A stretch of DNA of 64,000 nt from Elioraea tepidiphila DSM 17972 (GTDB taxonomy: Bacteria; Pseudomonadota; Alphaproteobacteria; Acetobacterales; Acetobacteraceae): positions 1-64,000 of the forward strand of contig NZ_KB899935.1 in NCBI RefSeq assembly GCF_000378465.1. The letters are read 5' to 3'. The position numbers were made by a program, and so were the translations under genes. Each line of letters starts with the position of its first letter. Position 1 is the first letter of the stretch. Positions 1 through 64,000 of the stretch are shown one piece after another. The notes beneath the pieces were generated by a model, which saw nothing but the letters and a program-made list of their open reading frames with translations, was not told where the DNA came from and ran no database searches.

Positions 1-144
1 AAGCGTCCAGGCCGTACAGCCGATCTTGCCCGCGATCGACGTCTCAGCCGCCCATCGCGACGGATGCTCGTGCTCGTGATCCCGCACCATCCGCACCGCG
101 CGCTCGCGGACCTCAGGCGAGAACTTGTTCGTCGTCTTGCTCAT
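1..144 (-). CDS. IS3-family transposase OrfA, partial (runs off the left edge)
   Basis: The first 48 codons of a small helix-turn-helix transposase subunit are visible, starting at ATG 144 behind a GGAGG ribosome-binding site. The N-terminus begins [20 protein letters not shown] and continues with a [13 protein letters not shown] stretch, which is typical of OrfA of IS3-family elements (the HTH that binds the terminal repeats). In this family OrfA is usually joined to an OrfB DDE integrase by programmed frameshifting; OrfB would lie outside the window. The gene sits just inside a terminal repeat ending near 197. Whether the element is complete cannot be seen. Confidence 0.85.
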
Positions 145-171
145 GCAGCCTCCACCCTCTCAGGAGTTGGA

Positions 172-197
172 GCCTCCGGCAAAACCGGAGCGGTTCA
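172..197. repeat. Terminal inverted repeat of the IS3-family element
   Basis: The minus strand from 197 reads TGAACCGCTCC followed by GGTTTTGCCGGAG. This is the terminal-repeat style of IS3-family elements and includes a short internal palindrome CTCCGG/CCGGAG. The partner repeat is not in the window, so its exact length cannot be set. Confidence 0.6.
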
Positions 198-313
198 CCG
201 GCGATCCGCCGATGACCACCCCCAGGACCTACACCACCGCCAGGGACAGGACCGTTGCCGGCAATCTCCGCACCGCCGGAGTGGTAGTTTGGGTACAGCA
301 ACAGAATCCGCAT
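198..313 (-). pseudogene. bchE: bchE 5' remnant (anaerobic Mg-protoporphyrin ester cyclase), truncated
   Basis: ATG 313 opens a frame reading MRILLLYPNYHSGGAEIAGN. This is the highly conserved N-terminus of BchE, the cobalamin- and radical-SAM-dependent oxygen-independent cyclase that forms ring E. In intact proteins the next residues are a conserved WPPAW motif. Here homology stops after about codon 20 (near position 254) and a glycine-rich, non-BchE reading follows to the IS end at 197. The gene is therefore broken by insertion or deletion, although the rest could lie beyond the element. An intact aerobic cyclase, acsF, is present at 9267-10394. The remnant lies on the same strand as, and downstream of, the crtB/orf160 run. 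Confidence 0.75.
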
Positions 314-407
314 GACGTTCGCTCCCCGACCGGATGCAGGAAAGAAGCTGTAACGGCCACGCGTCGATCAGGCGTTGCGGTGGATCAATCCTGCAGTGCC
401 GATCCGG

Positions 408-890
408 TCAGGCCCGCACCCCGCTGCGGCTCACCGTTGGAGCGCCGGTCGTCGGATCCTGAGTCACACTCTGTACCAATGGCGAAGGGAAGGAGCGGTA
501 GCGCGTCTTCAGCACGAGCCACGTGGACCAGGCACCGATCAGGAACAGGAACCCCGCCAGATCAACCAGTGAGAACCAGCGATCCGCCCCGGTCAGGACG
601 TAGGCGAGCACGAGCTTGAGCGCCATGATGGCAAGGGCGCCGATCATCAACGGCGGCACGACATCGCCCAGCACGGCCAGGGACGAATGCAGTGCAGCGC
701 GGGGGTCGGGGAGTCCGGCCGCTTCGAGCCGACGCGTTTCGGCGATGATGGCGTTGCGTCGTGTCACCGCTGTCCAGATCAGGGCGATACCGGCGGCGAA
801 CAGCACCAAGCCGATCACGTGTCGCAACGGGCGTCTCCATCCTGCGGATGATGTCTCGTCAACGGTCCCCTCCGGGCATCTCCCCTCCAC
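408..890 (-). CDS. Small membrane protein of unknown function at the end of the PGC superoperon
   Basis: The 160-residue frame has three hydrophobic segments (about residues 24-42, 68-97 and 108-126) and a polar C-terminal tail. It looks like a small integral membrane protein. I do not recognise a family; its length resembles TspO, which neighbours crtB in some phototrophs, but the three-segment pattern and lack of TspO motifs argue against that. The frame starts at GTG 890, only 2 nt after the crtB stop, so it is probably co-translated with crtB. An in-frame TTG further in is an alternative start. It is the last intact gene before the bchE remnant. Confidence 0.6.
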   Translation of the reverse strand: MEGRCPEGTVDETSSAGWRRPLRHVIGLVLFAAGIALIWTAVTRRNAIIAETRRLEAAGLPDPRAALHSSLAVLGDVVPPLMIGALAIMALKLVLAYVLTGADRWFSLVDLAGFLFLIGAWSTWLVLKTRYRSFPSPLVQSVTQDPTTGAPTVSRSGVRA

Positions 891-892
891 CC

Positions 893-1948
893 TCAGCGGA
901 CGACGCGCGCCATGGCGAGGCGCCCAGTGCGATCGCGTCGCTCCAACCGATCATAGAGGCCGACGAGCCAAGCGATCCGCGAATCGAGGTCATTCCGGGA
1001 ACGCCCATGCCGCGGAACGGCCAGCGCGGCCTCGACCAGGAATCGCGTGGCGGGGAGGGGCTCGTCGTCGAGCCGTGCCGTCGACCATGAGGCCGTGCGG
1101 GCAGCGCTTGCAGCAAGCAGCGCAAGCTTGCGTCGGGTCGGCACAACGGCACGACGGTCGACCGAGTTGCCGCCATGGCGCTCCACTTCCCGGCCGATCT
1201 CGGCGTAGATGAGGCGGGCGGCACCGATTCCGGCCCGGCAGGACGCCGGCAGACGTGCAATTCCGGCCTCGGCGCGCCGGTACAGCCGATCCGCTTCTGC
1301 GAGCAGAGCTGCGATCACCGTACCGAGCGCCGGCGTGAAGCGCGGCGCGGCAAGAAACGCGTCAGGATCGACGCCCACCGCCGCCAGCCAGTCGAGTGGC
1401 AGGTAGAGACGGCCCGCGCGGGCATCTTCGCCGACATCGCGCACGATGTTGGTCAGCTGCATGGCGACGCCGAGATCGCAGGCGCGCGCCAGCACGTGCG
1501 GATCGCGCGAACGCATCAGCAGCGCCATCATCACACCGACGGTCCCAGCGACCCGCGCGGCATAACCGTGCAGCGTGGCCAGGTCGGGGTAGCGGCGCAT
1601 CTCGGCGTCCCACAGGAATCCATCGAGCAGCGCCTCCGGCAGCGCGCGCGGGATCGCGTGGTGCGCGACCGCCTCGGCGAAGGCCCGGTCGGCGGCGATT
1701 GCGTGCGGTCTGCCGGCGTAGGCGCGATCCAGCCGATCATGCAGCCGGGCGAGCGCGGCGGCCGGATCGGCATCGAGATCGATCGCATCGTCGGCAAGCC
1801 GGCAGAACGCGTAAATCGCGCACGCGGGATCGCGCACGCGCGCGGGCAGCAACAGCGAGGCGGCGAAGAAGGTCCGTGAGCCGCCGCGCAGCAGCGCGCG
1901 GCAGGCGGCCATGTCGGCGGGGCTTGGTGCGTCAGACGGGAGCGACAT
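893..1948 (-). CDS. crtB: Phytoene synthase CrtB
   Basis: CrtB condenses two geranylgeranyl diphosphates to phytoene, the first committed step of carotenoid synthesis. The 351-residue protein carries both Asp-rich, Mg-diphosphate-binding motifs of squalene/phytoene synthases: RLADDAIDLDAD near residue 50 and NIVRDVGEDARAGRLYLP near residue 170. The length is normal for the family. ATG 1948 lies 17 nt inside the end of crtI, so the two genes are translationally coupled. The pair shares the PpsR-type operator found upstream of crtI. Later carotenoid genes (crtC, crtD, crtF) are not in this window. Confidence 0.95.
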   Translation of the reverse strand: MSLPSDAPSPADMAACRALLRGGSRTFFAASLLLPARVRDPACAIYAFCRLADDAIDLDADPAAALARLHDRLDRAYAGRPHAIAADRAFAEAVAHHAIPRALPEALLDGFLWDAEMRRYPDLATLHGYAARVAGTVGVMMALLMRSRDPHVLARACDLGVAMQLTNIVRDVGEDARAGRLYLPLDWLAAVGVDPDAFLAAPRFTPALGTVIAALLAEADRLYRRAEAGIARLPASCRAGIGAARLIYAEIGREVERHGGNSVDRRAVVPTRRKLALLAASAARTASWSTARLDDEPLPATRFLVEAALAVPRHGRSRNDLDSRIAWLVGLYDRLERRDRTGRLAMARVVR

Positions 1949-3461
1949 CGGGCACCACCGTGTCGAGCACCTTGGCCGAACAGAGCACGCCGGGCAGCCC
2001 CGCGCCCGGGTGCGTACCCGCGCCCACCAGATAGAGGCCGGCGATCTCCTCGCTCACATTGTGTGGGCGGAACCAGGCGCTCTGCATGAGCACCGGCTCC
2101 AACCCGAACCCGGCACCGCGCGGCGCGAGATAATCGGCCGCGAAGTCGCGCGGGGTGAGCACACGCGAGGTCACGACCTCGCGCTCCAACCCGGGCAGCA
2201 GCGTCGATGAAAGCCGGCGCGCGATCATCTGTCGGAACGGTTCCGCCTCCGCTGCCCAGTCGGTTCCGCTGTCGAGATTGGGCACCGGAGCGAGGGCATA
2301 GAACGCATCGCAGCCTGGCGGGGCGAGCGCCGGATCGGTCGCGGTCGGGCGGTGGAGGTAGATCGAGACATCGGTGGCGAGCCGCTTGCGCGTGAAGATG
2401 TCCGCGAGCAGGTCGCGATAGCGCGGTCCGAGCAGAATCGTATGGTGACCGACCTCGTCGTAGCGGCGGCGCGTGCCGAAATACCAGACGAACAGCCCCA
2501 TCGAGGTGCGCGTCCGCGCGAGCTTGCGGTCGGTCCAGCGGCGGCGGTCTCCGGCAGGAACGAGCCGGGCATAGGTGTGCATGGAATCCGCGTTCGAGAC
2601 GACGATCTCCGCGGCGATCGTTTCCCCATCGGCGAGGCGGACGCCGGTCGCGCGGCGATCGCGCACGGTGATGCCGGCAACCTCCGCGCCGCAACGGAGC
2701 GTCCCGCCCTGGCGCGCAATCAGCCCGGCGAGCCCGCGGACCAGCGCGCCCGTGCCGCCCATCGCGTAGTGCACGCCCCAGCGCCGCTCCAAGGCCGCGA
2801 TCAGGCAGTAGACGGCACTCGCTGCGAAGGGATTGCCGCCGATCAGCAGCGGGTGGAAGGAGAGCGCGATGCGAAGGCGCGGATCGCGCACGTGGCGGGC
2901 GACGGTGGCGTGCACGCTTTGCCAGGCGCGCAGCCGGATCAGGTCCGGGGCGACACGCAGCATGTCGGTGAACCGGCCGAACGGCACATGCCCGAGCTCT
3001 TCGAAGCCGATGCGGCAGGTCTCCGCCGAGAGCCGCATGTAGCGCTCGTAGCCGTCGAGGTCGGCCGGGCTCAGCCGCGCGACCTCGGCGCGCATCGCCG
3101 CCGCATCGCCGGAGCAGGCGAACACCGTGCCGTCATCGAAGCGGATCCGGTAGAACGGATCGCAGGGCACGAGTGTCACGTCGTCGGCGAGGCGCCGTCC
3201 GGCGAGCGCCCAGAGCTCCTCGAACAGGAACGGCGCCGTGACGATGGTCGGACCGGCGTCGAAGGTGAAGCCGTCCTGGCGGAACACGCGCGCCCGGCCG
3301 CCCGGCTGATCCAGCCGTTCCAGCACGGTGACGCGCCAGCCGCGCGCGCCAAGCCGCACCGCGGCAGCGAGCCCACCAAAGCCGCTGCCGATCACCACCA
3401 CGTGCGGCCGGGTGTCGGGTGCCCGCGATGGACGCGGCGGGGCGTCTGTCAATATCAACAT
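1932..3461 (-). CDS. crtI: Phytoene desaturase CrtI
   Basis: CrtI is an FAD-dependent desaturase that converts phytoene to neurosporene or lycopene. The 509-residue protein starts MLILTDAPPRP and shows the N-terminal dinucleotide-binding motif VVVIGSGFGGLAAAVRLGA followed by the family PGGRARVF stretch. The C-terminus contains the typical LYLVGAGTHPGAGLPGVL motif. ATG 3461 was chosen because the FAD motif follows directly; the open frame continues upstream, but into bchO. A 55-nt gap separates it from bchO and contains a TGT-N12-ACA palindrome, so crtI-crtB may have a PpsR-controlled promoter of their own inside the superoperon. Confidence 0.95.
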   Translation of the reverse strand: MLILTDAPPRPSRAPDTRPHVVVIGSGFGGLAAAVRLGARGWRVTVLERLDQPGGRARVFRQDGFTFDAGPTIVTAPFLFEELWALAGRRLADDVTLVPCDPFYRIRFDDGTVFACSGDAAAMRAEVARLSPADLDGYERYMRLSAETCRIGFEELGHVPFGRFTDMLRVAPDLIRLRAWQSVHATVARHVRDPRLRIALSFHPLLIGGNPFAASAVYCLIAALERRWGVHYAMGGTGALVRGLAGLIARQGGTLRCGAEVAGITVRDRRATGVRLADGETIAAEIVVSNADSMHTYARLVPAGDRRRWTDRKLARTRTSMGLFVWYFGTRRRYDEVGHHTILLGPRYRDLLADIFTRKRLATDVSIYLHRPTATDPALAPPGCDAFYALAPVPNLDSGTDWAAEAEPFRQMIARRLSSTLLPGLEREVVTSRVLTPRDFAADYLAPRGAGFGLEPVLMQSAWFRPHNVSEEIAGLYLVGAGTHPGAGLPGVLCSAKVLDTVVPDVAPV

Positions 3462-3471
3462 CAGCGTTGAG

Positions 3472-3489
3472 TGTAACGGTAGCTTGACA
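3472..3489. promoter_or_regulatory. PpsR/CrtJ-type operator upstream of crtI
   Basis: The sequence TGTAACGGTAGCTTGACA fits the PpsR/CrtJ consensus TGT-N12-ACA exactly. It lies in the only gap of more than a few bases in the 20-gene minus-strand run, 11 bp upstream of the crtI ATG. PpsR is encoded at 23933. No convincing -10/-35 pair is visible beside it, so the promoter position is uncertain. Confidence 0.6.
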
Positions 3490-3516
3490 TGCTGTGCCAG
3501 TGAATCCGCAGCGTGG

Positions 3517-4404
3517 TCAACGGTCGACCGGCGCCAGGGCCGTCTCCTCGATGAGCGCCGCCACCAGATCCGGACGCTCCTCGTGGGCGAGATGACCGAG
3601 CTCAGGCAAGCGAACAATCCGCGCCGACGGCACCAGCGTGCGCACGCGCTCGGCATCCGTCGGCGGGACGGTGCGGTCGTTGGTGCCCACCATCAGCACG
3701 AGCGGCACGGCGAGCCTGGGCAGGTCGCGCGCGAGGCCCGCGAGGTCCCACGCCGCCATCATGTTCAAGGCGGCGGCGACGTGCCCAGGGCGGCGCAGCA
3801 GCCGCGTGTAGAAGTCGACATTCGCAGGCGGGAGTGTCGAGCCGGTTCCGGCCAGGAGCCGTTCCACCGTCGCGCGGTCAGCCGCCTGCCAGGACAGGAA
3901 CCACGGCACGACCGGCAGACTCACCATGAAGCGCGCGAGACCCGAGAACCACGGCAGGTCGCCCGGGCCGTTGCGGATCGGCACCAGCGCGCCGTTCAGC
4001 GCGATGATCGTGCGGGGTGACAGGATGCCGTCCAGCGTCATGCGCGCCAGCACCGCGGCGCCGGCGGAGTGTCCGACCGCGACGTCCGGCGTCTGGCCAA
4101 GCGCGGCGAGCAGCGCGGCGACACGCCGCGCCATGCCCGGCAGGGTGAACCCCTCCTCGGCCGGCGCCTCGGTGAAGCCGTGACCCGGCAGATCCGGCGC
4201 GATGACGGTGAAATGGCGCGCGAGCAGCGGCAGCAGGCCGGCCCAGGAATGCGTCGCCGCCCCGGTGCCGTGCAGCAGCAGGATCGCCGGGCCTTCGCCC
4301 ATCACCTGGACATGCCAGACGATCCCGCCGGCGGGCACGAATTGGCTCGCGCTCCGGTTCGGCCAGTCCCGTCCGTCATGCGCCCAGTCCGGGTAGCGCG
4401 TCAT
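3517..4404 (-). CDS. bchO: BchO, Mg-chelatase-associated alpha/beta hydrolase
   Basis: This 295-residue alpha/beta hydrolase has the oxyanion-hole motif LLLHGTGAATHSW (about residues 45-57), the nucleophile elbow VGHSAGA (about 110) and a late catalytic His in LGHLAHEERP. It belongs to the BchO family, found next to bchD/bchI in photosynthesis clusters; the exact role in Mg-protoporphyrin formation is unknown. ATG 4404 overlaps the bchD stop as ATGA. The stop at 3517 is followed by the short gap with the crtI operator. Confidence 0.9.
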   Translation of the reverse strand: MTRYPDWAHDGRDWPNRSASQFVPAGGIVWHVQVMGEGPAILLLHGTGAATHSWAGLLPLLARHFTVIAPDLPGHGFTEAPAEEGFTLPGMARRVAALLAALGQTPDVAVGHSAGAAVLARMTLDGILSPRTIIALNGALVPIRNGPGDLPWFSGLARFMVSLPVVPWFLSWQAADRATVERLLAGTGSTLPPANVDFYTRLLRRPGHVAAALNMMAAWDLAGLARDLPRLAVPLVLMVGTNDRTVPPTDAERVRTLVPSARIVRLPELGHLAHEERPDLVAALIEETALAPVDR

Positions 4405-6140
4405 CGTGATGCCTCGATATCCGCGCGTACTGCATGGCTCAACGCGGTCGCGTCGGCGTAGGGCAGGGCGAGGTAACGCGCCCCCATCTCGCGCGCGATC
4501 CGTTCCGCTGTCGGTTGCGGTCGTGGTGCGGTGTCGATCAGCAGGCAGGCCCGGCCGGACGCGCGCAGCCGACGCGCCGCGTCCAGCGCGTCCTGCTCCG
4601 CCTGCGGACGTCCAGGCGTGCCGTCGCGGGCCACGTTGGCACGGCCATCGGTGAGCAGCACGGTGATCGGTGTCCGACCCTTGCGGGCGACGCTGTCGGC
4701 GACCCCCTCGATCATGTCGAGTGCTGCGGCGAGCGGCGTGCCGCCGCCGCCAGGCAGCCCGGCGAGGCAGCGCCGCGCGCGCGCGAGCGAGCCGGTCGGT
4801 GGCAGCACGAGCTCGGCCGTGCGGCCGCGAAAGGCGATCAGCGCCACCGTGTCGCGGCGCACATAGCAGTCGGCGAGCAGGAGCTCGACCGCACCCTTGG
4901 CCTCGGCGAGCCGGGCCAGCGCCGCTGAGCCGGAGGCATCGACCGCGAAGATGGTCGTCGTCAGCGATGGCGCCTTCAAACGCACCAGCCGGATATCGTC
5001 GCGGCGCACGATCACGCGGCGCGCGGCATTTGCTGCTTCGAGCCGGCGCAGCGACTGCCACGGGGCCGCCGCGCGTAAGGTCTCGACCAGGGCCAGACGC
5101 TGGCCGCTGCGCAGCGTGCCGAGACGCGTGCCGGCCGGACGGCCACGCCGTACCGTACGTCGCTGCGCGCCGGCCTTCCCATCGGCACGCGGGCCGCTGC
5201 GCGGCGCCTCGCCTAGCCGAAGGGCGGCGAGCAAGGCCGAGGGGATCGCCGCCCTTGCGGCCGCCACGACCACATCCTCCAACGGCACCGCATCCTCCCT
5301 CGCGCGCTGCTCGTCAGGCGGTGGTGACGGGTCAGGCGCGGTCGGCGCATGGGCTGGCGGCTCGTCGGGCAGCGGCAGTCGCGTCGCACGGGGTGCGAGC
5401 ACGAGCCGCGCCGCCAGCGCCACATCCGCCTCATCGACCCGATCGCGCCCCGCCAAAGCGGCCGCGGCGCGCGCGACACGAACCGCCTGCAGCGGCGCCC
5501 GCAGGGATGCGATGCCGAGCGCGGCAGCTGCGCTACAGAGCGCATGCAGCACCTGCGAATCGGCCGTGACGGACGCGAGATGCGCGCGCGCCTCGTCGAT
5601 CGCCGTACCAGGATCGGGCGACGGCAGGGTGCCGGCCTCGAGCGTGAGATGGATCGCGAGCCGCTCGGCGAGCGCGGGCGGTGCGCGTTCGTCCTCGGCA
5701 AGACCCTCGTCGAGCGCGATCACGCCGAAGCGTGACGGCAGGCGCAGATCGATCCCGTCGCGCTGCATCGCGACTTCGCCGGCGTCCATCGCCGCGGCGA
5801 TCCGCGCCGCCGTGCCGGGCGGCAGCCGATCGGCCATCGCGAGCAGCAGAGCGCCGCCGTCGCTCGCCGCGAGAATGCCACGCTCCGCGATCGGCCGGCC
5901 GGCGGCAAGGGTCGCGGCCAGATCGAGACCGCCGAGCAGACGGTCGTCAGGCACGGCCGGGGGCACGCGACGGAGCGGGGTGTGCGCGGGCCAGAGCGCG
6001 CGCAGCGCGGCGAGCCATCGATCGCGCGCGGGACAAGGCCCCGCCCGCAGCAGCACGCCCGTGCCGACCGGATCGACCGCGAAGATCGCAGCTGCGGCCT
6101 GCGCATCCGACATCGGCGAGGGGATCACCCCGCCCGACAT
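4401..6140 (-). CDS. bchD: Magnesium chelatase subunit D
   Basis: BchD forms with BchI the AAA+ motor that drives Mg insertion into protoporphyrin IX by BchH. The roughly 579-residue protein has a degenerate AAA-like N-terminal half, an acidic/proline-rich linker near residues 265-285, and a C-terminal von Willebrand A domain with the MIDAS-like motif FAVDASGSAAL near residue 400 and TDGRANVARDG later. ATG 6140 is used here; an in-frame TTG at 6146 would overlap the bchI stop and is also possible. The stop overlaps the bchO ATG. Confidence 0.93.
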   Translation of the reverse strand: MSGGVIPSPMSDAQAAAAIFAVDPVGTGVLLRAGPCPARDRWLAALRALWPAHTPLRRVPPAVPDDRLLGGLDLAATLAAGRPIAERGILAASDGGALLLAMADRLPPGTAARIAAAMDAGEVAMQRDGIDLRLPSRFGVIALDEGLAEDERAPPALAERLAIHLTLEAGTLPSPDPGTAIDEARAHLASVTADSQVLHALCSAAAALGIASLRAPLQAVRVARAAAALAGRDRVDEADVALAARLVLAPRATRLPLPDEPPAHAPTAPDPSPPPDEQRAREDAVPLEDVVVAAARAAIPSALLAALRLGEAPRSGPRADGKAGAQRRTVRRGRPAGTRLGTLRSGQRLALVETLRAAAPWQSLRRLEAANAARRVIVRRDDIRLVRLKAPSLTTTIFAVDASGSAALARLAEAKGAVELLLADCYVRRDTVALIAFRGRTAELVLPPTGSLARARRCLAGLPGGGGTPLAAALDMIEGVADSVARKGRTPITVLLTDGRANVARDGTPGRPQAEQDALDAARRLRASGRACLLIDTAPRPQPTAERIAREMGARYLALPYADATALSHAVRADIEASR

Positions 6141-6142
6141 CG

Positions 6143-7204
6143 TCAAGGTCCGAACAGTTCGCCGAGCGCGCGCTCGATCCGCGTGGTCGAGGCGGTCTCA
6201 TCCAGCGGGTTGCGGCGCAGGCGATGCCGCAACGCCGAGGCCGCCACTGCGCGGACATGCACCACGGCCAGCTCGGTCTCGCCCGCGAGGGCGGCGAGCG
6301 CGCGCGCAGCACGCACCAGCGTCAGCTCTCCACGCAGCCCGTCGGTGCCGAGCGCCATGCAGAGCCGGGCGGCGTTCTCGAGTACGCTGTCGCCAACCGC
6401 GACATCGGCAAGACGCGCGCGCGCCGCGACGATCTGCCGGCGCAGCTTGGCCTCGGCCTTGCTCCAGGATGCAACGAAGCCCTGCGTGTCGCGCTCATAG
6501 GCGTCGCGGCGCTTCACCACCTCGATGCGCGTCGGCAGATCGTCCGGCGTGCGCACCTCGACCGAGAGGCCGAAGCGATCGAGCAGCTGCGGGCGGAGTT
6601 CGCCCTCCTCCGGGTTGCCGCTGCCCACCAGCACGAACCTCGCCGGGTGGCGGATGCTGATACCCTCCCGCTCGACCACGTTCTCGCCCGAGGCCGCGAC
6701 ATCGAGCAGCAGATCGACCAGGTGATCCTCCAGCAGGTTCACCTCGTCGATGTAGAGGAAGCCGCGATGGGCGCGTGCGAGCAGCCCGGGCTCGAACGCC
6801 TTCACCCCCTCGCCGAGCGCGCGCTCGATATCGAGGGCGCCGACCACCCGATCCTCGGTCGCGCCCAGCGGGAGATCCACAACCGGGACCGGCACGGTCT
6901 CGGTTCGGAATGACGCGGCCCCGGCGCACGTGGGGCAAAGCCCTGCGGGTGCGGTCGGATCACAGCCATACGCGCAGCCCTGCACCACCTTCATCGGCGG
7001 CAGCAGCGCGGCAAGCGCCCGCACCGCAGTGGACTTGCCCGTGCCCCGATCGCCGAACACCAGCACCCCACCGATCGTGGGATCGACCGCGGCGATCAAC
7101 AGCGCACGCTTCATCTCCTCCTGCCCGACGATCGCGGTGAAGGGGAACGGCGCGCGGCGCGCGGCGCTCACGACGGTTGCGGTGCGGGCGGCGTCGTAGG
7201 GCAA
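6143..7204 (-). CDS. bchI: Magnesium chelatase ATPase subunit I
   Basis: BchI is the AAA+ ATPase of Mg-chelatase. The protein shows the family start FPFTAIVGQEEMKRALL, a Walker A motif in GDRGTGKSTAVRAL (about residue 50), the Walker B region GFLYIDEVNLLEDHLVDLLL, and the sensor motif VGSGNPEEGELRPQLLDRFG. The frame opens with TTG 7204, 7 nt after the hemA stop; GTG 7171, just before the conserved FPF motif, is the other plausible start and would give about 342 residues, closer to usual BchI length. It is followed by bchD with a small overlap. Confidence 0.93.
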   Translation of the reverse strand: MPYDAARTATVVSAARRAPFPFTAIVGQEEMKRALLIAAVDPTIGGVLVFGDRGTGKSTAVRALAALLPPMKVVQGCAYGCDPTAPAGLCPTCAGAASFRTETVPVPVVDLPLGATEDRVVGALDIERALGEGVKAFEPGLLARAHRGFLYIDEVNLLEDHLVDLLLDVAASGENVVEREGISIRHPARFVLVGSGNPEEGELRPQLLDRFGLSVEVRTPDDLPTRIEVVKRRDAYERDTQGFVASWSKAEAKLRRQIVAARARLADVAVGDSVLENAARLCMALGTDGLRGELTLVRAARALAALAGETELAVVHVRAVAASALRHRLRRNPLDETASTTRIERALGELFGP

Positions 7205-7211
7205 GGAGGGC

Positions 7212-8423
7212 TCAGGCCGCGCGCTTCAGGTGCAGGTCCGACCAGATCGCGGCGAGCGCATCGACCAGATGATCCATGTCCTCCGAGCTGTGCAGAGGCG
7301 AGGGCGTCACGCGCAGCCGTTCCGTGCCGCGCGGCACGGTCGGGTAGTTGATCGGCTGCACGTAGATCGCGTAGCGGTCGAGCAGGATGTCGCTGATCCG
7401 CTTGCACTGCACGGGGTCGCCCACCATCACGGGAACGATGTGGCTCGGGTTCGCCATGTGCGGCACGCCGATCGCATCGAGACGGCGCCGGAGTTCGGCC
7501 ACGTTCGCGTGCATGCGCGCGCGCTCCTCAGCGGAGCGCTTGAGATGGCGGATCGCGGCGCGCGCGCCGGCGGCGACCGCGGGCGGGATCGCGGTGGTGA
7601 AGATGAAGCCCGAGGCGAAGCTGCGCACGAAGTCGATGAGGTTCGCCGAGGCCGCGATGTAGCCGCCGACCACACCGAAGGCCTTGCCGAGCGTGCCCTC
7701 GATCACGGTCAGACGGTGCGCCACGCCGTCGCGCTCCGAAATGCCGCCGCCGCGCGGGCCGTAGAGCCCGACCGCGTGCACCTCGTCGAGATAGGTCATC
7801 GCGCCGTGCGCCTCGGCCACATCGCAGAGTTCGGCGATCGGCGCGATGTCGCCGTCCATCGAGTAGACGCTCTCGAAGGCGACCAGCTTCGGCCGCTCTG
7901 GATCGAGCGCCGCGAGATGCCGGTTCAGATCCTCGGGATCATTGTGCTTGAACACGATCCGCTCGGCCTTGGAGTGGCGGATGCCCTCGATCATCGAAGC
8001 GTGGTTCAGCGCATCCGACAGCACGACGCAGCCGGGCAGCCGCGCGGCGAGCGTCGAGAGTGTCGCCCAGTTCGACATGTAGCCGGAGTTGAACAGCAGC
8101 GCGGCCTCCTTGCCGTGCAGATCGGCAAGTTCCTGTTCAAGCTTGACGTGATAGTGGTTCGTGCCGGCGATGTTGCGGGTGCCGCCCGCGCCCGCGCCGC
8201 AGCGGTCGATCGCCTCGTGCATCGCGGCGAGCACCGCCGGGTGCTGGCCCATGCCGAGATAGTCGTTGGAGCACCACACGGTGACCTCGGCCGTGCCCTT
8301 GGCGCGGTGATGCGTCGCCCGCGGGAACTTGCCCGCCTGGCGCTCGAGATCGGCGAAGTGGCGATAGCGCCCCTCCCGGCGGAGGCCATCGAGGGCGGAG
8401 CGGAAGAAGGCTTCGTAGTTCAT
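7212..8423 (-). CDS. hemA: 5-aminolevulinate synthase
   Basis: HemA condenses glycine with succinyl-CoA to 5-aminolevulinate, the first tetrapyrrole precursor in alphaproteobacteria (C4 pathway). The 403-residue protein starts [20 protein letters not shown] and contains the fold-type I PLP features: [18 protein letters not shown] around residue 215 and [11 protein letters not shown] with the Schiff-base lysine at about residue 247. ATG 8423 has a GGAGG site and overlaps the puhE stop as ATGA. Its position between puhE and bchI ties precursor supply to the pigment operon. A second hemA elsewhere in the genome is possible. Confidence 0.95.
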
Positions 8424-9259
8424 GTTGCCTCCGTGTGTGCAACGGCGCGGGCAAGCGGCGCCCGCCGGTGGGAACTGGGTTGGGACGGCTCGTCGGGAAG
8501 ATGTCCGGCGCGTCCGCCGAGGCTCCAGGACCAGAGCGCCTCGGATCGGATCGGCAGCACCAGGAAGGCATGCTCCAGCGCGCCGAGTGCTGCGAGCGTG
8601 CCGAGGATCGCCAGCGCCGTGGCATCGACGGGTGAGGCCTCGGCGGCGGCGGCGAACAGCAGCACCGCGGCGAGCAGGGCCGCGGCGAAGGCCGGCGGGA
8701 ACAGCGGGTTCATCCGGCCTGCACTGAAGTGGCTCGCGAGGTAGCGCATGTGCTCGGGCAGCAGCCCCGCATAGGTGTTGCGCACGCCGAGAAAGATGTT
8801 GAGCTTGGTCGAGGTTCGCATGGCCCAGAGCAGCAACATGGTCCAGGCGCCGGTCATGGTCGCCCCACCCCAGGAAAGCGCGAATACCAGCGCGGTCAGC
8901 GCGAGGATGGTGAGTTCGTGCCAGAGGATCGCCCCGACCGCGAGGCGGAACCGGGCGGCAAGCGACAGGCCAGCCGGTGCCGCAGCGCGGTTCGGGCCAG
9001 TGATCAGGCCGGTGAGGAAGGTGAGTTCCACCCAGGCCCAGACCATCAGCCCGCAGGCGAAGGAGAGATAGACCGCGCCGGCGGACGTCTCGCTGGCCGT
9101 CGCCGCGATGCCGGCGAGTGCCACGACCAGCAGCCCGCTCGCGGCTGTCACACTCCTGCGCCGCGCCCGCCGCGGCAGTCCGTTCAGCCAGAAGATCGCG
9201 CCTGTGCCGAACCACCACGCGAACAGCGTGGCGGCGATGGCGAGCGCGTTCGCGGTCAC
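8420..9259 (-). CDS. puhE: Photosynthetic complex assembly protein PuhE
   Basis: This 279-residue polytopic membrane protein belongs to the PuhE family (DUF3623), needed for normal reaction-centre and light-harvesting complex assembly in Rhodobacter. About seven hydrophobic segments are visible, with the conserved central stretch [17 protein letters not shown] and the following [12 protein letters not shown]. The start is GTG 9259, 7 nt after the acsF stop. The stop overlaps the hemA ATG. The acsF-puhE-hemA order is a known PGC arrangement. Confidence 0.9.
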
Positions 9260-9266
9260 GGCACGC

Positions 9267-10394
9267 CTACCAGGCCGGGCTCAGCCGCACCTGTGCGGGC
9301 AGCGGCGCGTGCTTGCCCGGCAGCAGGTAAAGGCGGAGGAAGGTCGCGGCAGCTGAAAGACCGAGTCCGAAGCGGCGCAGCCTGCCGCCGAAACCGCCTT
9401 GCTTCTTGGCCTCGCCCATGGCCTCGGTGATGCGGAACATCCGCTCGAGACCGCGCAGGAACGCTGGATTGTCGATGTCCAGCGTTACCGGGAAGACCTG
9501 CTTCGAGACCTCCGTCGTGATGCGGAATACCTGCATGTCGTACTCGGTCGGATCCAGGCCGAGCGCCTTGTGGAACTCGGGGCGCGCATGGTCGCGTACG
9601 AACATGGTGGCGAACACGGCGAGCTGGAAGAAGCGAACCCACAGCTTGTTGAGGCCGGTGAGCATGTCCGGGTTGGCGCGCATCAGCAGCGCGAAGGCCT
9701 CGCCGTGGCGGAACTCGTCGTTGCACCACTTTTCGAACCACTTGAAGATCGGGTGGATGCGGTTCTCGGGGTGCTTCTCCAGCTGGCGGTAGATCGAGAT
9801 GTAGCGCGCGTAGCCGATCTTCTCGGACAGGTAGGTCGCGTAGAAGATGAACTTCGGCTTGAAGTAGGTGTACTTCTTCGCCTTGGTCAGGAACGAGAGA
9901 TCGACGCCGACGCCACAGTCCTTCAGGCTGTCGTTGATGAAGCCGGCATGGCGGCTCTCGTCGCGCGCCATGTAGCCGAACAGCGCCTTCATGTCCGGGT
10001 TGGAGGCGCGCTTCTTGATCTCGGCATAGAGCACGCAGCCCGAGAACTCGGCCGTAACGGAGCTCACCAGGAAGTCGAGGAATTCCTTGCGCAGCCCCTC
10101 CGGCAGGTCCTCGAGCCGGAACGCGTCGAACTCGTCGGTGCGCGTGAAGTGTCCCTTGTTCGGGTCGGACTCGAATTCGGCCATCAGCCGGTCCCAGTCC
10201 TCGCGGATCGGGGCGACGCTCATCTTGTCCATGGCGTCGAAGTCGGTGGTGTAGAAGCGCGGCGTCAGGACCGTGTCCTGCAGCGCGAGCTTGGTCGTCT
10301 CGTTGACCGGCCTTCGCCCCGTCGCGCGCTCCGCGGCGACATCGGCGATCGTCTCGTTCAGCGCCTTCTCCGGTGCGGGCGTCACGTCATACAT
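9267..10394 (-). CDS. acsF: Aerobic Mg-protoporphyrin IX monomethyl ester oxidative cyclase AcsF
   Basis: AcsF is the oxygen-dependent di-iron cyclase forming the isocyclic ring E of bacteriochlorophyll. The 375-residue protein contains two histidine-bearing iron-ligand motifs, [10 protein letters not shown] and [11 protein letters not shown], plus the conserved [13 protein letters not shown] segment near residue 45. ATG 10394 ([12 protein letters not shown]) was chosen; it overlaps the end of the upstream small gene by 8 nt. Because bchE survives only as a fragment at 198-313, this appears to be the only functional cyclase in the window, which fits an aerobic lifestyle. Confidence 0.95.
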
Positions 10395-10695
10395 GTGCCG
10401 CCGCCTTCGGTTCGAAACCGACATGGTAGAGCTCGGTGAGCTCGAAGATCGCCGCCATCTCGGTCTTCCAGCGATCAAACCAACCCGCGCGCACGACAGT
10501 CGCGCGGCAGGTCATGGTGCGACGCTCGTTGTAGCCGATCCTGGTCGGCACGCCGTGCAGATAGACCGTGTCGCCCGGGTTGATGTCGATGCCGACAGGA
10601 ATCGCATAGGCGTGCAGGCTGTCGGGCGATTGTTCGATATCGACCTCGCATGTGATCTCGACCGTTCGTCGGCCGAGCAGGCGATCGATGATCAT
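10387..10695 (-). CDS. Small PGC protein of unknown function between puhC and acsF
   Basis: The 102-residue soluble protein begins [20 protein letters not shown] and has no membrane segment or signal peptide. It has a strong GGGAGGA ribosome-binding site before ATG 10695, overlaps the puhC stop as ATGA and overlaps acsF by 8 nt, so it is certainly translated with them. Small uncharacterised genes occur at this position in other photosynthesis clusters. The mixed beta-rich sequence ([20 protein letters not shown]) suggests a small beta-barrel-like fold, but this is a guess. No function is assigned. Confidence 0.8.
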
Positions 10696-11144
10696 GGCGT
10701 GTTCCTCCCTGCCGTGACCAGTCTCGCGAAGGTTGCCACCTGAGTCTGACCGAAGGCGCCGATATCGACAAACCGTCCTGTGGCGGGGTCCTCCAGCGTC
10801 AGCCTGCCGTCGCCCCAGACGGTCAGGCGGAACGGGGTCTCGCGGCCGAGCTCCTCGCGCTTGCGCTCGCGCGCGAGCCCGCGCAGGGTCGCCCGCACGA
10901 ACCCCCCCTCGCCGGGCGCGATCTCGCTCACCGTCGTGCCGGCGCGCGCATCGAGGATCGCAACGCCGCCATCGGCCCGATCCTCGAAGCGCAGGTCGCG
11001 CACGGCCACCGGCCCGCCAGCGGGCCTGTCCTGCGGCTGATCGAAGCCGCCCGCGGCCAACACGCCGACCAGCGTCACGGCGATCATCGTCCCGCCCACC
11101 ACCAGCGGGTTCGCGATCAGACGGCGGGGCGACAGGCTGGTCAT
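10692..11144 (-). CDS. puhC: Photosynthetic complex assembly protein PuhC
   Basis: PuhC is a membrane-anchored factor needed for efficient assembly of the reaction centre and light-harvesting 1 core complex. The 150-residue protein has a single N-terminal transmembrane segment (about residues 13-32) and a periplasmic domain with family-like motifs (RDLRFEDRADGGVAILDA and FVRATLRGLARERKR). ATG 11144 has a GAGGAG site and lies 7 nt after the puhB stop. The stop overlaps the next small gene as ATGA. Confidence 0.9.
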   Translation of the reverse strand: MTSLSPRRLIANPLVVGGTMIAVTLVGVLAAGGFDQPQDRPAGGPVAVRDLRFEDRADGGVAILDARAGTTVSEIAPGEGGFVRATLRGLARERKREELGRETPFRLTVWGDGRLTLEDPATGRFVDIGAFGQTQVATFARLVTAGRNTP

Positions 11145-11151
11145 GCGCTCC

Positions 11152-11820
11152 TCATGCCACCGCGGGTTCGGGGTGTCGCGCACCCTGCCCGGCCACGTCG
11201 AGCGCCGGCTGGGCCGGGGTCGGCATCCCGGCCGCGGCCGCGAGCGCGCGCGACAGCAGCTGCGCCACCTCGGCCGGCGCGCGGATCGTACGCAGGCTGG
11301 GCTCCGGCACGCTGAAGCGCCACGGACGCACATGCGGCCACATCAGCAGATAGGATACCCGATGCGGCGCGGCGAGGCCGAGCGCGATGTCGCCGGTGCC
11401 GTCGCCGTGCAGCTTCACCTGGGCCGAGGCGACCGCCGAGAACGGCAGGTTGACGCTGACCGGCAGCGCCGCCCCGCCCTGGATCACCACCCGCCGCGTC
11501 GTCACGGAGTAGACCGTCGCGCGCGCCGAGAGCCAGGCGAGCAGGGTCACGGTGCCGAGCGCGGTGAACGCCAGCAGGATCAGCGGCACAAGGCCGTACA
11601 CTGCGTCCGTGGCGCTGAGCCCGTCGCGCAGACCCGCGATGAAGCCCAAGGCTGCAAGAGCCGTGAAGTAGATCGCCAGTGCGCGCACCCGGTAGGCACG
11701 CAGCGCGAGCGGCCACCACGCCGGCGCGCCCTGCCACAGCAGCCGCTCGCCCTCGGGCAGTCGACCGGGAATGCCGCGGATCTCCTCGGCTTCGTGCTCG
11801 AGCAGGATGGGCGCGGTCAC
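11152..11820 (-). CDS. puhB: Photosynthetic complex assembly protein PuhB
   Basis: PuhB is a membrane protein that assists reaction-centre assembly. The 222-residue protein shows the N-terminal LPEGERLLWQGAPAWWPLALRAYRVR motif region typical of PuhB, two hydrophobic segments at about residues 48-65 and 75-97, and a bPH2-like domain (TVYSVTTRRVVIQGGAALP). The start is GTG 11820, overlapping the puhA stop as GTGA. The gene is followed after 7 nt by puhC. Confidence 0.9.
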   Translation of the reverse strand: MTAPILLEHEAEEIRGIPGRLPEGERLLWQGAPAWWPLALRAYRVRALAIYFTALAALGFIAGLRDGLSATDAVYGLVPLILLAFTALGTVTLLAWLSARATVYSVTTRRVVIQGGAALPVSVNLPFSAVASAQVKLHGDGTGDIALGLAAPHRVSYLLMWPHVRPWRFSVPEPSLRTIRAPAEVAQLLSRALAAAAGMPTPAQPALDVAGQGARHPEPAVA

Positions 11821-12596
11821 AGCAGCGGCCCCAGCCGATCGGGTGTCGCGTACATGTTACCGCCGCCGAAATAGGCGCAGATCCGATCCTCCTCGCGCAT
11901 CGTGATCTGCTCGGGGCTGCGCAGCCCGGGCGCGGCGGCGAAGTGGCGCGCGAGCACCGAGGCGACGTTCACCTTGCGGCGGGTCGCGTTGATCGTGACC
12001 AGCGTCATCGGCACCAGCACCTGGCGCGGCCCGGCCGGTGTCGCGACCTCCGCTTCGAGATAGCGCAGGATCACCTCCGACTTGTCGACCCAGACATCGC
12101 GGCACGTACCGGCCACCTTGCCATCGGCCGCGACCACCTCCATGCCGCGCGGGTCGGGATCATCCGCATCGATGTGGAAACCGGGCGCGGCCCGCAGCGG
12201 CACGATCTTCGGGCTGTTGTCGTCGAAGGTGCGCTCGGGCTCGTCGGCGCGGAGCGCGTAGGCGGCAGGCCCGACACCGTCCTGCATCGGATCGCCGGTC
12301 GGCGTCAGCGGCGACCCCGGGACGGACGAGACCGGCGCGGCGGCGAGTGGCGGCTCGTTGTCGGGCCGCGGCTGGACGACCGTCGAGCCGTCATGCAGCA
12401 GGAACGTCTTCTTCTCGGGCATCGCCGGGAAGCCCTGCACGACGACACGCCCGTCGGTACGGTCGCTCACCAGCGGATAGCCCTCGCGCTTGTTCTCGCG
12501 CAGCAGGTAGAACACCAGGCACGCGAAGAAGATCCAGAACGCATAGAGCACGACCTGTGCGACATCGATGTGTCCAGTGATGGCGCCGGTTTCCAT
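11817..12596 (-). CDS. puhA: Photosynthetic reaction centre H subunit PuhA
   Basis: PuhA caps the cytoplasmic face of the L/M core and helps proton delivery to QB. The 259-residue protein has the diagnostic N-terminus with one transmembrane helix (about residues 11-32) followed by LRENKREGYPLVSD, and a cytoplasmic PRC-barrel-like domain with VVAADGKVAGTCRDVWVDK and the late VPMTLVTINATRRKV segment. It follows lhaA after 4 nt. The L, M and antenna genes of the puf operon are not in this window. Confidence 0.95.
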   Translation of the reverse strand: METGAITGHIDVAQVVLYAFWIFFACLVFYLLRENKREGYPLVSDRTDGRVVVQGFPAMPEKKTFLLHDGSTVVQPRPDNEPPLAAAPVSSVPGSPLTPTGDPMQDGVGPAAYALRADEPERTFDDNSPKIVPLRAAPGFHIDADDPDPRGMEVVAADGKVAGTCRDVWVDKSEVILRYLEAEVATPAGPRQVLVPMTLVTINATRRKVNVASVLARHFAAAPGLRSPEQITMREEDRICAYFGGGNMYATPDRLGPLL

Positions 12597-12600
12597 GACC

Positions 12601-14049
12601 TCACCTCGCTCTCAGGCTGGCGGGTGACGCGGGTGCGTCGAGCCGCCGTGTTGGCCGTGCCGGCGCCGGGCGTGCTGCACGCACGAGCGGTCCGATCACG
12701 GCGAGGGCTGCGAACAGCAGCACGATCTCGATGACGTACACCGTGCCGTAGCCGGTCTCGGGCCCGGTCAGCGCCGGGCCGAGACGCCCCGATGCCGCGA
12801 GGGCGACCACGGCGTCGCGGATCAGCCCGCCGAGCGCGATCGCCACACCGGCCGCGGTCGCCTGCACGGCGCCCCAGGCACCGAGCGCGAGCCCGACCTT
12901 GCCCTCGGGTGCCGCCTCCATGCAGGCGCTCAGCATGCCGACCGTGAGCAGGCCGGCACCGAAGCCGATCAGCGCGGTGCCGGCGGCGAAGAAGGCCGGC
13001 GAGTCGAAGGGCGCTGCGGCAAGCACGAGCACGAAGGCGACGATTCCGGCGAGCGCGCCGTGTGCCGCCAGCCGATGCGGGTCGAAGCCCCGGCCGAGCG
13101 TGCGCGCGGCCAGCGCAAAGGCTGCGACACCGCCAGCCGCGAACAGCGCGGTGAGCGTGGTGGTGGTGCCCACGGAGAGCCCGAGGATCTGGCCGCCATA
13201 GGGTTCGAGCAGGATGTCCTGCATTGCGAAGGCGCCCGTGCCGAGACCCACCGCGACCAGCCGGCGATCCCATTGCCGCTCGGCGCAGAGCTCGCGCCAG
13301 CTGTCGCGGAACGAGGGAATCTCGCGGTCGTGACGCGTGCGCTCCGGGTTCCGCGCCTCCTGCTTCCAGAGCGCGATCACGTTCAGCACCATGGTGGCGA
13401 CCGCCGCGCCCTGGATCACCTGGATCAGGCGAAGCTGGCTGAAGTCGCGCAGCAGCGCGCCGAAGCCGAGGCCGGCGACCAGCATCCCGATCAGCAGCAT
13501 CAGCGACATCAGCGCGACCACGCGCGGCTGCGTCTCGCGCGGGGCGAGATCGGTCGCGAGCGCGAGCCCGACCGTCTGCACCGTATGCAGCCCGGCGCCG
13601 ACCAGCAGGAACGCCACGGCCGCGCCGGCATGGCCGACCCACATCGGCCCCGTCGTGTCGCCCGACAGCAGGATCAGCGCGAAGGGCATGATCGCGAGTC
13701 CGCCGAACTGCAACAGCGTGCCGAACCAGATATAGGGAACGCGCCGCCAGCCGAGGAACGAGCGATGGTGGTCGGACTTGAAGCCGATCAGCGCACGGAA
13801 CGGCGCGAACAGCAGCGGCAGGGCCACCATGGTCGCGACCAGTCCGGCGGAGACGCCGAGCTCGACGATCATCACCCGGTTCAGCGTGCCGACCAGCAGC
13901 ACCGCGCACATGCCGACCGAGACCTGGAACAGCGACAGTCTGAGCAGGCGCGGCAGCGGCAGATCGGGGCTCGCCGCGTCGGCGAAGGGCAGGAAGCGGG
14001 TACTGACCCGCGTCCAGCCTCGCGCGAGCGTGGCGTTGAGGTGCCTCAT
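12601..14049 (-). CDS. lhaA: Light-harvesting 1 assembly protein LhaA (BCH2/PucC family)
   Basis: LhaA is a 12-helix major-facilitator-like protein that assists LH1 assembly, probably by handing over bacteriochlorophyll. The 482-residue protein has the family motifs GTLNRVMIVELGVSAGLV near residue 65 and FRALIGFKSDHHRSFLGWRR near residue 95, then many hydrophobic segments. ATG 14049 overlaps the bchM stop as ATGA. The order bchM-lhaA-puhA is conserved in purple bacteria. A second BCH2/PucC-family member lies at 26283. Confidence 0.93.
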   Translation of the reverse strand: MRHLNATLARGWTRVSTRFLPFADAASPDLPLPRLLRLSLFQVSVGMCAVLLVGTLNRVMIVELGVSAGLVATMVALPLLFAPFRALIGFKSDHHRSFLGWRRVPYIWFGTLLQFGGLAIMPFALILLSGDTTGPMWVGHAGAAVAFLLVGAGLHTVQTVGLALATDLAPRETQPRVVALMSLMLLIGMLVAGLGFGALLRDFSQLRLIQVIQGAAVATMVLNVIALWKQEARNPERTRHDREIPSFRDSWRELCAERQWDRRLVAVGLGTGAFAMQDILLEPYGGQILGLSVGTTTTLTALFAAGGVAAFALAARTLGRGFDPHRLAAHGALAGIVAFVLVLAAAPFDSPAFFAAGTALIGFGAGLLTVGMLSACMEAAPEGKVGLALGAWGAVQATAAGVAIALGGLIRDAVVALAASGRLGPALTGPETGYGTVYVIEIVLLFAALAVIGPLVRAARPAPARPTRRLDAPASPASLRAR

Positions 14050-14746
14050 CGGCGTACCAGCTCCAGCGCCTGGCTGGTGTAGAAACCCGAAGCGATGCGC
14101 TGCGTCCGTGCGGCCTGCCACCCGGCAAGGCCGGGCGCGTCGCTCAGCAGATGCCGCAGGCGCCGGTCCGCCACCGGTGCGATCGAGGGGGCACGATCAC
14201 GCTTGGGGAACAGGGATCCGGCCGCGTGCATCGCCGCGAGCAGCGGTGTGCGCGGGGCGAAGGTGAACAGGATCGACCCGCCGGTCCGGGCCGCAAGCCC
14301 CGCGACCGCCTCGACCGCGTCCGCCGCGCGGTAGTGGATCAGGCTGTCCATCGCGACGACGTGATCGAACGTTCCGAGTGCGGGATCGAGCATGTCACCG
14401 ACGAGCCAGGTGACGTGGCCCGCACCGTGATCATCGCCGGCGCGCTCGTGCGCGAGCCCCACCAGGGTCGGCGAGAGGTCGATCGCGACCACCTCGGCGC
14501 CGCGCCGCGCCGCCTCGATCGCGAGCGCGCCTGTGCCGCAACCGGCATCCAGGATGCGGGTACCGCGCAGATCGACGGGCAACCACGACAGCAGGGTGCG
14601 CCGCATGGCGTCCCGGCCGGCGCGCACGGTGGCGCGGATGCCCGAGACCGGCGCATCGGATGTCAGGCGCGTCCAGGCCTCGACCGCGGTTCGGTCGAAA
14701 TAGGTGAGCAGCTCGCCGCGGCGGCTCTGATAGGTCGCGCTTGGCA

Positions 14747-14747
<1 letters not shown>
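14046..14747 (-). CDS. bchM: Mg-protoporphyrin IX O-methyltransferase BchM
   Basis: BchM methylates the C13 propionate of Mg-protoporphyrin IX using S-adenosylmethionine. The 233-residue protein has the SAM-binding motif ILDAGCGTGALAIEAARRGA near residue 65, then VAIDLSPTLVGLAHERA, and the family start with YFDRTAVEAWTRLTSDAPVS. ATG 14747 shares one base with the bchL stop (TGATG). Its product is the substrate for AcsF, encoded further down the same run. Confidence 0.95.
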
Positions 14748-19216
<4,469 letters not shown>

Positions 19217-19242
<26 letters not shown>

Positions 19243-20788
19243 CGTACAGCGTCTCGACGGTGATGGCGGCGAGGCCACGCTCGGCGGCGTAGCGCTCGGT
19301 GTTGCGGCGGGCCTTGCCGCGTACGAAGAACGGGACCTTGCGCAGCTCGCGCTCGGCATCGGCGGCCCAGACCGGCGCGGCTTCGAGGACAGGAGCCGCC
19401 GCCGCGACGGCCGGGGAGGAGGCGGCCGGGGCGGCGGCGGCAGTCGCGCCAAGGTGGGACGGCGCGGCTTCGTCGTGGAACTCGAAATCGTCGCGGAACA
19501 TCGCCAGCAGATGCTCCTCGAGTCCCATCATCAGCGGATGCACCAGCGTATCGAACAGCACGTTCGCGCCCTCGAACCCCATGACGGGGGAGTAGCGCGC
19601 GGGGAAGTCCTGCACATGCACCGGGGCGGAGATCACGGCGCAGGGGATGCCGTGCTTCTTGGCGATGTGCCGTTCCATCTGGGTGCCGAGCACAAGCTCG
19701 GGCTGGAGCGCGGCGACCGCTTCCTCGACTGCGAGGTAGTCGTCGGTGATCAGCGCCTCGACGCCGTGACGCTTCGCCGCTTCGCGCACCTCGCGGGCGA
19801 GCTCGCGCGAGTAGCTGCCGAGGCCAACCACGGTGAAGCCCATCTCCTCGGCCGCGACCCGCGCGGCGGCGATGGCGTGTGTCGCATCGCCGAACACGAA
19901 CACGCGCTTGCCGGTGAGATACGTGCTGTCGACCGAGCGGGAATACCACGGCAGGCGCGATGTCTCGTGGTCGAGCACGGGCACCGGGTCGACGCCGGCC
20001 AGCGCCGCGACCTCGGCGATGAAGTCGCGCGTCGCGCCGACGCCGATCGGCACGGTCCGGGTCGCCTTCTGGCCGAAGCTGCGGGCGAGCCAGGACGCGG
20101 CCTGGCCGGCGATCTCGGGATAGAGCACGACGTTGAAGTCGGCCTCGCCGAGTCGCGCGATGTCGGCCGGGGTAGCGCCGAGCGGGGCCACCACGTGCAC
20201 ATCGATGCCGAGCCGCGCGAGCAGGAGGGTGATCTCGCGCACATCATCGCGGTGGCGGAAGCCGAGCGCGGTCGGGCCGAGCAGGTTGCAGCGCGGCCGG
20301 CGGTCGGCCAGGCGCGCCGGCCGCTCGGTGCCCGGTGGCGGCGCGTGCGGTCCGGCGAAGGCGCGCACGATCTGGTAGAACGTTTCGGCCGCGCCCCAGT
20401 TCTCCTTCTTGGAATAGGACGGCAGCTCGAGCGGCACGATCGGCACGTCGAGCCCCGCCGTGCGCGCGAGCCCGCCCGGATCGTCCTGGATCAGCTCAGC
20501 GGTGCAGGAGGCGCCGACCAGGATCGCCTCGGGCCGGAACCGCGCCTGCGCCTCGGCGAGTGCCGCGCGGAACAGTTCGGCCGTGTCGCTGCCGAGATCG
20601 CGCGCCTGGAACGTCGTGTAGGTGACCGGCGGGCGCTTCTCGCGCCGCTCGATCATGGTGAACAGCAGGTCGGCGTAGGTGTCGCCCTGTGGCGCGTGCA
20701 GCACGTAATGCACCCGCTCCATCGCGGTCGCGACCCGCATCGCTCCGACATGCGGCGGTCCTTCGTAGGTCCAGACCGCGAGCTGCAT
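19217..20788 (-). CDS. bchB: Light-independent protochlorophyllide reductase subunit B
   Basis: BchB pairs with BchN to form the catalytic heterotetramer of DPOR, which reduces ring D of protochlorophyllide without light. The 523-residue protein starts [20 protein letters not shown] and carries Asp36 in [13 protein letters not shown], the residue known to act as the unusual fourth ligand of the NB cluster. The C-terminal region holds the helical [22 protein letters not shown]-type segment (in part) near the end. ATG 20788 follows the bchN stop closely. bchN is immediately upstream. Confidence 0.95.
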
Positions 20789-20790
20789 GG

Positions 20791-22679
<1,889 letters not shown>

Positions 22680-22860
22680 GGCTTGACAAGCTCCCCGTCC
22701 CTCGGGTCACGCTGGCGTTATCGGTTGCGTTGGTGCGCCAGCGTGCCGGCCCGGACGAAAGGCCTTGCATGCAGGCCGATTGTTTCGGCAACGTTGCATT
22801 CTTCCCTCCCCAGGGCGGCGAACGCCTCGGAAGGGAAGGCTAGAGAAGCCGGATGCGGAG

Positions 22861-22894
22861 TGTCAAGAACGATTGACGTAAGGTTTGCTTGACA
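22861..22894. promoter_or_regulatory. Double PpsR-type operator with divergent -35 boxes (bchF / aerR)
   Basis: A 34-bp imperfect palindrome has arms TGTCAAG and CTTGACA. It reads as two abutting half-matched sites, TGT-N12-ACG (22861-22878) and CGT-N12-ACA (22877-22894), sharing a central ACGT. The outer arms contain TTGACA on each strand. On the plus strand TTGACA (22889-22894) is followed after 19 bp by TAGATA (22914-22919), a plausible sigma-70 promoter for aerR. The minus-strand TTGACA would face bchF, with only a weak -10. Confidence 0.5.
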
Positions 22895-22919
22895 GAGAAC
22901 TGCCGCCGACGGCTAGATA
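22889..22919 (+). promoter_or_regulatory. Probable sigma-70 promoter of aerR-ppsR
   Basis: TTGACA at 22889 and TAGATA at 22914 are spaced by 19 bp, slightly longer than ideal. They precede a strong GGAGGAGGAGGT ribosome-binding site at 22922-22933 and the aerR ATG at 22937. The -35 box is inside a PpsR-type half-site, so autorepression of the aerR-ppsR unit is likely. Confidence 0.45.
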
Positions 22920-22936
22920 CGGGAGGAGGAGGTCCA

Positions 22937-23854
22937 ATGGCCGCGTTCCAGGAGCCATCGGCATCGAGTGGCCAGGACGGCGAAGGCGGCCGCGGTACGG
23001 CTGTTCCGCGCGGCTTCGCGGAAACGTTCGGCGGCCTCCATCGCCGCACGCCCGCACGCGCGGCGGCCGACGAGAATGGGAACCATCCGGAAATCGCCTC
23101 TGCTGTCGAAACCCGCGTGGTCCCATGGATGGTGCTCGCCCATCGGGGGGCTGCGACGCCGTCCCGCGCGGAGAGAGCCGGTGCCGCGCCGACGCGCGAC
23201 GATGTGACCGCGTTGGCGGAGGCTGCTCGCCACAACGACCTCGCCGCCGTGATCGGTCTGATGGACCGGCTCTGCGATGCCGGCGCGGCGCTTGATCAGC
23301 TCTATCTCGACCTCGTCTCCCCTGCCGCCGCCCTCCTTGGCCAGATGTGGCACGACGACACCGCCTCGATCGCCGAGGTCACGGTCGGCCTCGCCTGCCT
23401 CCAGCGCATGATCCATGCCTTCGGGCCGGCCTTCCACCAGGACGATCTGCGCCCCGATCCGCGCCGGCGCATCCTGCTCGCGCCGCTGCCGGGCGAGCAG
23501 CACAGCTTCGCGCTGGTGCTGGTCGCCGAGTTCCTCCGCCGCGCCGGCTGGGATGCCGACAACGGCCGGGTGCTGTCCTGCGCCGGGCTCTGCGACGTGC
23601 TCCGCCGCGAGTGGTTCGCGCTCGCCGGGATCTCGGTGAGCTGCACCACCCGGCTCGACACCATTGCCGCGACCATCCACGCGATGCGCCAGGCCTCACG
23701 CAATCGCGGGCTCGGCATCATGGTCGGCGGTCCGCTGTTCACCCTGCACCCCGAGTTCGTGGCCCAGGTCGGCGCCGATGCCATGGCGACGGATGCCCGC
23801 CACGCGGTGGCGCAGGCCGATTCCCTGGTTGGACTGATGGCAGGTCGCGCTTGA
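22937..23854 (+). CDS. aerR: AerR/PpaA-type cobalamin-binding antirepressor
   Basis: The 305-residue protein has a long low-complexity N-terminal region and a C-terminal B12-binding (SCHIC-type) domain. Visible family features are LYLDLVSPAAALLGQMWHDD and LAPLPGEQHSFALVLVAEFLRRAGW, where the His of EQHSF corresponds to the proposed axial cobalamin ligand. AerR/PpaA modulates the PpsR/CrtJ repressor in response to light and oxygen. ATG 22937 was chosen for its strong GGAGGAGGAGGT site; a TTG at 22889 lies inside the operator and is unlikely. It is followed 78 nt later by ppsR, as in Rhodobacter. Confidence 0.88.
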   Translation: MAAFQEPSASSGQDGEGGRGTAVPRGFAETFGGLHRRTPARAAADENGNHPEIASAVETRVVPWMVLAHRGAATPSRAERAGAAPTRDDVTALAEAARHNDLAAVIGLMDRLCDAGAALDQLYLDLVSPAAALLGQMWHDDTASIAEVTVGLACLQRMIHAFGPAFHQDDLRPDPRRRILLAPLPGEQHSFALVLVAEFLRRAGWDADNGRVLSCAGLCDVLRREWFALAGISVSCTTRLDTIAATIHAMRQASRNRGLGIMVGGPLFTLHPEFVAQVGADAMATDARHAVAQADSLVGLMAGRA

Positions 23855-23932
23855 GCCTGGACGAACCGCTGAGCCGCCGCTACGGAGGAGCCCGAGGAAG
23901 CGGCTTAGCAACGAAGGATACGAAGAGACGTG

Positions 23933-25354
23933 ATGTCCTTCACGGCTCCCAGGAACTCGCTCGGCGCGCTCGACGCGGACGCCGCGGCGGTCCTCGTCAG
24001 TGCGGCAGCGGACGTGACGCTGGTCGTGGATGAGGATGGGGTGATCCGCGACATCGCCTTCTCCAGCGACGAGCTCGCCCGCGATCTCGACGGGCAGGCG
24101 CCGTGGCTCGGGCGCGCCTGGCGCGACACGGTCGCCGAGGACAGTCAGCCGAAAGTGGCGGAACTGCTGCGCGACGTGCGCTCGGGCAACGCCACGCGGT
24201 GGCGCCACGTCAATCAGGTGTCCGTCTCCGGCGCGCATGTGCCGGTGCTGGTCTCGGCGATCCGGATCGGCGGCGACCGGACCGTGGTGTTCGGCCGCGA
24301 CCTGCGCGCGATCTCCTCGCTCCAGCAGCGCCTGGTCGAGGCGCAGGCTTCGCTCGAACGCGACTACTCGCGGTTGCGTCAGGCGGAAACGCGCTACCGT
24401 CTGCTGTTCCAGACGGCCACCGAGCCGGTCCTGGTGGTGGATGCCGCCTCGGGGCGGATCGTCGAGGCGAACCCGGCGGCCGTCGGCCTGTTCGGGCAGG
24501 GGCCGCGGCGCCCCGTGGGGACCGCGCTGCTCGACCTGTTCGAGCCCGCGAGCCGCGAGGCGCTTGAGATGCTGCTCGCCTCGGTGCGGGCGACCGGACG
24601 AGGCGACGATGTCACCGCCCGGACCGCCGCCGATCAGCGCGACGTGGTGGTCTCGGCGGCGCTGTTCCGCCAGGACGGCACCACGCTCTTCCTGGTCCGG
24701 CTGATCCAGACCCTCGCCGAGGGCACGGCTGTCATCCTGCCGAAGCAGAAGAGCAAGCTGCTGAAGCTGATCGACTCGGTGCCCGACGCCTTCGTCGTCA
24801 CCGATCATGACGGACGCGTGATCACCGCCAACGCGGCGTTCCTGGAGATGACACAGCTCGCCGCCGAGGAACAGGCCAGGGGCGAGACGCTTGACCGCTG
24901 GCTCGGCCGTTCCGGTGTCGATCTGGACGTGCTGCTTGCCACGTTGCGCGGCGGCGGCCCCATCCGGCTGTTCTCCACCTCGCTGCGTGGCGCCTTCGGT
25001 GCCACCACCGATGTCGAGATCTCGGCCGTGTCCATGATGAACGGCGGCAAGCCGTCGTTTGGATTCGCGATCCGCGATGTCGGCCGCCGCCGCGCCACCC
25101 AGCCGCAGCCGGGCGTGGCCGCGACCCGCTCGGTCGAGCAGCTCACCGAGCTGATCGGACGCGTGCCGCTGAAGGACCTCGTGCGCGAGGCGACGGACGT
25201 GATCGAGCGGCTCTGCATCGAGGCCGCGCTCGAACTCACCAACGACAACCGCGCCTCGGCCGCGGAGATGCTGGGGCTCTCGCGCCAGAGCCTCTATGTG
25301 AAGCTGCGCCGCTACGGGCTCATCGGCCCCGACGACGGCGGCGAGGGGGATTGA
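23933..25354 (+). CDS. ppsR: Transcriptional repressor PpsR/CrtJ
   Basis: PpsR represses bch, crt and puc genes under aerobic conditions by binding TGT-N12-ACA. The 473-residue protein has three PAS-like domains (about residues 20-120, 155-260 and 275-385), a glutamine-rich coiled linker (SSLQQRLVEAQASLERDYSRL), and a C-terminal Fis-type helix-turn-helix (ASAAEMLGLSRQSLYVKLRR). The only cysteine is at residue 428 in ERLCIEAALE, at the position of the redox-sensitive HTH cysteine; the PAS-domain cysteine used for the intramolecular disulfide in Rhodobacter is absent. ATG 23933 lies just after an in-frame GTG. The stop overlaps bchG. Confidence 0.95.
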   Translation: MSFTAPRNSLGALDADAAAVLVSAAADVTLVVDEDGVIRDIAFSSDELARDLDGQAPWLGRAWRDTVAEDSQPKVAELLRDVRSGNATRWRHVNQVSVSGAHVPVLVSAIRIGGDRTVVFGRDLRAISSLQQRLVEAQASLERDYSRLRQAETRYRLLFQTATEPVLVVDAASGRIVEANPAAVGLFGQGPRRPVGTALLDLFEPASREALEMLLASVRATGRGDDVTARTAADQRDVVVSAALFRQDGTTLFLVRLIQTLAEGTAVILPKQKSKLLKLIDSVPDAFVVTDHDGRVITANAAFLEMTQLAAEEQARGETLDRWLGRSGVDLDVLLATLRGGGPIRLFSTSLRGAFGATTDVEISAVSMMNGGKPSFGFAIRDVGRRRATQPQPGVAATRSVEQLTELIGRVPLKDLVREATDVIERLCIEAALELTNDNRASAAEMLGLSRQSLYVKLRRYGLIGPDDGGEGD

Positions 25355-26286
25355 TGCCGGGCGGGATCGGTCGCGCATACGCCACCGGGTCCCGCCCTGT
25401 CCGGGTGCCGTCGCCGCGGACGGTGCTCGAACTTCTGAAGCCGATCACCTGGTTCGCCCCGATGTGGGCGTTCGGTTGCGGCGTCGTCTCCGCCGGCGGC
25501 CCGTCCTGGTCGTCGCTGCCGGTGGCGCTGCTCGGCGTGCTGTTGGCGGGACCGCTGGTGTGCGGGATGAGCCAGGCGGTGAACGACTGGTTCGATCGCC
25601 ACGTCGATGCGATCAACGAGCCTGACCGGCCGATCCCCTCGGGCCGCATTCCCGGGCGCTGGGGGCTCGGGATCGCGCTCGTCTGGACCGCGCTCTCGCT
25701 GGCGGTCGCGGTCGCGCTCGGCGCCTTCGTGTTCTGGGCCGCCGTGCTCGGCGTGGCGATCGCCTGGGCCTACAGCGCGCCGCCGATGCGCCTGAAGCGC
25801 GACGGCTGGCTGTCCGCCACCGCCTGCGCCGCCTGCTACGAGGGCCTGCCCTGGATCACCGGTGCCGCGATCGTCGCCGGCGGCGCGCCGGATGGGCCGA
25901 TCTTCGCGCTCGCCGGGCTCTACAGCCTCGGCGCGATCGGCATCATGACGCTGAACGACTTCAAGTCCGTCGAGGGCGACCGGCGCATGGGGATCCGCTC
26001 CCTGCCGGTGCAGCTCGGCACGGACGCCGCAGGGCGGCTCGCCTGCGTGGTGATGGCCGCACCCCAGCTCGTCGTCATTGCGCTGCTGCTCGCCTGGGGC
26101 CGGCCGATCCACGCCGCGATCGTCGGCCTGCTGCTGGCGGTGCAGTCCGCCCTGATGCTGCGCCTTCTGGCCGATCCGCGCGGCCGCGCGCCCTGGTATA
26201 ACGCGACCGGCACGAGTCTCTATGTGCTCGGCATGTTGGCCTCCGCCTTCGCGGTCGCGCCGCTGGTCGCGGGGGCCGCGTCGTGA
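25354..26286 (+). CDS. bchG: Bacteriochlorophyll synthase BchG
   Basis: BchG attaches the geranylgeranyl (or phytyl) tail to bacteriochlorophyllide a. The 310-residue UbiA-family membrane prenyltransferase has two Asp-rich motifs, NDWFDRHVDAINEPDRPIPS near residue 80 and NDFKSVEGDRRMGIRSLP near residue 205, and about eight hydrophobic segments. ATG 25354 shares one base with the ppsR stop (TGATG). It is co-transcribed with the next BCH2/PucC-like gene and bchP. Confidence 0.95.
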   Translation: MPGGIGRAYATGSRPVRVPSPRTVLELLKPITWFAPMWAFGCGVVSAGGPSWSSLPVALLGVLLAGPLVCGMSQAVNDWFDRHVDAINEPDRPIPSGRIPGRWGLGIALVWTALSLAVAVALGAFVFWAAVLGVAIAWAYSAPPMRLKRDGWLSATACAACYEGLPWITGAAIVAGGAPDGPIFALAGLYSLGAIGIMTLNDFKSVEGDRRMGIRSLPVQLGTDAAGRLACVVMAAPQLVVIALLLAWGRPIHAAIVGLLLAVQSALMLRLLADPRGRAPWYNATGTSLYVLGMLASAFAVAPLVAGAAS

Positions 26287-27608
26287 CCGGGCGCACGCTC
26301 TCCTGGGCCGGGATCGTCCGGCTTGGCCTCGTTCAGACCGCGCTCGGCGCGATCGTCGTGCTGACCACCTCGGCGCTGAACCGGGTGATGATCGTCGAGC
26401 TCGCGCTGCCGGCCACGCTGCCGGGTCTGCTGGTGGCGATGCACTACGCGGTGCAGATGATGCGCCCGCGCATGGGCTACGGCTCCGACATGGGCGGGCG
26501 GCGCACCCCCTGGATCATCGGCGGCATGGCGGTGCTCGCGATCGGCGGCACGCTCGCCGCGGTCGCGACAGCGTGGATGGCAACCGATGTGACCGCGGGG
26601 ATCGCGCTCGCGGTGGTGGCGTTCCTGCTGGTGGGGCTGGGTGTCGGCGCGGCCGGCACCGTCTTGCTGGTCCTGCTCGCGAGCCGCACCGCGCCGGAAC
26701 GGCGGCCAGCGGCGGCTTCGATCGTCTGGATCATGATGATCGCGGGCTTCGTCGTGACGACCGCGGTCGCGAGCCGGCTGCTCGATCCCTACTCGCCGGA
26801 GCGTCTGGTCGCGGTTTGCGCCGGCGTCTCGGCCGCTGCCTTCGTGCTCGCCGTGATCGCGGTCTGGGGCGTGGAGCGTTCGGTTGCGCCGCAGGCGATC
26901 GAGCGGAAGCCGGCCAAGGTCCCGTTCCGCGAGGCCCTGGCGCAGGTCTGGGCCGAGCCCGAGGCGCGCCGCTTCACGGTGTTCGTGTTCGTCTCGATGC
27001 TGGCCTATTCCGCCCAGGACCTGATCCTGGAGCCCTTCGCGGGTGCGGTGTTCGGCCGGACGCTCGGCGAGTCCACGCGCCTCGCCTCGCTGCAGCACGG
27101 CGGCGTGCTGCTCGGCATGATCATCGTTGCGATCGCGGGCACCGCGTTCGGCGGACATCGTGTCGCGGCGCTGAAGATCTTCGCGATCGGCGGCTGCCTC
27201 TCGGCGGCGACCGCCATGTTCGGCCTCGCTGCGGCCGGCTTCATCGGCGAGGCTTGGCCGCTTGCGACGTCGTATTTCGCGCTCGGGCTTGCCAACGGCG
27301 TGTTCGCTGCCGGCGCGATCGCCACGATGATGCAGCTCGTCAGCCGCGGCCGTGAGTCGCGCGAGGGCGTGCGCATGGGGCTCTGGGGCGCGGCGCAGGC
27401 GATCGCCTTCGGGCTCGGCGGGCTGCTCGGGGCGGCGGCTCTCGACGTCGCGCGGCTGGCACTCGACTCGACGGTCAGCGGCTACGCGGCCGTGTTCATC
27501 GGCGACGCGATCCTGTTCCTGATCTCGGCTTGGCTCGCGCTCGGGATCGCGCGCCAGCGCGCCGCAGCCATGCCGATCCCGGCGATCAGCGGAGCCGTCG
27601 AGCGATGA
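26283..27608 (+). CDS. BCH2/PucC-family membrane protein between bchG and bchP
   Basis: This 441-residue, 12-segment protein belongs to the same BCH2/PucC family as LhaA and corresponds to the gene between bchG and bchP in Rhodobacter (orf428-type). The family motif SALNRVMIVELALPATLPGLL is near residue 30, followed by MRPRMGYGSDMGGRRTPWI. It is thought to help move bacteriochlorophyll or assemble antenna complexes; a precise role is not established. The start is GTG 26283, overlapping the bchG stop, and the stop overlaps bchP as ATGA. Confidence 0.9.
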   Translation: MTGRTLSWAGIVRLGLVQTALGAIVVLTTSALNRVMIVELALPATLPGLLVAMHYAVQMMRPRMGYGSDMGGRRTPWIIGGMAVLAIGGTLAAVATAWMATDVTAGIALAVVAFLLVGLGVGAAGTVLLVLLASRTAPERRPAAASIVWIMMIAGFVVTTAVASRLLDPYSPERLVAVCAGVSAAAFVLAVIAVWGVERSVAPQAIERKPAKVPFREALAQVWAEPEARRFTVFVFVSMLAYSAQDLILEPFAGAVFGRTLGESTRLASLQHGGVLLGMIIVAIAGTAFGGHRVAALKIFAIGGCLSAATAMFGLAAAGFIGEAWPLATSYFALGLANGVFAAGAIATMMQLVSRGRESREGVRMGLWGAAQAIAFGLGGLLGAAALDVARLALDSTVSGYAAVFIGDAILFLISAWLALGIARQRAAAMPIPAISGAVER

Positions 27609-28825
27609 GCACCGAGGGCTTCGATGTCGTCGTGGTCGGCGGCGGGCCGGCGGGTGCGACCGCCGCGGCCGATCTCGCACGCGCCGGACACCACGTGCTG
27701 CTGCTGGACAAGGCCGGACGCATCAAGCCCTGCGGCGGCGCGATCCCGCCCAAGCTGATCGCCGACTTCGCGGTGCCCGAGAGCCTGCTCGTCGCGCGCG
27801 TGACCTCGGCGCGGATCGTCTCGCCCTCGGCGCGCGAGGCGGCGATGCCGGTGACCGATGGCGGCTTTGTCGGCATGGTCGATCGCGAGCATTTCGACGA
27901 GTGGCTGCGCAACCGTGCGGCCCTGCTCGGCGCCGAGCGGCGCGCCGGCAGCTTCGAGCGGATCGAGCGCGAGGGCGAGGCAACCATCGTGCGCTACCGT
28001 CCGAAGGGCGCAGCGCCTGACGCGCCGTTCGCGGCCGTGCGTGCGCGCGCGGTGATCGGCGCGGACGGCGCACTCTCGGCGGTCGGGCGGCAATGCGTTC
28101 CCGGTGCGGACGAAACCCCGTTCGTGTTCGCCTATCACGAGATCGTCCGCGCACCCAAGGTTGCAGCACCGGCGCAGTACGACGGCGAACGCTGCGACGT
28201 GTACTACCGCGGCACGCTCTCGCCCGACTTCTACGCCTGGATCTTCCCGCACGGCGATACGGCGAGCGTGGGCACCGGCTCGGCGCACAAGGGCTTCAGC
28301 CTCAAGGGGGCCGTGAAGGAACTGCGCGCGGTCGCCGGGCTCGACGGCGTCGAGACGATCCGCCGCGAGGGCGCGCCGATCCCGCTCAAGCCGCTGAAGC
28401 GCTGGGACGACGGGCGGAACGTGCTGCTCGCCGGCGATGCCGCCGGCATCGTCGCCCCTGCCTCGGGCGAGGGCATCTACTACGCCATGCTCGGCGGCCG
28501 GTTCGCGGCCGATGCGGTGGACGAGTTCCTGGCCACCGGCAAGGCGGGCGCGCTCGCGACTGCACGCCGGCGCTTCATGCGCTTGCACGGACCGGTGTTC
28601 TGGATGCTCGGCATCATGCAGTCCTACTGGTACGGCAACGATGCGCGGAGGGAACGCTTCGTCTCGATCTGCCGCGACCCGGACGTCCAGTACCTCACCT
28701 GGGATGCGTACATGAACAAGGAGCTGGTGAAGGCCCGCCCACTCGCCCATGTGCGCATCTTCTTCAAGAACCTCGCCCATCTGACCGGTCTCGTGCCCGC
28801 CTGGGGGCGCGGGGCCGCCTCGTGA
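27605..28825 (+). CDS. bchP: Geranylgeranyl diphosphate/bacteriochlorophyll reductase BchP
   Basis: BchP reduces the geranylgeranyl tail of bacteriochlorophyll to phytyl. The 406-residue flavoprotein starts with the FAD-binding motif VVVVGGGPAGATAAADLAR, then GRIKPCGGAIPPKLI, which is characteristic of the geranylgeranyl reductase family, and has LLAGDAAGIVAPASGEGIYYA near residue 280. ATG 27605 overlaps the preceding stop. hemC starts 19 nt after its stop. Confidence 0.95.
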   Translation: MSTEGFDVVVVGGGPAGATAAADLARAGHHVLLLDKAGRIKPCGGAIPPKLIADFAVPESLLVARVTSARIVSPSAREAAMPVTDGGFVGMVDREHFDEWLRNRAALLGAERRAGSFERIEREGEATIVRYRPKGAAPDAPFAAVRARAVIGADGALSAVGRQCVPGADETPFVFAYHEIVRAPKVAAPAQYDGERCDVYYRGTLSPDFYAWIFPHGDTASVGTGSAHKGFSLKGAVKELRAVAGLDGVETIRREGAPIPLKPLKRWDDGRNVLLAGDAAGIVAPASGEGIYYAMLGGRFAADAVDEFLATGKAGALATARRRFMRLHGPVFWMLGIMQSYWYGNDARRERFVSICRDPDVQYLTWDAYMNKELVKARPLAHVRIFFKNLAHLTGLVPAWGRGAAS

Positions 28826-28844
28826 TGATTGCCGCCGGAGCGTG

Positions 28845-29906
28845 ATGATGCCGCCACTCGACCTCGATCACCCGGCCCTCGGGCCCGTGTCGGCGGCACA
28901 GGTCGGCGCGCGGCTGCGCCCTGCGATCCCCGACGGGGCGATGGTGCGCCCGCACGGCCCGGCGCTTCCGCTGCGCGTCGGCACACGCGGCAGCCCGCTG
29001 GCACTCTGGCAGACGCGCGATTTCCTCGGCCTCGTCACGCGGTTCTGCCCGCTGCTGCGCCAGATCGATGCGTTCCAGGAACACGTGATCGCCACCACCG
29101 GCGACCGCATCCAGGACAAGCGGCTCGCCGAGGTCGGCGGCAAGGGCCTGTTCGCCAAGGAGATCCACGAGGCTCTGCTGGACGGGCGGGTCGATTTCGC
29201 CGTGCACAGCCTGAAGGATCTCGAGACCGAGCTGCCGCCTGGGATCGTGCTCGCCTGCACGCTCAAGCGCGAGGACCCGCGCGACGCGGTGGTGCTGGGC
29301 CGCGCCTGCGGCACGATCGATCCTGCCGATCCCTGGGGCGCGCTGCCGCACGGCGCGGTTGTCGGCTCGTCCTCGGTCCGTCGCCAGTCGCAGCTTTTGC
29401 ACGCGCGCCCGGATCTGTCGGTGGCGATGATCCGGGGCAACGTGCAGACGCGGCTCGCCAAGGTGCACGGGGGTGAGTTCGCCGCCTCGATGCTCGCCGT
29501 CGCCGGGCTCAAGCGGCTGGCCCTCGAACACGAGGCCGGAATCGTGCTCGATCCTGAGGTCATGGTGCCGGCGGCAGGGCAAGGCATCGTCGGCGTCACT
29601 GTGCGCGAGAACGACGAGGAGCTGCGCGAGCTTCTGTCCGCGATCGAGGACTGGGAGGCCCGCGCGGTCGCGACCGCCGAGCGGGCGCTGCTCGCGACGC
29701 TCGATGGCTCCTGCCGCACGCCGATCGGCGGCTATGCCCGCCTGACCGAGGACCGCACGCTGCGTCTGACCGGCCTGGTCGCGCGCGCCGACGGCTCGTT
29801 CCTGCTCAAGCGCAGCATCGAGGGGTCGCCCAAGGATGCGCAGCGCCTCGGCCGCACTCTGGGTGCGGGGCTGAGGCGTGACGCGCCGGCGGACATTTTC
29901 GTGTGA
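28845..29906 (+). CDS. hemC: Porphobilinogen deaminase (hydroxymethylbilane synthase)
   Basis: HemC polymerises four porphobilinogens to hydroxymethylbilane. The 353-residue protein contains LRVGTRGSPLALWQ, the dipyrromethane-binding Cys at about residue 290 (LDGSCRTPIGGYA), and the active-site region DFAVHSLKDLET. It carries about 43 extra N-terminal residues before the usual family start, rich in proline and hydrophobic residues; no targeting role is evident. ATG 28845 or 28848 follows a GGAG site. It sits between bchP and idi, which are adjacent in Rhodobacter, and its stop overlaps idi as GTGA. Confidence 0.93.
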   Translation: MMPPLDLDHPALGPVSAAQVGARLRPAIPDGAMVRPHGPALPLRVGTRGSPLALWQTRDFLGLVTRFCPLLRQIDAFQEHVIATTGDRIQDKRLAEVGGKGLFAKEIHEALLDGRVDFAVHSLKDLETELPPGIVLACTLKREDPRDAVVLGRACGTIDPADPWGALPHGAVVGSSSVRRQSQLLHARPDLSVAMIRGNVQTRLAKVHGGEFAASMLAVAGLKRLALEHEAGIVLDPEVMVPAAGQGIVGVTVRENDEELRELLSAIEDWEARAVATAERALLATLDGSCRTPIGGYARLTEDRTLRLTGLVARADGSFLLKRSIEGSPKDAQRLGRTLGAGLRRDAPADIFV

Positions 29907-30472
29907 GCGCGCTGTCGATCCCGCTCGATGTCGTCGCCGAGCGGCCACGCTCCGGCATCGAGCAGGTCGTGCTCGTGGACGAGCAGGATCGCCCGCTCGG
30001 CGTGATGGAGAAGCTCGCCGCGCATCGCGAAGGGCGGCTGCATCGGGCCCTCTCGGTGGTCCTGCGCTCGCCGGACGGAAAGCTGCTGATGCAGCGCCGT
30101 GCCGTCGGCAAGTATCACTCGGGAGGCGTGTGGACCAACACCTGCTGCAGTCATCCGCGCCCCGGCGAGGCTGTCGCCGAGGCCGCAGTGCGGCGGCTGC
30201 GCGAGGAGATGGGCATCCGCGTGCCGGTGCTCGCGAAGCTTTTCGAGACGATCTATCGCGCCCCGGTCGGGCGCGACCTGGTCGAGCACGAGTATGTTCA
30301 CGTGTTCGGCGGCGTCTGGACTGGATCGTGCACACCGGACCCCGAAGAGGTCGAGGACTGCGCCTGGATGGATGCGGCAGCGCTGCGCCGCGACATGGCG
30401 GCACGCCCGGAACGCTATTCCGTGTGGTTCCGGCAGTATGCCGAGGCGTTCTGGGACCGCATGGTCGCCTGA
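29903..30472 (+). CDS. idi: Isopentenyl-diphosphate delta-isomerase, type I
   Basis: Idi interconverts IPP and DMAPP for carotenoid and tail synthesis. The 189-residue Nudix-fold enzyme contains the active-site cysteine motif TNTCCSHP near residue 76, a Nudix-like AAVRRLREEMGI helix, and EHEYVHVF with the catalytic/metal glutamates. The start is GTG 29903, coupled to hemC. It is the last gene of the aerR-ppsR-bchG-bchP unit and ends 14 nt before a convergent gene. Confidence 0.95.
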   Translation: MSALSIPLDVVAERPRSGIEQVVLVDEQDRPLGVMEKLAAHREGRLHRALSVVLRSPDGKLLMQRRAVGKYHSGGVWTNTCCSHPRPGEAVAEAAVRRLREEMGIRVPVLAKLFETIYRAPVGRDLVEHEYVHVFGGVWTGSCTPDPEEVEDCAWMDAAALRRDMAARPERYSVWFRQYAEAFWDRMVA

Positions 30473-30486
30473 ACCGGCGATCGCTG

Positions 30487-31206
30487 TCACTGGAACAACG
30501 CGGCGAGCCCCGGGTCGAGCCCCGTGGAGGGGCGCGCCTCGCGCCGCGGCGCCGTCGGGGCGATCCGGACCAGCGCCTCGGCCAGCGCGACAGCCGCGGC
30601 CACGCCATCGATCAGTGGAACCGGCACCTGCGGCGCGAGTCTGCGCGCAAGCCCAGCGAGCGGGCCGCCGGCGACAATCACCACGTCCGCACCATCCAGC
30701 CGCACGGCCTCGTCGATCAGGTCCAGCACCATCGCCGCGCGATCCTCGGCGACCGTGCCGGGATCGCCGTTGAAGCCAGGACCCGAGCGGAAGCCGGCGC
30801 AGCGTGACGCAAGCCCATGCCGTGCGAGGCAGTCCACGAACATGGGCTCCAGCGCGCGCGTGAAAGTGACCACGCCGAAGCGCCGCCCCAGCATCGCCGC
30901 CGCGTGGAACGCCGCCTCGCTGATGCCGAGCACGGGCACGCCCGCGCGCTCCTTGGCGGCTTCAAGACCCGGATCGCCGAAGCAGGCGATGATCGCCGCG
31001 TCGTAGGTCCCGCGCGCGGCGCCGAGGGCGGCGAGCGTCGCCGTGCCCGCGACCTGCCAGTCCGAGGCGGTGACGATGAGCGGCAGACCGAAGGGGGCGG
31101 TCACGGCGATGACGTCCGTGCCCGGGGTGGCCGCACGCCGGGCCTCACCGGCGATGCGCTCGGTCACGGCGGCGGTGGTATTGCTGTTGACGACGAGCAG
31201 GCGCAT
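30487..31206 (-). CDS. Asp/Glu/hydantoin racemase family protein
   Basis: The 239-residue protein begins MRLLVVNSNTTAAVTERI and has two cysteine motifs, IIACFGDPGLEAAKE near residue 95 and MFVDCLARHGL near residue 140, as in the HyuE/Asp-Glu racemase family. In such enzymes the two cysteines act as acid and base, but the second one here is not in a typical GCT/GCA motif, so the substrate is unclear. Allantoin or hydantoin racemisation is a common assignment. It is convergent with idi and divergent from the dehydrogenase at 31299. Confidence 0.8.
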   Translation of the reverse strand: MRLLVVNSNTTAAVTERIAGEARRAATPGTDVIAVTAPFGLPLIVTASDWQVAGTATLAALGAARGTYDAAIIACFGDPGLEAAKERAGVPVLGISEAAFHAAAMLGRRFGVVTFTRALEPMFVDCLARHGLASRCAGFRSGPGFNGDPGTVAEDRAAMVLDLIDEAVRLDGADVVIVAGGPLAGLARRLAPQVPVPLIDGVAAAVALAEALVRIAPTAPRREARPSTGLDPGLAALFQ

Positions 31207-31298
31207 CGGGGCTCTCGCGCTGTGGGCGACTTCCGGAGGATGGCGCGATCCGGCCGTCGCGCCTATCCTCCGCCGCCCCTTCACCGCAGCCGAGCAAC

Positions 31299-32705
31299 AT
31301 GGCCCAGCCGTCCGCCGTCCTTCCCCTCGAACCGGCGCGCCGCGACCCCGTGATCGCGGCCTTGCGTGCGCGCTTCGGCGATCGCTGCTCGACCGCCGCC
31401 GCGGTGCGCGAGCAGCATGGCCGCGACGAGTCCTGGCACGCCCCCGCGCCGCCCGACGCGGTCGTGTTCGCCGAGACGGTCGAGGAGGTGCAGGAGGTCG
31501 TCCGGCTCTGTGCGGCGCATCGCGTGCCGGTCATTCCGTTCGGTACCGGAACGAGCCTGGAGGGCCATGTCGCAGCCTTGCAGGGCGGGGTGTCGCTCGA
31601 TGTGTCGCGCATGAACCGCGTGTTGCGCGTGAGCCCCGAGGACCTCGACTGCACGGTCGAGCCGGGCGTGACGCGCAAGCAGCTGAACACGCATCTGCGC
31701 GACACCGGCCTGTTCTTCCCGATCGATCCCGGCGCCGATGCCTCGATCGGCGGCATGACGGCGACGCGCGCCTCAGGCACCAATGCGGTGCGCTACGGCA
31801 CGATGCGCGAGGTCGTGCTCGGGCTGTCGGTGGTGCTGGCCGACGGCCGGCTGGTGCGCACGGGTGGCCGGGCACGCAAATCCGCCGCCGGCTATGACCT
31901 GACGCGCCTGTTCGTCGGCAGCGAGGGCACGCTCGGCGTGATCGTCGGCATCACGCTCAGGCTGTTCGGTGTGCCCGAGCGGATGGCCGCCGCGGTCTGC
32001 TCGTTCCCCGAGATGGGTGCTGCCGTGCGCACCGTGATCGAGACGATGCAGATGCAGGTGCCGCTCGCGCGGATCGAGCTGCTCGACGAGGTGCAAATGG
32101 CGGCGTGCAACCGCTTCTCGAAGCTTTCCTATCCCGAGACACCGACGCTGTTCCTCGAGTTCCACGGCACCGAGGCGGGGGTTGCCGAGCAGATCGAGAC
32201 GGTGCAGGCGATCGCCGCGCATCACGGCGGCGGCGCGTTCGCCTTCGCCCACGAGGCCGAGGCGCGCAACCGGCTCTGGCAGGCGCGCCACGAGGCCTAT
32301 TATGCGGCGCTGGCGCTGCGTCCGGGCGCCAAGGGCTGGCCGACCGATGTGTGCGTGCCGATCTCGCGGCTGGCCGACTGCATTCTCGAAACCAAGCGCG
32401 ACCTCGCCGAGAACCGGCTGCTCGCCCCGCTGGTCGGGCATGTGGGCGACGGCAATTTCCATCTCGTCTTCGTGGTCGATCCGGATGACGCGGAGGAACT
32501 CGCGCGCGCTTCGGCCGCGAACGACCGCCTGGTGATGCGCGCACTGGCGATGGACGGCACCTGCTCCGGCGAGCACGGCGTCGGCTATGGCAAGATGCCG
32601 TTCCTGCTCGCCGAGCACGGCGAGGCGCTGTCGGTGATGCGCGCGCTCAAGCAGGCGTTCGATCCGCTCGGCATCATGAATCCGGGCAAGATCGTCGCCG
32701 CCTGA
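31299..32705 (+). CDS. FAD-linked D-lactate/glycolate dehydrogenase (GlcD/Dld family)
   Basis: The 468-residue flavoprotein has an N-terminal FAD-binding PCMH domain (VIPFGTGTSLEGHVAAL, FPIDPGADASIGGMTATRASGTNA, LFVGSEGTLGVIVGITL) and the C-terminal metal-binding motif HVGDGNFHL near residue 380 plus the terminal NPGKIVAA. It oxidises D-lactate or glycolate and feeds electrons to cytochrome c or quinone; the sequence alone does not decide which. Its stop abuts that of the convergent lipoprotein gene with no intervening terminator. Confidence 0.88.
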   Translation: MAQPSAVLPLEPARRDPVIAALRARFGDRCSTAAAVREQHGRDESWHAPAPPDAVVFAETVEEVQEVVRLCAAHRVPVIPFGTGTSLEGHVAALQGGVSLDVSRMNRVLRVSPEDLDCTVEPGVTRKQLNTHLRDTGLFFPIDPGADASIGGMTATRASGTNAVRYGTMREVVLGLSVVLADGRLVRTGGRARKSAAGYDLTRLFVGSEGTLGVIVGITLRLFGVPERMAAAVCSFPEMGAAVRTVIETMQMQVPLARIELLDEVQMAACNRFSKLSYPETPTLFLEFHGTEAGVAEQIETVQAIAAHHGGGAFAFAHEAEARNRLWQARHEAYYAALALRPGAKGWPTDVCVPISRLADCILETKRDLAENRLLAPLVGHVGDGNFHLVFVVDPDDAEELARASAANDRLVMRALAMDGTCSGEHGVGYGKMPFLLAEHGEALSVMRALKQAFDPLGIMNPGKIVAA

Positions 32706-33569
32706 TCAGCGTGCGGCGAGGCGCCGCTGCTCGGCCTCGGCAGCCGCGAGCACATCCGCGCTGCCCGCCTGGCGCGCGAGCCGCACCGCCTGATCGAGCC
32801 ACTCCCGTGCTGCCCGCGCATCACCGTTGACCGCGGCGCTTCGTCCGGCCCTGAGCGCGAGGTCCGCCGCCTCGGCGATGCGCCCCTCCCGCGCGGCGGC
32901 ACCGCCCGCCAGCGCGAGGGCGCGCGCCATCCCCGGATAATCGCGCGCCTCCTGACGGTGCCCGGCGGCGCGCAGGAGGGCGCTACGGGCAGCGGCTGCG
33001 GCGCCGGCGAGCAGGGCCGCGCGGCCGTCCAGCTCAAGACGATCGGCCAGAAGATCCGGCACCTCGGTCGACGGCAGCGCCGAACGCGCGGCAGCGAGCG
33101 CCACGCCGTCGCCCGCATCGGCCGCGATCAGGCCCTCGATGAAACGCGCGCGTGCCGCCGCTTCGCCCGCGGTGATCGCGGCGGTGAGCGCACGCGCGCC
33201 GGCAGCGTCACCGAGCCGCCAGCGGGCGGCCGCCTCCGCGAGCGGCAGTTCCGCCGGCATCGTTCCGCCACGACGGTTCACCTCGGCGCGCGCGGCCGCG
33301 GCCGTGTCGCGCGCCGCCTCGGCATTGCCCAGCCGCAACTCCGCCGCGGCGAGGCTCGCGGCAAGATCGGCGATCGCCTCCAGGTCGTCGCGCGCATAGG
33401 CGCGCCGGAGCGCCTCGCGGAACAGCTCGGCTGCCTGCGCCGGACGGTCCTGCTGCCAGGCGAGCATCGCGGTACGGGTCTGGCGCGCCAGCGTCGGGTC
33501 GGGCGGCTCGGGGGGCGGCGTGCCGCCGCAGGCCGCGCACAGCAGGGCGATCGGCGCGATCCGCCTCAC
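32706..33569 (-). CDS. Alanine-rich lipoprotein-like protein with helical repeats
   Basis: The 287-residue protein begins with a short signal peptide, and a cysteine at about residue 14 in CAACGG suggests lipidation, though the lipobox is poor. The rest is alanine- and arginine-rich with TPR-like helical pairs (PAQAAELFREALRRA and similar), predicted to be a protein-interaction scaffold. It is the last gene of the Mce-transporter unit; the GTG start overlaps the upstream mlaD-like stop as GTGA, so an envelope lipid-transport role is likely. No specific family was recognised. Confidence 0.7.
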   Translation of the reverse strand: MRRIAPIALLCAACGGTPPPEPPDPTLARQTRTAMLAWQQDRPAQAAELFREALRRAYARDDLEAIADLAASLAAAELRLGNAEAARDTAAAARAEVNRRGGTMPAELPLAEAAARWRLGDAAGARALTAAITAGEAAARARFIEGLIAADAGDGVALAAARSALPSTEVPDLLADRLELDGRAALLAGAAAAARSALLRAAGHRQEARDYPGMARALALAGGAAAREGRIAEAADLALRAGRSAAVNGDARAAREWLDQAVRLARQAGSADVLAAAEAEQRRLAAR

Positions 33570-34534
33570 GGGCGCACCTCGCGGGCCGGCACGCGCGGCT
33601 GGTCCTCCGGCGCCCGGCCGCCGCCGATCAGCGGGTGCGTGCGCAACGCGACGAGGAGCCGGTCGAGCTCGGCGGTCGCCTGCTGCACCTGGGTCAGCAG
33701 GCCGGGCAGCGTCGCCACCGCGGCGGCCGCATCGCGCGCGATCCGCGGCGCCTCGGGGCTGGCGCGCGCGACCTCGCGCGTGGCGGCCTCCACATTGGCG
33801 AGCGCGCGCTCGGCGGTCGCGAGCAGCCGCGGCAGACCCTCGGCCGCGAGCCCGGCGGAGCGCATGGCGTCGCGCACATCGGCCACCACGAGCGTGGCCT
33901 CCGCGAGCGTGCGATCGAGCTGGGCGGCGGCGGTTTCCAGCTCGCGCACCAGCGTGTCATCGGCGAGCAGGCGGCCCACCGTGCCCTGGCCGCGCGCGAT
34001 CAGTTCGGTGATCTCGGCGGCGGAACGGGTGATCCGGCCGACATCGTCGAACACGGGCAGGAGCCGGTTGCGGAGGTCCTCGATGAGCTCGCCGAGCGTC
34101 TCGGTCGGCGCCTGCTCGCGGGTCACCTCAAGCACCGCGTAGTCCCAGTCGAGCGGCTCGCCGACGCCGCGGCTGATCTCCAGGAACGCGGCACCGGCAA
34201 CGCCGAACTGGCGGCGGATGAAGACGCGGCTGTCGCGGCGGACGAACACCTCCATGCCCTGGTCGAGCCGCACATCCGCATAGAGCTGCTGGCGCGGATC
34301 GATGACGATGCGCCGCACCTGCCCCGCGCGCGTGCCCAGCACCTCGACCGAGGCGCCGGCCGAGAGCCCGGCCGTGCCCTCGGGCGGCAGGATCACGCGC
34401 AACGTCAGCGCGGGGCGCAGGAGCGGGCCGAGCACGCCCGCCTGCAGCACCGCGACGACGAACACGACGAGTGCCGCCAGCACGAGCGCCCCGACCGCCT
34501 CGTTCACATGGGGGAACCGGGCGGGGCCCCTCAT
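33566..34534 (-). CDS. MlaD-like Mce-family substrate-binding protein
   Basis: The 322-residue protein has one N-terminal transmembrane segment (about residues 13-33), then an MCE domain (VILPPEGTAGLSAGASVEVLG, VFIRRQFGVAGAAFLEIS) and a long alpha-helical tail with repeated hydrophobic heptads. Mce/MlaD proteins form hexameric rings that bind phospholipids between membranes. It overlaps the ATPase-like gene upstream (ATGA) and the lipoprotein gene downstream. Confidence 0.85.
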   Translation of the reverse strand: MRGPARFPHVNEAVGALVLAALVVFVVAVLQAGVLGPLLRPALTLRVILPPEGTAGLSAGASVEVLGTRAGQVRRIVIDPRQQLYADVRLDQGMEVFVRRDSRVFIRRQFGVAGAAFLEISRGVGEPLDWDYAVLEVTREQAPTETLGELIEDLRNRLLPVFDDVGRITRSAAEITELIARGQGTVGRLLADDTLVRELETAAAQLDRTLAEATLVVADVRDAMRSAGLAAEGLPRLLATAERALANVEAATREVARASPEAPRIARDAAAAVATLPGLLTQVQQATAELDRLLVALRTHPLIGGGRAPEDQPRVPAREVRP

Positions 34535-35232
34535 GCCGCGCGCGCCGTCAGCGGCACCAGGCGCTGGCCGAGCAGGCTCCAGCGCTGCGTTGCCGGCAGG
34601 CTGCGATCGGCCGCCACGCCGGGCCGGTGCGTGAGCCAGAGCACGGCGCCGCCGTCATCACGTGCCGCGCGTGCCTCGGCGAGCAGGGCGGGGAGAATCG
34701 CGGTCCCGGCCGCGCCGGTCGGATCCTCCAGCACAACGAGCCGCGGCCGGCCGAGAAACGCGCGCACCAGGGCGGCACGGCTGAGATCGCCCGGCGCAAG
34801 GGTCTCGGGAAAGCCGACCGGCAACCCCGGCAGGCCGAATCGGCGCGCGAGCCGCGCCGCGTCGGCGAGCAGGGCGGGGCGCGGCAGGCGCGTGTGATAG
34901 AGCGGCGCGAGCAGCACATTGTCCGCCACCGTCATCCACGGAAGCCAGGGCTCGGCACCGAACAGCCGGCCGATCCGGCCGCGCAGGGCATCGGCCGTCT
35001 CGGGCGGCTGGTCGCGCCAGTCGCGGCCGAGGAAAGCGACGCGCCCTTCGCGCGGCCCGAGACAGCCGCAGGCGACATCGGCGATGGCGGTGACCCGCTC
35101 GCGAACCGAGAGCTCGATCAGCACCAGCTCGCCCGGCATCAGGGTGAGCGTGATCGGCAGGGTGGCGCCGCCGTCCGGATCGATCGGCAGGCGTGCCTCG
35201 GTCAGCGCGAGGATGGGAAGAACGTCCGCCAT
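34531..35232 (-). CDS. MlaF-like ABC ATPase subunit with degenerate nucleotide site
   Basis: The 233-residue protein aligns with the ABC ATPase of Mla-type transporters by length and order, but the catalytic motifs are missing. There is no GxxGxGKS/T P-loop where expected (PGELVLIELSVRERV near residue 35). The Q-loop glutamine is replaced in LFGAEPWLPW. The signature is LAPGDLSRAAL instead of LSGGQ, and Walker B reads LVVLEDPTGA with the D-E order changed. The H-loop LTHRP is kept. It starts 6 nt after the mlaE-like stop and overlaps mlaD-like. Confidence 0.7.
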   Translation of the reverse strand: MADVLPILALTEARLPIDPDGGATLPITLTLMPGELVLIELSVRERVTAIADVACGCLGPREGRVAFLGRDWRDQPPETADALRGRIGRLFGAEPWLPWMTVADNVLLAPLYHTRLPRPALLADAARLARRFGLPGLPVGFPETLAPGDLSRAALVRAFLGRPRLVVLEDPTGAAGTAILPALLAEARAARDDGGAVLWLTHRPGVAADRSLPATQRWSLLGQRLVPLTARAA

Positions 35233-35238
35233 GGCGCG

Positions 35239-36063
35239 TCAGAGCACCGCCGAAACGAGGCCGGAGACGAGGAACGTGCCGAGGATCGCGTAGGCGAAGC
35301 CGCGCGGGATCAGCCGGATCGGCGTCGCGGCGAGCCAGGGCGCGCCGAGTGCCGCGGCGCAGCAGATCGCCGCCACCACGCCGCCGATCAGCACGCCCTT
35401 CAGTGGCAGCAGCGCGAAGTCGTTTGGCCCCATGGCGCGCAACACGTCATCGAGGAAGCCGAGCAGGCCGACATTGCGCGAGCCCCAGGCGTAGCTCGCG
35501 GTCCAGCCGCTCACCAGCGCGCCGGCGACGAACAGGATCGTCAGCGTGACGCCCGCGAGCGCGAAGGCCAGCACGCGCGGCACCACCAGCAGCAGGAACG
35601 GATCGATCCCCGAGGCGCGCAGCACCGCGTAACGCTCGCTGCCGCGCACCGTTCCGAGTTCGACCAGGGTGAGCGTACCTGCGCGGCCGGCAAGCATCAG
35701 CCCGACCACCACCGGGGCGACCTCGCGCACCAGCACACCGGTCAGCACCGTGCCGACCAGCTGGTCCTGGCCGGCGGCACCGAGCCAATAGAGCGCCTGG
35801 AAGACCATCGCGATGCCGACCAGCACCGCAGCGGCGAGCGTGCCCGCGACGGCGCGGGTTCCGGCGATCCGCATCATGCGGACGAACTCCTGCCGCACGG
35901 GCCGACGCCATGTGGCGGGCGCCAGCGCCGCCCGGCCCACCGCGAAGCTCAGCGCGGCGACGAAGCACGGCCACCGCAGCGCGCCGATCACGGCCTCGCC
36001 CGTCGCCGCGAGGACGCGCCGCGCCGGCATGGGCCTGCCGAGCCTGGCCGCGCGCGCTGTCAC
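35239..36063 (-). CDS. MlaE-family ABC transporter permease
   Basis: The 274-residue protein has about five hydrophobic segments and the MlaE family motifs: VREVAPVVVGLMLAGRAGTLTLVELGTV near residue 115 and a following LRASGIDPFLLLVVPRVLA. MlaE is the membrane channel of retrograde phospholipid transport between inner and outer membranes. The GTG start at 36063 overlaps the stop of the sensor gene as GTGA. No MlaB-like STAS gene is seen next to it. Confidence 0.88.
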   Translation of the reverse strand: MTARAARLGRPMPARRVLAATGEAVIGALRWPCFVAALSFAVGRAALAPATWRRPVRQEFVRMMRIAGTRAVAGTLAAAVLVGIAMVFQALYWLGAAGQDQLVGTVLTGVLVREVAPVVVGLMLAGRAGTLTLVELGTVRGSERYAVLRASGIDPFLLLVVPRVLAFALAGVTLTILFVAGALVSGWTASYAWGSRNVGLLGFLDDVLRAMGPNDFALLPLKGVLIGGVVAAICCAAALGAPWLAATPIRLIPRGFAYAILGTFLVSGLVSAVL

Positions 36064-38435
36064 GCCTGTCCAGTCAGCAGGTAGGTCGTCATTTCGCCCG
36101 CGCCGTCGAGCCAGAACCGCCCGCGCGGGCGCAGCAGGAACGCCTCGCCGAGCAGTGCACGTGTCGTTTCGGTGACGTGGATGCCGGCCTCGGGGACGGC
36201 CTCCGCCATCGCGGTCGCGCCCCGCACCGCCTCGCCCCAGATATTGTAGGTGGGCGTCGCATCGCCCACGGCGCTGCCGATGGCCGTCCCTGTATCGAGG
36301 CCGATGTGGAACGCCGGGCGCTGATCGGCCGCGTGGAACAGGCCGGCGAGGCGATCCTGGAGTTCGAGCGCGGCCGCAGCCATCGCGCCGGCGCGTTGGC
36401 CGCCACCCTCGAAGCCGTCCGCGGCGAGTGCAGCCTCGCCGAACACGCGCAGATAGGCGATGCCATGCGCCGCCGCCACCTGCTCGAGCAGCCGCATGGC
36501 CTGATCGGCGAGCGGCGCTCTCGCCTCGCCGGGCGCCGCCTCGGCGAGCGCCACCGGGTCGGCGAAACGCACCACGAGAACGGTGATGTCCCGGAACAGT
36601 TCGGCGGCAAGTCCGCGCTCGCCGAGGCGGCGTTCCGCCAGACGGTTCAGGAACACGCGTGTGCGTTGCGCGCCGAGCAGCCCATCGCCGGGCAGCCGGC
36701 GTGCCGCCGTCGGTGCGACCTCGGCGCCGACTGCGAGGCGGACCGGCTCGGCCAGCTGGCGCGCCGGGGCGGCGCGCGGCGCGAGGCGCGCAGCGAGCAG
36801 ACTGCCGGCGGCGCGGGCGAAGCCCTCGGCGCCCTCGACATCGGCGGTCCGGTCCTCGACCCAGAGCAGACCCACCGTCTCCTCGCCGCGCCGGATCGGC
36901 GCCGAGAGCAGCGCGCGCGTTCCGGCCGCTTCCAGATAACCCCTGGCGAGTGCGGCGAAGCGCGGGTCCGCTGCCGCATCCGGGAGGTCGAGCGGGCCCG
37001 CGCGCAGCGCCGCAAGGGCCTCTGGCATCGCCGCGCCGTCGAGCCGCGTGCCGGTGACGGCCGGCCGGGCCAGTGCATCGAAGCTCTCCTCGCAGCGCAG
37101 GGACTGCCCGGCCATGCCCAGGCGCCAGAGGCTGACGCGGCGCGCGCCGAGCGTGCGCGCGACGGTCTCGAGCAGCGGCCGGGCGCCCGCCCCCTCCGTC
37201 TGGCCAGCGTCGGCGAGCGCGGCGAAGGCGGCGGACTGGGCGGCGAGCGCCCGTCCTTGCACCTGGAGCCGGCGCGCGGTGCGGTCGGCGCGCAGCCCTT
37301 GGCGCACCAGCAGACCGGCGAGCAGGAGCGCCAGCAGCGCGATCACCGCGGCGGCGGCGAGCGCGATCCGGGTGTTGCGGCCGACGAAGCCGACATAGGC
37401 ATCTTCCGGAACGACGATCAGCACCGACCAGTCACGGCCGGTGACGCCCGGCAGGGCGGCGGCGATGGTCAGCCACGAACGCCCCCCGACCTGGATCCGA
37501 CCGCGCCCAGGCCCCTCGATGCGGAACACGTCGAAGGCCCGCGTCAGCACTGGATCGCCGAGCTCGTCGAGCCGGACCGGGGCGAGCGTGCCGTCGCCCT
37601 CGCGCACGGTGCGCTCGACCTCCGGGAAGGCGACGAGCTGGCCCGCACCGTCGATGATCATGGCGCGGCCGCCCACGCCGATATCGAGGCGCGCCAGGAG
37701 CGCGCTCAGCGTGTCCAGGCGGACATCGACGCCGAACACGCCGCGTACGGTGCCACGCCGGTCGCGGAAGGCGAGCGAGGCGGTGAGTCCCGGCACACGG
37801 TCGGAGAAGAAGACGTAGATGTTGGTCCAGTGCACGCCGTCCGCCTCGAGCGCGCCCTGGAACCACGACCGGGTGCGCGGATCGAAGCTGTCCGTCGGGT
37901 CGGCGACCGAGCTGAGCACGCGCCCCGCGGCATCGCGTGTCGTGAAGACCACGCTCCGCTCCGGTCGGGTCATGATCACGCGGGAGTCGATGCCGCCCTG
38001 CTCGTTCCGACGCAGCATGATGAAGTCGCCGCGCATGCTGCCGACATAGACGCTGGCGACCTGCGGCACGCTGCGCAGCAGGGCCGCGCCGATCGGTTCG
38101 ACCAGCAGCACGTCCTCGCGGAAGATGCCGCTCTGCTGAATCTCGCGCAGCAGCATCGCCACCCGCCCCGCCGGGCCGAGCCAGCCCTGGGCCTCGGTCG
38201 CGATCCGCTTCTCGAGCGCGTCGAGCACGCCGTCAGCGAGACGCAGCGCATCATCGCGGCTGATCACATGGACCACCGCGATCGCGCCGAGCGTCGCCCC
38301 GATCAGCAGGGCAGCCGCCAGGAACGGCGCGATCACCCGACGAAAGCGCCGCCGCCCGGCGAGCCGCGCCTGGCGGGGATCGACCGCAAGGTCGATCACC
38401 TCCGCGGCGTCGCTGTCGCGTCCGGTCCCATCCAT
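36060..38435 (-). CDS. Membrane sensor with cache, GAF and class III cyclase-like domains
   Basis: The 791-residue protein has a transmembrane segment at about 35-57, an extracytoplasmic double-cache-like domain (60-345; DPRTRSWFQGALEADG), a second transmembrane segment at 356-378, a GAF-like domain (400-555) and a class III nucleotidyl-cyclase-like domain (615-760). The first metal Asp may be D626 (RFADPVAL), but the second site reads FGEAALAAD with Glu667, and the usual NxAAR region is GEAVRGATAMA. Catalysis is therefore doubtful. It is the first gene of the coupled Mla-like unit. Confidence 0.75.
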   Translation of the reverse strand: MDGTGRDSDAAEVIDLAVDPRQARLAGRRRFRRVIAPFLAAALLIGATLGAIAVVHVISRDDALRLADGVLDALEKRIATEAQGWLGPAGRVAMLLREIQQSGIFREDVLLVEPIGAALLRSVPQVASVYVGSMRGDFIMLRRNEQGGIDSRVIMTRPERSVVFTTRDAAGRVLSSVADPTDSFDPRTRSWFQGALEADGVHWTNIYVFFSDRVPGLTASLAFRDRRGTVRGVFGVDVRLDTLSALLARLDIGVGGRAMIIDGAGQLVAFPEVERTVREGDGTLAPVRLDELGDPVLTRAFDVFRIEGPGRGRIQVGGRSWLTIAAALPGVTGRDWSVLIVVPEDAYVGFVGRNTRIALAAAAVIALLALLLAGLLVRQGLRADRTARRLQVQGRALAAQSAAFAALADAGQTEGAGARPLLETVARTLGARRVSLWRLGMAGQSLRCEESFDALARPAVTGTRLDGAAMPEALAALRAGPLDLPDAAADPRFAALARGYLEAAGTRALLSAPIRRGEETVGLLWVEDRTADVEGAEGFARAAGSLLAARLAPRAAPARQLAEPVRLAVGAEVAPTAARRLPGDGLLGAQRTRVFLNRLAERRLGERGLAAELFRDITVLVVRFADPVALAEAAPGEARAPLADQAMRLLEQVAAAHGIAYLRVFGEAALAADGFEGGGQRAGAMAAAALELQDRLAGLFHAADQRPAFHIGLDTGTAIGSAVGDATPTYNIWGEAVRGATAMAEAVPEAGIHVTETTRALLGEAFLLRPRGRFWLDGAGEMTTYLLTGQA

Positions 38436-38484
38436 TGTGCCGAGGCTAGACGTGCGGGGCGAAACGCGGCAAGCGCCGCGACGC

Positions 38485-40056
38485 TCAGCGTCCGAACAGG
38501 ACGCGCGGCAGCCAGGTCGCGAGCGGCGGGTGGAGCGCGGTCAGGCCCAGGCCGAGCAGCTGAAGTCCGACAAAGGGGGCGACGCCGCGATAGATGTGGG
38601 CGGTGCGCACCTCGCGCGAAGCGACGCCACGGAGATAGAACAGCGAGAAGCCGAAAGGCGGGGTCAGGAACGAGGTCTGCAGGTTCACCGCTATCAAGAC
38701 CCCGAACCAGATCGGATCGACATCCATCTGCAGGATGATGGGCCCGACGATCGGGATCACGATGATCGCGATCTCGACGAAGTCGAGGAAGAAGCCGAGG
38801 CCGAAGATCACCGCCATCACGGCGGCGAGCGCGCCGCCCGTGCCGCCCGGCAGGCCGGTCAGCGCGGCGTGCACCATGTCGTCGCCGCCGAGGCCGCGGA
38901 ACACCAGCGCGAACAGCGTGGCACCGATCAGCATCGCGAAGATCATCGACGTGATGGTCATGGTCGAGCGCGCTACCCCGGCCAGCACGCCCGAGCCAAA
39001 CGTGAGCCAGAGCGCGTGGGCGAGCGCGACCGCGAGCCCGGCGGTGCAGAGCGCGGCACCGCCGATCGCGACGCGCTCGGCGAGCGGCGCGGCGGCGCGC
39101 CCGAGCCGAAGGTCGAACAGCGAGGCGAGCGTGACGAGCCCGACCACCGAGGCGAAGGCGAGGATCGAGGGCCACCAGGCGGGCGAGAGCCGGCGTGCGG
39201 CGAGCAACGTCGCGCCGGCCGCGCCGACCGAGGCGGCCTCGGTCGGGGTCGCGATGCCGCCGAGGATCGAGCCGAGCACCGAGACGATCAGCACGATCGG
39301 CGGGACGAGCGCGCCCAGGATCTCGCCGCGCGTCACGCGGCCTCGCGCATCCGGCGGCAGCGCCGGCGCGATCTCCGGGCGGAGCCAGGCGACTATCAGC
39401 TGGTAGACGATGTAGAGCGCGACCAGCATCAGCCCCGGCAGCAGCGAGCCGGCGAAAAGCTGGCCGACGCTGACCGTCATGATCGAGAACTTGCCCTGCG
39501 CAAGCTGTGCCTGCTGGTAGGCCGCCGAGATGATCTCGCCGAGGATCACCATGACGGTCGAGGGCGGGATGATCTGGCCGAGCGTGCCAGCGGCGCAGAT
39601 CGTGCCGCATGCGAAACCCGCGTCGTAGCGGTTGCGCAGCATCGCCGGCAGCGCCATCAGCCCCATCGTCACCACCGTCGCGCCGACGATGCCGGTGGAG
39701 GCGGCGAGCAGCGCGCCCACCACCGAGACACTGACGGCAAGCCCGCCGCGCACCGCGCCGAACAGCCGCCCCATGGTCTCGAGCAGCTCCTCGGCGATCT
39801 TCGACCGCTCGAGCATGATGCCCATGAAGACGAACAGCGGGATCGCGACCAGCACCTCGGAGGTCATGGTGCCGAAGATCCGCGGCGGCAGCGCACCGAG
39901 CAGCGCCGGCGAGAACACGCCAAAGGCCCAGCCGAGCAGGCCGTAGAGCAGCGCCGTCCCGGTGAGGATGAACACAACCGGGAAGCCGGTGAGGATCGCC
40001 GCGCAGAGCGTGGCGAACATCAGAATGTCGAGCATGCCGCCGAGCATGCTGCCCAT
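38485..40056 (-). CDS. dctM: TRAP transporter large permease (DctM family)
   Basis: DctM is the 12-14-helix ion-coupled permease of TRAP transporters. The 523-residue protein is longer than classic DctM and has the family motifs MGIMLERSKIAEELLE near residue 85, ASTGIVGATVVTMGL near 125, GTLGQIIPPSTVMVI near 155 and FGLGFFLDFVEIAII near 425. ATG 40056 lies 2 nt after the DctQ stop. An extended loop (about residues 260-330) is typical of the large TAXI/mannitol-type permeases. Confidence 0.9.
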   Translation of the reverse strand: MGSMLGGMLDILMFATLCAAILTGFPVVFILTGTALLYGLLGWAFGVFSPALLGALPPRIFGTMTSEVLVAIPLFVFMGIMLERSKIAEELLETMGRLFGAVRGGLAVSVSVVGALLAASTGIVGATVVTMGLMALPAMLRNRYDAGFACGTICAAGTLGQIIPPSTVMVILGEIISAAYQQAQLAQGKFSIMTVSVGQLFAGSLLPGLMLVALYIVYQLIVAWLRPEIAPALPPDARGRVTRGEILGALVPPIVLIVSVLGSILGGIATPTEAASVGAAGATLLAARRLSPAWWPSILAFASVVGLVTLASLFDLRLGRAAAPLAERVAIGGAALCTAGLAVALAHALWLTFGSGVLAGVARSTMTITSMIFAMLIGATLFALVFRGLGGDDMVHAALTGLPGGTGGALAAVMAVIFGLGFFLDFVEIAIIVIPIVGPIILQMDVDPIWFGVLIAVNLQTSFLTPPFGFSLFYLRGVASREVRTAHIYRGVAPFVGLQLLGLGLTALHPPLATWLPRVLFGR

Positions 40057-40058
40057 GT

Positions 40059-40607
40059 TCAGGTCGCGTCCGCGATGCGCGCGCCTTCGCGATGATCGGG
40101 CCGATGGCCGGCGATCGTCAGCACCGCGCGGCCGAGATGCGCCACCGCGGCGATCAGCAGCAGCACGGCCATGGCGGGGATGAGCGACTTCAGCAGGTAC
40201 TGGAACGGCAGTCCGCCATAGGCGATCGCGCCCTCGCGGATGCGCCAGGAGGCGGCGACGAAGGGCCAGCAGGTCCAGAGCACCAGCACCGCGAACGGGA
40301 TCACCGCGACCAGCACGCCAATCAGATCGATCCAGGCGCGCCGCCGCGGCGTCATGTCGGCATAGAGGATGTCCACGCGCACATGGCCCTCGTGCAGCAT
40401 GGTGAAGGCCATGCCCAGCATGAACAGGGTGGCGTGGGTGTAGATCACGCTCTCCTGGAGCTGGATGAAGCTGGTCGAGAAGGCATAGCGCAGCAGCACC
40501 ACGGCAAGCTGCGTCAGCACCAGCAGCACGGCGAGCCACATCACCACGCGCCCGACCGTGTCGGTGACGCGGTCGAGCGCGCGCGCGATCGCGGCGATCA
40601 GGCCCAC
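40059..40607 (-). CDS. dctQ: TRAP transporter small permease (DctQ family)
   Basis: DctQ is the four-helix partner of DctM. The 182-residue protein has four hydrophobic segments and a central MAFTMLHEGHVRVDILYADM motif typical of the family. The most likely start is GTG 40607 (VGLIAAIARAL), which overlaps the end of the solute-binding-protein gene by 10 nt. The upstream open frame overlaps that gene and is rejected. Confidence 0.87.
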   Translation of the reverse strand: MGLIAAIARALDRVTDTVGRVVMWLAVLLVLTQLAVVLLRYAFSTSFIQLQESVIYTHATLFMLGMAFTMLHEGHVRVDILYADMTPRRRAWIDLIGVLVAVIPFAVLVLWTCWPFVAASWRIREGAIAYGGLPFQYLLKSLIPAMAVLLLIAAVAHLGRAVLTIAGHRPDHREGARIADAT

Positions 40608-41680
40608 GGCAGAAGCGCGCGGCCGGCGTTGGTCGGCGTGTAGGCCTGACCCGCGAACTCGACCGCGCGGTTGCGGTACTCGATGTAGGACTGGATGATG
40701 GCGCGGTTCAGCGCATCCTGGTCCTCGCGGAGTTCCCGCATCACCGCCCAGGCCGCGTCGGCCATCGCCTTGACGATCGGTTCGGGCACGGCACGCACCT
40801 GCACGCCCTGGCGCTCGACCATCTCGCGCAGCGCGAGCGGGTTGCGGTGATCCCACTCGGCGATCGCCTCCTCGTTCATGCTTTCGCAAGCGAAACGCAC
40901 GGCGAGCTTGAGGTCATCCGGCAGCGCATCGAAACGCGGCTTGTGGATCACCGTCTCCAGGCTGGCCGAGGGCTCCTGGCCGCAGGGCTGGTAATAGAAC
41001 CGCGCGACCTGGCCGAAGCCGAGCGGCCCGTCCGACCACGGGCCGGCGAATTCGGCGGCGTCGATCGTGCCGGCCTGGAGCGCCTGGAACACCTCGCCCA
41101 CCGGCATCTGCTGCACGGCCGCGCCGAGGCGCTGATAGACCGCGCCGATCAGCCCGCCGGCGCGGAAGCGCAGGCCGCGGAAGTCGTCGGCGCTCGTGAG
41201 CTCGCGGCGGAAGAACCCGGTCCATTGCGGTCCCGAATTGCCGCAGATGAAGGGCTTCATGTTGAACCGCGCATAAAGCTCGTCGTAGCGCTCCTGCGCG
41301 CCGGCATAACGCAGCCAGGCGATCAGCTCGTTGTTGGTCAGCCCGAACGGGAAGCTGCCGATGATCGCGGCCGCGCGCGAGCGGCTGAACCAGAAATGCG
41401 GTGTCGCGTGGTAGAGATCGACCGTGCCCTGGCTCACCGCGTCGAACACGCCGAAGGGGGGCACGATCTCGCCGGCGGCGAACAGGCGCACGGTGATGCG
41501 CCCGCCCGTCAACTGCGTGATGCGGTCGGCGACGCGCTGCGCCTGCGTGCCCGGCCCCGGCAGGTTGCGCGGCCAGGCGGTGACCATGCGCCACTCGATG
41601 CGCGACTGCGCGAGTGCGGGCGCCGCGAGCGAGGCGGCCGCGGCGGCTGCTCCGGCGCGGAAGGCGGTGCGTCGGTTCAT
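40598..41680 (-). CDS. TRAP transporter solute-binding protein 1 (DctP family)
   Basis: The 360-residue periplasmic receptor begins with a signal peptide (MNRRTAFRAGAAAAAASLAA, with a twin-arginine start) cleaved after PALAQ. Family motifs include ADRITQLTGGRITVRLFAAGEIVP, FDAVSQGTVDLYHATPHFW and RGLRFRAGG. It probably binds a carboxylate. It has the same length as, and obvious similarity to, the protein at 41736, suggesting tandem duplication. It overlaps DctQ downstream. Confidence 0.9.
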   Translation of the reverse strand: MNRRTAFRAGAAAAAASLAAPALAQSRIEWRMVTAWPRNLPGPGTQAQRVADRITQLTGGRITVRLFAAGEIVPPFGVFDAVSQGTVDLYHATPHFWFSRSRAAAIIGSFPFGLTNNELIAWLRYAGAQERYDELYARFNMKPFICGNSGPQWTGFFRRELTSADDFRGLRFRAGGLIGAVYQRLGAAVQQMPVGEVFQALQAGTIDAAEFAGPWSDGPLGFGQVARFYYQPCGQEPSASLETVIHKPRFDALPDDLKLAVRFACESMNEEAIAEWDHRNPLALREMVERQGVQVRAVPEPIVKAMADAAWAVMRELREDQDALNRAIIQSYIEYRNRAVEFAGQAYTPTNAGRALLPWA

Positions 41681-41735
41681 GGCGTGTCCTCGTGTCCGGC
41701 GGACGGGCCGGGGATCGCCCCTGGCCCGGCACGCG

Positions 41736-42818
41736 TCAGCTCCAGCGGATCGGCAGGGCGCGGCTATTGAACTGCCCGGCATAGCTGTAGGTCATGTACT
41801 CGGCCGAGAGGTTGCGGAAGGCGATGTAGGCCTCGGCGATCTTCCTGGTGAGCGCGTCCTGATCCTCGCGCAGCTCCTTCAGCACCTCGCCGGCAGCGTT
41901 GCCGAGCGCGATCAGCAGATCGCGTGGCGCCTCGCGCACGACCACGCCGTGCTGCGCGACGAGCTGACGCAGCGTCACCGCGTGGCGGTAATCGTACTCC
42001 GTGACCACCTCGTCGTGCAGGCTCTGACAGGCGACCCTGATCGCGAGCTTGAGATCGTCCGGCAGGCGGTCATAGGCCGCCTTGTTCACGCCGCACTCCT
42101 CGGCGGAGGAGGGTTCCTGCACGCCGGGCCAGTAGTAGTTCTTCGCAACCTGGTGGAAGCCGAGCGGCGCGTCCGACCACGGGCCGATGAACTCGGCTGC
42201 GTCGATCGTGCCGGATTGCAGGGCCTGGAAGATCTCACCGCCGGGCAACGTCACGACGGTCGCGCCGGCGCGGCGGTACATCTCCCCGCCAAGTCCGGCG
42301 GTACGGAAGCGCAGGCCGCGGAAGTCGTCCACACTGCGGATCTCGCGGCGGAACCAGCCCATCCATTGCGGCCCGGAATTGCCGCACAGGAACGGCTTCA
42401 GACCGAACCGTGCATAGGCCTCGTCATAGAGCGCCTGGCCTCCCGCGTGGTTGATCCAGGCGGACTGCTCCTGAGCGGTGAGCCCGAACGGGAAACTCCC
42501 GAAGAAGCCGATCCCGCGCAGCTTGGAGAGCCAATAGGCCGGCACCGAGTGGTAGAGCTCGGCCGTGCCTTGGCTGACCGCGTCGAACACGCCGAGGGCG
42601 GGCACGATCTGGCCGGCCGCGAACAGCCGGATGGTGAGCCGCCCGCCCGAGAGCGCGCTGATCCGCTCGGCGAGCTTGGTTGCGGCCGTGCCGGGCCCTG
42701 GCAGGTTCATCGGCCAGGAGGTGACCATGCGCCACTCCATCCGCCCCTGCGCCAGGGCGGGCGTGGCAAGCGCGGCCGCGCCCAGCGCAGCCCCCGTCAT
42801 CACGTTGCGTCGCTTCAT
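41736..42818 (-). CDS. TRAP transporter solute-binding protein 2 (DctP family)
   Basis: The 360-residue receptor starts MKRRNVMTGAALGAAALATP with a signal peptide cleaved after PALAQ. It shares most motifs with the downstream paralogue at 40598: WRMVTSWPMNLPGPGT, LFAAGQIVPALGVFDAVSQGTAELYHS and LCGNSGPQWMGWFRREI. It lies 55 nt upstream of that gene, so both probably serve one DctQM pair. The duplicates have diverged in the binding region, for example YWLSKLRGIGF versus FWFSRSRAAAI. Confidence 0.9.
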   Translation of the reverse strand: MKRRNVMTGAALGAAALATPALAQGRMEWRMVTSWPMNLPGPGTAATKLAERISALSGGRLTIRLFAAGQIVPALGVFDAVSQGTAELYHSVPAYWLSKLRGIGFFGSFPFGLTAQEQSAWINHAGGQALYDEAYARFGLKPFLCGNSGPQWMGWFRREIRSVDDFRGLRFRTAGLGGEMYRRAGATVVTLPGGEIFQALQSGTIDAAEFIGPWSDAPLGFHQVAKNYYWPGVQEPSSAEECGVNKAAYDRLPDDLKLAIRVACQSLHDEVVTEYDYRHAVTLRQLVAQHGVVVREAPRDLLIALGNAAGEVLKELREDQDALTRKIAEAYIAFRNLSAEYMTYSYAGQFNSRALPIRWS

Positions 42819-42919
42819 CCTCGTCCCCCGTGTCGTCGCGCCGTCCCGGCGCCTCCGCCCGATCGGCGGCCGATGATAGACCGGCGCCGGCCTTGGGCCA
42901 GCCCTTTTCGCCGGCGCCC

Positions 42920-44470
42920 TCAGCCGGAGGACGAGGGCAGGGTGAGGGGGACGAGAGACGCGAGCGTGCCATCCTCGACCAGCGCGCGTGCGGCGGCGAT
43001 GTCGGGGGCCATGGCGCGGTCCTCGGTCCAGCGCGGCACCGTCGCACGCACGCATGCGATCGCCTGCTCCAGCGTCGCGGAGGAGCGCAGCGGGCGGTGA
43101 AACTCGACCGCCTGGGCGGCGAGCAGCGCCTCGATGCCGATGATCGTGGCGAGGTTGCCGGCCATCGCGCCGAGCCGGAGCGCGGCCCCGGTCGCCATGC
43201 TGACATGATCCTCCTGGTTCGCACTCGTCGGGATCGTGTCGATGCTGCGCGGCGCGGCGAGCGCCTTGGTCTCGGCGGCGAGCGCGGCCGCGGTCACCTG
43301 CGCCAGCATGAAGCCCGAATGCAGACCCGGATCGGGGGCGAGGAAGGCGGGCAGGCCGGTCATCGCCGGATCGGTCAGCAGGGCGATGCGGCGTTCGGCA
43401 AGATTGCCGATCTCGGCCACCGCGAGGGCGAGCATGTCGGCGGCGAAGGCCACGGGCTCGGCATGGAAGTTGCCGCCCGAGAGAATCTCACCGGTCTCGG
43501 CGAACACGAGCGGGTTGTCGCTGACTGCGTTCGCCTCGGTCGCGAGCGTCGCCGCGGCGGTGCGGATCAGATCGAGGACCGCGCCCATCACCTGCGGCTG
43601 GCAGCGCAGCGAATACGGGTCCTGCACGCGCGGATCGCCGACGCGGTGGCTCTCGCGGATCGCGCTGGCGGCCAGCAGGGCGCGCAGCGCCCCGGCGACC
43701 TCGGCCTGCCCCGCATGGCCACGCACGGCCTGGACGCGTGGATCGAACGGGGTGTCCGAGCCGCGGGCGCCGTCCACACTGAGCGCGCCGGTGACGAGGG
43801 CGGCGGCGAAGGCGTCCTCGATCGCGAACAGGGCGTCGAGCGCGAGCGCGGTCGAGACCTGCGTGCCGTTCAGCAGCGCAAGCCCCTCCTTCGGCCCGAG
43901 TTCGAGCGGAGCAAGACGCGCTTCGCGCAGCGCCTCCGCGCCCGCGGCGATCCGCCCGTCCGGCAGGCGTGCCTCGCCCTCGCCGATCAGCACGAGGGCG
44001 ACATGCGCGAGCGGGGCGAGATCGCCCGAGGCGCCGACCGAACCCTGCGCCGGGATCACCGGCAGCACGTCGGCGGCCAGCAGCCCGAGCAGCGCCTCGA
44101 TGGTCGCGGGCTGCACGCCGGAGTGGCCGCGCGCGAGGCTTGCCGCCTTCAGCGCGAGGGTGAGGCGGACCACGCGGTCAGGCAGCGCCGGGCCAGTGCC
44201 GGCGGCGTGGCTGCGCACGATGTTGCGCTGGAGCTGAGCCAGCGCCTCGGGCCCGATGCGCGTCGAGGCGAGTTTGCCGAAGCCGGTATTGATTCCGTAG
44301 ACGACCTCGCCGCGTGCGACTGCTGCCGCAACGGTGTCCGCAGCGGCCTGCACCGGCGCGCGCCATCCGTCGGCGAGCGCGGCCGGGGCGCCGTCGCGCA
44401 CCGCGCGCCAGTCCGCGAGGCTGGCCCGGCCGGATGGGATCGGGCGAGGAGTGTGCGGTGTCTCACCCAT
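42920..44470 (-). CDS. hutH: Histidine ammonia-lyase HutH
   Basis: HutH deaminates histidine to trans-urocanate, the first step of histidine degradation. The 516-residue protein contains the Ala-Ser-Gly triad that cyclises to the MIO prosthetic group, in [14 protein letters not shown] near residue 143, together with [12 protein letters not shown] near residue 58 and the late [10 protein letters not shown] motif. ATG 44470 is followed upstream by a short divergent gap to the gene at 44501. hutU lies at 45237. Confidence 0.96.
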
Positions 44471-44500
44471 GCGGCTGTCTCGTCATGGTATTCGTCCGTC

Positions 44501-45232
44501 ATGAAGGACTGGCCTGAACCGCTGCGGCGACAGGTGCGCGCCCTGGTGCAGCAGATGGGGCTCGATCGCCACTGCCCGCGCATGCCGGGCGAGGCCTGGA
44601 TCGGCGTCACGAGCATCGAGCCGTTCCGGCGCGCGAAGGAGCATCCGCTGATGCCGCGCAGCAGCGGCCGGCTCGAGACGCTCGGCGCGCGACCGATCGC
44701 TCGTGCGTTCGTCTGGGTCGATCGCGCCGGGCCGGAACTCTGGGTCGATCCCCGGGTGTCCGGCTATCGCGACCTGTTCGACGCCTTCGCGCGCGGCTGG
44801 CTCGGCCTGGCCGGGCGCCCGACCACCGGGTTCAACATCGACCACGTGTTCCCGAAGACGGCGGGAGCGCTCGACGGCTTGACGCATGTGCGGCTGATGG
44901 CGATCGGCGCGGCCGCGAACCAGGCGGCCGGCCGGACCCTGGAGCGCGCCATGGCCGACCGGGCCCAGGCGGCGCAGGAGCGGCGCGAGGCAGTCCGCAA
45001 GCAGGGCGGCACACCGCGCGAGCCCAAGCCGATCCGCCATGCCGTCTACATGACGCTCGGCAAGGCGACCGGCTTCGTCGGCTGGGAGCGCCTGCCCGAC
45101 AGCACCGACGCCGCGGCCAACCTGCCGCTGGTGCGAGCGCTGTTCGCCCACCTCGCCGCCTGCGGCATCCGCGCCGACGTCCCCGCGGTCGAGCAGACTC
45201 TCACGGCGCACACGCTGACGCGGCACCACTAG
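44501..45232 (+). CDS. Uncharacterised protein with HNH-like motif between hutH and hutU
   Basis: The 243-residue soluble protein is not recognised. Its centre contains FNIDHVFPKTAGALDGLTHV and then a conserved-looking RLMAIGAAANQAAGR, a layout that recalls the D-H of HNH endonucleases but lacks the other metal ligands. The C-terminal half has KATGFVGWERLP. It is divergent from hutH (30 nt gap) and ends 4 nt from the convergent hutU stop, so it is not in the hut operon. ATG 44501 is used; the open frame continues upstream antisense to hutH. Confidence 0.65.
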   Translation: MKDWPEPLRRQVRALVQQMGLDRHCPRMPGEAWIGVTSIEPFRRAKEHPLMPRSSGRLETLGARPIARAFVWVDRAGPELWVDPRVSGYRDLFDAFARGWLGLAGRPTTGFNIDHVFPKTAGALDGLTHVRLMAIGAAANQAAGRTLERAMADRAQAAQERREAVRKQGGTPREPKPIRHAVYMTLGKATGFVGWERLPDSTDAAANLPLVRALFAHLAACGIRADVPAVEQTLTAHTLTRHH

Positions 45233-45236
45233 AGGC

Positions 45237-46910
<1,674 letters not shown>

Positions 46911-47216
46911 GGCTGGCCTCCGGATCGGCGAGGCAGTGAACGACGGCCCGGGCGTTGCGTCCAGGCGGCGCGAACGGGCGATCGACATCCGCGCCGGGCG
47001 ATCACTGGCTGCCGGCGTTCCTCGCCGACACCGCGTCCGCGGTCGAGGCGTTCCTGCGTACGCCCGAGGCGGCGGGGGCCGGGTGGGACGTGGCGCGACA
47101 TGGGCCGGGCGCGTCGGGCCGCACCACCTCATTCCTGCTACGCAGGCGTTTCCATCAGCCCGGGTCTCACTCCGACACGGGCCGTGAAGCCGTTGCGGGT
47201 CGGCGATCGGACGGCA
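46911..47216. other. Gene-free stretch upstream of hutU
   Basis: About 306 bases separate the hutU start from the stop of the pyruvyl transferase gene on the same strand. On the plus strand a short frame near 46998-47160 reads [20 protein letters not shown] and then loses sense. It may be a remnant of an unrelated gene or chance. The hutU promoter should lie here, but no clear -35/-10 pair or operator was seen. Confidence 0.35.
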
Positions 47217-48359
47217 TTATGCCGCGCCCGCGCGCTCCGAACTGTGCGCCATCAGGGCGACAATCTCCGCCTGGAAGCGCGCGAGCGCGTCGGCAAGACG
47301 CCGCTTCGCTGCGCCGATCGTTGCCGCAAATGCCTCGCGCTCCGCGAATAACCGCGCGGCGCGGTCGAACACACACTCCGGATCGACGCCCTTCACGCCG
47401 AAGCAGAGATCGCCAATGCCCATGAGTTGGAAGAACGCGCGATTCTTGACGTCGTAGCCGATATTGACGGTTGGGATGCCGGCGGCGATGGCCAGGATGC
47501 TCGAATGCATCATCTGGCACACATGCAGGTCGAGCGCTGCATAGGCATCGAGCGTCGCCTGTGGCGGCGCATCGATCACCTCGGTCTCGATGCCGTGCTG
47601 GCGCAGCAGCACCGGAAATAGGCGCTCGACATCGCTGTGCATCACGTAGCGGAACCGGCACTGCCACGCGTCACGCATCCGGCAGACCAGCGGCACGATC
47701 CAACGCATTCGGTCGGGCAGGCTCGCGGCGCTGTTCGGCCCGTGCAAGGCAAAGTTGAGGCCGACAAGGGCAGGCTGCTGCCCCGCGTGCACCTGCAAGC
47801 TCTGCCTCGGCACCAAAAATAGCGCCGGGTCACCGATCAGATGCACCGGCTGTTCGCACACTGCGGCAAGCAGGTCCCGGCTGCTCTCGTCGCGCACCGC
47901 CACTAGGTCCATGTTGGCCGCAAGCTCGCGCAGCATCGCGAGGGAACGGGGCGCAACAGTAGCGGGGGCAAGCGCCTGCAGCGTGCCGTCAGTGCTTATC
48001 TGGTTGACGCCCGAGCCGTAGACGATGCGCGCGCAGCTCATGCGCCGGATCAGCTCGATATCGCGCTCGATTCGCCGCGGCAGCTCGTTATCCGGGCCGA
48101 AGAAGAAATAGCCGCTGCCCGCGATCACGAACAGGCCATTCTCCTGGTTGAGCCGCGCGACATGCCGCTCGGTCAGCTCGCCCCTCCCCACCTCGACGAA
48201 CATGGGAGGCGTTCGGAAAGGCAGCGCAGCGAGCTGCGCCGCGATCGCTTCGCGGATCGCGGCGTCACCCTTGTTCGTGTGATCGACCACGCGCCAGGCA
48301 TCGAAGTCGATGCGGAAATCCTTCAGCACCCGCCAGCGGAAGCGGTCGAAGCTGCGCAT
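47217..48359 (-). CDS. Polysaccharide pyruvyl transferase family protein
   Basis: The roughly 380-residue protein has the family motif HTNKGDAAIREAI near residue 30, followed by a dinucleotide-like FVIAGSGYFFFGP stretch, VAVRDESSRDLL and, near the C-terminus, HVCQMMHSSILAIAAGIPTVNIGYD, the usual MHxxILA/AGIP(T/V) signature. Such enzymes transfer pyruvate from PEP onto exopolysaccharide sugars. GC is lower and codon use less extreme than in neighbours. The start is uncertain: ATG 48359 is used, with GTG 48452 and a frame to 48536 also possible. No surface-polysaccharide genes surround it. Confidence 0.75.
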   Translation of the reverse strand: MRSFDRFRWRVLKDFRIDFDAWRVVDHTNKGDAAIREAIAAQLAALPFRTPPMFVEVGRGELTERHVARLNQENGLFVIAGSGYFFFGPDNELPRRIERDIELIRRMSCARIVYGSGVNQISTDGTLQALAPATVAPRSLAMLRELAANMDLVAVRDESSRDLLAAVCEQPVHLIGDPALFLVPRQSLQVHAGQQPALVGLNFALHGPNSAASLPDRMRWIVPLVCRMRDAWQCRFRYVMHSDVERLFPVLLRQHGIETEVIDAPPQATLDAYAALDLHVCQMMHSSILAIAAGIPTVNIGYDVKNRAFFQLMGIGDLCFGVKGVDPECVFDRAARLFAEREAFAATIGAAKRRLADALARFQAEIVALMAHSSERAGAA

Positions 48360-48536
48360 CGCCGCGGCCCGGACATGGCCTTTGACGCTCCGCCGCACCA
48401 CGCTCCGCTCCCGTGCGGCAGGCTCGGCGACGTAGAGCAGGACGAGGGTCACCGGCCGCTGCCCCGGGCGCGATGCGCCTTGCAGAACCCGGCCCGCCGC
48501 CGGGTCGCGCCATCGCGCGACCAAGGATAAGGCCAC

Positions 48537-48771
48537 CCGACATCGCCCAGCATGCTCACCTCGTCGAAATGTCCCGAGTCACCGCGACGAAGTGTACCGT
48601 CGATGGTGGCACGGTCCGCCGCGGGCCAGACCGTATACAGCGCCAATCCCGCCTTGTCGAAGCCCGATTGGTTACAGCCGGGTTTCAATGCCGCCCTTCA
48701 CCATGACGAATGTATGGTTTCCGCGCAGGGACCAGATCATTTGGGGTCGATTCGAACAGGCGGGTACAACA
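48537..48771. other. Lower-GC remnant region between the pyruvyl transferase and the agmatinase-family gene
   Basis: This stretch has visibly more A/T than the flanks. Short minus-strand frames read LALYTVWPAADRATIDGTL and MIWSLRGNHTFVMVKGG, which look protein-like but are in broken frames. It is probably a decayed foreign gene attached to the pyruvyl transferase island. No intact gene, repeat or tRNA is seen. Confidence 0.4.
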
Positions 48772-49842
48772 TCACGAATCTGCGCCGTCCACCCCACGCG
48801 GGTGAAAACCCGGTGCCAGCACCATGAGGCAGAGGATCTGGAACAGCATCTGCGCCCCCGCCTGCGCCGTGACCGTCGTCGCGTCGTACTGCGGCGCGAC
48901 CTCGACCACGTCGCCCGCCACGATGTCGAGCCCGGCCAGCCCGCGTAAGAGCGCGATCGCCTCGCGCGTCGTGAACCCGCCCGCCTCGGGCGTGCCCGTG
49001 CCGGGGGCGAAGGCCGGGTCCAGCGCATCGACATCGAAGGACAGATAGGCCGGGCCGTCACCGATCACGCTCCGCGCGCGCTCGATCACGCCCGCGATGC
49101 CGATGCGGTCCACCTCGTCCATCGGGATCACGGTCATGCCGCTGTCGTAGGAGAACTCCCACAGCCAGCCCGCGCCGCCGCGGATGCCGATCTGGATCGT
49201 GCGCGCGGGGTCGAGCGCGCCCGCCAGCACCGCCTCGCGGAACGGTCCGCCATGATGGAACTTCGTGCCCTCCTGCATCCCCGCGGTATCGGCATGGGCG
49301 TCGATGTGGACGAGGCCGAGCGGACGGTCGCGGCCGAGCGCGCGCAGGATCGGCAGGGTGATGGAATGATCGCCGCCCACCATCAGCGGCCGCGCGCCGG
49401 CAGAATGAACGCGCGCGACGAAGGCCTCGATCGCCTCGTGGCACCGCTCGAGCGAATAGCGCGTCGGCAGGGCGATGTCGCCGATATCGGCGATGCGGCC
49501 GCGGCTCAGCGGCACGAGGTCGTGCACCGGATCGTAGGGGCCGATGCGCTCGACCGCGCGCACCGCGCGTGGGCCGAGGCGGGCGCCGGCGCGGTTGGTC
49601 ACGCCGAGATCCATCGGGATGCCGAACAGGGCGATGTCGAGCCCGCCGAGATCGGGCGCCTCGGCCGCGGCGGTGTCGAGCCGGGCGGAGAGCAGGCTCG
49701 CCGGCCCCTCGAACGGCCAGCGCCGGCGCCCGCCCTCGGCGAAATGCGCGCGCGCGATCGCGGCGAAGCGCGGATCGAACACCTCGCCCGGCTTGGCCTC
49801 GGCGTAGCGGGCGCGCAGGCGCGCGAGAGTCTGCTGATCCAT
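48772..49842 (-). CDS. Agmatinase/ureohydrolase family protein
   Basis: The 356-residue ureohydrolase carries all manganese-binding motifs: GGDHSITLP near residue 155, VHIDAHADTA near residue 180 and SFDVDALDPAFAPGTGTPEAGG near residue 275. The fold and N-terminal extension match the agmatinase/guanidinobutyrase branch. With hut genes nearby a formimidoylglutamase role is conceivable, but the GTGTPE loop favours agmatinase-like substrates. The ATG start is at 49842, with the iorA gene divergent from 50029. Confidence 0.88.
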   Translation of the reverse strand: MDQQTLARLRARYAEAKPGEVFDPRFAAIARAHFAEGGRRRWPFEGPASLLSARLDTAAAEAPDLGGLDIALFGIPMDLGVTNRAGARLGPRAVRAVERIGPYDPVHDLVPLSRGRIADIGDIALPTRYSLERCHEAIEAFVARVHSAGARPLMVGGDHSITLPILRALGRDRPLGLVHIDAHADTAGMQEGTKFHHGGPFREAVLAGALDPARTIQIGIRGGAGWLWEFSYDSGMTVIPMDEVDRIGIAGVIERARSVIGDGPAYLSFDVDALDPAFAPGTGTPEAGGFTTREAIALLRGLAGLDIVAGDVVEVAPQYDATTVTAQAGAQMLFQILCLMVLAPGFHPRGVDGADS

Positions 49843-50028
49843 GGCGAGCGACTCCGATGCGTGGAGGCGGATGATAGGCGAGGTGGCGCGGCGCGTCAGG
49901 CGCGCGTCCCGATGATCGCGCCGGCGTCACTGGCGGGCCCGCGTCTTTCCGGTTGCGGACCGGCGGCGATGGGAGGACAGTCCCCGCCAAGCCCGTCCCC
50001 GGAGCGGAGAGCGGGCGCGGAGGGAACG

Positions 50029-50493
50029 ATGAGCGAGAACGTCCAGACGACGGTCAACGGCCGCGCGGTGACGCTGCGCGCCGAGGATGCCGACATGCCG
50101 CTGCTCTATGCGCTGCGCAACGAGCTCGGCCTGACGGGCCTGCATTACGGCTGCGGGCTGGCGCAATGCGGCGCCTGTACCGTGCACCTCGACGGCGAGG
50201 CCGTGCGGTCGTGCCAGGTCCCGGCCGTGCAGGCGCGCGGCAAGCGCATCGTCACGCTCGAAGGGCTCGGCACGCCCGAGCGGCCGCACCCGGTGCAGAA
50301 GGCGTTCATCGAGGAGCAGGCGGTGCAGTGCGGCTATTGCCTTCCCGGCATGATCATGCAGTCGGCGGCGCTGCTCGCGAGGAATCCGAGGCCGACCGAG
50401 GCGCAGATCCGCGAGGAACTCGCCGGCGTGATCTGCCGCTGCGGCACCCAGCCGCGCGTGATCGCGGCGGTGCTGCGCGCGGCCCAAGCGTGA
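50029..50493 (+). CDS. iorA: Isoquinoline 1-oxidoreductase-like alpha subunit (2Fe-2S)
   Basis: The 154-residue protein has a plant-ferredoxin-type N-terminal cluster motif (GCGLAQCGACTVHLDG, with a following SC) and a C-terminal helical [2Fe-2S] domain (QCGYCLPGMIMQ, ICRCGTQPR), as in the small subunit of molybdenum hydroxylases. It delivers electrons from the Mo centre. ATG 50029 has a GGAGGGA site. It is 11 nt upstream of the large-subunit gene, forming a two-gene, FAD-free IorAB-type enzyme. Confidence 0.9.
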   Translation: MSENVQTTVNGRAVTLRAEDADMPLLYALRNELGLTGLHYGCGLAQCGACTVHLDGEAVRSCQVPAVQARGKRIVTLEGLGTPERPHPVQKAFIEEQAVQCGYCLPGMIMQSAALLARNPRPTEAQIREELAGVICRCGTQPRVIAAVLRAAQA

Positions 50494-50504
50494 GGGAGGC
50501 AGCC

Positions 50505-52703
50505 ATGAACGCAGTCCTCGATCGCCGCGCGATCCTCAAGGCCGGCGGCGCGCTGACCGTCGCCTTCTCGGTCGGGCTCGCCCCGCGTGGTGCCGCCGCC
50601 TGGACCGAGAAGCCGGTCGCGACCGACGAGGTCGCCACCTTCCTGTCGATCGACGCGCACGGCGCCGTGACCGTGCATATCGGCAAGGTCGATCTCGGCA
50701 CGGGCGTGCGCACGGGGTTCATGCAGATCGCCGCCGACGAGCTCGACGTGCCGATGGCGCGCGTCACGGTGATCGAGGGCGACACCGCGCTCACCCCCGA
50801 TCAGGGGCCGACCTATGGCTCGCTCTCGATCCAGAACGGCGGGGTGCAGCTGCGCGCGGCGTGCGCCACCGCGCGGCGCGAGCTCCTCCGTCTCGCCGCC
50901 GAGCGGCTGCGCGCCGAGCCTGCGTCCCTGCGGGTCGAGGACGGGGTGGTGATCGGCGCGCAGGGGCGCGTCAGCTACGCGGAACTGGTCGGCGGACGCG
51001 CGCTCGATCTCAAGGTGGACACGAACGCGCCGATCAAGCCGCCCGAGGCGCGCCGGATCGTCGGCCGCGCGGTGCCCCGCGTCGACATCCCCGACAAGGT
51101 GTTCGGCCGGTTCCGCTACGTCTACGACGTCCGGCGCGACGGCATGCTGCACGGCCGCACGGTGTTCCCGCCCGCACTCGGCGCGACCGTCGAGACGTTG
51201 GACGAGGGCTCGGTGCGCGGCATCCCGGGCGTGGTGCGTGTGGTGCGCGAGGGCAACTATGTGGGGGTGGTTGCCGAGACGGAATGGGCTGCGATCAAGG
51301 CCGCACGCGCGCTCAGCGTGCGCTGGTCGTCCTGGGCGGGCCTGCCGGAGCAGGCGCGGATCTGGGAGCATGTGCGCGCGACCCCGGTCGCGCAGGTGCA
51401 GGTGACCTCCGATCGCGGCAACCCGGGCGAGGCGATCCGCGGGGCGGCGAAGACGTTGTCGGCCACCTACGACTTCCCGATCCACAGCCACGCGTCGATG
51501 GGACCGTCCTGCGCGGTCGCCGAGTTCGCGGGCGGGCGGCTCACGGTCTGGACCGCGAGCCAGGCGACGCACAACCTGCGCAAGCAGCTCGGCCTGATGC
51601 TGGGGATGCCGATCGAGCAGATCCGCTGCATCTATCTCGAAGGCTCGGGCTGCTACGGCCGCAACGGCCACGAGGACGCGGCCGCCGACGCCGCGTTGCT
51701 TGCGCGCGCCGTCGGCCGGCCCGTGCGTCTGCAATGGATGCGCCAGGACGAGCACGCCTGGGATCCGAAGGGGCCGCCCCATCTGGTCGATCTGCGCGCG
51801 GGGCTCGACGCGCAGGGCAACATCGTCGGCTGGGAGAGCGAGGCGTTCATTCCCAAGGGCGCGGGCGGCAACGTGGATCTCACCACCGCGGAGCTCGCCG
51901 GGCTGCCGCGCGAGAACCAGATCCATCCCGGCAACATCATCCACAACCTCGCGGTTCCGTATACGTTCCCGGCTGTCAAGACGACCTGCCACCGGCTCGA
52001 CTCCACGCCGTTCCGCCCGTCCTGGATCCGCACGCCGGGGCGGATGCAGAACACCTACGCGAACGAGGCGTTCATCGACGAATGCGCGGCGGCGGCCGGC
52101 GCCGATCCGATCGCCTATCGGCTGCGCTACCTGCCGGCGGACGATCCGCGCGGACGCGAGGTGCTGGAGCGCGTGGCCCGGCTCGCCAACTGGCAGACGC
52201 GCCCCTCGCCGCAATCCGACCGCTCGGGCGAGATCCTGCGCGGCCGCGGCGTGAGCTACTGCAAGTACGAGCTGGTGCGCACCTATGTCGCCGGCGTGGC
52301 CGAAGTGGAGGTGAACCGCCGCACCGGCGCGATCCGCGTCACGCGGTTCTGGTGCACGCATGATTGCGGGCAGATGATCAACCCGGACGGCGTGAAGGCG
52401 CAGGTCGAGGGCAACATCGTCCACACGCTCTCGCGCACCTTCAAGGAGGAGCTGACCTTCAGCCGCAGTGCGGTGACCAGCGTGGACTGGAGCACCTACC
52501 AGGTGATCACCATGCCCGAGGTGCCGGAGATCATCGTCGAGCTGATCGACCGGCCGACCGAGCGACCCTGGGGCTCGGGCGAACCGGCGGCGGCGATCGT
52601 GCCGTCGGCGGTCAGCAACGCGATCTTCGACGCGACGGGTGTGCGCATGCGCTCGATCCCCTATACGCCGGCGAAGATGCGCGCGGCGATCCAGGGCGCG
52701 TAG
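50505..52703 (+). CDS. iorB: Isoquinoline 1-oxidoreductase-like molybdopterin subunit
   Basis: The 732-residue protein has a twin-arginine-like signal (LDRRAILKAGGALTVAFSVG) and the layout of aldehyde oxidase/xanthine dehydrogenase large subunits, ending in the catalytic-Glu region WGSGEPAAAIVPSAVSNAIF. It should bind Mo-pterin cytosine dinucleotide and hydroxylate an N-heterocycle or oxidise an aldehyde; the substrate is not deducible. A GGGAGG site precedes ATG 50505. No cytochrome or maturation gene (coxF/xdhC-like) is adjacent. Confidence 0.9.
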   Translation: MNAVLDRRAILKAGGALTVAFSVGLAPRGAAAWTEKPVATDEVATFLSIDAHGAVTVHIGKVDLGTGVRTGFMQIAADELDVPMARVTVIEGDTALTPDQGPTYGSLSIQNGGVQLRAACATARRELLRLAAERLRAEPASLRVEDGVVIGAQGRVSYAELVGGRALDLKVDTNAPIKPPEARRIVGRAVPRVDIPDKVFGRFRYVYDVRRDGMLHGRTVFPPALGATVETLDEGSVRGIPGVVRVVREGNYVGVVAETEWAAIKAARALSVRWSSWAGLPEQARIWEHVRATPVAQVQVTSDRGNPGEAIRGAAKTLSATYDFPIHSHASMGPSCAVAEFAGGRLTVWTASQATHNLRKQLGLMLGMPIEQIRCIYLEGSGCYGRNGHEDAAADAALLARAVGRPVRLQWMRQDEHAWDPKGPPHLVDLRAGLDAQGNIVGWESEAFIPKGAGGNVDLTTAELAGLPRENQIHPGNIIHNLAVPYTFPAVKTTCHRLDSTPFRPSWIRTPGRMQNTYANEAFIDECAAAAGADPIAYRLRYLPADDPRGREVLERVARLANWQTRPSPQSDRSGEILRGRGVSYCKYELVRTYVAGVAEVEVNRRTGAIRVTRFWCTHDCGQMINPDGVKAQVEGNIVHTLSRTFKEELTFSRSAVTSVDWSTYQVITMPEVPEIIVELIDRPTERPWGSGEPAAAIVPSAVSNAIFDATGVRMRSIPYTPAKMRAAIQGA

Positions 52704-52713
52704 TGTGTGTTGG

Positions 52714-52740
52714 GCGCGGCGGGGTCTTGCCCCGCCGCGC
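52714..52740 (+). terminator. Hairpin after iorB
   Basis: GCGCGGCGGGG, loop TCTTG and CCCCGCCGCGC form a perfect 11-bp stem 10 nt after the iorB stop. No T-tract follows, so it may be a mRNA 3' stabiliser or a weak terminator. Confidence 0.55.
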
Positions 52741-52748
52741 TCATACCA

Positions 52749-52777
52749 GCCTGCCGAAGGTTTCACCCTCGGCAGGC
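52749..52777. repeat. Inverted repeat / hairpin, related to the one at 52827
   Basis: GCCTGCCGAAGGT, loop TTC and ACCCTCGGCAGGC form a 13-bp stem with one mismatch. The arm resembles the CTGCCAAAGGT arm of the next repeat, so the two may belong to a dispersed repeat family. It lies in the intergenic space of convergent iorB and the GntP-type permease. Confidence 0.5.
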
Positions 52778-52826
52778 CGGCATGGGGTTTCGTTCGCGCG
52801 TGGCCGCCCCACCAGCCCGACGCGCG

Positions 52827-52867
52827 ATACCCGGCTGCCAAAGGTCGAACCTTTGGCAGCCGGGTAT
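52827..52867. terminator. Perfect 19-bp inverted repeat at the 3' end of the permease gene
   Basis: The arms ATACCCGGCTGCCAAAGGT and ACCTTTGGCAGCCGGGTAT are perfect complements around a CGA loop. The last base is the first of the permease stop (read on the plus strand). It probably ends transcription from both convergent genes; no T-run is seen on either side. Confidence 0.6.
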
Positions 52868-54324
52868 CAGAACGTCCCGACGAACGTCCCGAGCAGGATC
52901 AGCACGACCAGCGACACGATCGGCCCGAGCGCGGCGACCACGAACAGGTCGCCATAGGCCTGCCGGTGGGTCAGCCCGCAGATGCCGAGCAGCGTGATCA
53001 CCGCGCCGTTGTGCGGCAGCGCATCGAGGCCGCCCGTGGCGACCGTGGTGACGCGATGCAGCAGTTCGGGCGCGATCCCTGCCGCCTGACCGAGTTCGAG
53101 ATAGGTCGGGCCAAGCGTCTTCAGCGCGATGCTCATCCCGCCCGAGGCCGAGCCCGTCATCCCCGCGAGCACGTTCACCGCCACCGCGAGCGAGATCAGC
53201 GGATTGCCCCCGCCCACGCCGAGCACCGCGTCGCGGATCGTCTCGAACGCGCCGAGCGATGCGACCACCGCGCCGAACCCCACCAGCGAGGCGGTGTTGA
53301 AGATCGGCAGCACGGAGGCGTTGGCGCCGTCGTCGAGCGAGCGGGTCAGCTTCGGCAGGCGCGCGCGGTTCGCCATCGCGATCGCGACGATCGCGATCGT
53401 CAGCGCCAGCACGATCGCCCAGAGGCCGCGCACTGCGGTGATGTCGGTCGCGCCATACTCCGGCTGCGCGAGATAGGACGTGTCGAGCCGCGGGATCACC
53501 AGCGCGGTGAAGACGAGGTTGAGCGCGACCACCAGCGCCACCGGCGCGATCGCGAGCGCGAAGGAGGGCAGCGCGCGCGTCTCGGGCGGCGGGTGCGCGC
53601 CGATCTCCATCAGGTCGAAGCCCTCGCCCTGGGCCCGCTCGCGCAAGTTCTTGTCGGGTGTCGCCGCGCCATCGGCCGAGCCGCCGTAGCCCTCGCCGGA
53701 ACCGCGCGCCTGCCGCTCGCGGAATGTCAGCCAGGCGAGGCCCATCCCAAGCATGATCAGCCCCGCGATCACGCCGAGCCCGGGGGCCGCGAACGGCGTG
53801 GTGCCGAAATAGGGCATCGGGATCGCGTTCTGGATCGCCGGCGTGCCGGGCAGCGCGGTCATGGTGAAGGTGAAGGCGCCGAGCGCGATGGTCGCCGGGA
53901 TCAGCCGCTTCGGAATGTCCGCCTGTCGGAACAGGGCCGCCGCCACCGGATAGACCGCGAAGGCGACGACGAACAGCGACACGCCGCCATAGGTCAGCAC
54001 CGCGCAGGCGAGCACCACGGCGAGGATCGAGCGCCCGGCACCGAGGCGGGCGACCATGCCGCGCGCGATCGCCTCCGCGCTGCCGCTGTCGTCCATCAGC
54101 TTGCCGAACACCGCGCCCAGCAGGAACAGCGGGAAGAACGGCACGATGAAGTCGCCGGTCGCGCGCATGAACACCTGGGTGTAGGTGGCGAGCAGCGGCA
54201 CGCCGCCGTCGAACCCGGCCGCGAGCACCGCCATCAGCGGTGCCAGGATCAGCACCGTGACGCCACGATAGGCGAGATAGATCAGCAGCCCGAGGGCGAG
54301 GACGACGCCGATTATGCCGGTCAC
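52867..54324 (-). CDS. GntP/CitM-type permease
   Basis: The 485-residue membrane protein has about twelve hydrophobic segments and GntP-family signs: PFFPLFLLGAVFGKLMDDSG near residue 65 and TGSASGGMSIALKTLG near residue 395, with an extended polar loop around residues 210-250. It probably carries gluconate or a related organic acid with protons. The GTG start at 54324 overlaps the patatin stop as GTGA. The same-strand patatin upstream suggests co-transcription. Confidence 0.82.
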   Translation of the reverse strand: MTGIIGVVLALGLLIYLAYRGVTVLILAPLMAVLAAGFDGGVPLLATYTQVFMRATGDFIVPFFPLFLLGAVFGKLMDDSGSAEAIARGMVARLGAGRSILAVVLACAVLTYGGVSLFVVAFAVYPVAAALFRQADIPKRLIPATIALGAFTFTMTALPGTPAIQNAIPMPYFGTTPFAAPGLGVIAGLIMLGMGLAWLTFRERQARGSGEGYGGSADGAATPDKNLRERAQGEGFDLMEIGAHPPPETRALPSFALAIAPVALVVALNLVFTALVIPRLDTSYLAQPEYGATDITAVRGLWAIVLALTIAIVAIAMANRARLPKLTRSLDDGANASVLPIFNTASLVGFGAVVASLGAFETIRDAVLGVGGGNPLISLAVAVNVLAGMTGSASGGMSIALKTLGPTYLELGQAAGIAPELLHRVTTVATGGLDALPHNGAVITLLGICGLTHRQAYGDLFVVAALGPIVSLVVLILLGTFVGTF

Positions 54325-55439
54325 GCGGCGTTCTCCGCGCCGGTGCCGTCGGCGATCGCGGCCGGCCGGACGCTGCCCCAGAGCACGTGGTCGAGCGGAT
54401 AGGTCGAGCGCGCGCCGAGATCGTCGCGGTGCTCCGCAAGGAAGCGGTCGGCCGCCTGCCAGCCGACATCGTGCAGGTGCCTCAGGAAGGCCCATTCCGC
54501 ATTCAGCTTCGACGATACGCCCAGAGCCGCCATCTCGGCCTCGGCGTGGATGCGGTGGATCAGCATGTCGCGATAGCGTTCGCGCTCCAGGCCTTCGACA
54601 TCGATGAGCTGCTTCAGCAGCAGGATCGTGCGCAGCTCCTTCAGCAGCGACGCGTTGAAGCTCAGCTCGTTGACGCGGTTGAGGATGTCGCGCGCGGATT
54701 TCGGCACCTCGGCACGCACCAGCGGATTGATCTGCACGATCACGAGGTCGCGCGCGTCGCACTCGTCCACCAGCGGATAGAGCGCGGGGTTGCCCATGTA
54801 GCCGCCGTCCCAGTAGGCCTCGCCCTCGATCTCCACCGCCTTGAACAGGAAGGGCAGGCAGGCCGAGGCCATCACGCTGTCGAGCGCGATCTTCGGCTGG
54901 CGGAACACGTGCGGCCGGCCGGTGCGCACATTGGTCGCGGCGACGAACACCTTCAGCGCGTCGCAGCGGTTGACGTTGCCAAAATCGACCGTCTCGCGCA
55001 CGAGATCGCGCAGCGGGTTGATATCGAGCGGATTGGTGTCGTAGGGCGACAGCAGCCGGCTCGCGAGGTCCATCGCGAGATAGCCGGGCGAGAGATCGAG
55101 CGTCCAGCGGCCGAGCGCGTGGTCGAGCCAGGTGCGCTGCACCGGGCTCGTGCGCGCGGCATCGCTGACCGCGCGCCAGAACCGTTCGAGTGCCGCGCGC
55201 GCGCCGTCGCGACCGCCGCGCACCAGCCCGTCGGCCACCACGACGGCGTTCATCGCCCCGGCGGAGGTGCCGCTGATCCCCTCGATCGCGATCGCCTCGT
55301 CGGCGAGCAGCCGGTCCAGCACGCCCCAGGTGAAGGCGCCATGCGCGCCGCCGCCCTGCAGGGCCAATTCGATCCGCTTCGGTCGGGAGAACGAGGCCAC
55401 GCGGCCGGCGGCCCGTTCGGGGGTCGTCTGCTGGGGCAT
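54321..55439 (-). CDS. Patatin-like phospholipase
   Basis: The 372-residue protein has the patatin oxyanion motif ALQGGGAHGAFTWG near residue 30, the nucleophile GTSAGAMNAV near residue 57 and the catalytic Asp in YWDGGYMGNPAL near residue 212. This catalytic dyad indicates a lipid acyl hydrolase. A DUF3734-like C-terminal extension may be present after residue 290 (FNASLLKELRTILLL region). ATG 55439 faces the divergent prfC. Confidence 0.88.
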   Translation of the reverse strand: MPQQTTPERAAGRVASFSRPKRIELALQGGGAHGAFTWGVLDRLLADEAIAIEGISGTSAGAMNAVVVADGLVRGGRDGARAALERFWRAVSDAARTSPVQRTWLDHALGRWTLDLSPGYLAMDLASRLLSPYDTNPLDINPLRDLVRETVDFGNVNRCDALKVFVAATNVRTGRPHVFRQPKIALDSVMASACLPFLFKAVEIEGEAYWDGGYMGNPALYPLVDECDARDLVIVQINPLVRAEVPKSARDILNRVNELSFNASLLKELRTILLLKQLIDVEGLERERYRDMLIHRIHAEAEMAALGVSSKLNAEWAFLRHLHDVGWQAADRFLAEHRDDLGARSTYPLDHVLWGSVRPAAIADGTGAENAA

Positions 55440-55555
55440 GGCCGGGACATGGGGGAGATCATGCTGCGATGCAACACAAAAACGCCCGACCGGTCCCGCG
55501 CGGGCGCAAGGGCGGGGCGCGCACCCGGCGCTGGTGCGGCGCGCACCGGTCCGGC

Positions 55556-57175
55556 ATGGTGCCGCGCATCATGAACGACGGACCCTTCCCGGGCCGGCCT
55601 GCCACGCAGGCCGCGAGCCCCCGCCGCACTTTCGCGATCATCGCCCATCCCGACGCCGGCAAGACCACGCTGACCGAGCGACTCTTGCTGGCCGGCGGGG
55701 CGATCCGGCTCGCCGGCGAGGTGAAGGCGCGCGGCGATCGGCGGCGCGCCCGCTCGGACTGGATGGAGATCGAGCAGAAGCGCGGGATCTCCGTCACCTC
55801 CTCGGTGATGACCTTCGAACGTGACGGCATCACCTTCAACCTGCTCGACACGCCGGGCCACCAGGATTTCAGCGAGGACACCTACCGGACGCTGACCGCG
55901 GTCGATTCCGCGGTGATGGTGATCGACGCGGCGAAGGGCATCGAGAGCCAGACCCGCAAGCTGTTCGAGGTCTGCCGGCTGCGCGACATCCCGATCGCCA
56001 CCTTCATCAACAAGGTCGATCGCGAGGGCCAGGACCCGTTCGCGCTGATGGACGAGATCGCTTCGAGCCTCGCGCTCGACACCGCGCCGATCACCTGGCC
56101 GGTGGGCATGGGCACGGACTTCCGCGGCCTGTTCGATCTGCGGGCGAACCGCGTGCTGCTGCCGGGCGAGGACGGCACAGCGGGGTATGCGCGCGCGGTG
56201 GACGTGACCGGTCCGGACGATTCGGCACTGGTGGAACTGCTGCCGGAGCATGCGCGGGCCGCGCTCGCCGAACAGGCCGAGCTCGCGCTGTCGGCCTGCC
56301 CGGCGCCCGACGCCGAGGCGTATCGCGAGGGGCATCTGACGCCGGTGTTCTTCGGCTCCGCGCTGCGGGGGTTCGGGGTGGCGAGCCTGCTCGACTTCCT
56401 GGCTGCGCATGCGCCCGGGCCGCGGCCGCAGCCGGCCGAGCCGCGCGCGATCGAGCCGGACGAGCCCACGACCACGGGCTTCGTGTTCAAGGTGCAGGCC
56501 AACATGGACCCGCAGCACCGCGACCGGATCGCCTTCGTGCGGCTCTGCTCGGGGCGGTTCCGGCGCGGCATGCGGCTGACGCCCACGCGCACCGGCCGGG
56601 CGCTCGCGGTGCAGAACCCGATCTTCTTCTTCGCGCAGGACCGCGAGCTCGCCGAGGAGGCCTATCCGGGCGACATCATCGGCATTCCGAACCACGGCAC
56701 GCTCCGCGTCGGCGAGACGCTGACCGAGGGCGAGCCGATCCGGTTCACCGGGCTGCCGGATTTCGCGCCCGAGATCCTGCGCCGGGTGCGGCTCGCCGAT
56801 CCGATGCGGGCGAAGCAGATGCGGAAAGGCCTCGAGGATCTCGCGGAGGAGGGCGTGGTGCAGGTGCTGCGCCCGGTGATCGGCGCGGAGTGGATCGTCG
56901 GCGTGGTGGGCCAGCTCCAGCTCGACGTGCTGGAGAGCCGGATGATGGCGGAATACGGCGTGAAGATCGCGCTGGAGACCGCGCCGGCCGAGGCGGCGCG
57001 CTGGATCGCCGGCGCGCGCGAGGAGGTGGCGCGGTTCGTGGAGCGGCATCGCAGCGCGATCGCCGAGGATCGCGATGGCGATCCGGTGTTCCTGGCGCCG
57101 AGCCGCTGGCAGCTGAACCGCGCGATCGAGGAGTGGCCGGCGCTCCGCTTCGGCGCGACCAAGGAAAGACACTGA
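55556..57175 (+). CDS. prfC: Peptide chain release factor 3
   Basis: RF3 is a translational GTPase that ejects RF1/RF2 after termination. The roughly 540-residue protein has G1 HPDAGKTTLTE near residue 30, G2/RGISVTSSVMTF, G3 LLDTPGHQDFSEDT and the G4 site FINKVDREGQDP, then domains II-III. The open frame starts at 55469; ATG 55556 is used and ATG 55571 is also plausible. It is followed by two G/C-rich hairpins. Confidence 0.93.
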   Translation: MVPRIMNDGPFPGRPATQAASPRRTFAIIAHPDAGKTTLTERLLLAGGAIRLAGEVKARGDRRRARSDWMEIEQKRGISVTSSVMTFERDGITFNLLDTPGHQDFSEDTYRTLTAVDSAVMVIDAAKGIESQTRKLFEVCRLRDIPIATFINKVDREGQDPFALMDEIASSLALDTAPITWPVGMGTDFRGLFDLRANRVLLPGEDGTAGYARAVDVTGPDDSALVELLPEHARAALAEQAELALSACPAPDAEAYREGHLTPVFFGSALRGFGVASLLDFLAAHAPGPRPQPAEPRAIEPDEPTTTGFVFKVQANMDPQHRDRIAFVRLCSGRFRRGMRLTPTRTGRALAVQNPIFFFAQDRELAEEAYPGDIIGIPNHGTLRVGETLTEGEPIRFTGLPDFAPEILRRVRLADPMRAKQMRKGLEDLAEEGVVQVLRPVIGAEWIVGVVGQLQLDVLESRMMAEYGVKIALETAPAEAARWIAGAREEVARFVERHRSAIAEDRDGDPVFLAPSRWQLNRAIEEWPALRFGATKERH

Positions 57176-57176
57176 C

Positions 57177-57198
57177 CGGGGGGCCGCAAGGCCCCCCG
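57177..57198 (+). terminator. Hairpin directly after prfC
   Basis: CGGGGGGCC, loop GCAA and GGCCCCCCG form a perfect 9-bp stem starting 2 nt after the prfC stop. A poly-C run follows rather than T, so it may be a partial terminator, with the second hairpin at 57264 as the main one. Confidence 0.55.
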
Positions 57199-57263
57199 CC
57201 CCCCCCCCTGAGGGCGGCGCGCCTCGTTGGGCGTGCCGCGGACCCCGTCGTGCAGGGGAGTGT

Positions 57264-57300
57264 GGGGGGACCAGCGTGGTCCCCCCGCCACGTTTTCTTC
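57264..57300 (+). terminator. Rho-independent terminator downstream of prfC
   Basis: GGGGGGACC, loop AGCGT and GGTCCCCCC form a 9-bp stem, followed after 6 nt by TTTTCTTC. This is the only clear hairpin-plus-T-tract in the region and probably stops prfC transcription before the TauE-like gene. Confidence 0.65.
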
Positions 57301-57384
57301 AATCCTTCCTCAGTTCTGCCTGTTTCGCCTTGTTCCCTCCGGCCCTGCGGCCCACTCTGCCGCGGCCGCCGCGAGTCGTTTCGA

Positions 57385-58293
57385 ATGCAGGTCTACCTTC
57401 CCCTCGCCGAGATGTCGGTCGACGTCCTGCTGGTCGTCGGCATCGGGCTCGCGGTCGGGCTGCTTTCCGGCCTGTTCGGCGTCGGCGGCGGGTTCCTGAT
57501 GACGCCGCTGCTGATCTTCATCGGCATCCCCTCGGCGGTCGCGGTCGCGACCTCGGCCAACCAGACCATGGGCGCCTCGATCTCCGGGCTGATCGCGCAT
57601 TGGCGACGCGGCAACGTGGACGCGAAGATGGGCGCTGTACTGACCGCGGCCGGGCTCGCGGGCTCGGCGCTCGGGGTGCAGCTCTTCGTGCTGGTGCGAA
57701 GTCTCGGCCAGCTCGATCTCGTGGTCGCGCTGTTCTACGTCGTGGTGCTCGGCATCGTCGGCTCGCTGATGGCGGCCGAGAGCGTACGCGCCCTGATGCG
57801 TCGCCGCCGGCAGATCCGCCGCCGCCTGCACGAGCATTTCTGGATGCACGGCCTGCCGCTGAAGATGCGGTTCCGCCAGAGCCGGCTCTACATCAGCGTC
57901 ATCCCGCCGGTGCTGATCGGTTTCGGCATCGGCCTGCTGTCGGCGATCATGGGCGTGGGCGGCGGGTTCATTCTCGTGCCCGCGATGATCTACCTGCTCG
58001 GCATGCCGACCGGGGTGGTGATCGGCACCTCGCTGTTCCAGGTGGTGTTCGTCACCGCGGCGGTGACGGTGATGCAGTCGGTCAGCACCCAGAGCGTGGA
58101 CATCATCCTCTCGCTGCTGCTGATGGCCGGCGCGGTCGCCGGCGCGCAATTCGGCGCGGCGATGGGCTCGCGGCTCCGCGGCGAGGAGACACGCGGGCTC
58201 CTGGGCCTCCTGGTGCTGATGGTGGCGCTGGAGCTCGGCATCAACCTGTTCCGCCGCCCCGAGGCCATGTTCGTGGTGGAACCGCTGCTGTGA
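57385..58293 (+). CDS. TauE/SafE (TSUP) family permease
   Basis: The 302-residue protein has the duplicated TSUP motif: GLLSGLFGVGGGFLMTPLLIF near residue 25 and GLLSAIMGVGGGFILVPAMIYL near residue 185, with about eight hydrophobic segments. The family exports sulfite or organosulfonates, but most members have unknown substrates. ATG 57385 is chosen as the first that precedes the hydrophobic core. Its stop overlaps the next gene as GTGA. Confidence 0.9.
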   Translation: MQVYLPLAEMSVDVLLVVGIGLAVGLLSGLFGVGGGFLMTPLLIFIGIPSAVAVATSANQTMGASISGLIAHWRRGNVDAKMGAVLTAAGLAGSALGVQLFVLVRSLGQLDLVVALFYVVVLGIVGSLMAAESVRALMRRRRQIRRRLHEHFWMHGLPLKMRFRQSRLYISVIPPVLIGFGIGLLSAIMGVGGGFILVPAMIYLLGMPTGVVIGTSLFQVVFVTAAVTVMQSVSTQSVDIILSLLLMAGAVAGAQFGAAMGSRLRGEETRGLLGLLVLMVALELGINLFRRPEAMFVVEPLL

Positions 58294-59024
58294 GCCGCCC
58301 TCCCCGCCTCGCCGCCGCGCTGCTCGCCGCCTCCCTGTTCGCGCCCTCGCCGGCGGCGGCGCTGGTCGCCGAGCTGTCGCAGCGCGAGATCGAGGTCACG
58401 ACCGGCTTCACCGGCGCGGAACTGCTGGTGTTCGGCGCCAAGGAGACGGCGCCCGCCGACCTGGTGGTGGCCGTGCGCGGGCCGGCGCTGCCCTTCGTGG
58501 TGCGGCAGAAGACCCGCATCGCCGGCATGTGGGTGAACGGCGCCTCCGAGATCTTCAACACCGCACCGACCTTCTACGCCATCGCCTCGACCCGGCCGCT
58601 CACCGAGATCCTGCCCGAGAGCGAGCGCCAACGGCTCCGGCTCGGGCTGGACGCGCTGCCGCTCCGGCCCGAGGGGTCGCGCGACGATCCCGCGTTCCGC
58701 GACGCGCTGGTGGAGATCAAGACCGATGCCGGGCTCTATCGCCAGGTGGATGACGGCGTGACCCTCGTCGGAGACCGGCTCTTCCATACCCGCGTCTTCC
58801 TGCCGCCGACGGTGGTTCCCGGACCGTACCGGGTGGATGTGCTGGCGGTGCAGGACGGGCGCATCGTCGCTGCACGCGATGTCTCGCTCGTCGTCCGCCG
58901 GGTCGGCACCTCGGCCGAGATCTGGCGTTTCGCGCACGACCATTCCTGGTTCTACGGCTTCGGCGCGGTGCTGGTCGCGGCACTGGCCGGCTGGGCCGGC
59001 AGCGTGCTGTTCCGGCGGAACTGA
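58290..59024 (+). CDS. TIGR02186-like membrane protein paired with the TSUP permease
   Basis: The 244-residue protein has an N-terminal signal peptide (RLAAALLAASLFAPSPAAAL), a beta-rich extracytoplasmic domain (LSQREIEVTTGFTGAELLVFGA) and a C-terminal transmembrane anchor (GFGAVLVAALAGWAGSVLF). It resembles the conserved family always found beside TauE/SafE permeases in alphaproteobacteria. The GTG start at 58290 overlaps the permease stop, indicating a two-component export or assembly unit. Confidence 0.8.
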   Translation: MSRPPRLAAALLAASLFAPSPAAALVAELSQREIEVTTGFTGAELLVFGAKETAPADLVVAVRGPALPFVVRQKTRIAGMWVNGASEIFNTAPTFYAIASTRPLTEILPESERQRLRLGLDALPLRPEGSRDDPAFRDALVEIKTDAGLYRQVDDGVTLVGDRLFHTRVFLPPTVVPGPYRVDVLAVQDGRIVAARDVSLVVRRVGTSAEIWRFAHDHSWFYGFGAVLVAALAGWAGSVLFRRN

Positions 59025-59069
59025 GACCGGCTCGCGCGATCGGCGCAGAGGCGGGTATGATGCGCGGTC

Positions 59070-59579
59070 ATGACCGACGAGACCGCCTCCAAAGCCGCCG
59101 AGCATGAGGCCGCCCGGCGCGACCGCACCTTCCTCGTGGTGGTGGACGACAGCCCGGAACGGGCGGTCGCGCTGCGCTACGCGGCGCTGCGCGCCGCGCG
59201 CGGCGGCGGCCGCGTAGCCCTGCTGCGCGTCACCGAGCCGCCCGGCCAGACCGAATGGGCGGGCGTGGAGGAGATGATGCGCGAGGAGCGGCGCGCCGAG
59301 GCCGAACAGCTGCTGCAGGGCCTCGCCGCCGAGGTGAACCGGATCACCGGCACGATGCCGGTGCTCTACCTGCGCGAGGGCGAGGCGCGCGACGAGCTTC
59401 TGAAGCTGCTCGCCGAGGAGAAGGGCATCAGCGTGCTGGTGCTCGCCTCCTCGACGTCATCCGAGGGGCCGGGACCGCTGATCACGGCGCTGACGGGGCG
59501 GTACAACCGCCAGCTCCGCACGCCGCTTGTGATCGTGCCGGGCGGGCTGTCGGAGGACGAACTCGAGACGGTGACGTAG
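59070..59579 (+). CDS. Universal stress protein family
   Basis: The 169-residue protein shows a Usp fold: TFLVVVDDSPERAVALRYAA at the start, a helical middle (EEMMREERRAEAEQLLQGLA) and a nucleotide-binding-like end ALTGRYNRQLRTPLVIVPG, matching the GS-containing ATP motif only loosely. It probably binds ATP or a metabolite in stress survival. It is followed by the convergent dehydrogenase gene. Confidence 0.85.
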   Translation: MTDETASKAAEHEAARRDRTFLVVVDDSPERAVALRYAALRAARGGGRVALLRVTEPPGQTEWAGVEEMMREERRAEAEQLLQGLAAEVNRITGTMPVLYLREGEARDELLKLLAEEKGISVLVLASSTSSEGPGPLITALTGRYNRQLRTPLVIVPGGLSEDELETVT

Positions 59580-59591
59580 TCGCGGCGCGCC

Positions 59592-60521
59592 CTACCGCGT
59601 CGGCCGCGGCGTCTCGCCCGAGTAGTCGTAGAAGCCCTTGCCGGTCTTCCGCCCGAGCCAGCCCGCCTCGACATACTTCACCAGCAGCGGGCAGGGCCGG
59701 TACTTGCTGTCCGACAACCCCTCGTACAGCACCTGCATGATCGAGAGGCAGGTATCGAGGCCGATGAAGTCCGCAAGCTCCAGCGGCCCCATCGGATGGT
59801 TCGCGCCGAGCTTCATCGCCGTGTCGATCGAGCGGATGTCGCCGACACCCTCGTAGAGCGCATAGACCGCCTCGTTGATCATCGGCACCAGGATCCGGTT
59901 GACGATGAAGGCCGGGAAATCCTCGGCCACGGCGGTGGTCTTGCCGAGCTTCGCCGCGAGCGCCTGGATCGCCTGGAAGGTCGGCTCGTCGGTGGCGATG
60001 CCGCGGATCACCTCGACGAGCTTCATCACCGGCACCGGGTTCATGAAATGCATGCCGATGAACTTCGCCGGGCGGTCGGTCGCGGCAGCAAGCCCGGTGA
60101 TGCTGATCGAGGAGGTGTTGGTCGCGATCAGGCATCCGGGCTTGAGATGCGGGCAGAGCGCCCGGAAGATCGTCTTCTTGATCTCCTCCTTCTCGGTCGC
60201 GGCCTCGATCACGAGATCGGCGTCGGCGAGCAGCGCGTAGTCGGTGCCGGTGCGGATGCGCGCGAGCGCGGCCTCCTTGTCCTCGGCCGAGATCGTGCCC
60301 TTGGCGACCTGGCGGTCCATGTTCTTCGCCATCACGCCGCGCGCGCGTTCGAGCGCCTCGGGCTTGACGTCGATCATGGTCACCGGCAGCCCGGCAAGCG
60401 CGCAGACATGGGCGATGCCGCTGCCCATCTGGCCCGCACCGATCACGCCGATCGCCGCGATCGTCGGGACCTCCATCGTCGCCTGCGCCTCGGCCGGGGT
60501 CGTCTTCGTGTCCATGGTCAT
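59592..60521 (-). CDS. 3-hydroxybutyryl-CoA dehydrogenase
   Basis: The roughly 309-residue protein has the N-terminal Rossmann motif [23 protein letters not shown] and the catalytic His of [19 protein letters not shown] near residue 150, followed by the C-terminal domain [19 protein letters not shown]. It oxidises 3-hydroxyacyl-CoA in fatty-acid or butyrate/PHB metabolism. ATG 60521 shares a base with the etfA stop (TGATG). The etf pair next to it supplies a quinone-linked electron path. Confidence 0.93.
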
Positions 60522-61459
60522 CACTTGCTGTCCAGCGCGGCGGCGAGTTCGGGCAGGGCCTGGAACAGGTCGGCCACCAGCCCGTAATCGGCGACCTGGA
60601 AGATCGGCGCCTCCTCGTCCTTGTTGATCGCGACGATCACCTTGCTGTCCTTCATGCCGGCGAGGTGCTGGATCGCGCCCGAGATGCCGACCGCCACGTA
60701 GAGTTCGGGGGCGACGATCTTGCCGGTCTGGCCGACCTGGTAGTCGTTCGGCACGAAGCCCGCATCCACCGCCGCACGCGACGCGCCCACCGCGGCGCCG
60801 AGCTTGTCGGCGACCGCGTCGATCAGCTTGAAGTTCTCGCCCGAGCCCATGCCGCGCCCGCCGGAGATGACGATGCGCGCCGCCGTCAACTCGGGCCGCT
60901 CGGACTTCGACAACTCCTGGCCGACGAAGCGCGAGAGCCCCGGATCCTCGGCCGCCGCGACCGGCTCGATCGCCGCCGACCCGCCCTCCTCCGGCAGCGG
61001 GTCGAAGCTCGCCGCGCGCACCGTGATCACCTTGGTCGCGTCCGACGACTTCACGGTGGCGAGCGCATTGCCGGCATAGATCGGGCGGACGAAGGTGTCG
61101 GCGTCGACCACGCCGGCGATGTCGCTGATCGGCTGCACGTCGAGCAGCGCGCCGAGCCGCGGCATCACGTTCTTGCCCATCGTGGTGGAGGGCGCCAGCA
61201 GATGCGAGTAGCCCGGCGCGAGGGTCGCGAGAAGCGCCGCGAGCGGCTCGGCGAGCGGATGCGCGTAGGCGGGCGCATCCGCCACCAGCACCTTGGCGAC
61301 ACCGGGCAGCTTCGCCGCCGACTCCGCGGCCTCGGCCACACCCTCGCCCACCACCAGCACATGCACCTCGCCGCCGATCCGCTCGGCTGCGGCGACCGCG
61401 CTGCGCGTCGGCTGCTTCACGTGCCGGCCGTCATGATCGGCCAGAACCAGGATCGCCAT
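60521..61459 (-). CDS. etfA: Electron transfer flavoprotein alpha subunit
   Basis: EtfA binds FAD and accepts electrons from acyl-CoA and other dehydrogenases. The 312-residue protein starts [18 protein letters not shown] and has the C-terminal FAD site [18 protein letters not shown] near residue 200, [28 protein letters not shown] and the final [20 protein letters not shown]. It follows etfB after about 11 nt and precedes the dehydrogenase. Confidence 0.95.
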
Positions 61460-61470
61460 CGCGCCCCTCC

Positions 61471-62220
61471 TCAGATCACCTTGGCCTCGGTGCGGAGCTT
61501 CTGGACGAGCTCCGCGACCGACCCGACCTTCACCCCCGCCTTGCGCTTCGGCGGCTCCTCCACCTTCAGCACCCTGAGCCGCGGCGTGACATCGACGCCG
61601 AGATCGGCGGGCTTCACCGTCTCGATCGTCTTCTTGCGCGCCTTCATGATGTTCGGCAGCGAGGCGTAGCGCGGCTCGTTCAGGCGCAGATCGGTGGTCA
61701 CGATCGCCGGCAGCTTGAGATCGACCGTCTCCAGCCCGCCATCGATCTCGCGCGTGACGGTGATGCGGCCGTCGCCGGGCTCGACCTTGCTCGCGAAGGT
61801 CCCCTGGGCCCAGCCGAGCAGCGCGGCCAGCATCTGGCCCGTCGCGTTCATGTCGTCATCGATCGCCTGCTTGCCCATGATGACGAGATCGGGCGTCTCC
61901 TTCGCCACCAGAGCCTTCAGCAGCTTGGCGACCGCGAGCGGCTGGAGCTCGGCATCCGTCTCGATCAGGATGCCGCGGTCCGCCCCCATCGCGAGCGCGG
62001 TGCGGATCGTCTCCTGGCAGGCGGCAACCCCGGCCGAGACCGCGACGATCTCGGTCGCCTTGCCCTTCTCCTTGAGCCGGACCGCCTCCTCGACGGCGAT
62101 CTCGTCGAACGGGTTCATCGACATCTTCACGTTCGCCGTGTCGACGCCCGAACCGTCCGATTTCACCCGGATCTTGACATTGTAGTCGACCACCCGCTTG
62201 ACCGGGACGAGGATCTTCAT
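61471..62220 (-). CDS. etfB: Electron transfer flavoprotein beta subunit
   Basis: EtfB binds AMP and pairs with EtfA. The 249-residue protein begins [20 protein letters not shown] and has [23 protein letters not shown] near residue 32, [21 protein letters not shown] near residue 112 and a helical C-terminus. ATG 62220 is chosen over an upstream extension. It is first in the etfB-etfA-hbd unit. Confidence 0.95.
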
Positions 62221-62382
62221 GCGTGACCTGCCGTCTCTCCGCGGCGCGGGGAAGAAGCCCGCCCGAGGGCGGCCCGGCACTCCCCTCCCGCCTGCGGCAC
62301 ATCCGCGGCGAGGTGTCTTCGCGCCTGCAACAAAACGGCCGGGACCATAGGCGGGCAGGCCGCCCGAGTCAAAATGCCGCCA

Positions 62383-62574
62383 TCAGCCGCGGGCGAGCAC
62401 GACCAGCAGCATGAACAGCAGGACGGCGCCGAACTGGAGCAGCACGCGCCAGCGCATCAGCACGTTGCTCCGCGCGGGGTCGTTGCCGCGCGCGAGCCCG
62501 ACCACGCCGGCGAGCAGCACACCGAGGGTGGCGAGCATGGCGATCGCAACCAGGATCATCAGGAAGGTCTGCAT
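62383..62574 (-). CDS. Small twin-transmembrane protein (HIG1-like)
   Basis: The 63-residue protein has two hydrophobic helices (about residues 5-28 and 43-61) joined by ARGNDPARSNVLMRWRVLLQ, the typical loop of HIG1/hypoxia-induced-like small membrane proteins in alphaproteobacteria. Such proteins associate with cytochrome oxidases, but the role here is unknown. ATG 62574; the downstream gap to etfB is about 160 nt. Confidence 0.75.
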   Translation of the reverse strand: MQTFLMILVAIAMLATLGVLLAGVVGLARGNDPARSNVLMRWRVLLQFGAVLLFMLLVVLARG

Positions 62575-62622
62575 GGCGGCGCTATCGCACGTCTGCGGCC
62601 GCGCGTCGCGGTCCCGTGTGCG

Positions 62623-63840
62623 TCACGAGCGGGTGAAGCCGGCCCGCGCCATCGGCCCCAGCGCGAGCGCGCCGACCACGCCGGCCACGGCGCAGAGGCC
62701 GAATCCCGCCGCATAGCCGCCGGTCGCCTGCACCGTCAGGCTGAACACGCTGGGCGCGGCCAGCATGACCAGCGCGAACACCACGCCGAGCATGGCGGTC
62801 GCCGCCCCGGCCTGGCCCGGCGGGGCAAGCCGCGCGGTCTCGCCGAGCAGCACGCCGTTCCAGCCGATCGCGGTCGCGCCCATGGCGATCCCGGCAACGG
62901 CCACCGCCGCCGGCGGCCAGGATGGCGTCGCGACCGCCAGGGCGATCGAGGAGGCCGCGATCGCCGCGCCGAGGAAACGCAGCACCGGCGCCGGCGCCAA
63001 CCGGTCGGCGACCAGGCCCCAGCCCACGCGCCCGATCACCCCCGCCACCTGCGCGAAGGCCAGATGCGCCCCGGCCGCCACCAGCTCGTAGCCAAGCGCC
63101 TCGACCTGGAAGACGACAAAGAAGGAGGAGAAGCAGAACTGGCCGATGCCGAAGCTGGAGGCGGCGATGGTGATCGCCCGCAGCGGCGCATGCTCGCGGA
63201 ACAGGCGCAGGCTCGCGAGCGCGCCGCGCCAGGAGATCGGCCGCGTCGGATCGGCCTCCGCGTCCATGCCGCGCCGCAGCGGCTGCAACCCCGCCGCGAC
63301 CAGCAGCCCGAAGAGCGCGACCGCGAGGATCGCCCCGCGCCAGCCGACCACCACCGCGAGCACCGGTGCGGCGACGCCGATGATCGCCGCCCCGGCCGGC
63401 ACGCCGGTCTGCTTGATGCCGAAGATCAGGCTGCGTCGCCGTGCGGGCGCGCGGGTATGCAGGACCTGGCTGCCCGCCGGCGTGAGCGGGCCGTGCCCGA
63501 CCCCGCAGACCAGGGCGGAGGCGGCGAGCGCCCAGGCCGGGCCGATGGTGGCGAGCGCCAGCCCGACCGCGATCACCGCCAGCGCCACCTGCAACAGCCG
63601 CACCGCGCCGTAGCGCAGGATCAGCGCGCCGGTGAGCGGCCCCGAGACCAGCGTGCCGGCATAGACGATCGAGGTGTGCAGCCCGGCGAGACTCGGCGGC
63701 AGCCCGGCACTCGCGCCGATCAGCGGCGCCAGCACGGGCACGGCGAGGAACGCGCCCATGCCGGCGAGGTGCACGGCCAGCAGCGCCACCAGCACCGTGA
63801 TGACGCCAGGCCCGGGTTTCTCGGCATGCGTGGAAGACAT
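62623..63840 (-). CDS. Major facilitator superfamily transporter
   Basis: The 405-residue protein has twelve predicted helices and MFS motifs: the loop 2-3 region SGPLTGALILRYGAVRL near residue 60, GVGHGPLTPAGSQVL near residue 105 and the symmetrical GLVADRLAPAPVLRFLG near residue 255. The substrate is unknown. ATG 63840 is chosen; the upstream frame lies in the divergent promoter region. Confidence 0.88.
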   Translation of the reverse strand: MSSTHAEKPGPGVITVLVALLAVHLAGMGAFLAVPVLAPLIGASAGLPPSLAGLHTSIVYAGTLVSGPLTGALILRYGAVRLLQVALAVIAVGLALATIGPAWALAASALVCGVGHGPLTPAGSQVLHTRAPARRRSLIFGIKQTGVPAGAAIIGVAAPVLAVVVGWRGAILAVALFGLLVAAGLQPLRRGMDAEADPTRPISWRGALASLRLFREHAPLRAITIAASSFGIGQFCFSSFFVVFQVEALGYELVAAGAHLAFAQVAGVIGRVGWGLVADRLAPAPVLRFLGAAIAASSIALAVATPSWPPAAVAVAGIAMGATAIGWNGVLLGETARLAPPGQAGAATAMLGVVFALVMLAAPSVFSLTVQATGGYAAGFGLCAVAGVVGALALGPMARAGFTRS

Positions 63841-63934
63841 TGCGACACGACCACGATAGGCCGCGTCGCGCGCGCTTGACACCCCGGGACGGGAGGGGTT
63901 CCGTCGGGCGATCCTTCCCAGGCCACGGAGACCC

Positions 63935-64000
63935 ATGCCCCGGATGCGCCGTCACGCCGCGCTGAGCGCGCTGTTCGCCCTCGCCGCCCTGCTGCTCATC
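63935..64000 (+). CDS. Secreted or membrane protein, N-terminal fragment
   Basis: Only the first 22 codons are present. They read MPRMRRHAALSALFALAALL, a basic-then-hydrophobic signal peptide. A GGAG site lies 6 nt upstream of ATG 63935. It is divergent from the MFS gene. Nothing can be said about the mature protein. Confidence 0.6.
   Translation, partial: MPRMRRHAALSALFALAALLLI

Follow-up and report, generated by a model that had tools for sequence, protein, structure and literature searches.

A truncated bchE and nested insertion sequence ends in the photosynthesis gene cluster of Elioraea tepidiphila: the probable remains of a lost bchE-bchJ pair

The control of bchE has been described in R. 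sphaeroides, where FnrL and CrpK bind upstream of the gene and activate a bchE-lacZ fusion, the activity of which is reduced when the T of the TCAA at -57 is changed; in the fnrL mutant, the bchEJGP transcripts are higher, not lower (PMC4263372, in the part of the article available). In the available portion of a 2025 review (PMC12654162), the majority of aerobic anoxygenic phototrophs are stated to be without bchEJ in the cluster or altogether, and for these phototrophs the absence and its likely reason are described, not the molecular route. As regards Elioraea, the accessible sections of PMC8781829 report that all strains compared there, E. tepidiphila included, make bacteriochlorophyll (BChl) a, although in this species the pigment initially escaped detection; E. 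tepida is stated there to carry acsF together with bchE, and it is for E. tepida that the main text names bchE, once. The locus described here resembles the phototrophs covered in the available portion of the review in that bchE and bchJ are missing together while acsF is kept, in a BChl-producing alphaproteobacterium. Unlike the cases in that portion, E. tepidiphila keeps a bchE stump and a putative control box beside identifiable insertion sequence (IS) ends.

The assembly of E. tepidiphila DSM 17972 comprises 4,304,237 bp in 56 contigs and is estimated to be 100% complete. The window, i.e., the whole stretch of 64,000 nts analysed here, corresponds to positions 1-64,000 of contig C26, and its position 1 is the contig end, with nothing readable to the left. 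On the minus strand, a frame running from 313 to 116 opens with MRILLLYPNYHSGGAEIAGN, which corresponds to residues 1-20 of BchE (positions 254-313). Seventeen of these 20 residues (85%) are identical to the BchE start encoded at the syntenic position of four Elioraea genomes (G001, G003, G004 and G005) and of G010, which belongs to another genus of the same family. The N-terminal signature HPNYHSGGAEIAGN of BchE (TIGR02026), by which the sequence-only reading had correctly recognised the frame, is present at the syntenic place with residue 7 deviating. This residue is a Tyr in the relic and a His in all 10 other distinct BchE N-termini among the loci examined; no mention of His7 as a known functional residue was found in the available part of PMC13142503. 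Tyr7 is perhaps a mark, albeit a weak one of a single residue, of relaxed constraint or older decay. When the whole genome was searched with the BchE of E. thermophila at E<=1, the sole match was the relic itself (query residues 1-23, window 245-313), and the BchE family model (TIGR02026) has no match in the readable assembly at E<=1e-3, the cobalamin-binding and radical-SAM body being absent. Judged by its sequence, the segment 254-313 is a BchE relic and not a BchE. A second bchE was searched for and not found in the readable assembly, of which the relic is the sole BchE match, in agreement with the earlier proposal that the oxygen-independent cyclase had been lost and AcsF left alone.

The homology to bchE stops at the edge of a mobile element. 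Positions 253 to 197 on the minus strand are identical, over 57 of 57 bp, to C23:83988-84044, the terminal 57 bp of an IS256-family (Mutator) element, and the C23 and window sequences diverge at the edge of this element. The break proposed from the sequence alone is hence real, but what had been read as unrelated sequence following it is this IS256-family end. Downstream frames of the C23 copy match PF00872 (Transposase_mut), a match also found on a piece of C24; the C23 copy consists of broken frames, and the window has the terminal 57 bp alone. Elements of the IS256 family have inverted repeats and an 8-9 bp target repeat. The right end of the element was not found in the readable sequence, and a candidate full element from G002 was discarded, as the match there is a 58-bp end alone.

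Base 197 is common to the IS256-family end and to the left end of an IS3-family element (positions 1-197, minus strand), whose orfA starts at 144 and which is cut by the contig end. The IS3 end that had been placed at 197 is supported by two further copies in the genome that start at the same base, one of them identical over 197 of 197 positions (C2 left end) and the other at 98%, and by the matches to PF01527 (HTH_Tnp_1) on the C2 right-end copy and to PF13683 (rve_3) on the C19 right end. The C19 right piece is tied to the left piece by a common inverted repeat, no complete copy having been read, and the 48-aa orfA start of the window matched nothing alone. Elements of the IS3 family have TG...CA ends, inverted repeats and a 3-4 bp target repeat; this one has a 27-bp inverted repeat and TG...CA ends, and no matching target repeat was found among the readable ends. 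An IS3-family insertion point 56 bp into the IS256-family end, together with a bchE homology that stops at the outer edge of this end, rules out the possibility that one IS3 insertion alone caused the break. The sequence-only reading, which had seen an IS3 element beside the relic, is altered in that the bchE break falls at an IS256-family end and in that bchJ, in addition to bchE, was not found.

The frame had been said to stop at the IS end near 197; it continues instead into the IS3 element, where a stop codon at 113-115 ends it. The resulting hybrid frame of 66 codons (113-313, minus strand) is composed of bchE codons 1-20, the IS256 end and the IS3 leader, overlaps the orfA start and has no Pfam match. 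Predicted folding of the junction RNA is within chance expectation (z -1.18, with 30 of 200 shuffles folding equally well). Since each of the two IS pieces has a copy elsewhere in the genome that it matches at 100% identity, the insertions and the loss of bchE would seem to be recent, as had been proposed; by comparison, the DNA of Elioraea sp. Yellowstone (G006), the closest by AcsF among the 6 named relatives compared, is ~15% different over 5.6 kb of the cluster. Homogenisation between IS copies would leave the same identity pattern as a recent insertion.

Comparison of the locus in relatives, already suggested by the sequence-only reading, uncovered an intact bchE followed by bchJ in Elioraea. 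The order hemA-bchI-bchD-bchO-crtI-crtB-h408-bchE is found in full in G001 and G005, and the available parts of G003 and G004 conform to it. bchE is full length in G001, G003, G005 and G010 and in two pieces at contig ends in G004, and is found, whole or in pieces, in 4 of the 6 other Elioraea genomes, the two without it being G006 and G002 (75% complete). Neither of these two informs on the loss. G002 also lacks acsF and crtB matches, and G006 was dropped for dating the loss because bchE, bchJ and crtB are all without a match there and a draft gap is likely, window 200-5466 (from inside bchD to bchE) giving in that genome five matches only, of 29-86 bp. E. thermophila YIM 72297 (L028, L157) is like E. 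tepidiphila in the gene order up to bchE, in 17 of the 20 first residues and in a box that differs by one base; unlike the relic locus, it has complete bchE and bchJ genes followed by a convergent membrane-protein gene.

Around the relic, the minus strand of the window encodes crtB (phytoene synthase, 893-1948), so named from its best NCBIfam match, which is under the curated cut-off, and crtI (phytoene desaturase family, 1932-3656), the frame of which is longer than the gene. Between crtB and bchE lies a gene, h408, for a small membrane-protein-like product (408-890, minus strand) that has 46-49% identity to genes at the same place in 4 Elioraea genomes and no match in NCBIfam or Pfam; it was kept after bchE was lost. 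Also encoded in the window are magnesium chelatase subunits, BchM, BchL, BchN, a BchB-like protein, BchF, PuhA, PuhB, PuhC and PuhE. The hemA frame (7212-9218, minus strand) extends 265 codons upstream of the ALA synthase part. This long frame is probably not a fusion, because PuhE is encoded there (8420-9259) in another frame.

Upstream of the relic, a TTG-N8-CAA palindrome, TTGATCCACCGCAA, is located at 375-388 on the minus strand, its first base 75 nts upstream of the relic ATG. Such palindromes at promoters are FNR/FixK-type binding sites, and we take the regulator of this box to be of the same class. A TTG-N8-CAA motif occurs 70-79 nts upstream of the bchE start in the relic and in 13 of 13 intact loci examined, several of which are closely related to each other; these are 13 of 14 non-duplicate intact bchE starts, L180 having been omitted for sharing the N-terminus of L178. 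Of the 4 other Elioraea loci, 3 have the identical 14-mer and one has it with a single base changed. As for chance, the motif has 3 matches in the 64-kb window and appears in 1.4% of simple base shuffles of the 160-bp upstream stretch. The box is a probable control site of the lost bchE, suggesting that the low-oxygen switch was kept in the relic. It resembles the FnrL/CrpK-bound bchEJGP operon of R. sphaeroides, as described in the available part of PMC4263372, in having an FNR-type site a few dozen bases upstream of bchE; unlike that system, the E. tepidiphila box starts 75 nts upstream, is predicted and has no bchE after it.

It is conceivable, though highly improbable, that the IS3 transposase is now expressed from this orphaned low-oxygen promoter. 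In favour of such an arrangement, the box, the bchE start and the uninterrupted hybrid frame all point towards orfA, the start of which is overlapped, and no terminator-like site was found between the box and orfA; against it, no sigma-70-type promoter match was found there or anywhere in positions 1-900. If true, falling oxygen would lead to more transposition of this IS.

The loss extends to bchJ. Among the loci with bchE (n=16), the DNA reaches past bchE in 14, and in all 14 bchJ lies within ~250 bp after it. The BchJ of E. thermophila, which found its own genome as positive control, gave 0 matches in the E. tepidiphila genome, where a retained copy would be expected to show up, given the 72-78% identity of BchJ between Elioraea loci. 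Of 80 AcsF loci, a single one, from Geminicoccaceae (L186), combines a bchJ match with no bchE in the DNA examined, and bchE and bchJ are consequently not always together. In E. thermophila, the gene convergent after bchJ encodes a membrane protein, presumably DUF2189-like, whose E. tepidiphila homologue is located at C7:86344-87111 with a different 3′ neighbour, which we take to be TctC-like (L047). In Elioraea sp. Yellowstone (contig C326 of G006, L048), the same gene adjoins a glycolate-oxidase-like gene homologous to window 31299-32705, so that this junction is different in each of the three species.

On the far side of the IS3 element, the readable ends of all contigs were searched for bchE and bchJ and, besides the stump, gave matches only at E 0.39 or worse. 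Five readable contig ends bear the right end of this IS3 kind; neither bchE nor the interior of the IS256 element follows any of them, and the 3-4 bp beside the left end recur at none. Inverted-repeat matches on C44 and C50 were omitted from these five, C50 bearing a relative (73%) that has a left end of its own and C44 two facing repeats. In view of what flanks the readable right ends, a deletion or a recombination between IS copies probably came after the nested insertion. More generally, many contig ends of this genome finish in a few common repeats, one end of ~250-280 bp being present in 12 contig ends, and these repeats are probably further IS elements.

Taken together, the locus is very probably what remains of a bchE-bchJ pair that lay at the end of the photosynthesis cluster and was lost via insertion sequences and deletion or rearrangement, in an organism where AcsF makes BChl. 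We infer that an IS256-family element would have inserted after bchE codon 20, followed by the insertion of an IS3-family element 56 bp inside it, and that a deletion or rearrangement involving the repeats would then have removed the remainder of bchE and all of bchJ. BChl would be made via the oxygen-dependent AcsF, whose gene lies at a distance of 9 kb within this cluster, and the FNR/FixK-type site and the bchE start would be left as orphans.

A nested disruption without any deletion, in which the rest of bchE and bchJ lie beyond the IS elements in assembly gaps or in unreadable short contigs, is very unlikely. It draws on the facts that position 1 is a contig end, that many contigs end in repeats and that contigs C52-C56 (1,098-1,562 bp, 6,720 bp together, 0.16% of the assembly) are read as N. 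The longest of these contigs (1,562 bp) nonetheless falls short of the ~1.67 kb that the missing bchE segment measures in E. thermophila, and although parts of bchE, or bchJ, could fit in them, the two genes form ~2.4 kb of single-copy DNA, more than any N contig could hold; the absence of both from the readable contig ends, the lack of a bchJ match in the genome and the absence of the IS256 interior beyond any readable IS3 right end also argue against it. A false join of the bchE start to unrelated repeats during assembly is hardly credible: the DNA from 253 to 1 is indeed repeated in the genome, as such a chimera would have it, but the promoter region, crtB and their neighbours are syntenic with relatives, and a false join alone does not explain the genome-wide absence of the bchE body. 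Another explanation is that the natural population has bchE and that the type strain lost it under aerobic cultivation. This seems rather unlikely; the identity of the IS pieces to other genome copies, which suggests very recent events, would fit it; against it, Tyr7 in place of the His7 found elsewhere is a weak hint of older decay. Loss in laboratory culture concerns the timing and is compatible with a loss of the pair by nested insertions and deletion.

The aerobic cyclase gene acsF is intact at 9267-10394 (minus strand), as had been claimed, and matches TIGR02029 with an E-value of 1.1e-148 (494.8 bits, cut-off 192.5). Its start was placed where similarity to the AcsF of Elioraea sp. Yellowstone sets in (residue 29 of the listed frame), and the two proteins are 92% identical over 375 residues without gaps. 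Both ExxH motifs, which are the diiron motifs of AcsF, are kept as ESRH and EFRH. E. tepidiphila would thus seem to be a natural knock-out of bchE and bchJ in which BChl a is still made, and its BChl synthesis would be restricted to oxic conditions because AcsF needs O2. Overall, the observation and the main line of interpretation of the sequence-only reading hold, and its mechanism was incomplete.

Across 397 genomes of the family, in which some drafts are scored without a gene through gaps, AcsF (E<=1e-3) was found in 120 and BchE (E<=1e-100) in 54, both being present in 51, AcsF only in 69 (including E. tepidiphila and G006) and BchE only in 3. AcsF without BchE is a common state in this sample. 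The three genomes with BchE and no AcsF match (G010, G089 and G405) are the reverse of the usual, with draft gaps possible, and one 7.4-Mb genome (G172) has two full-length BchE matches ~2.9 Mb apart on one contig. The loss in E. tepidiphila, in line with this common state in the family and with the bchEJ absence described for most aerobic anoxygenic phototrophs, follows a known trend. A literature search on bchE with insertion sequence and pseudogene found no paper, and the stump is unreported within the literature found on Elioraea with bchE and acsF, where bchE appears only for E. tepida. What is new is the preserved stump, the insertion sequence route and the orphaned control site, the AcsF-only state itself being ordinary.

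The stump shows one probable route by which bchE and bchJ are lost, i.e., nested insertion sequences followed by deletion, and the box that survives points to FNR-type control of the lost bchE. As E. tepidiphila is cultured and has relatives with an intact pair, pigment synthesis can be compared directly between them as oxygen falls. In this photosynthetic bacterium from hot springs, a loss that is common in the wider family has left a clear fossil in the form of the bchE relic.
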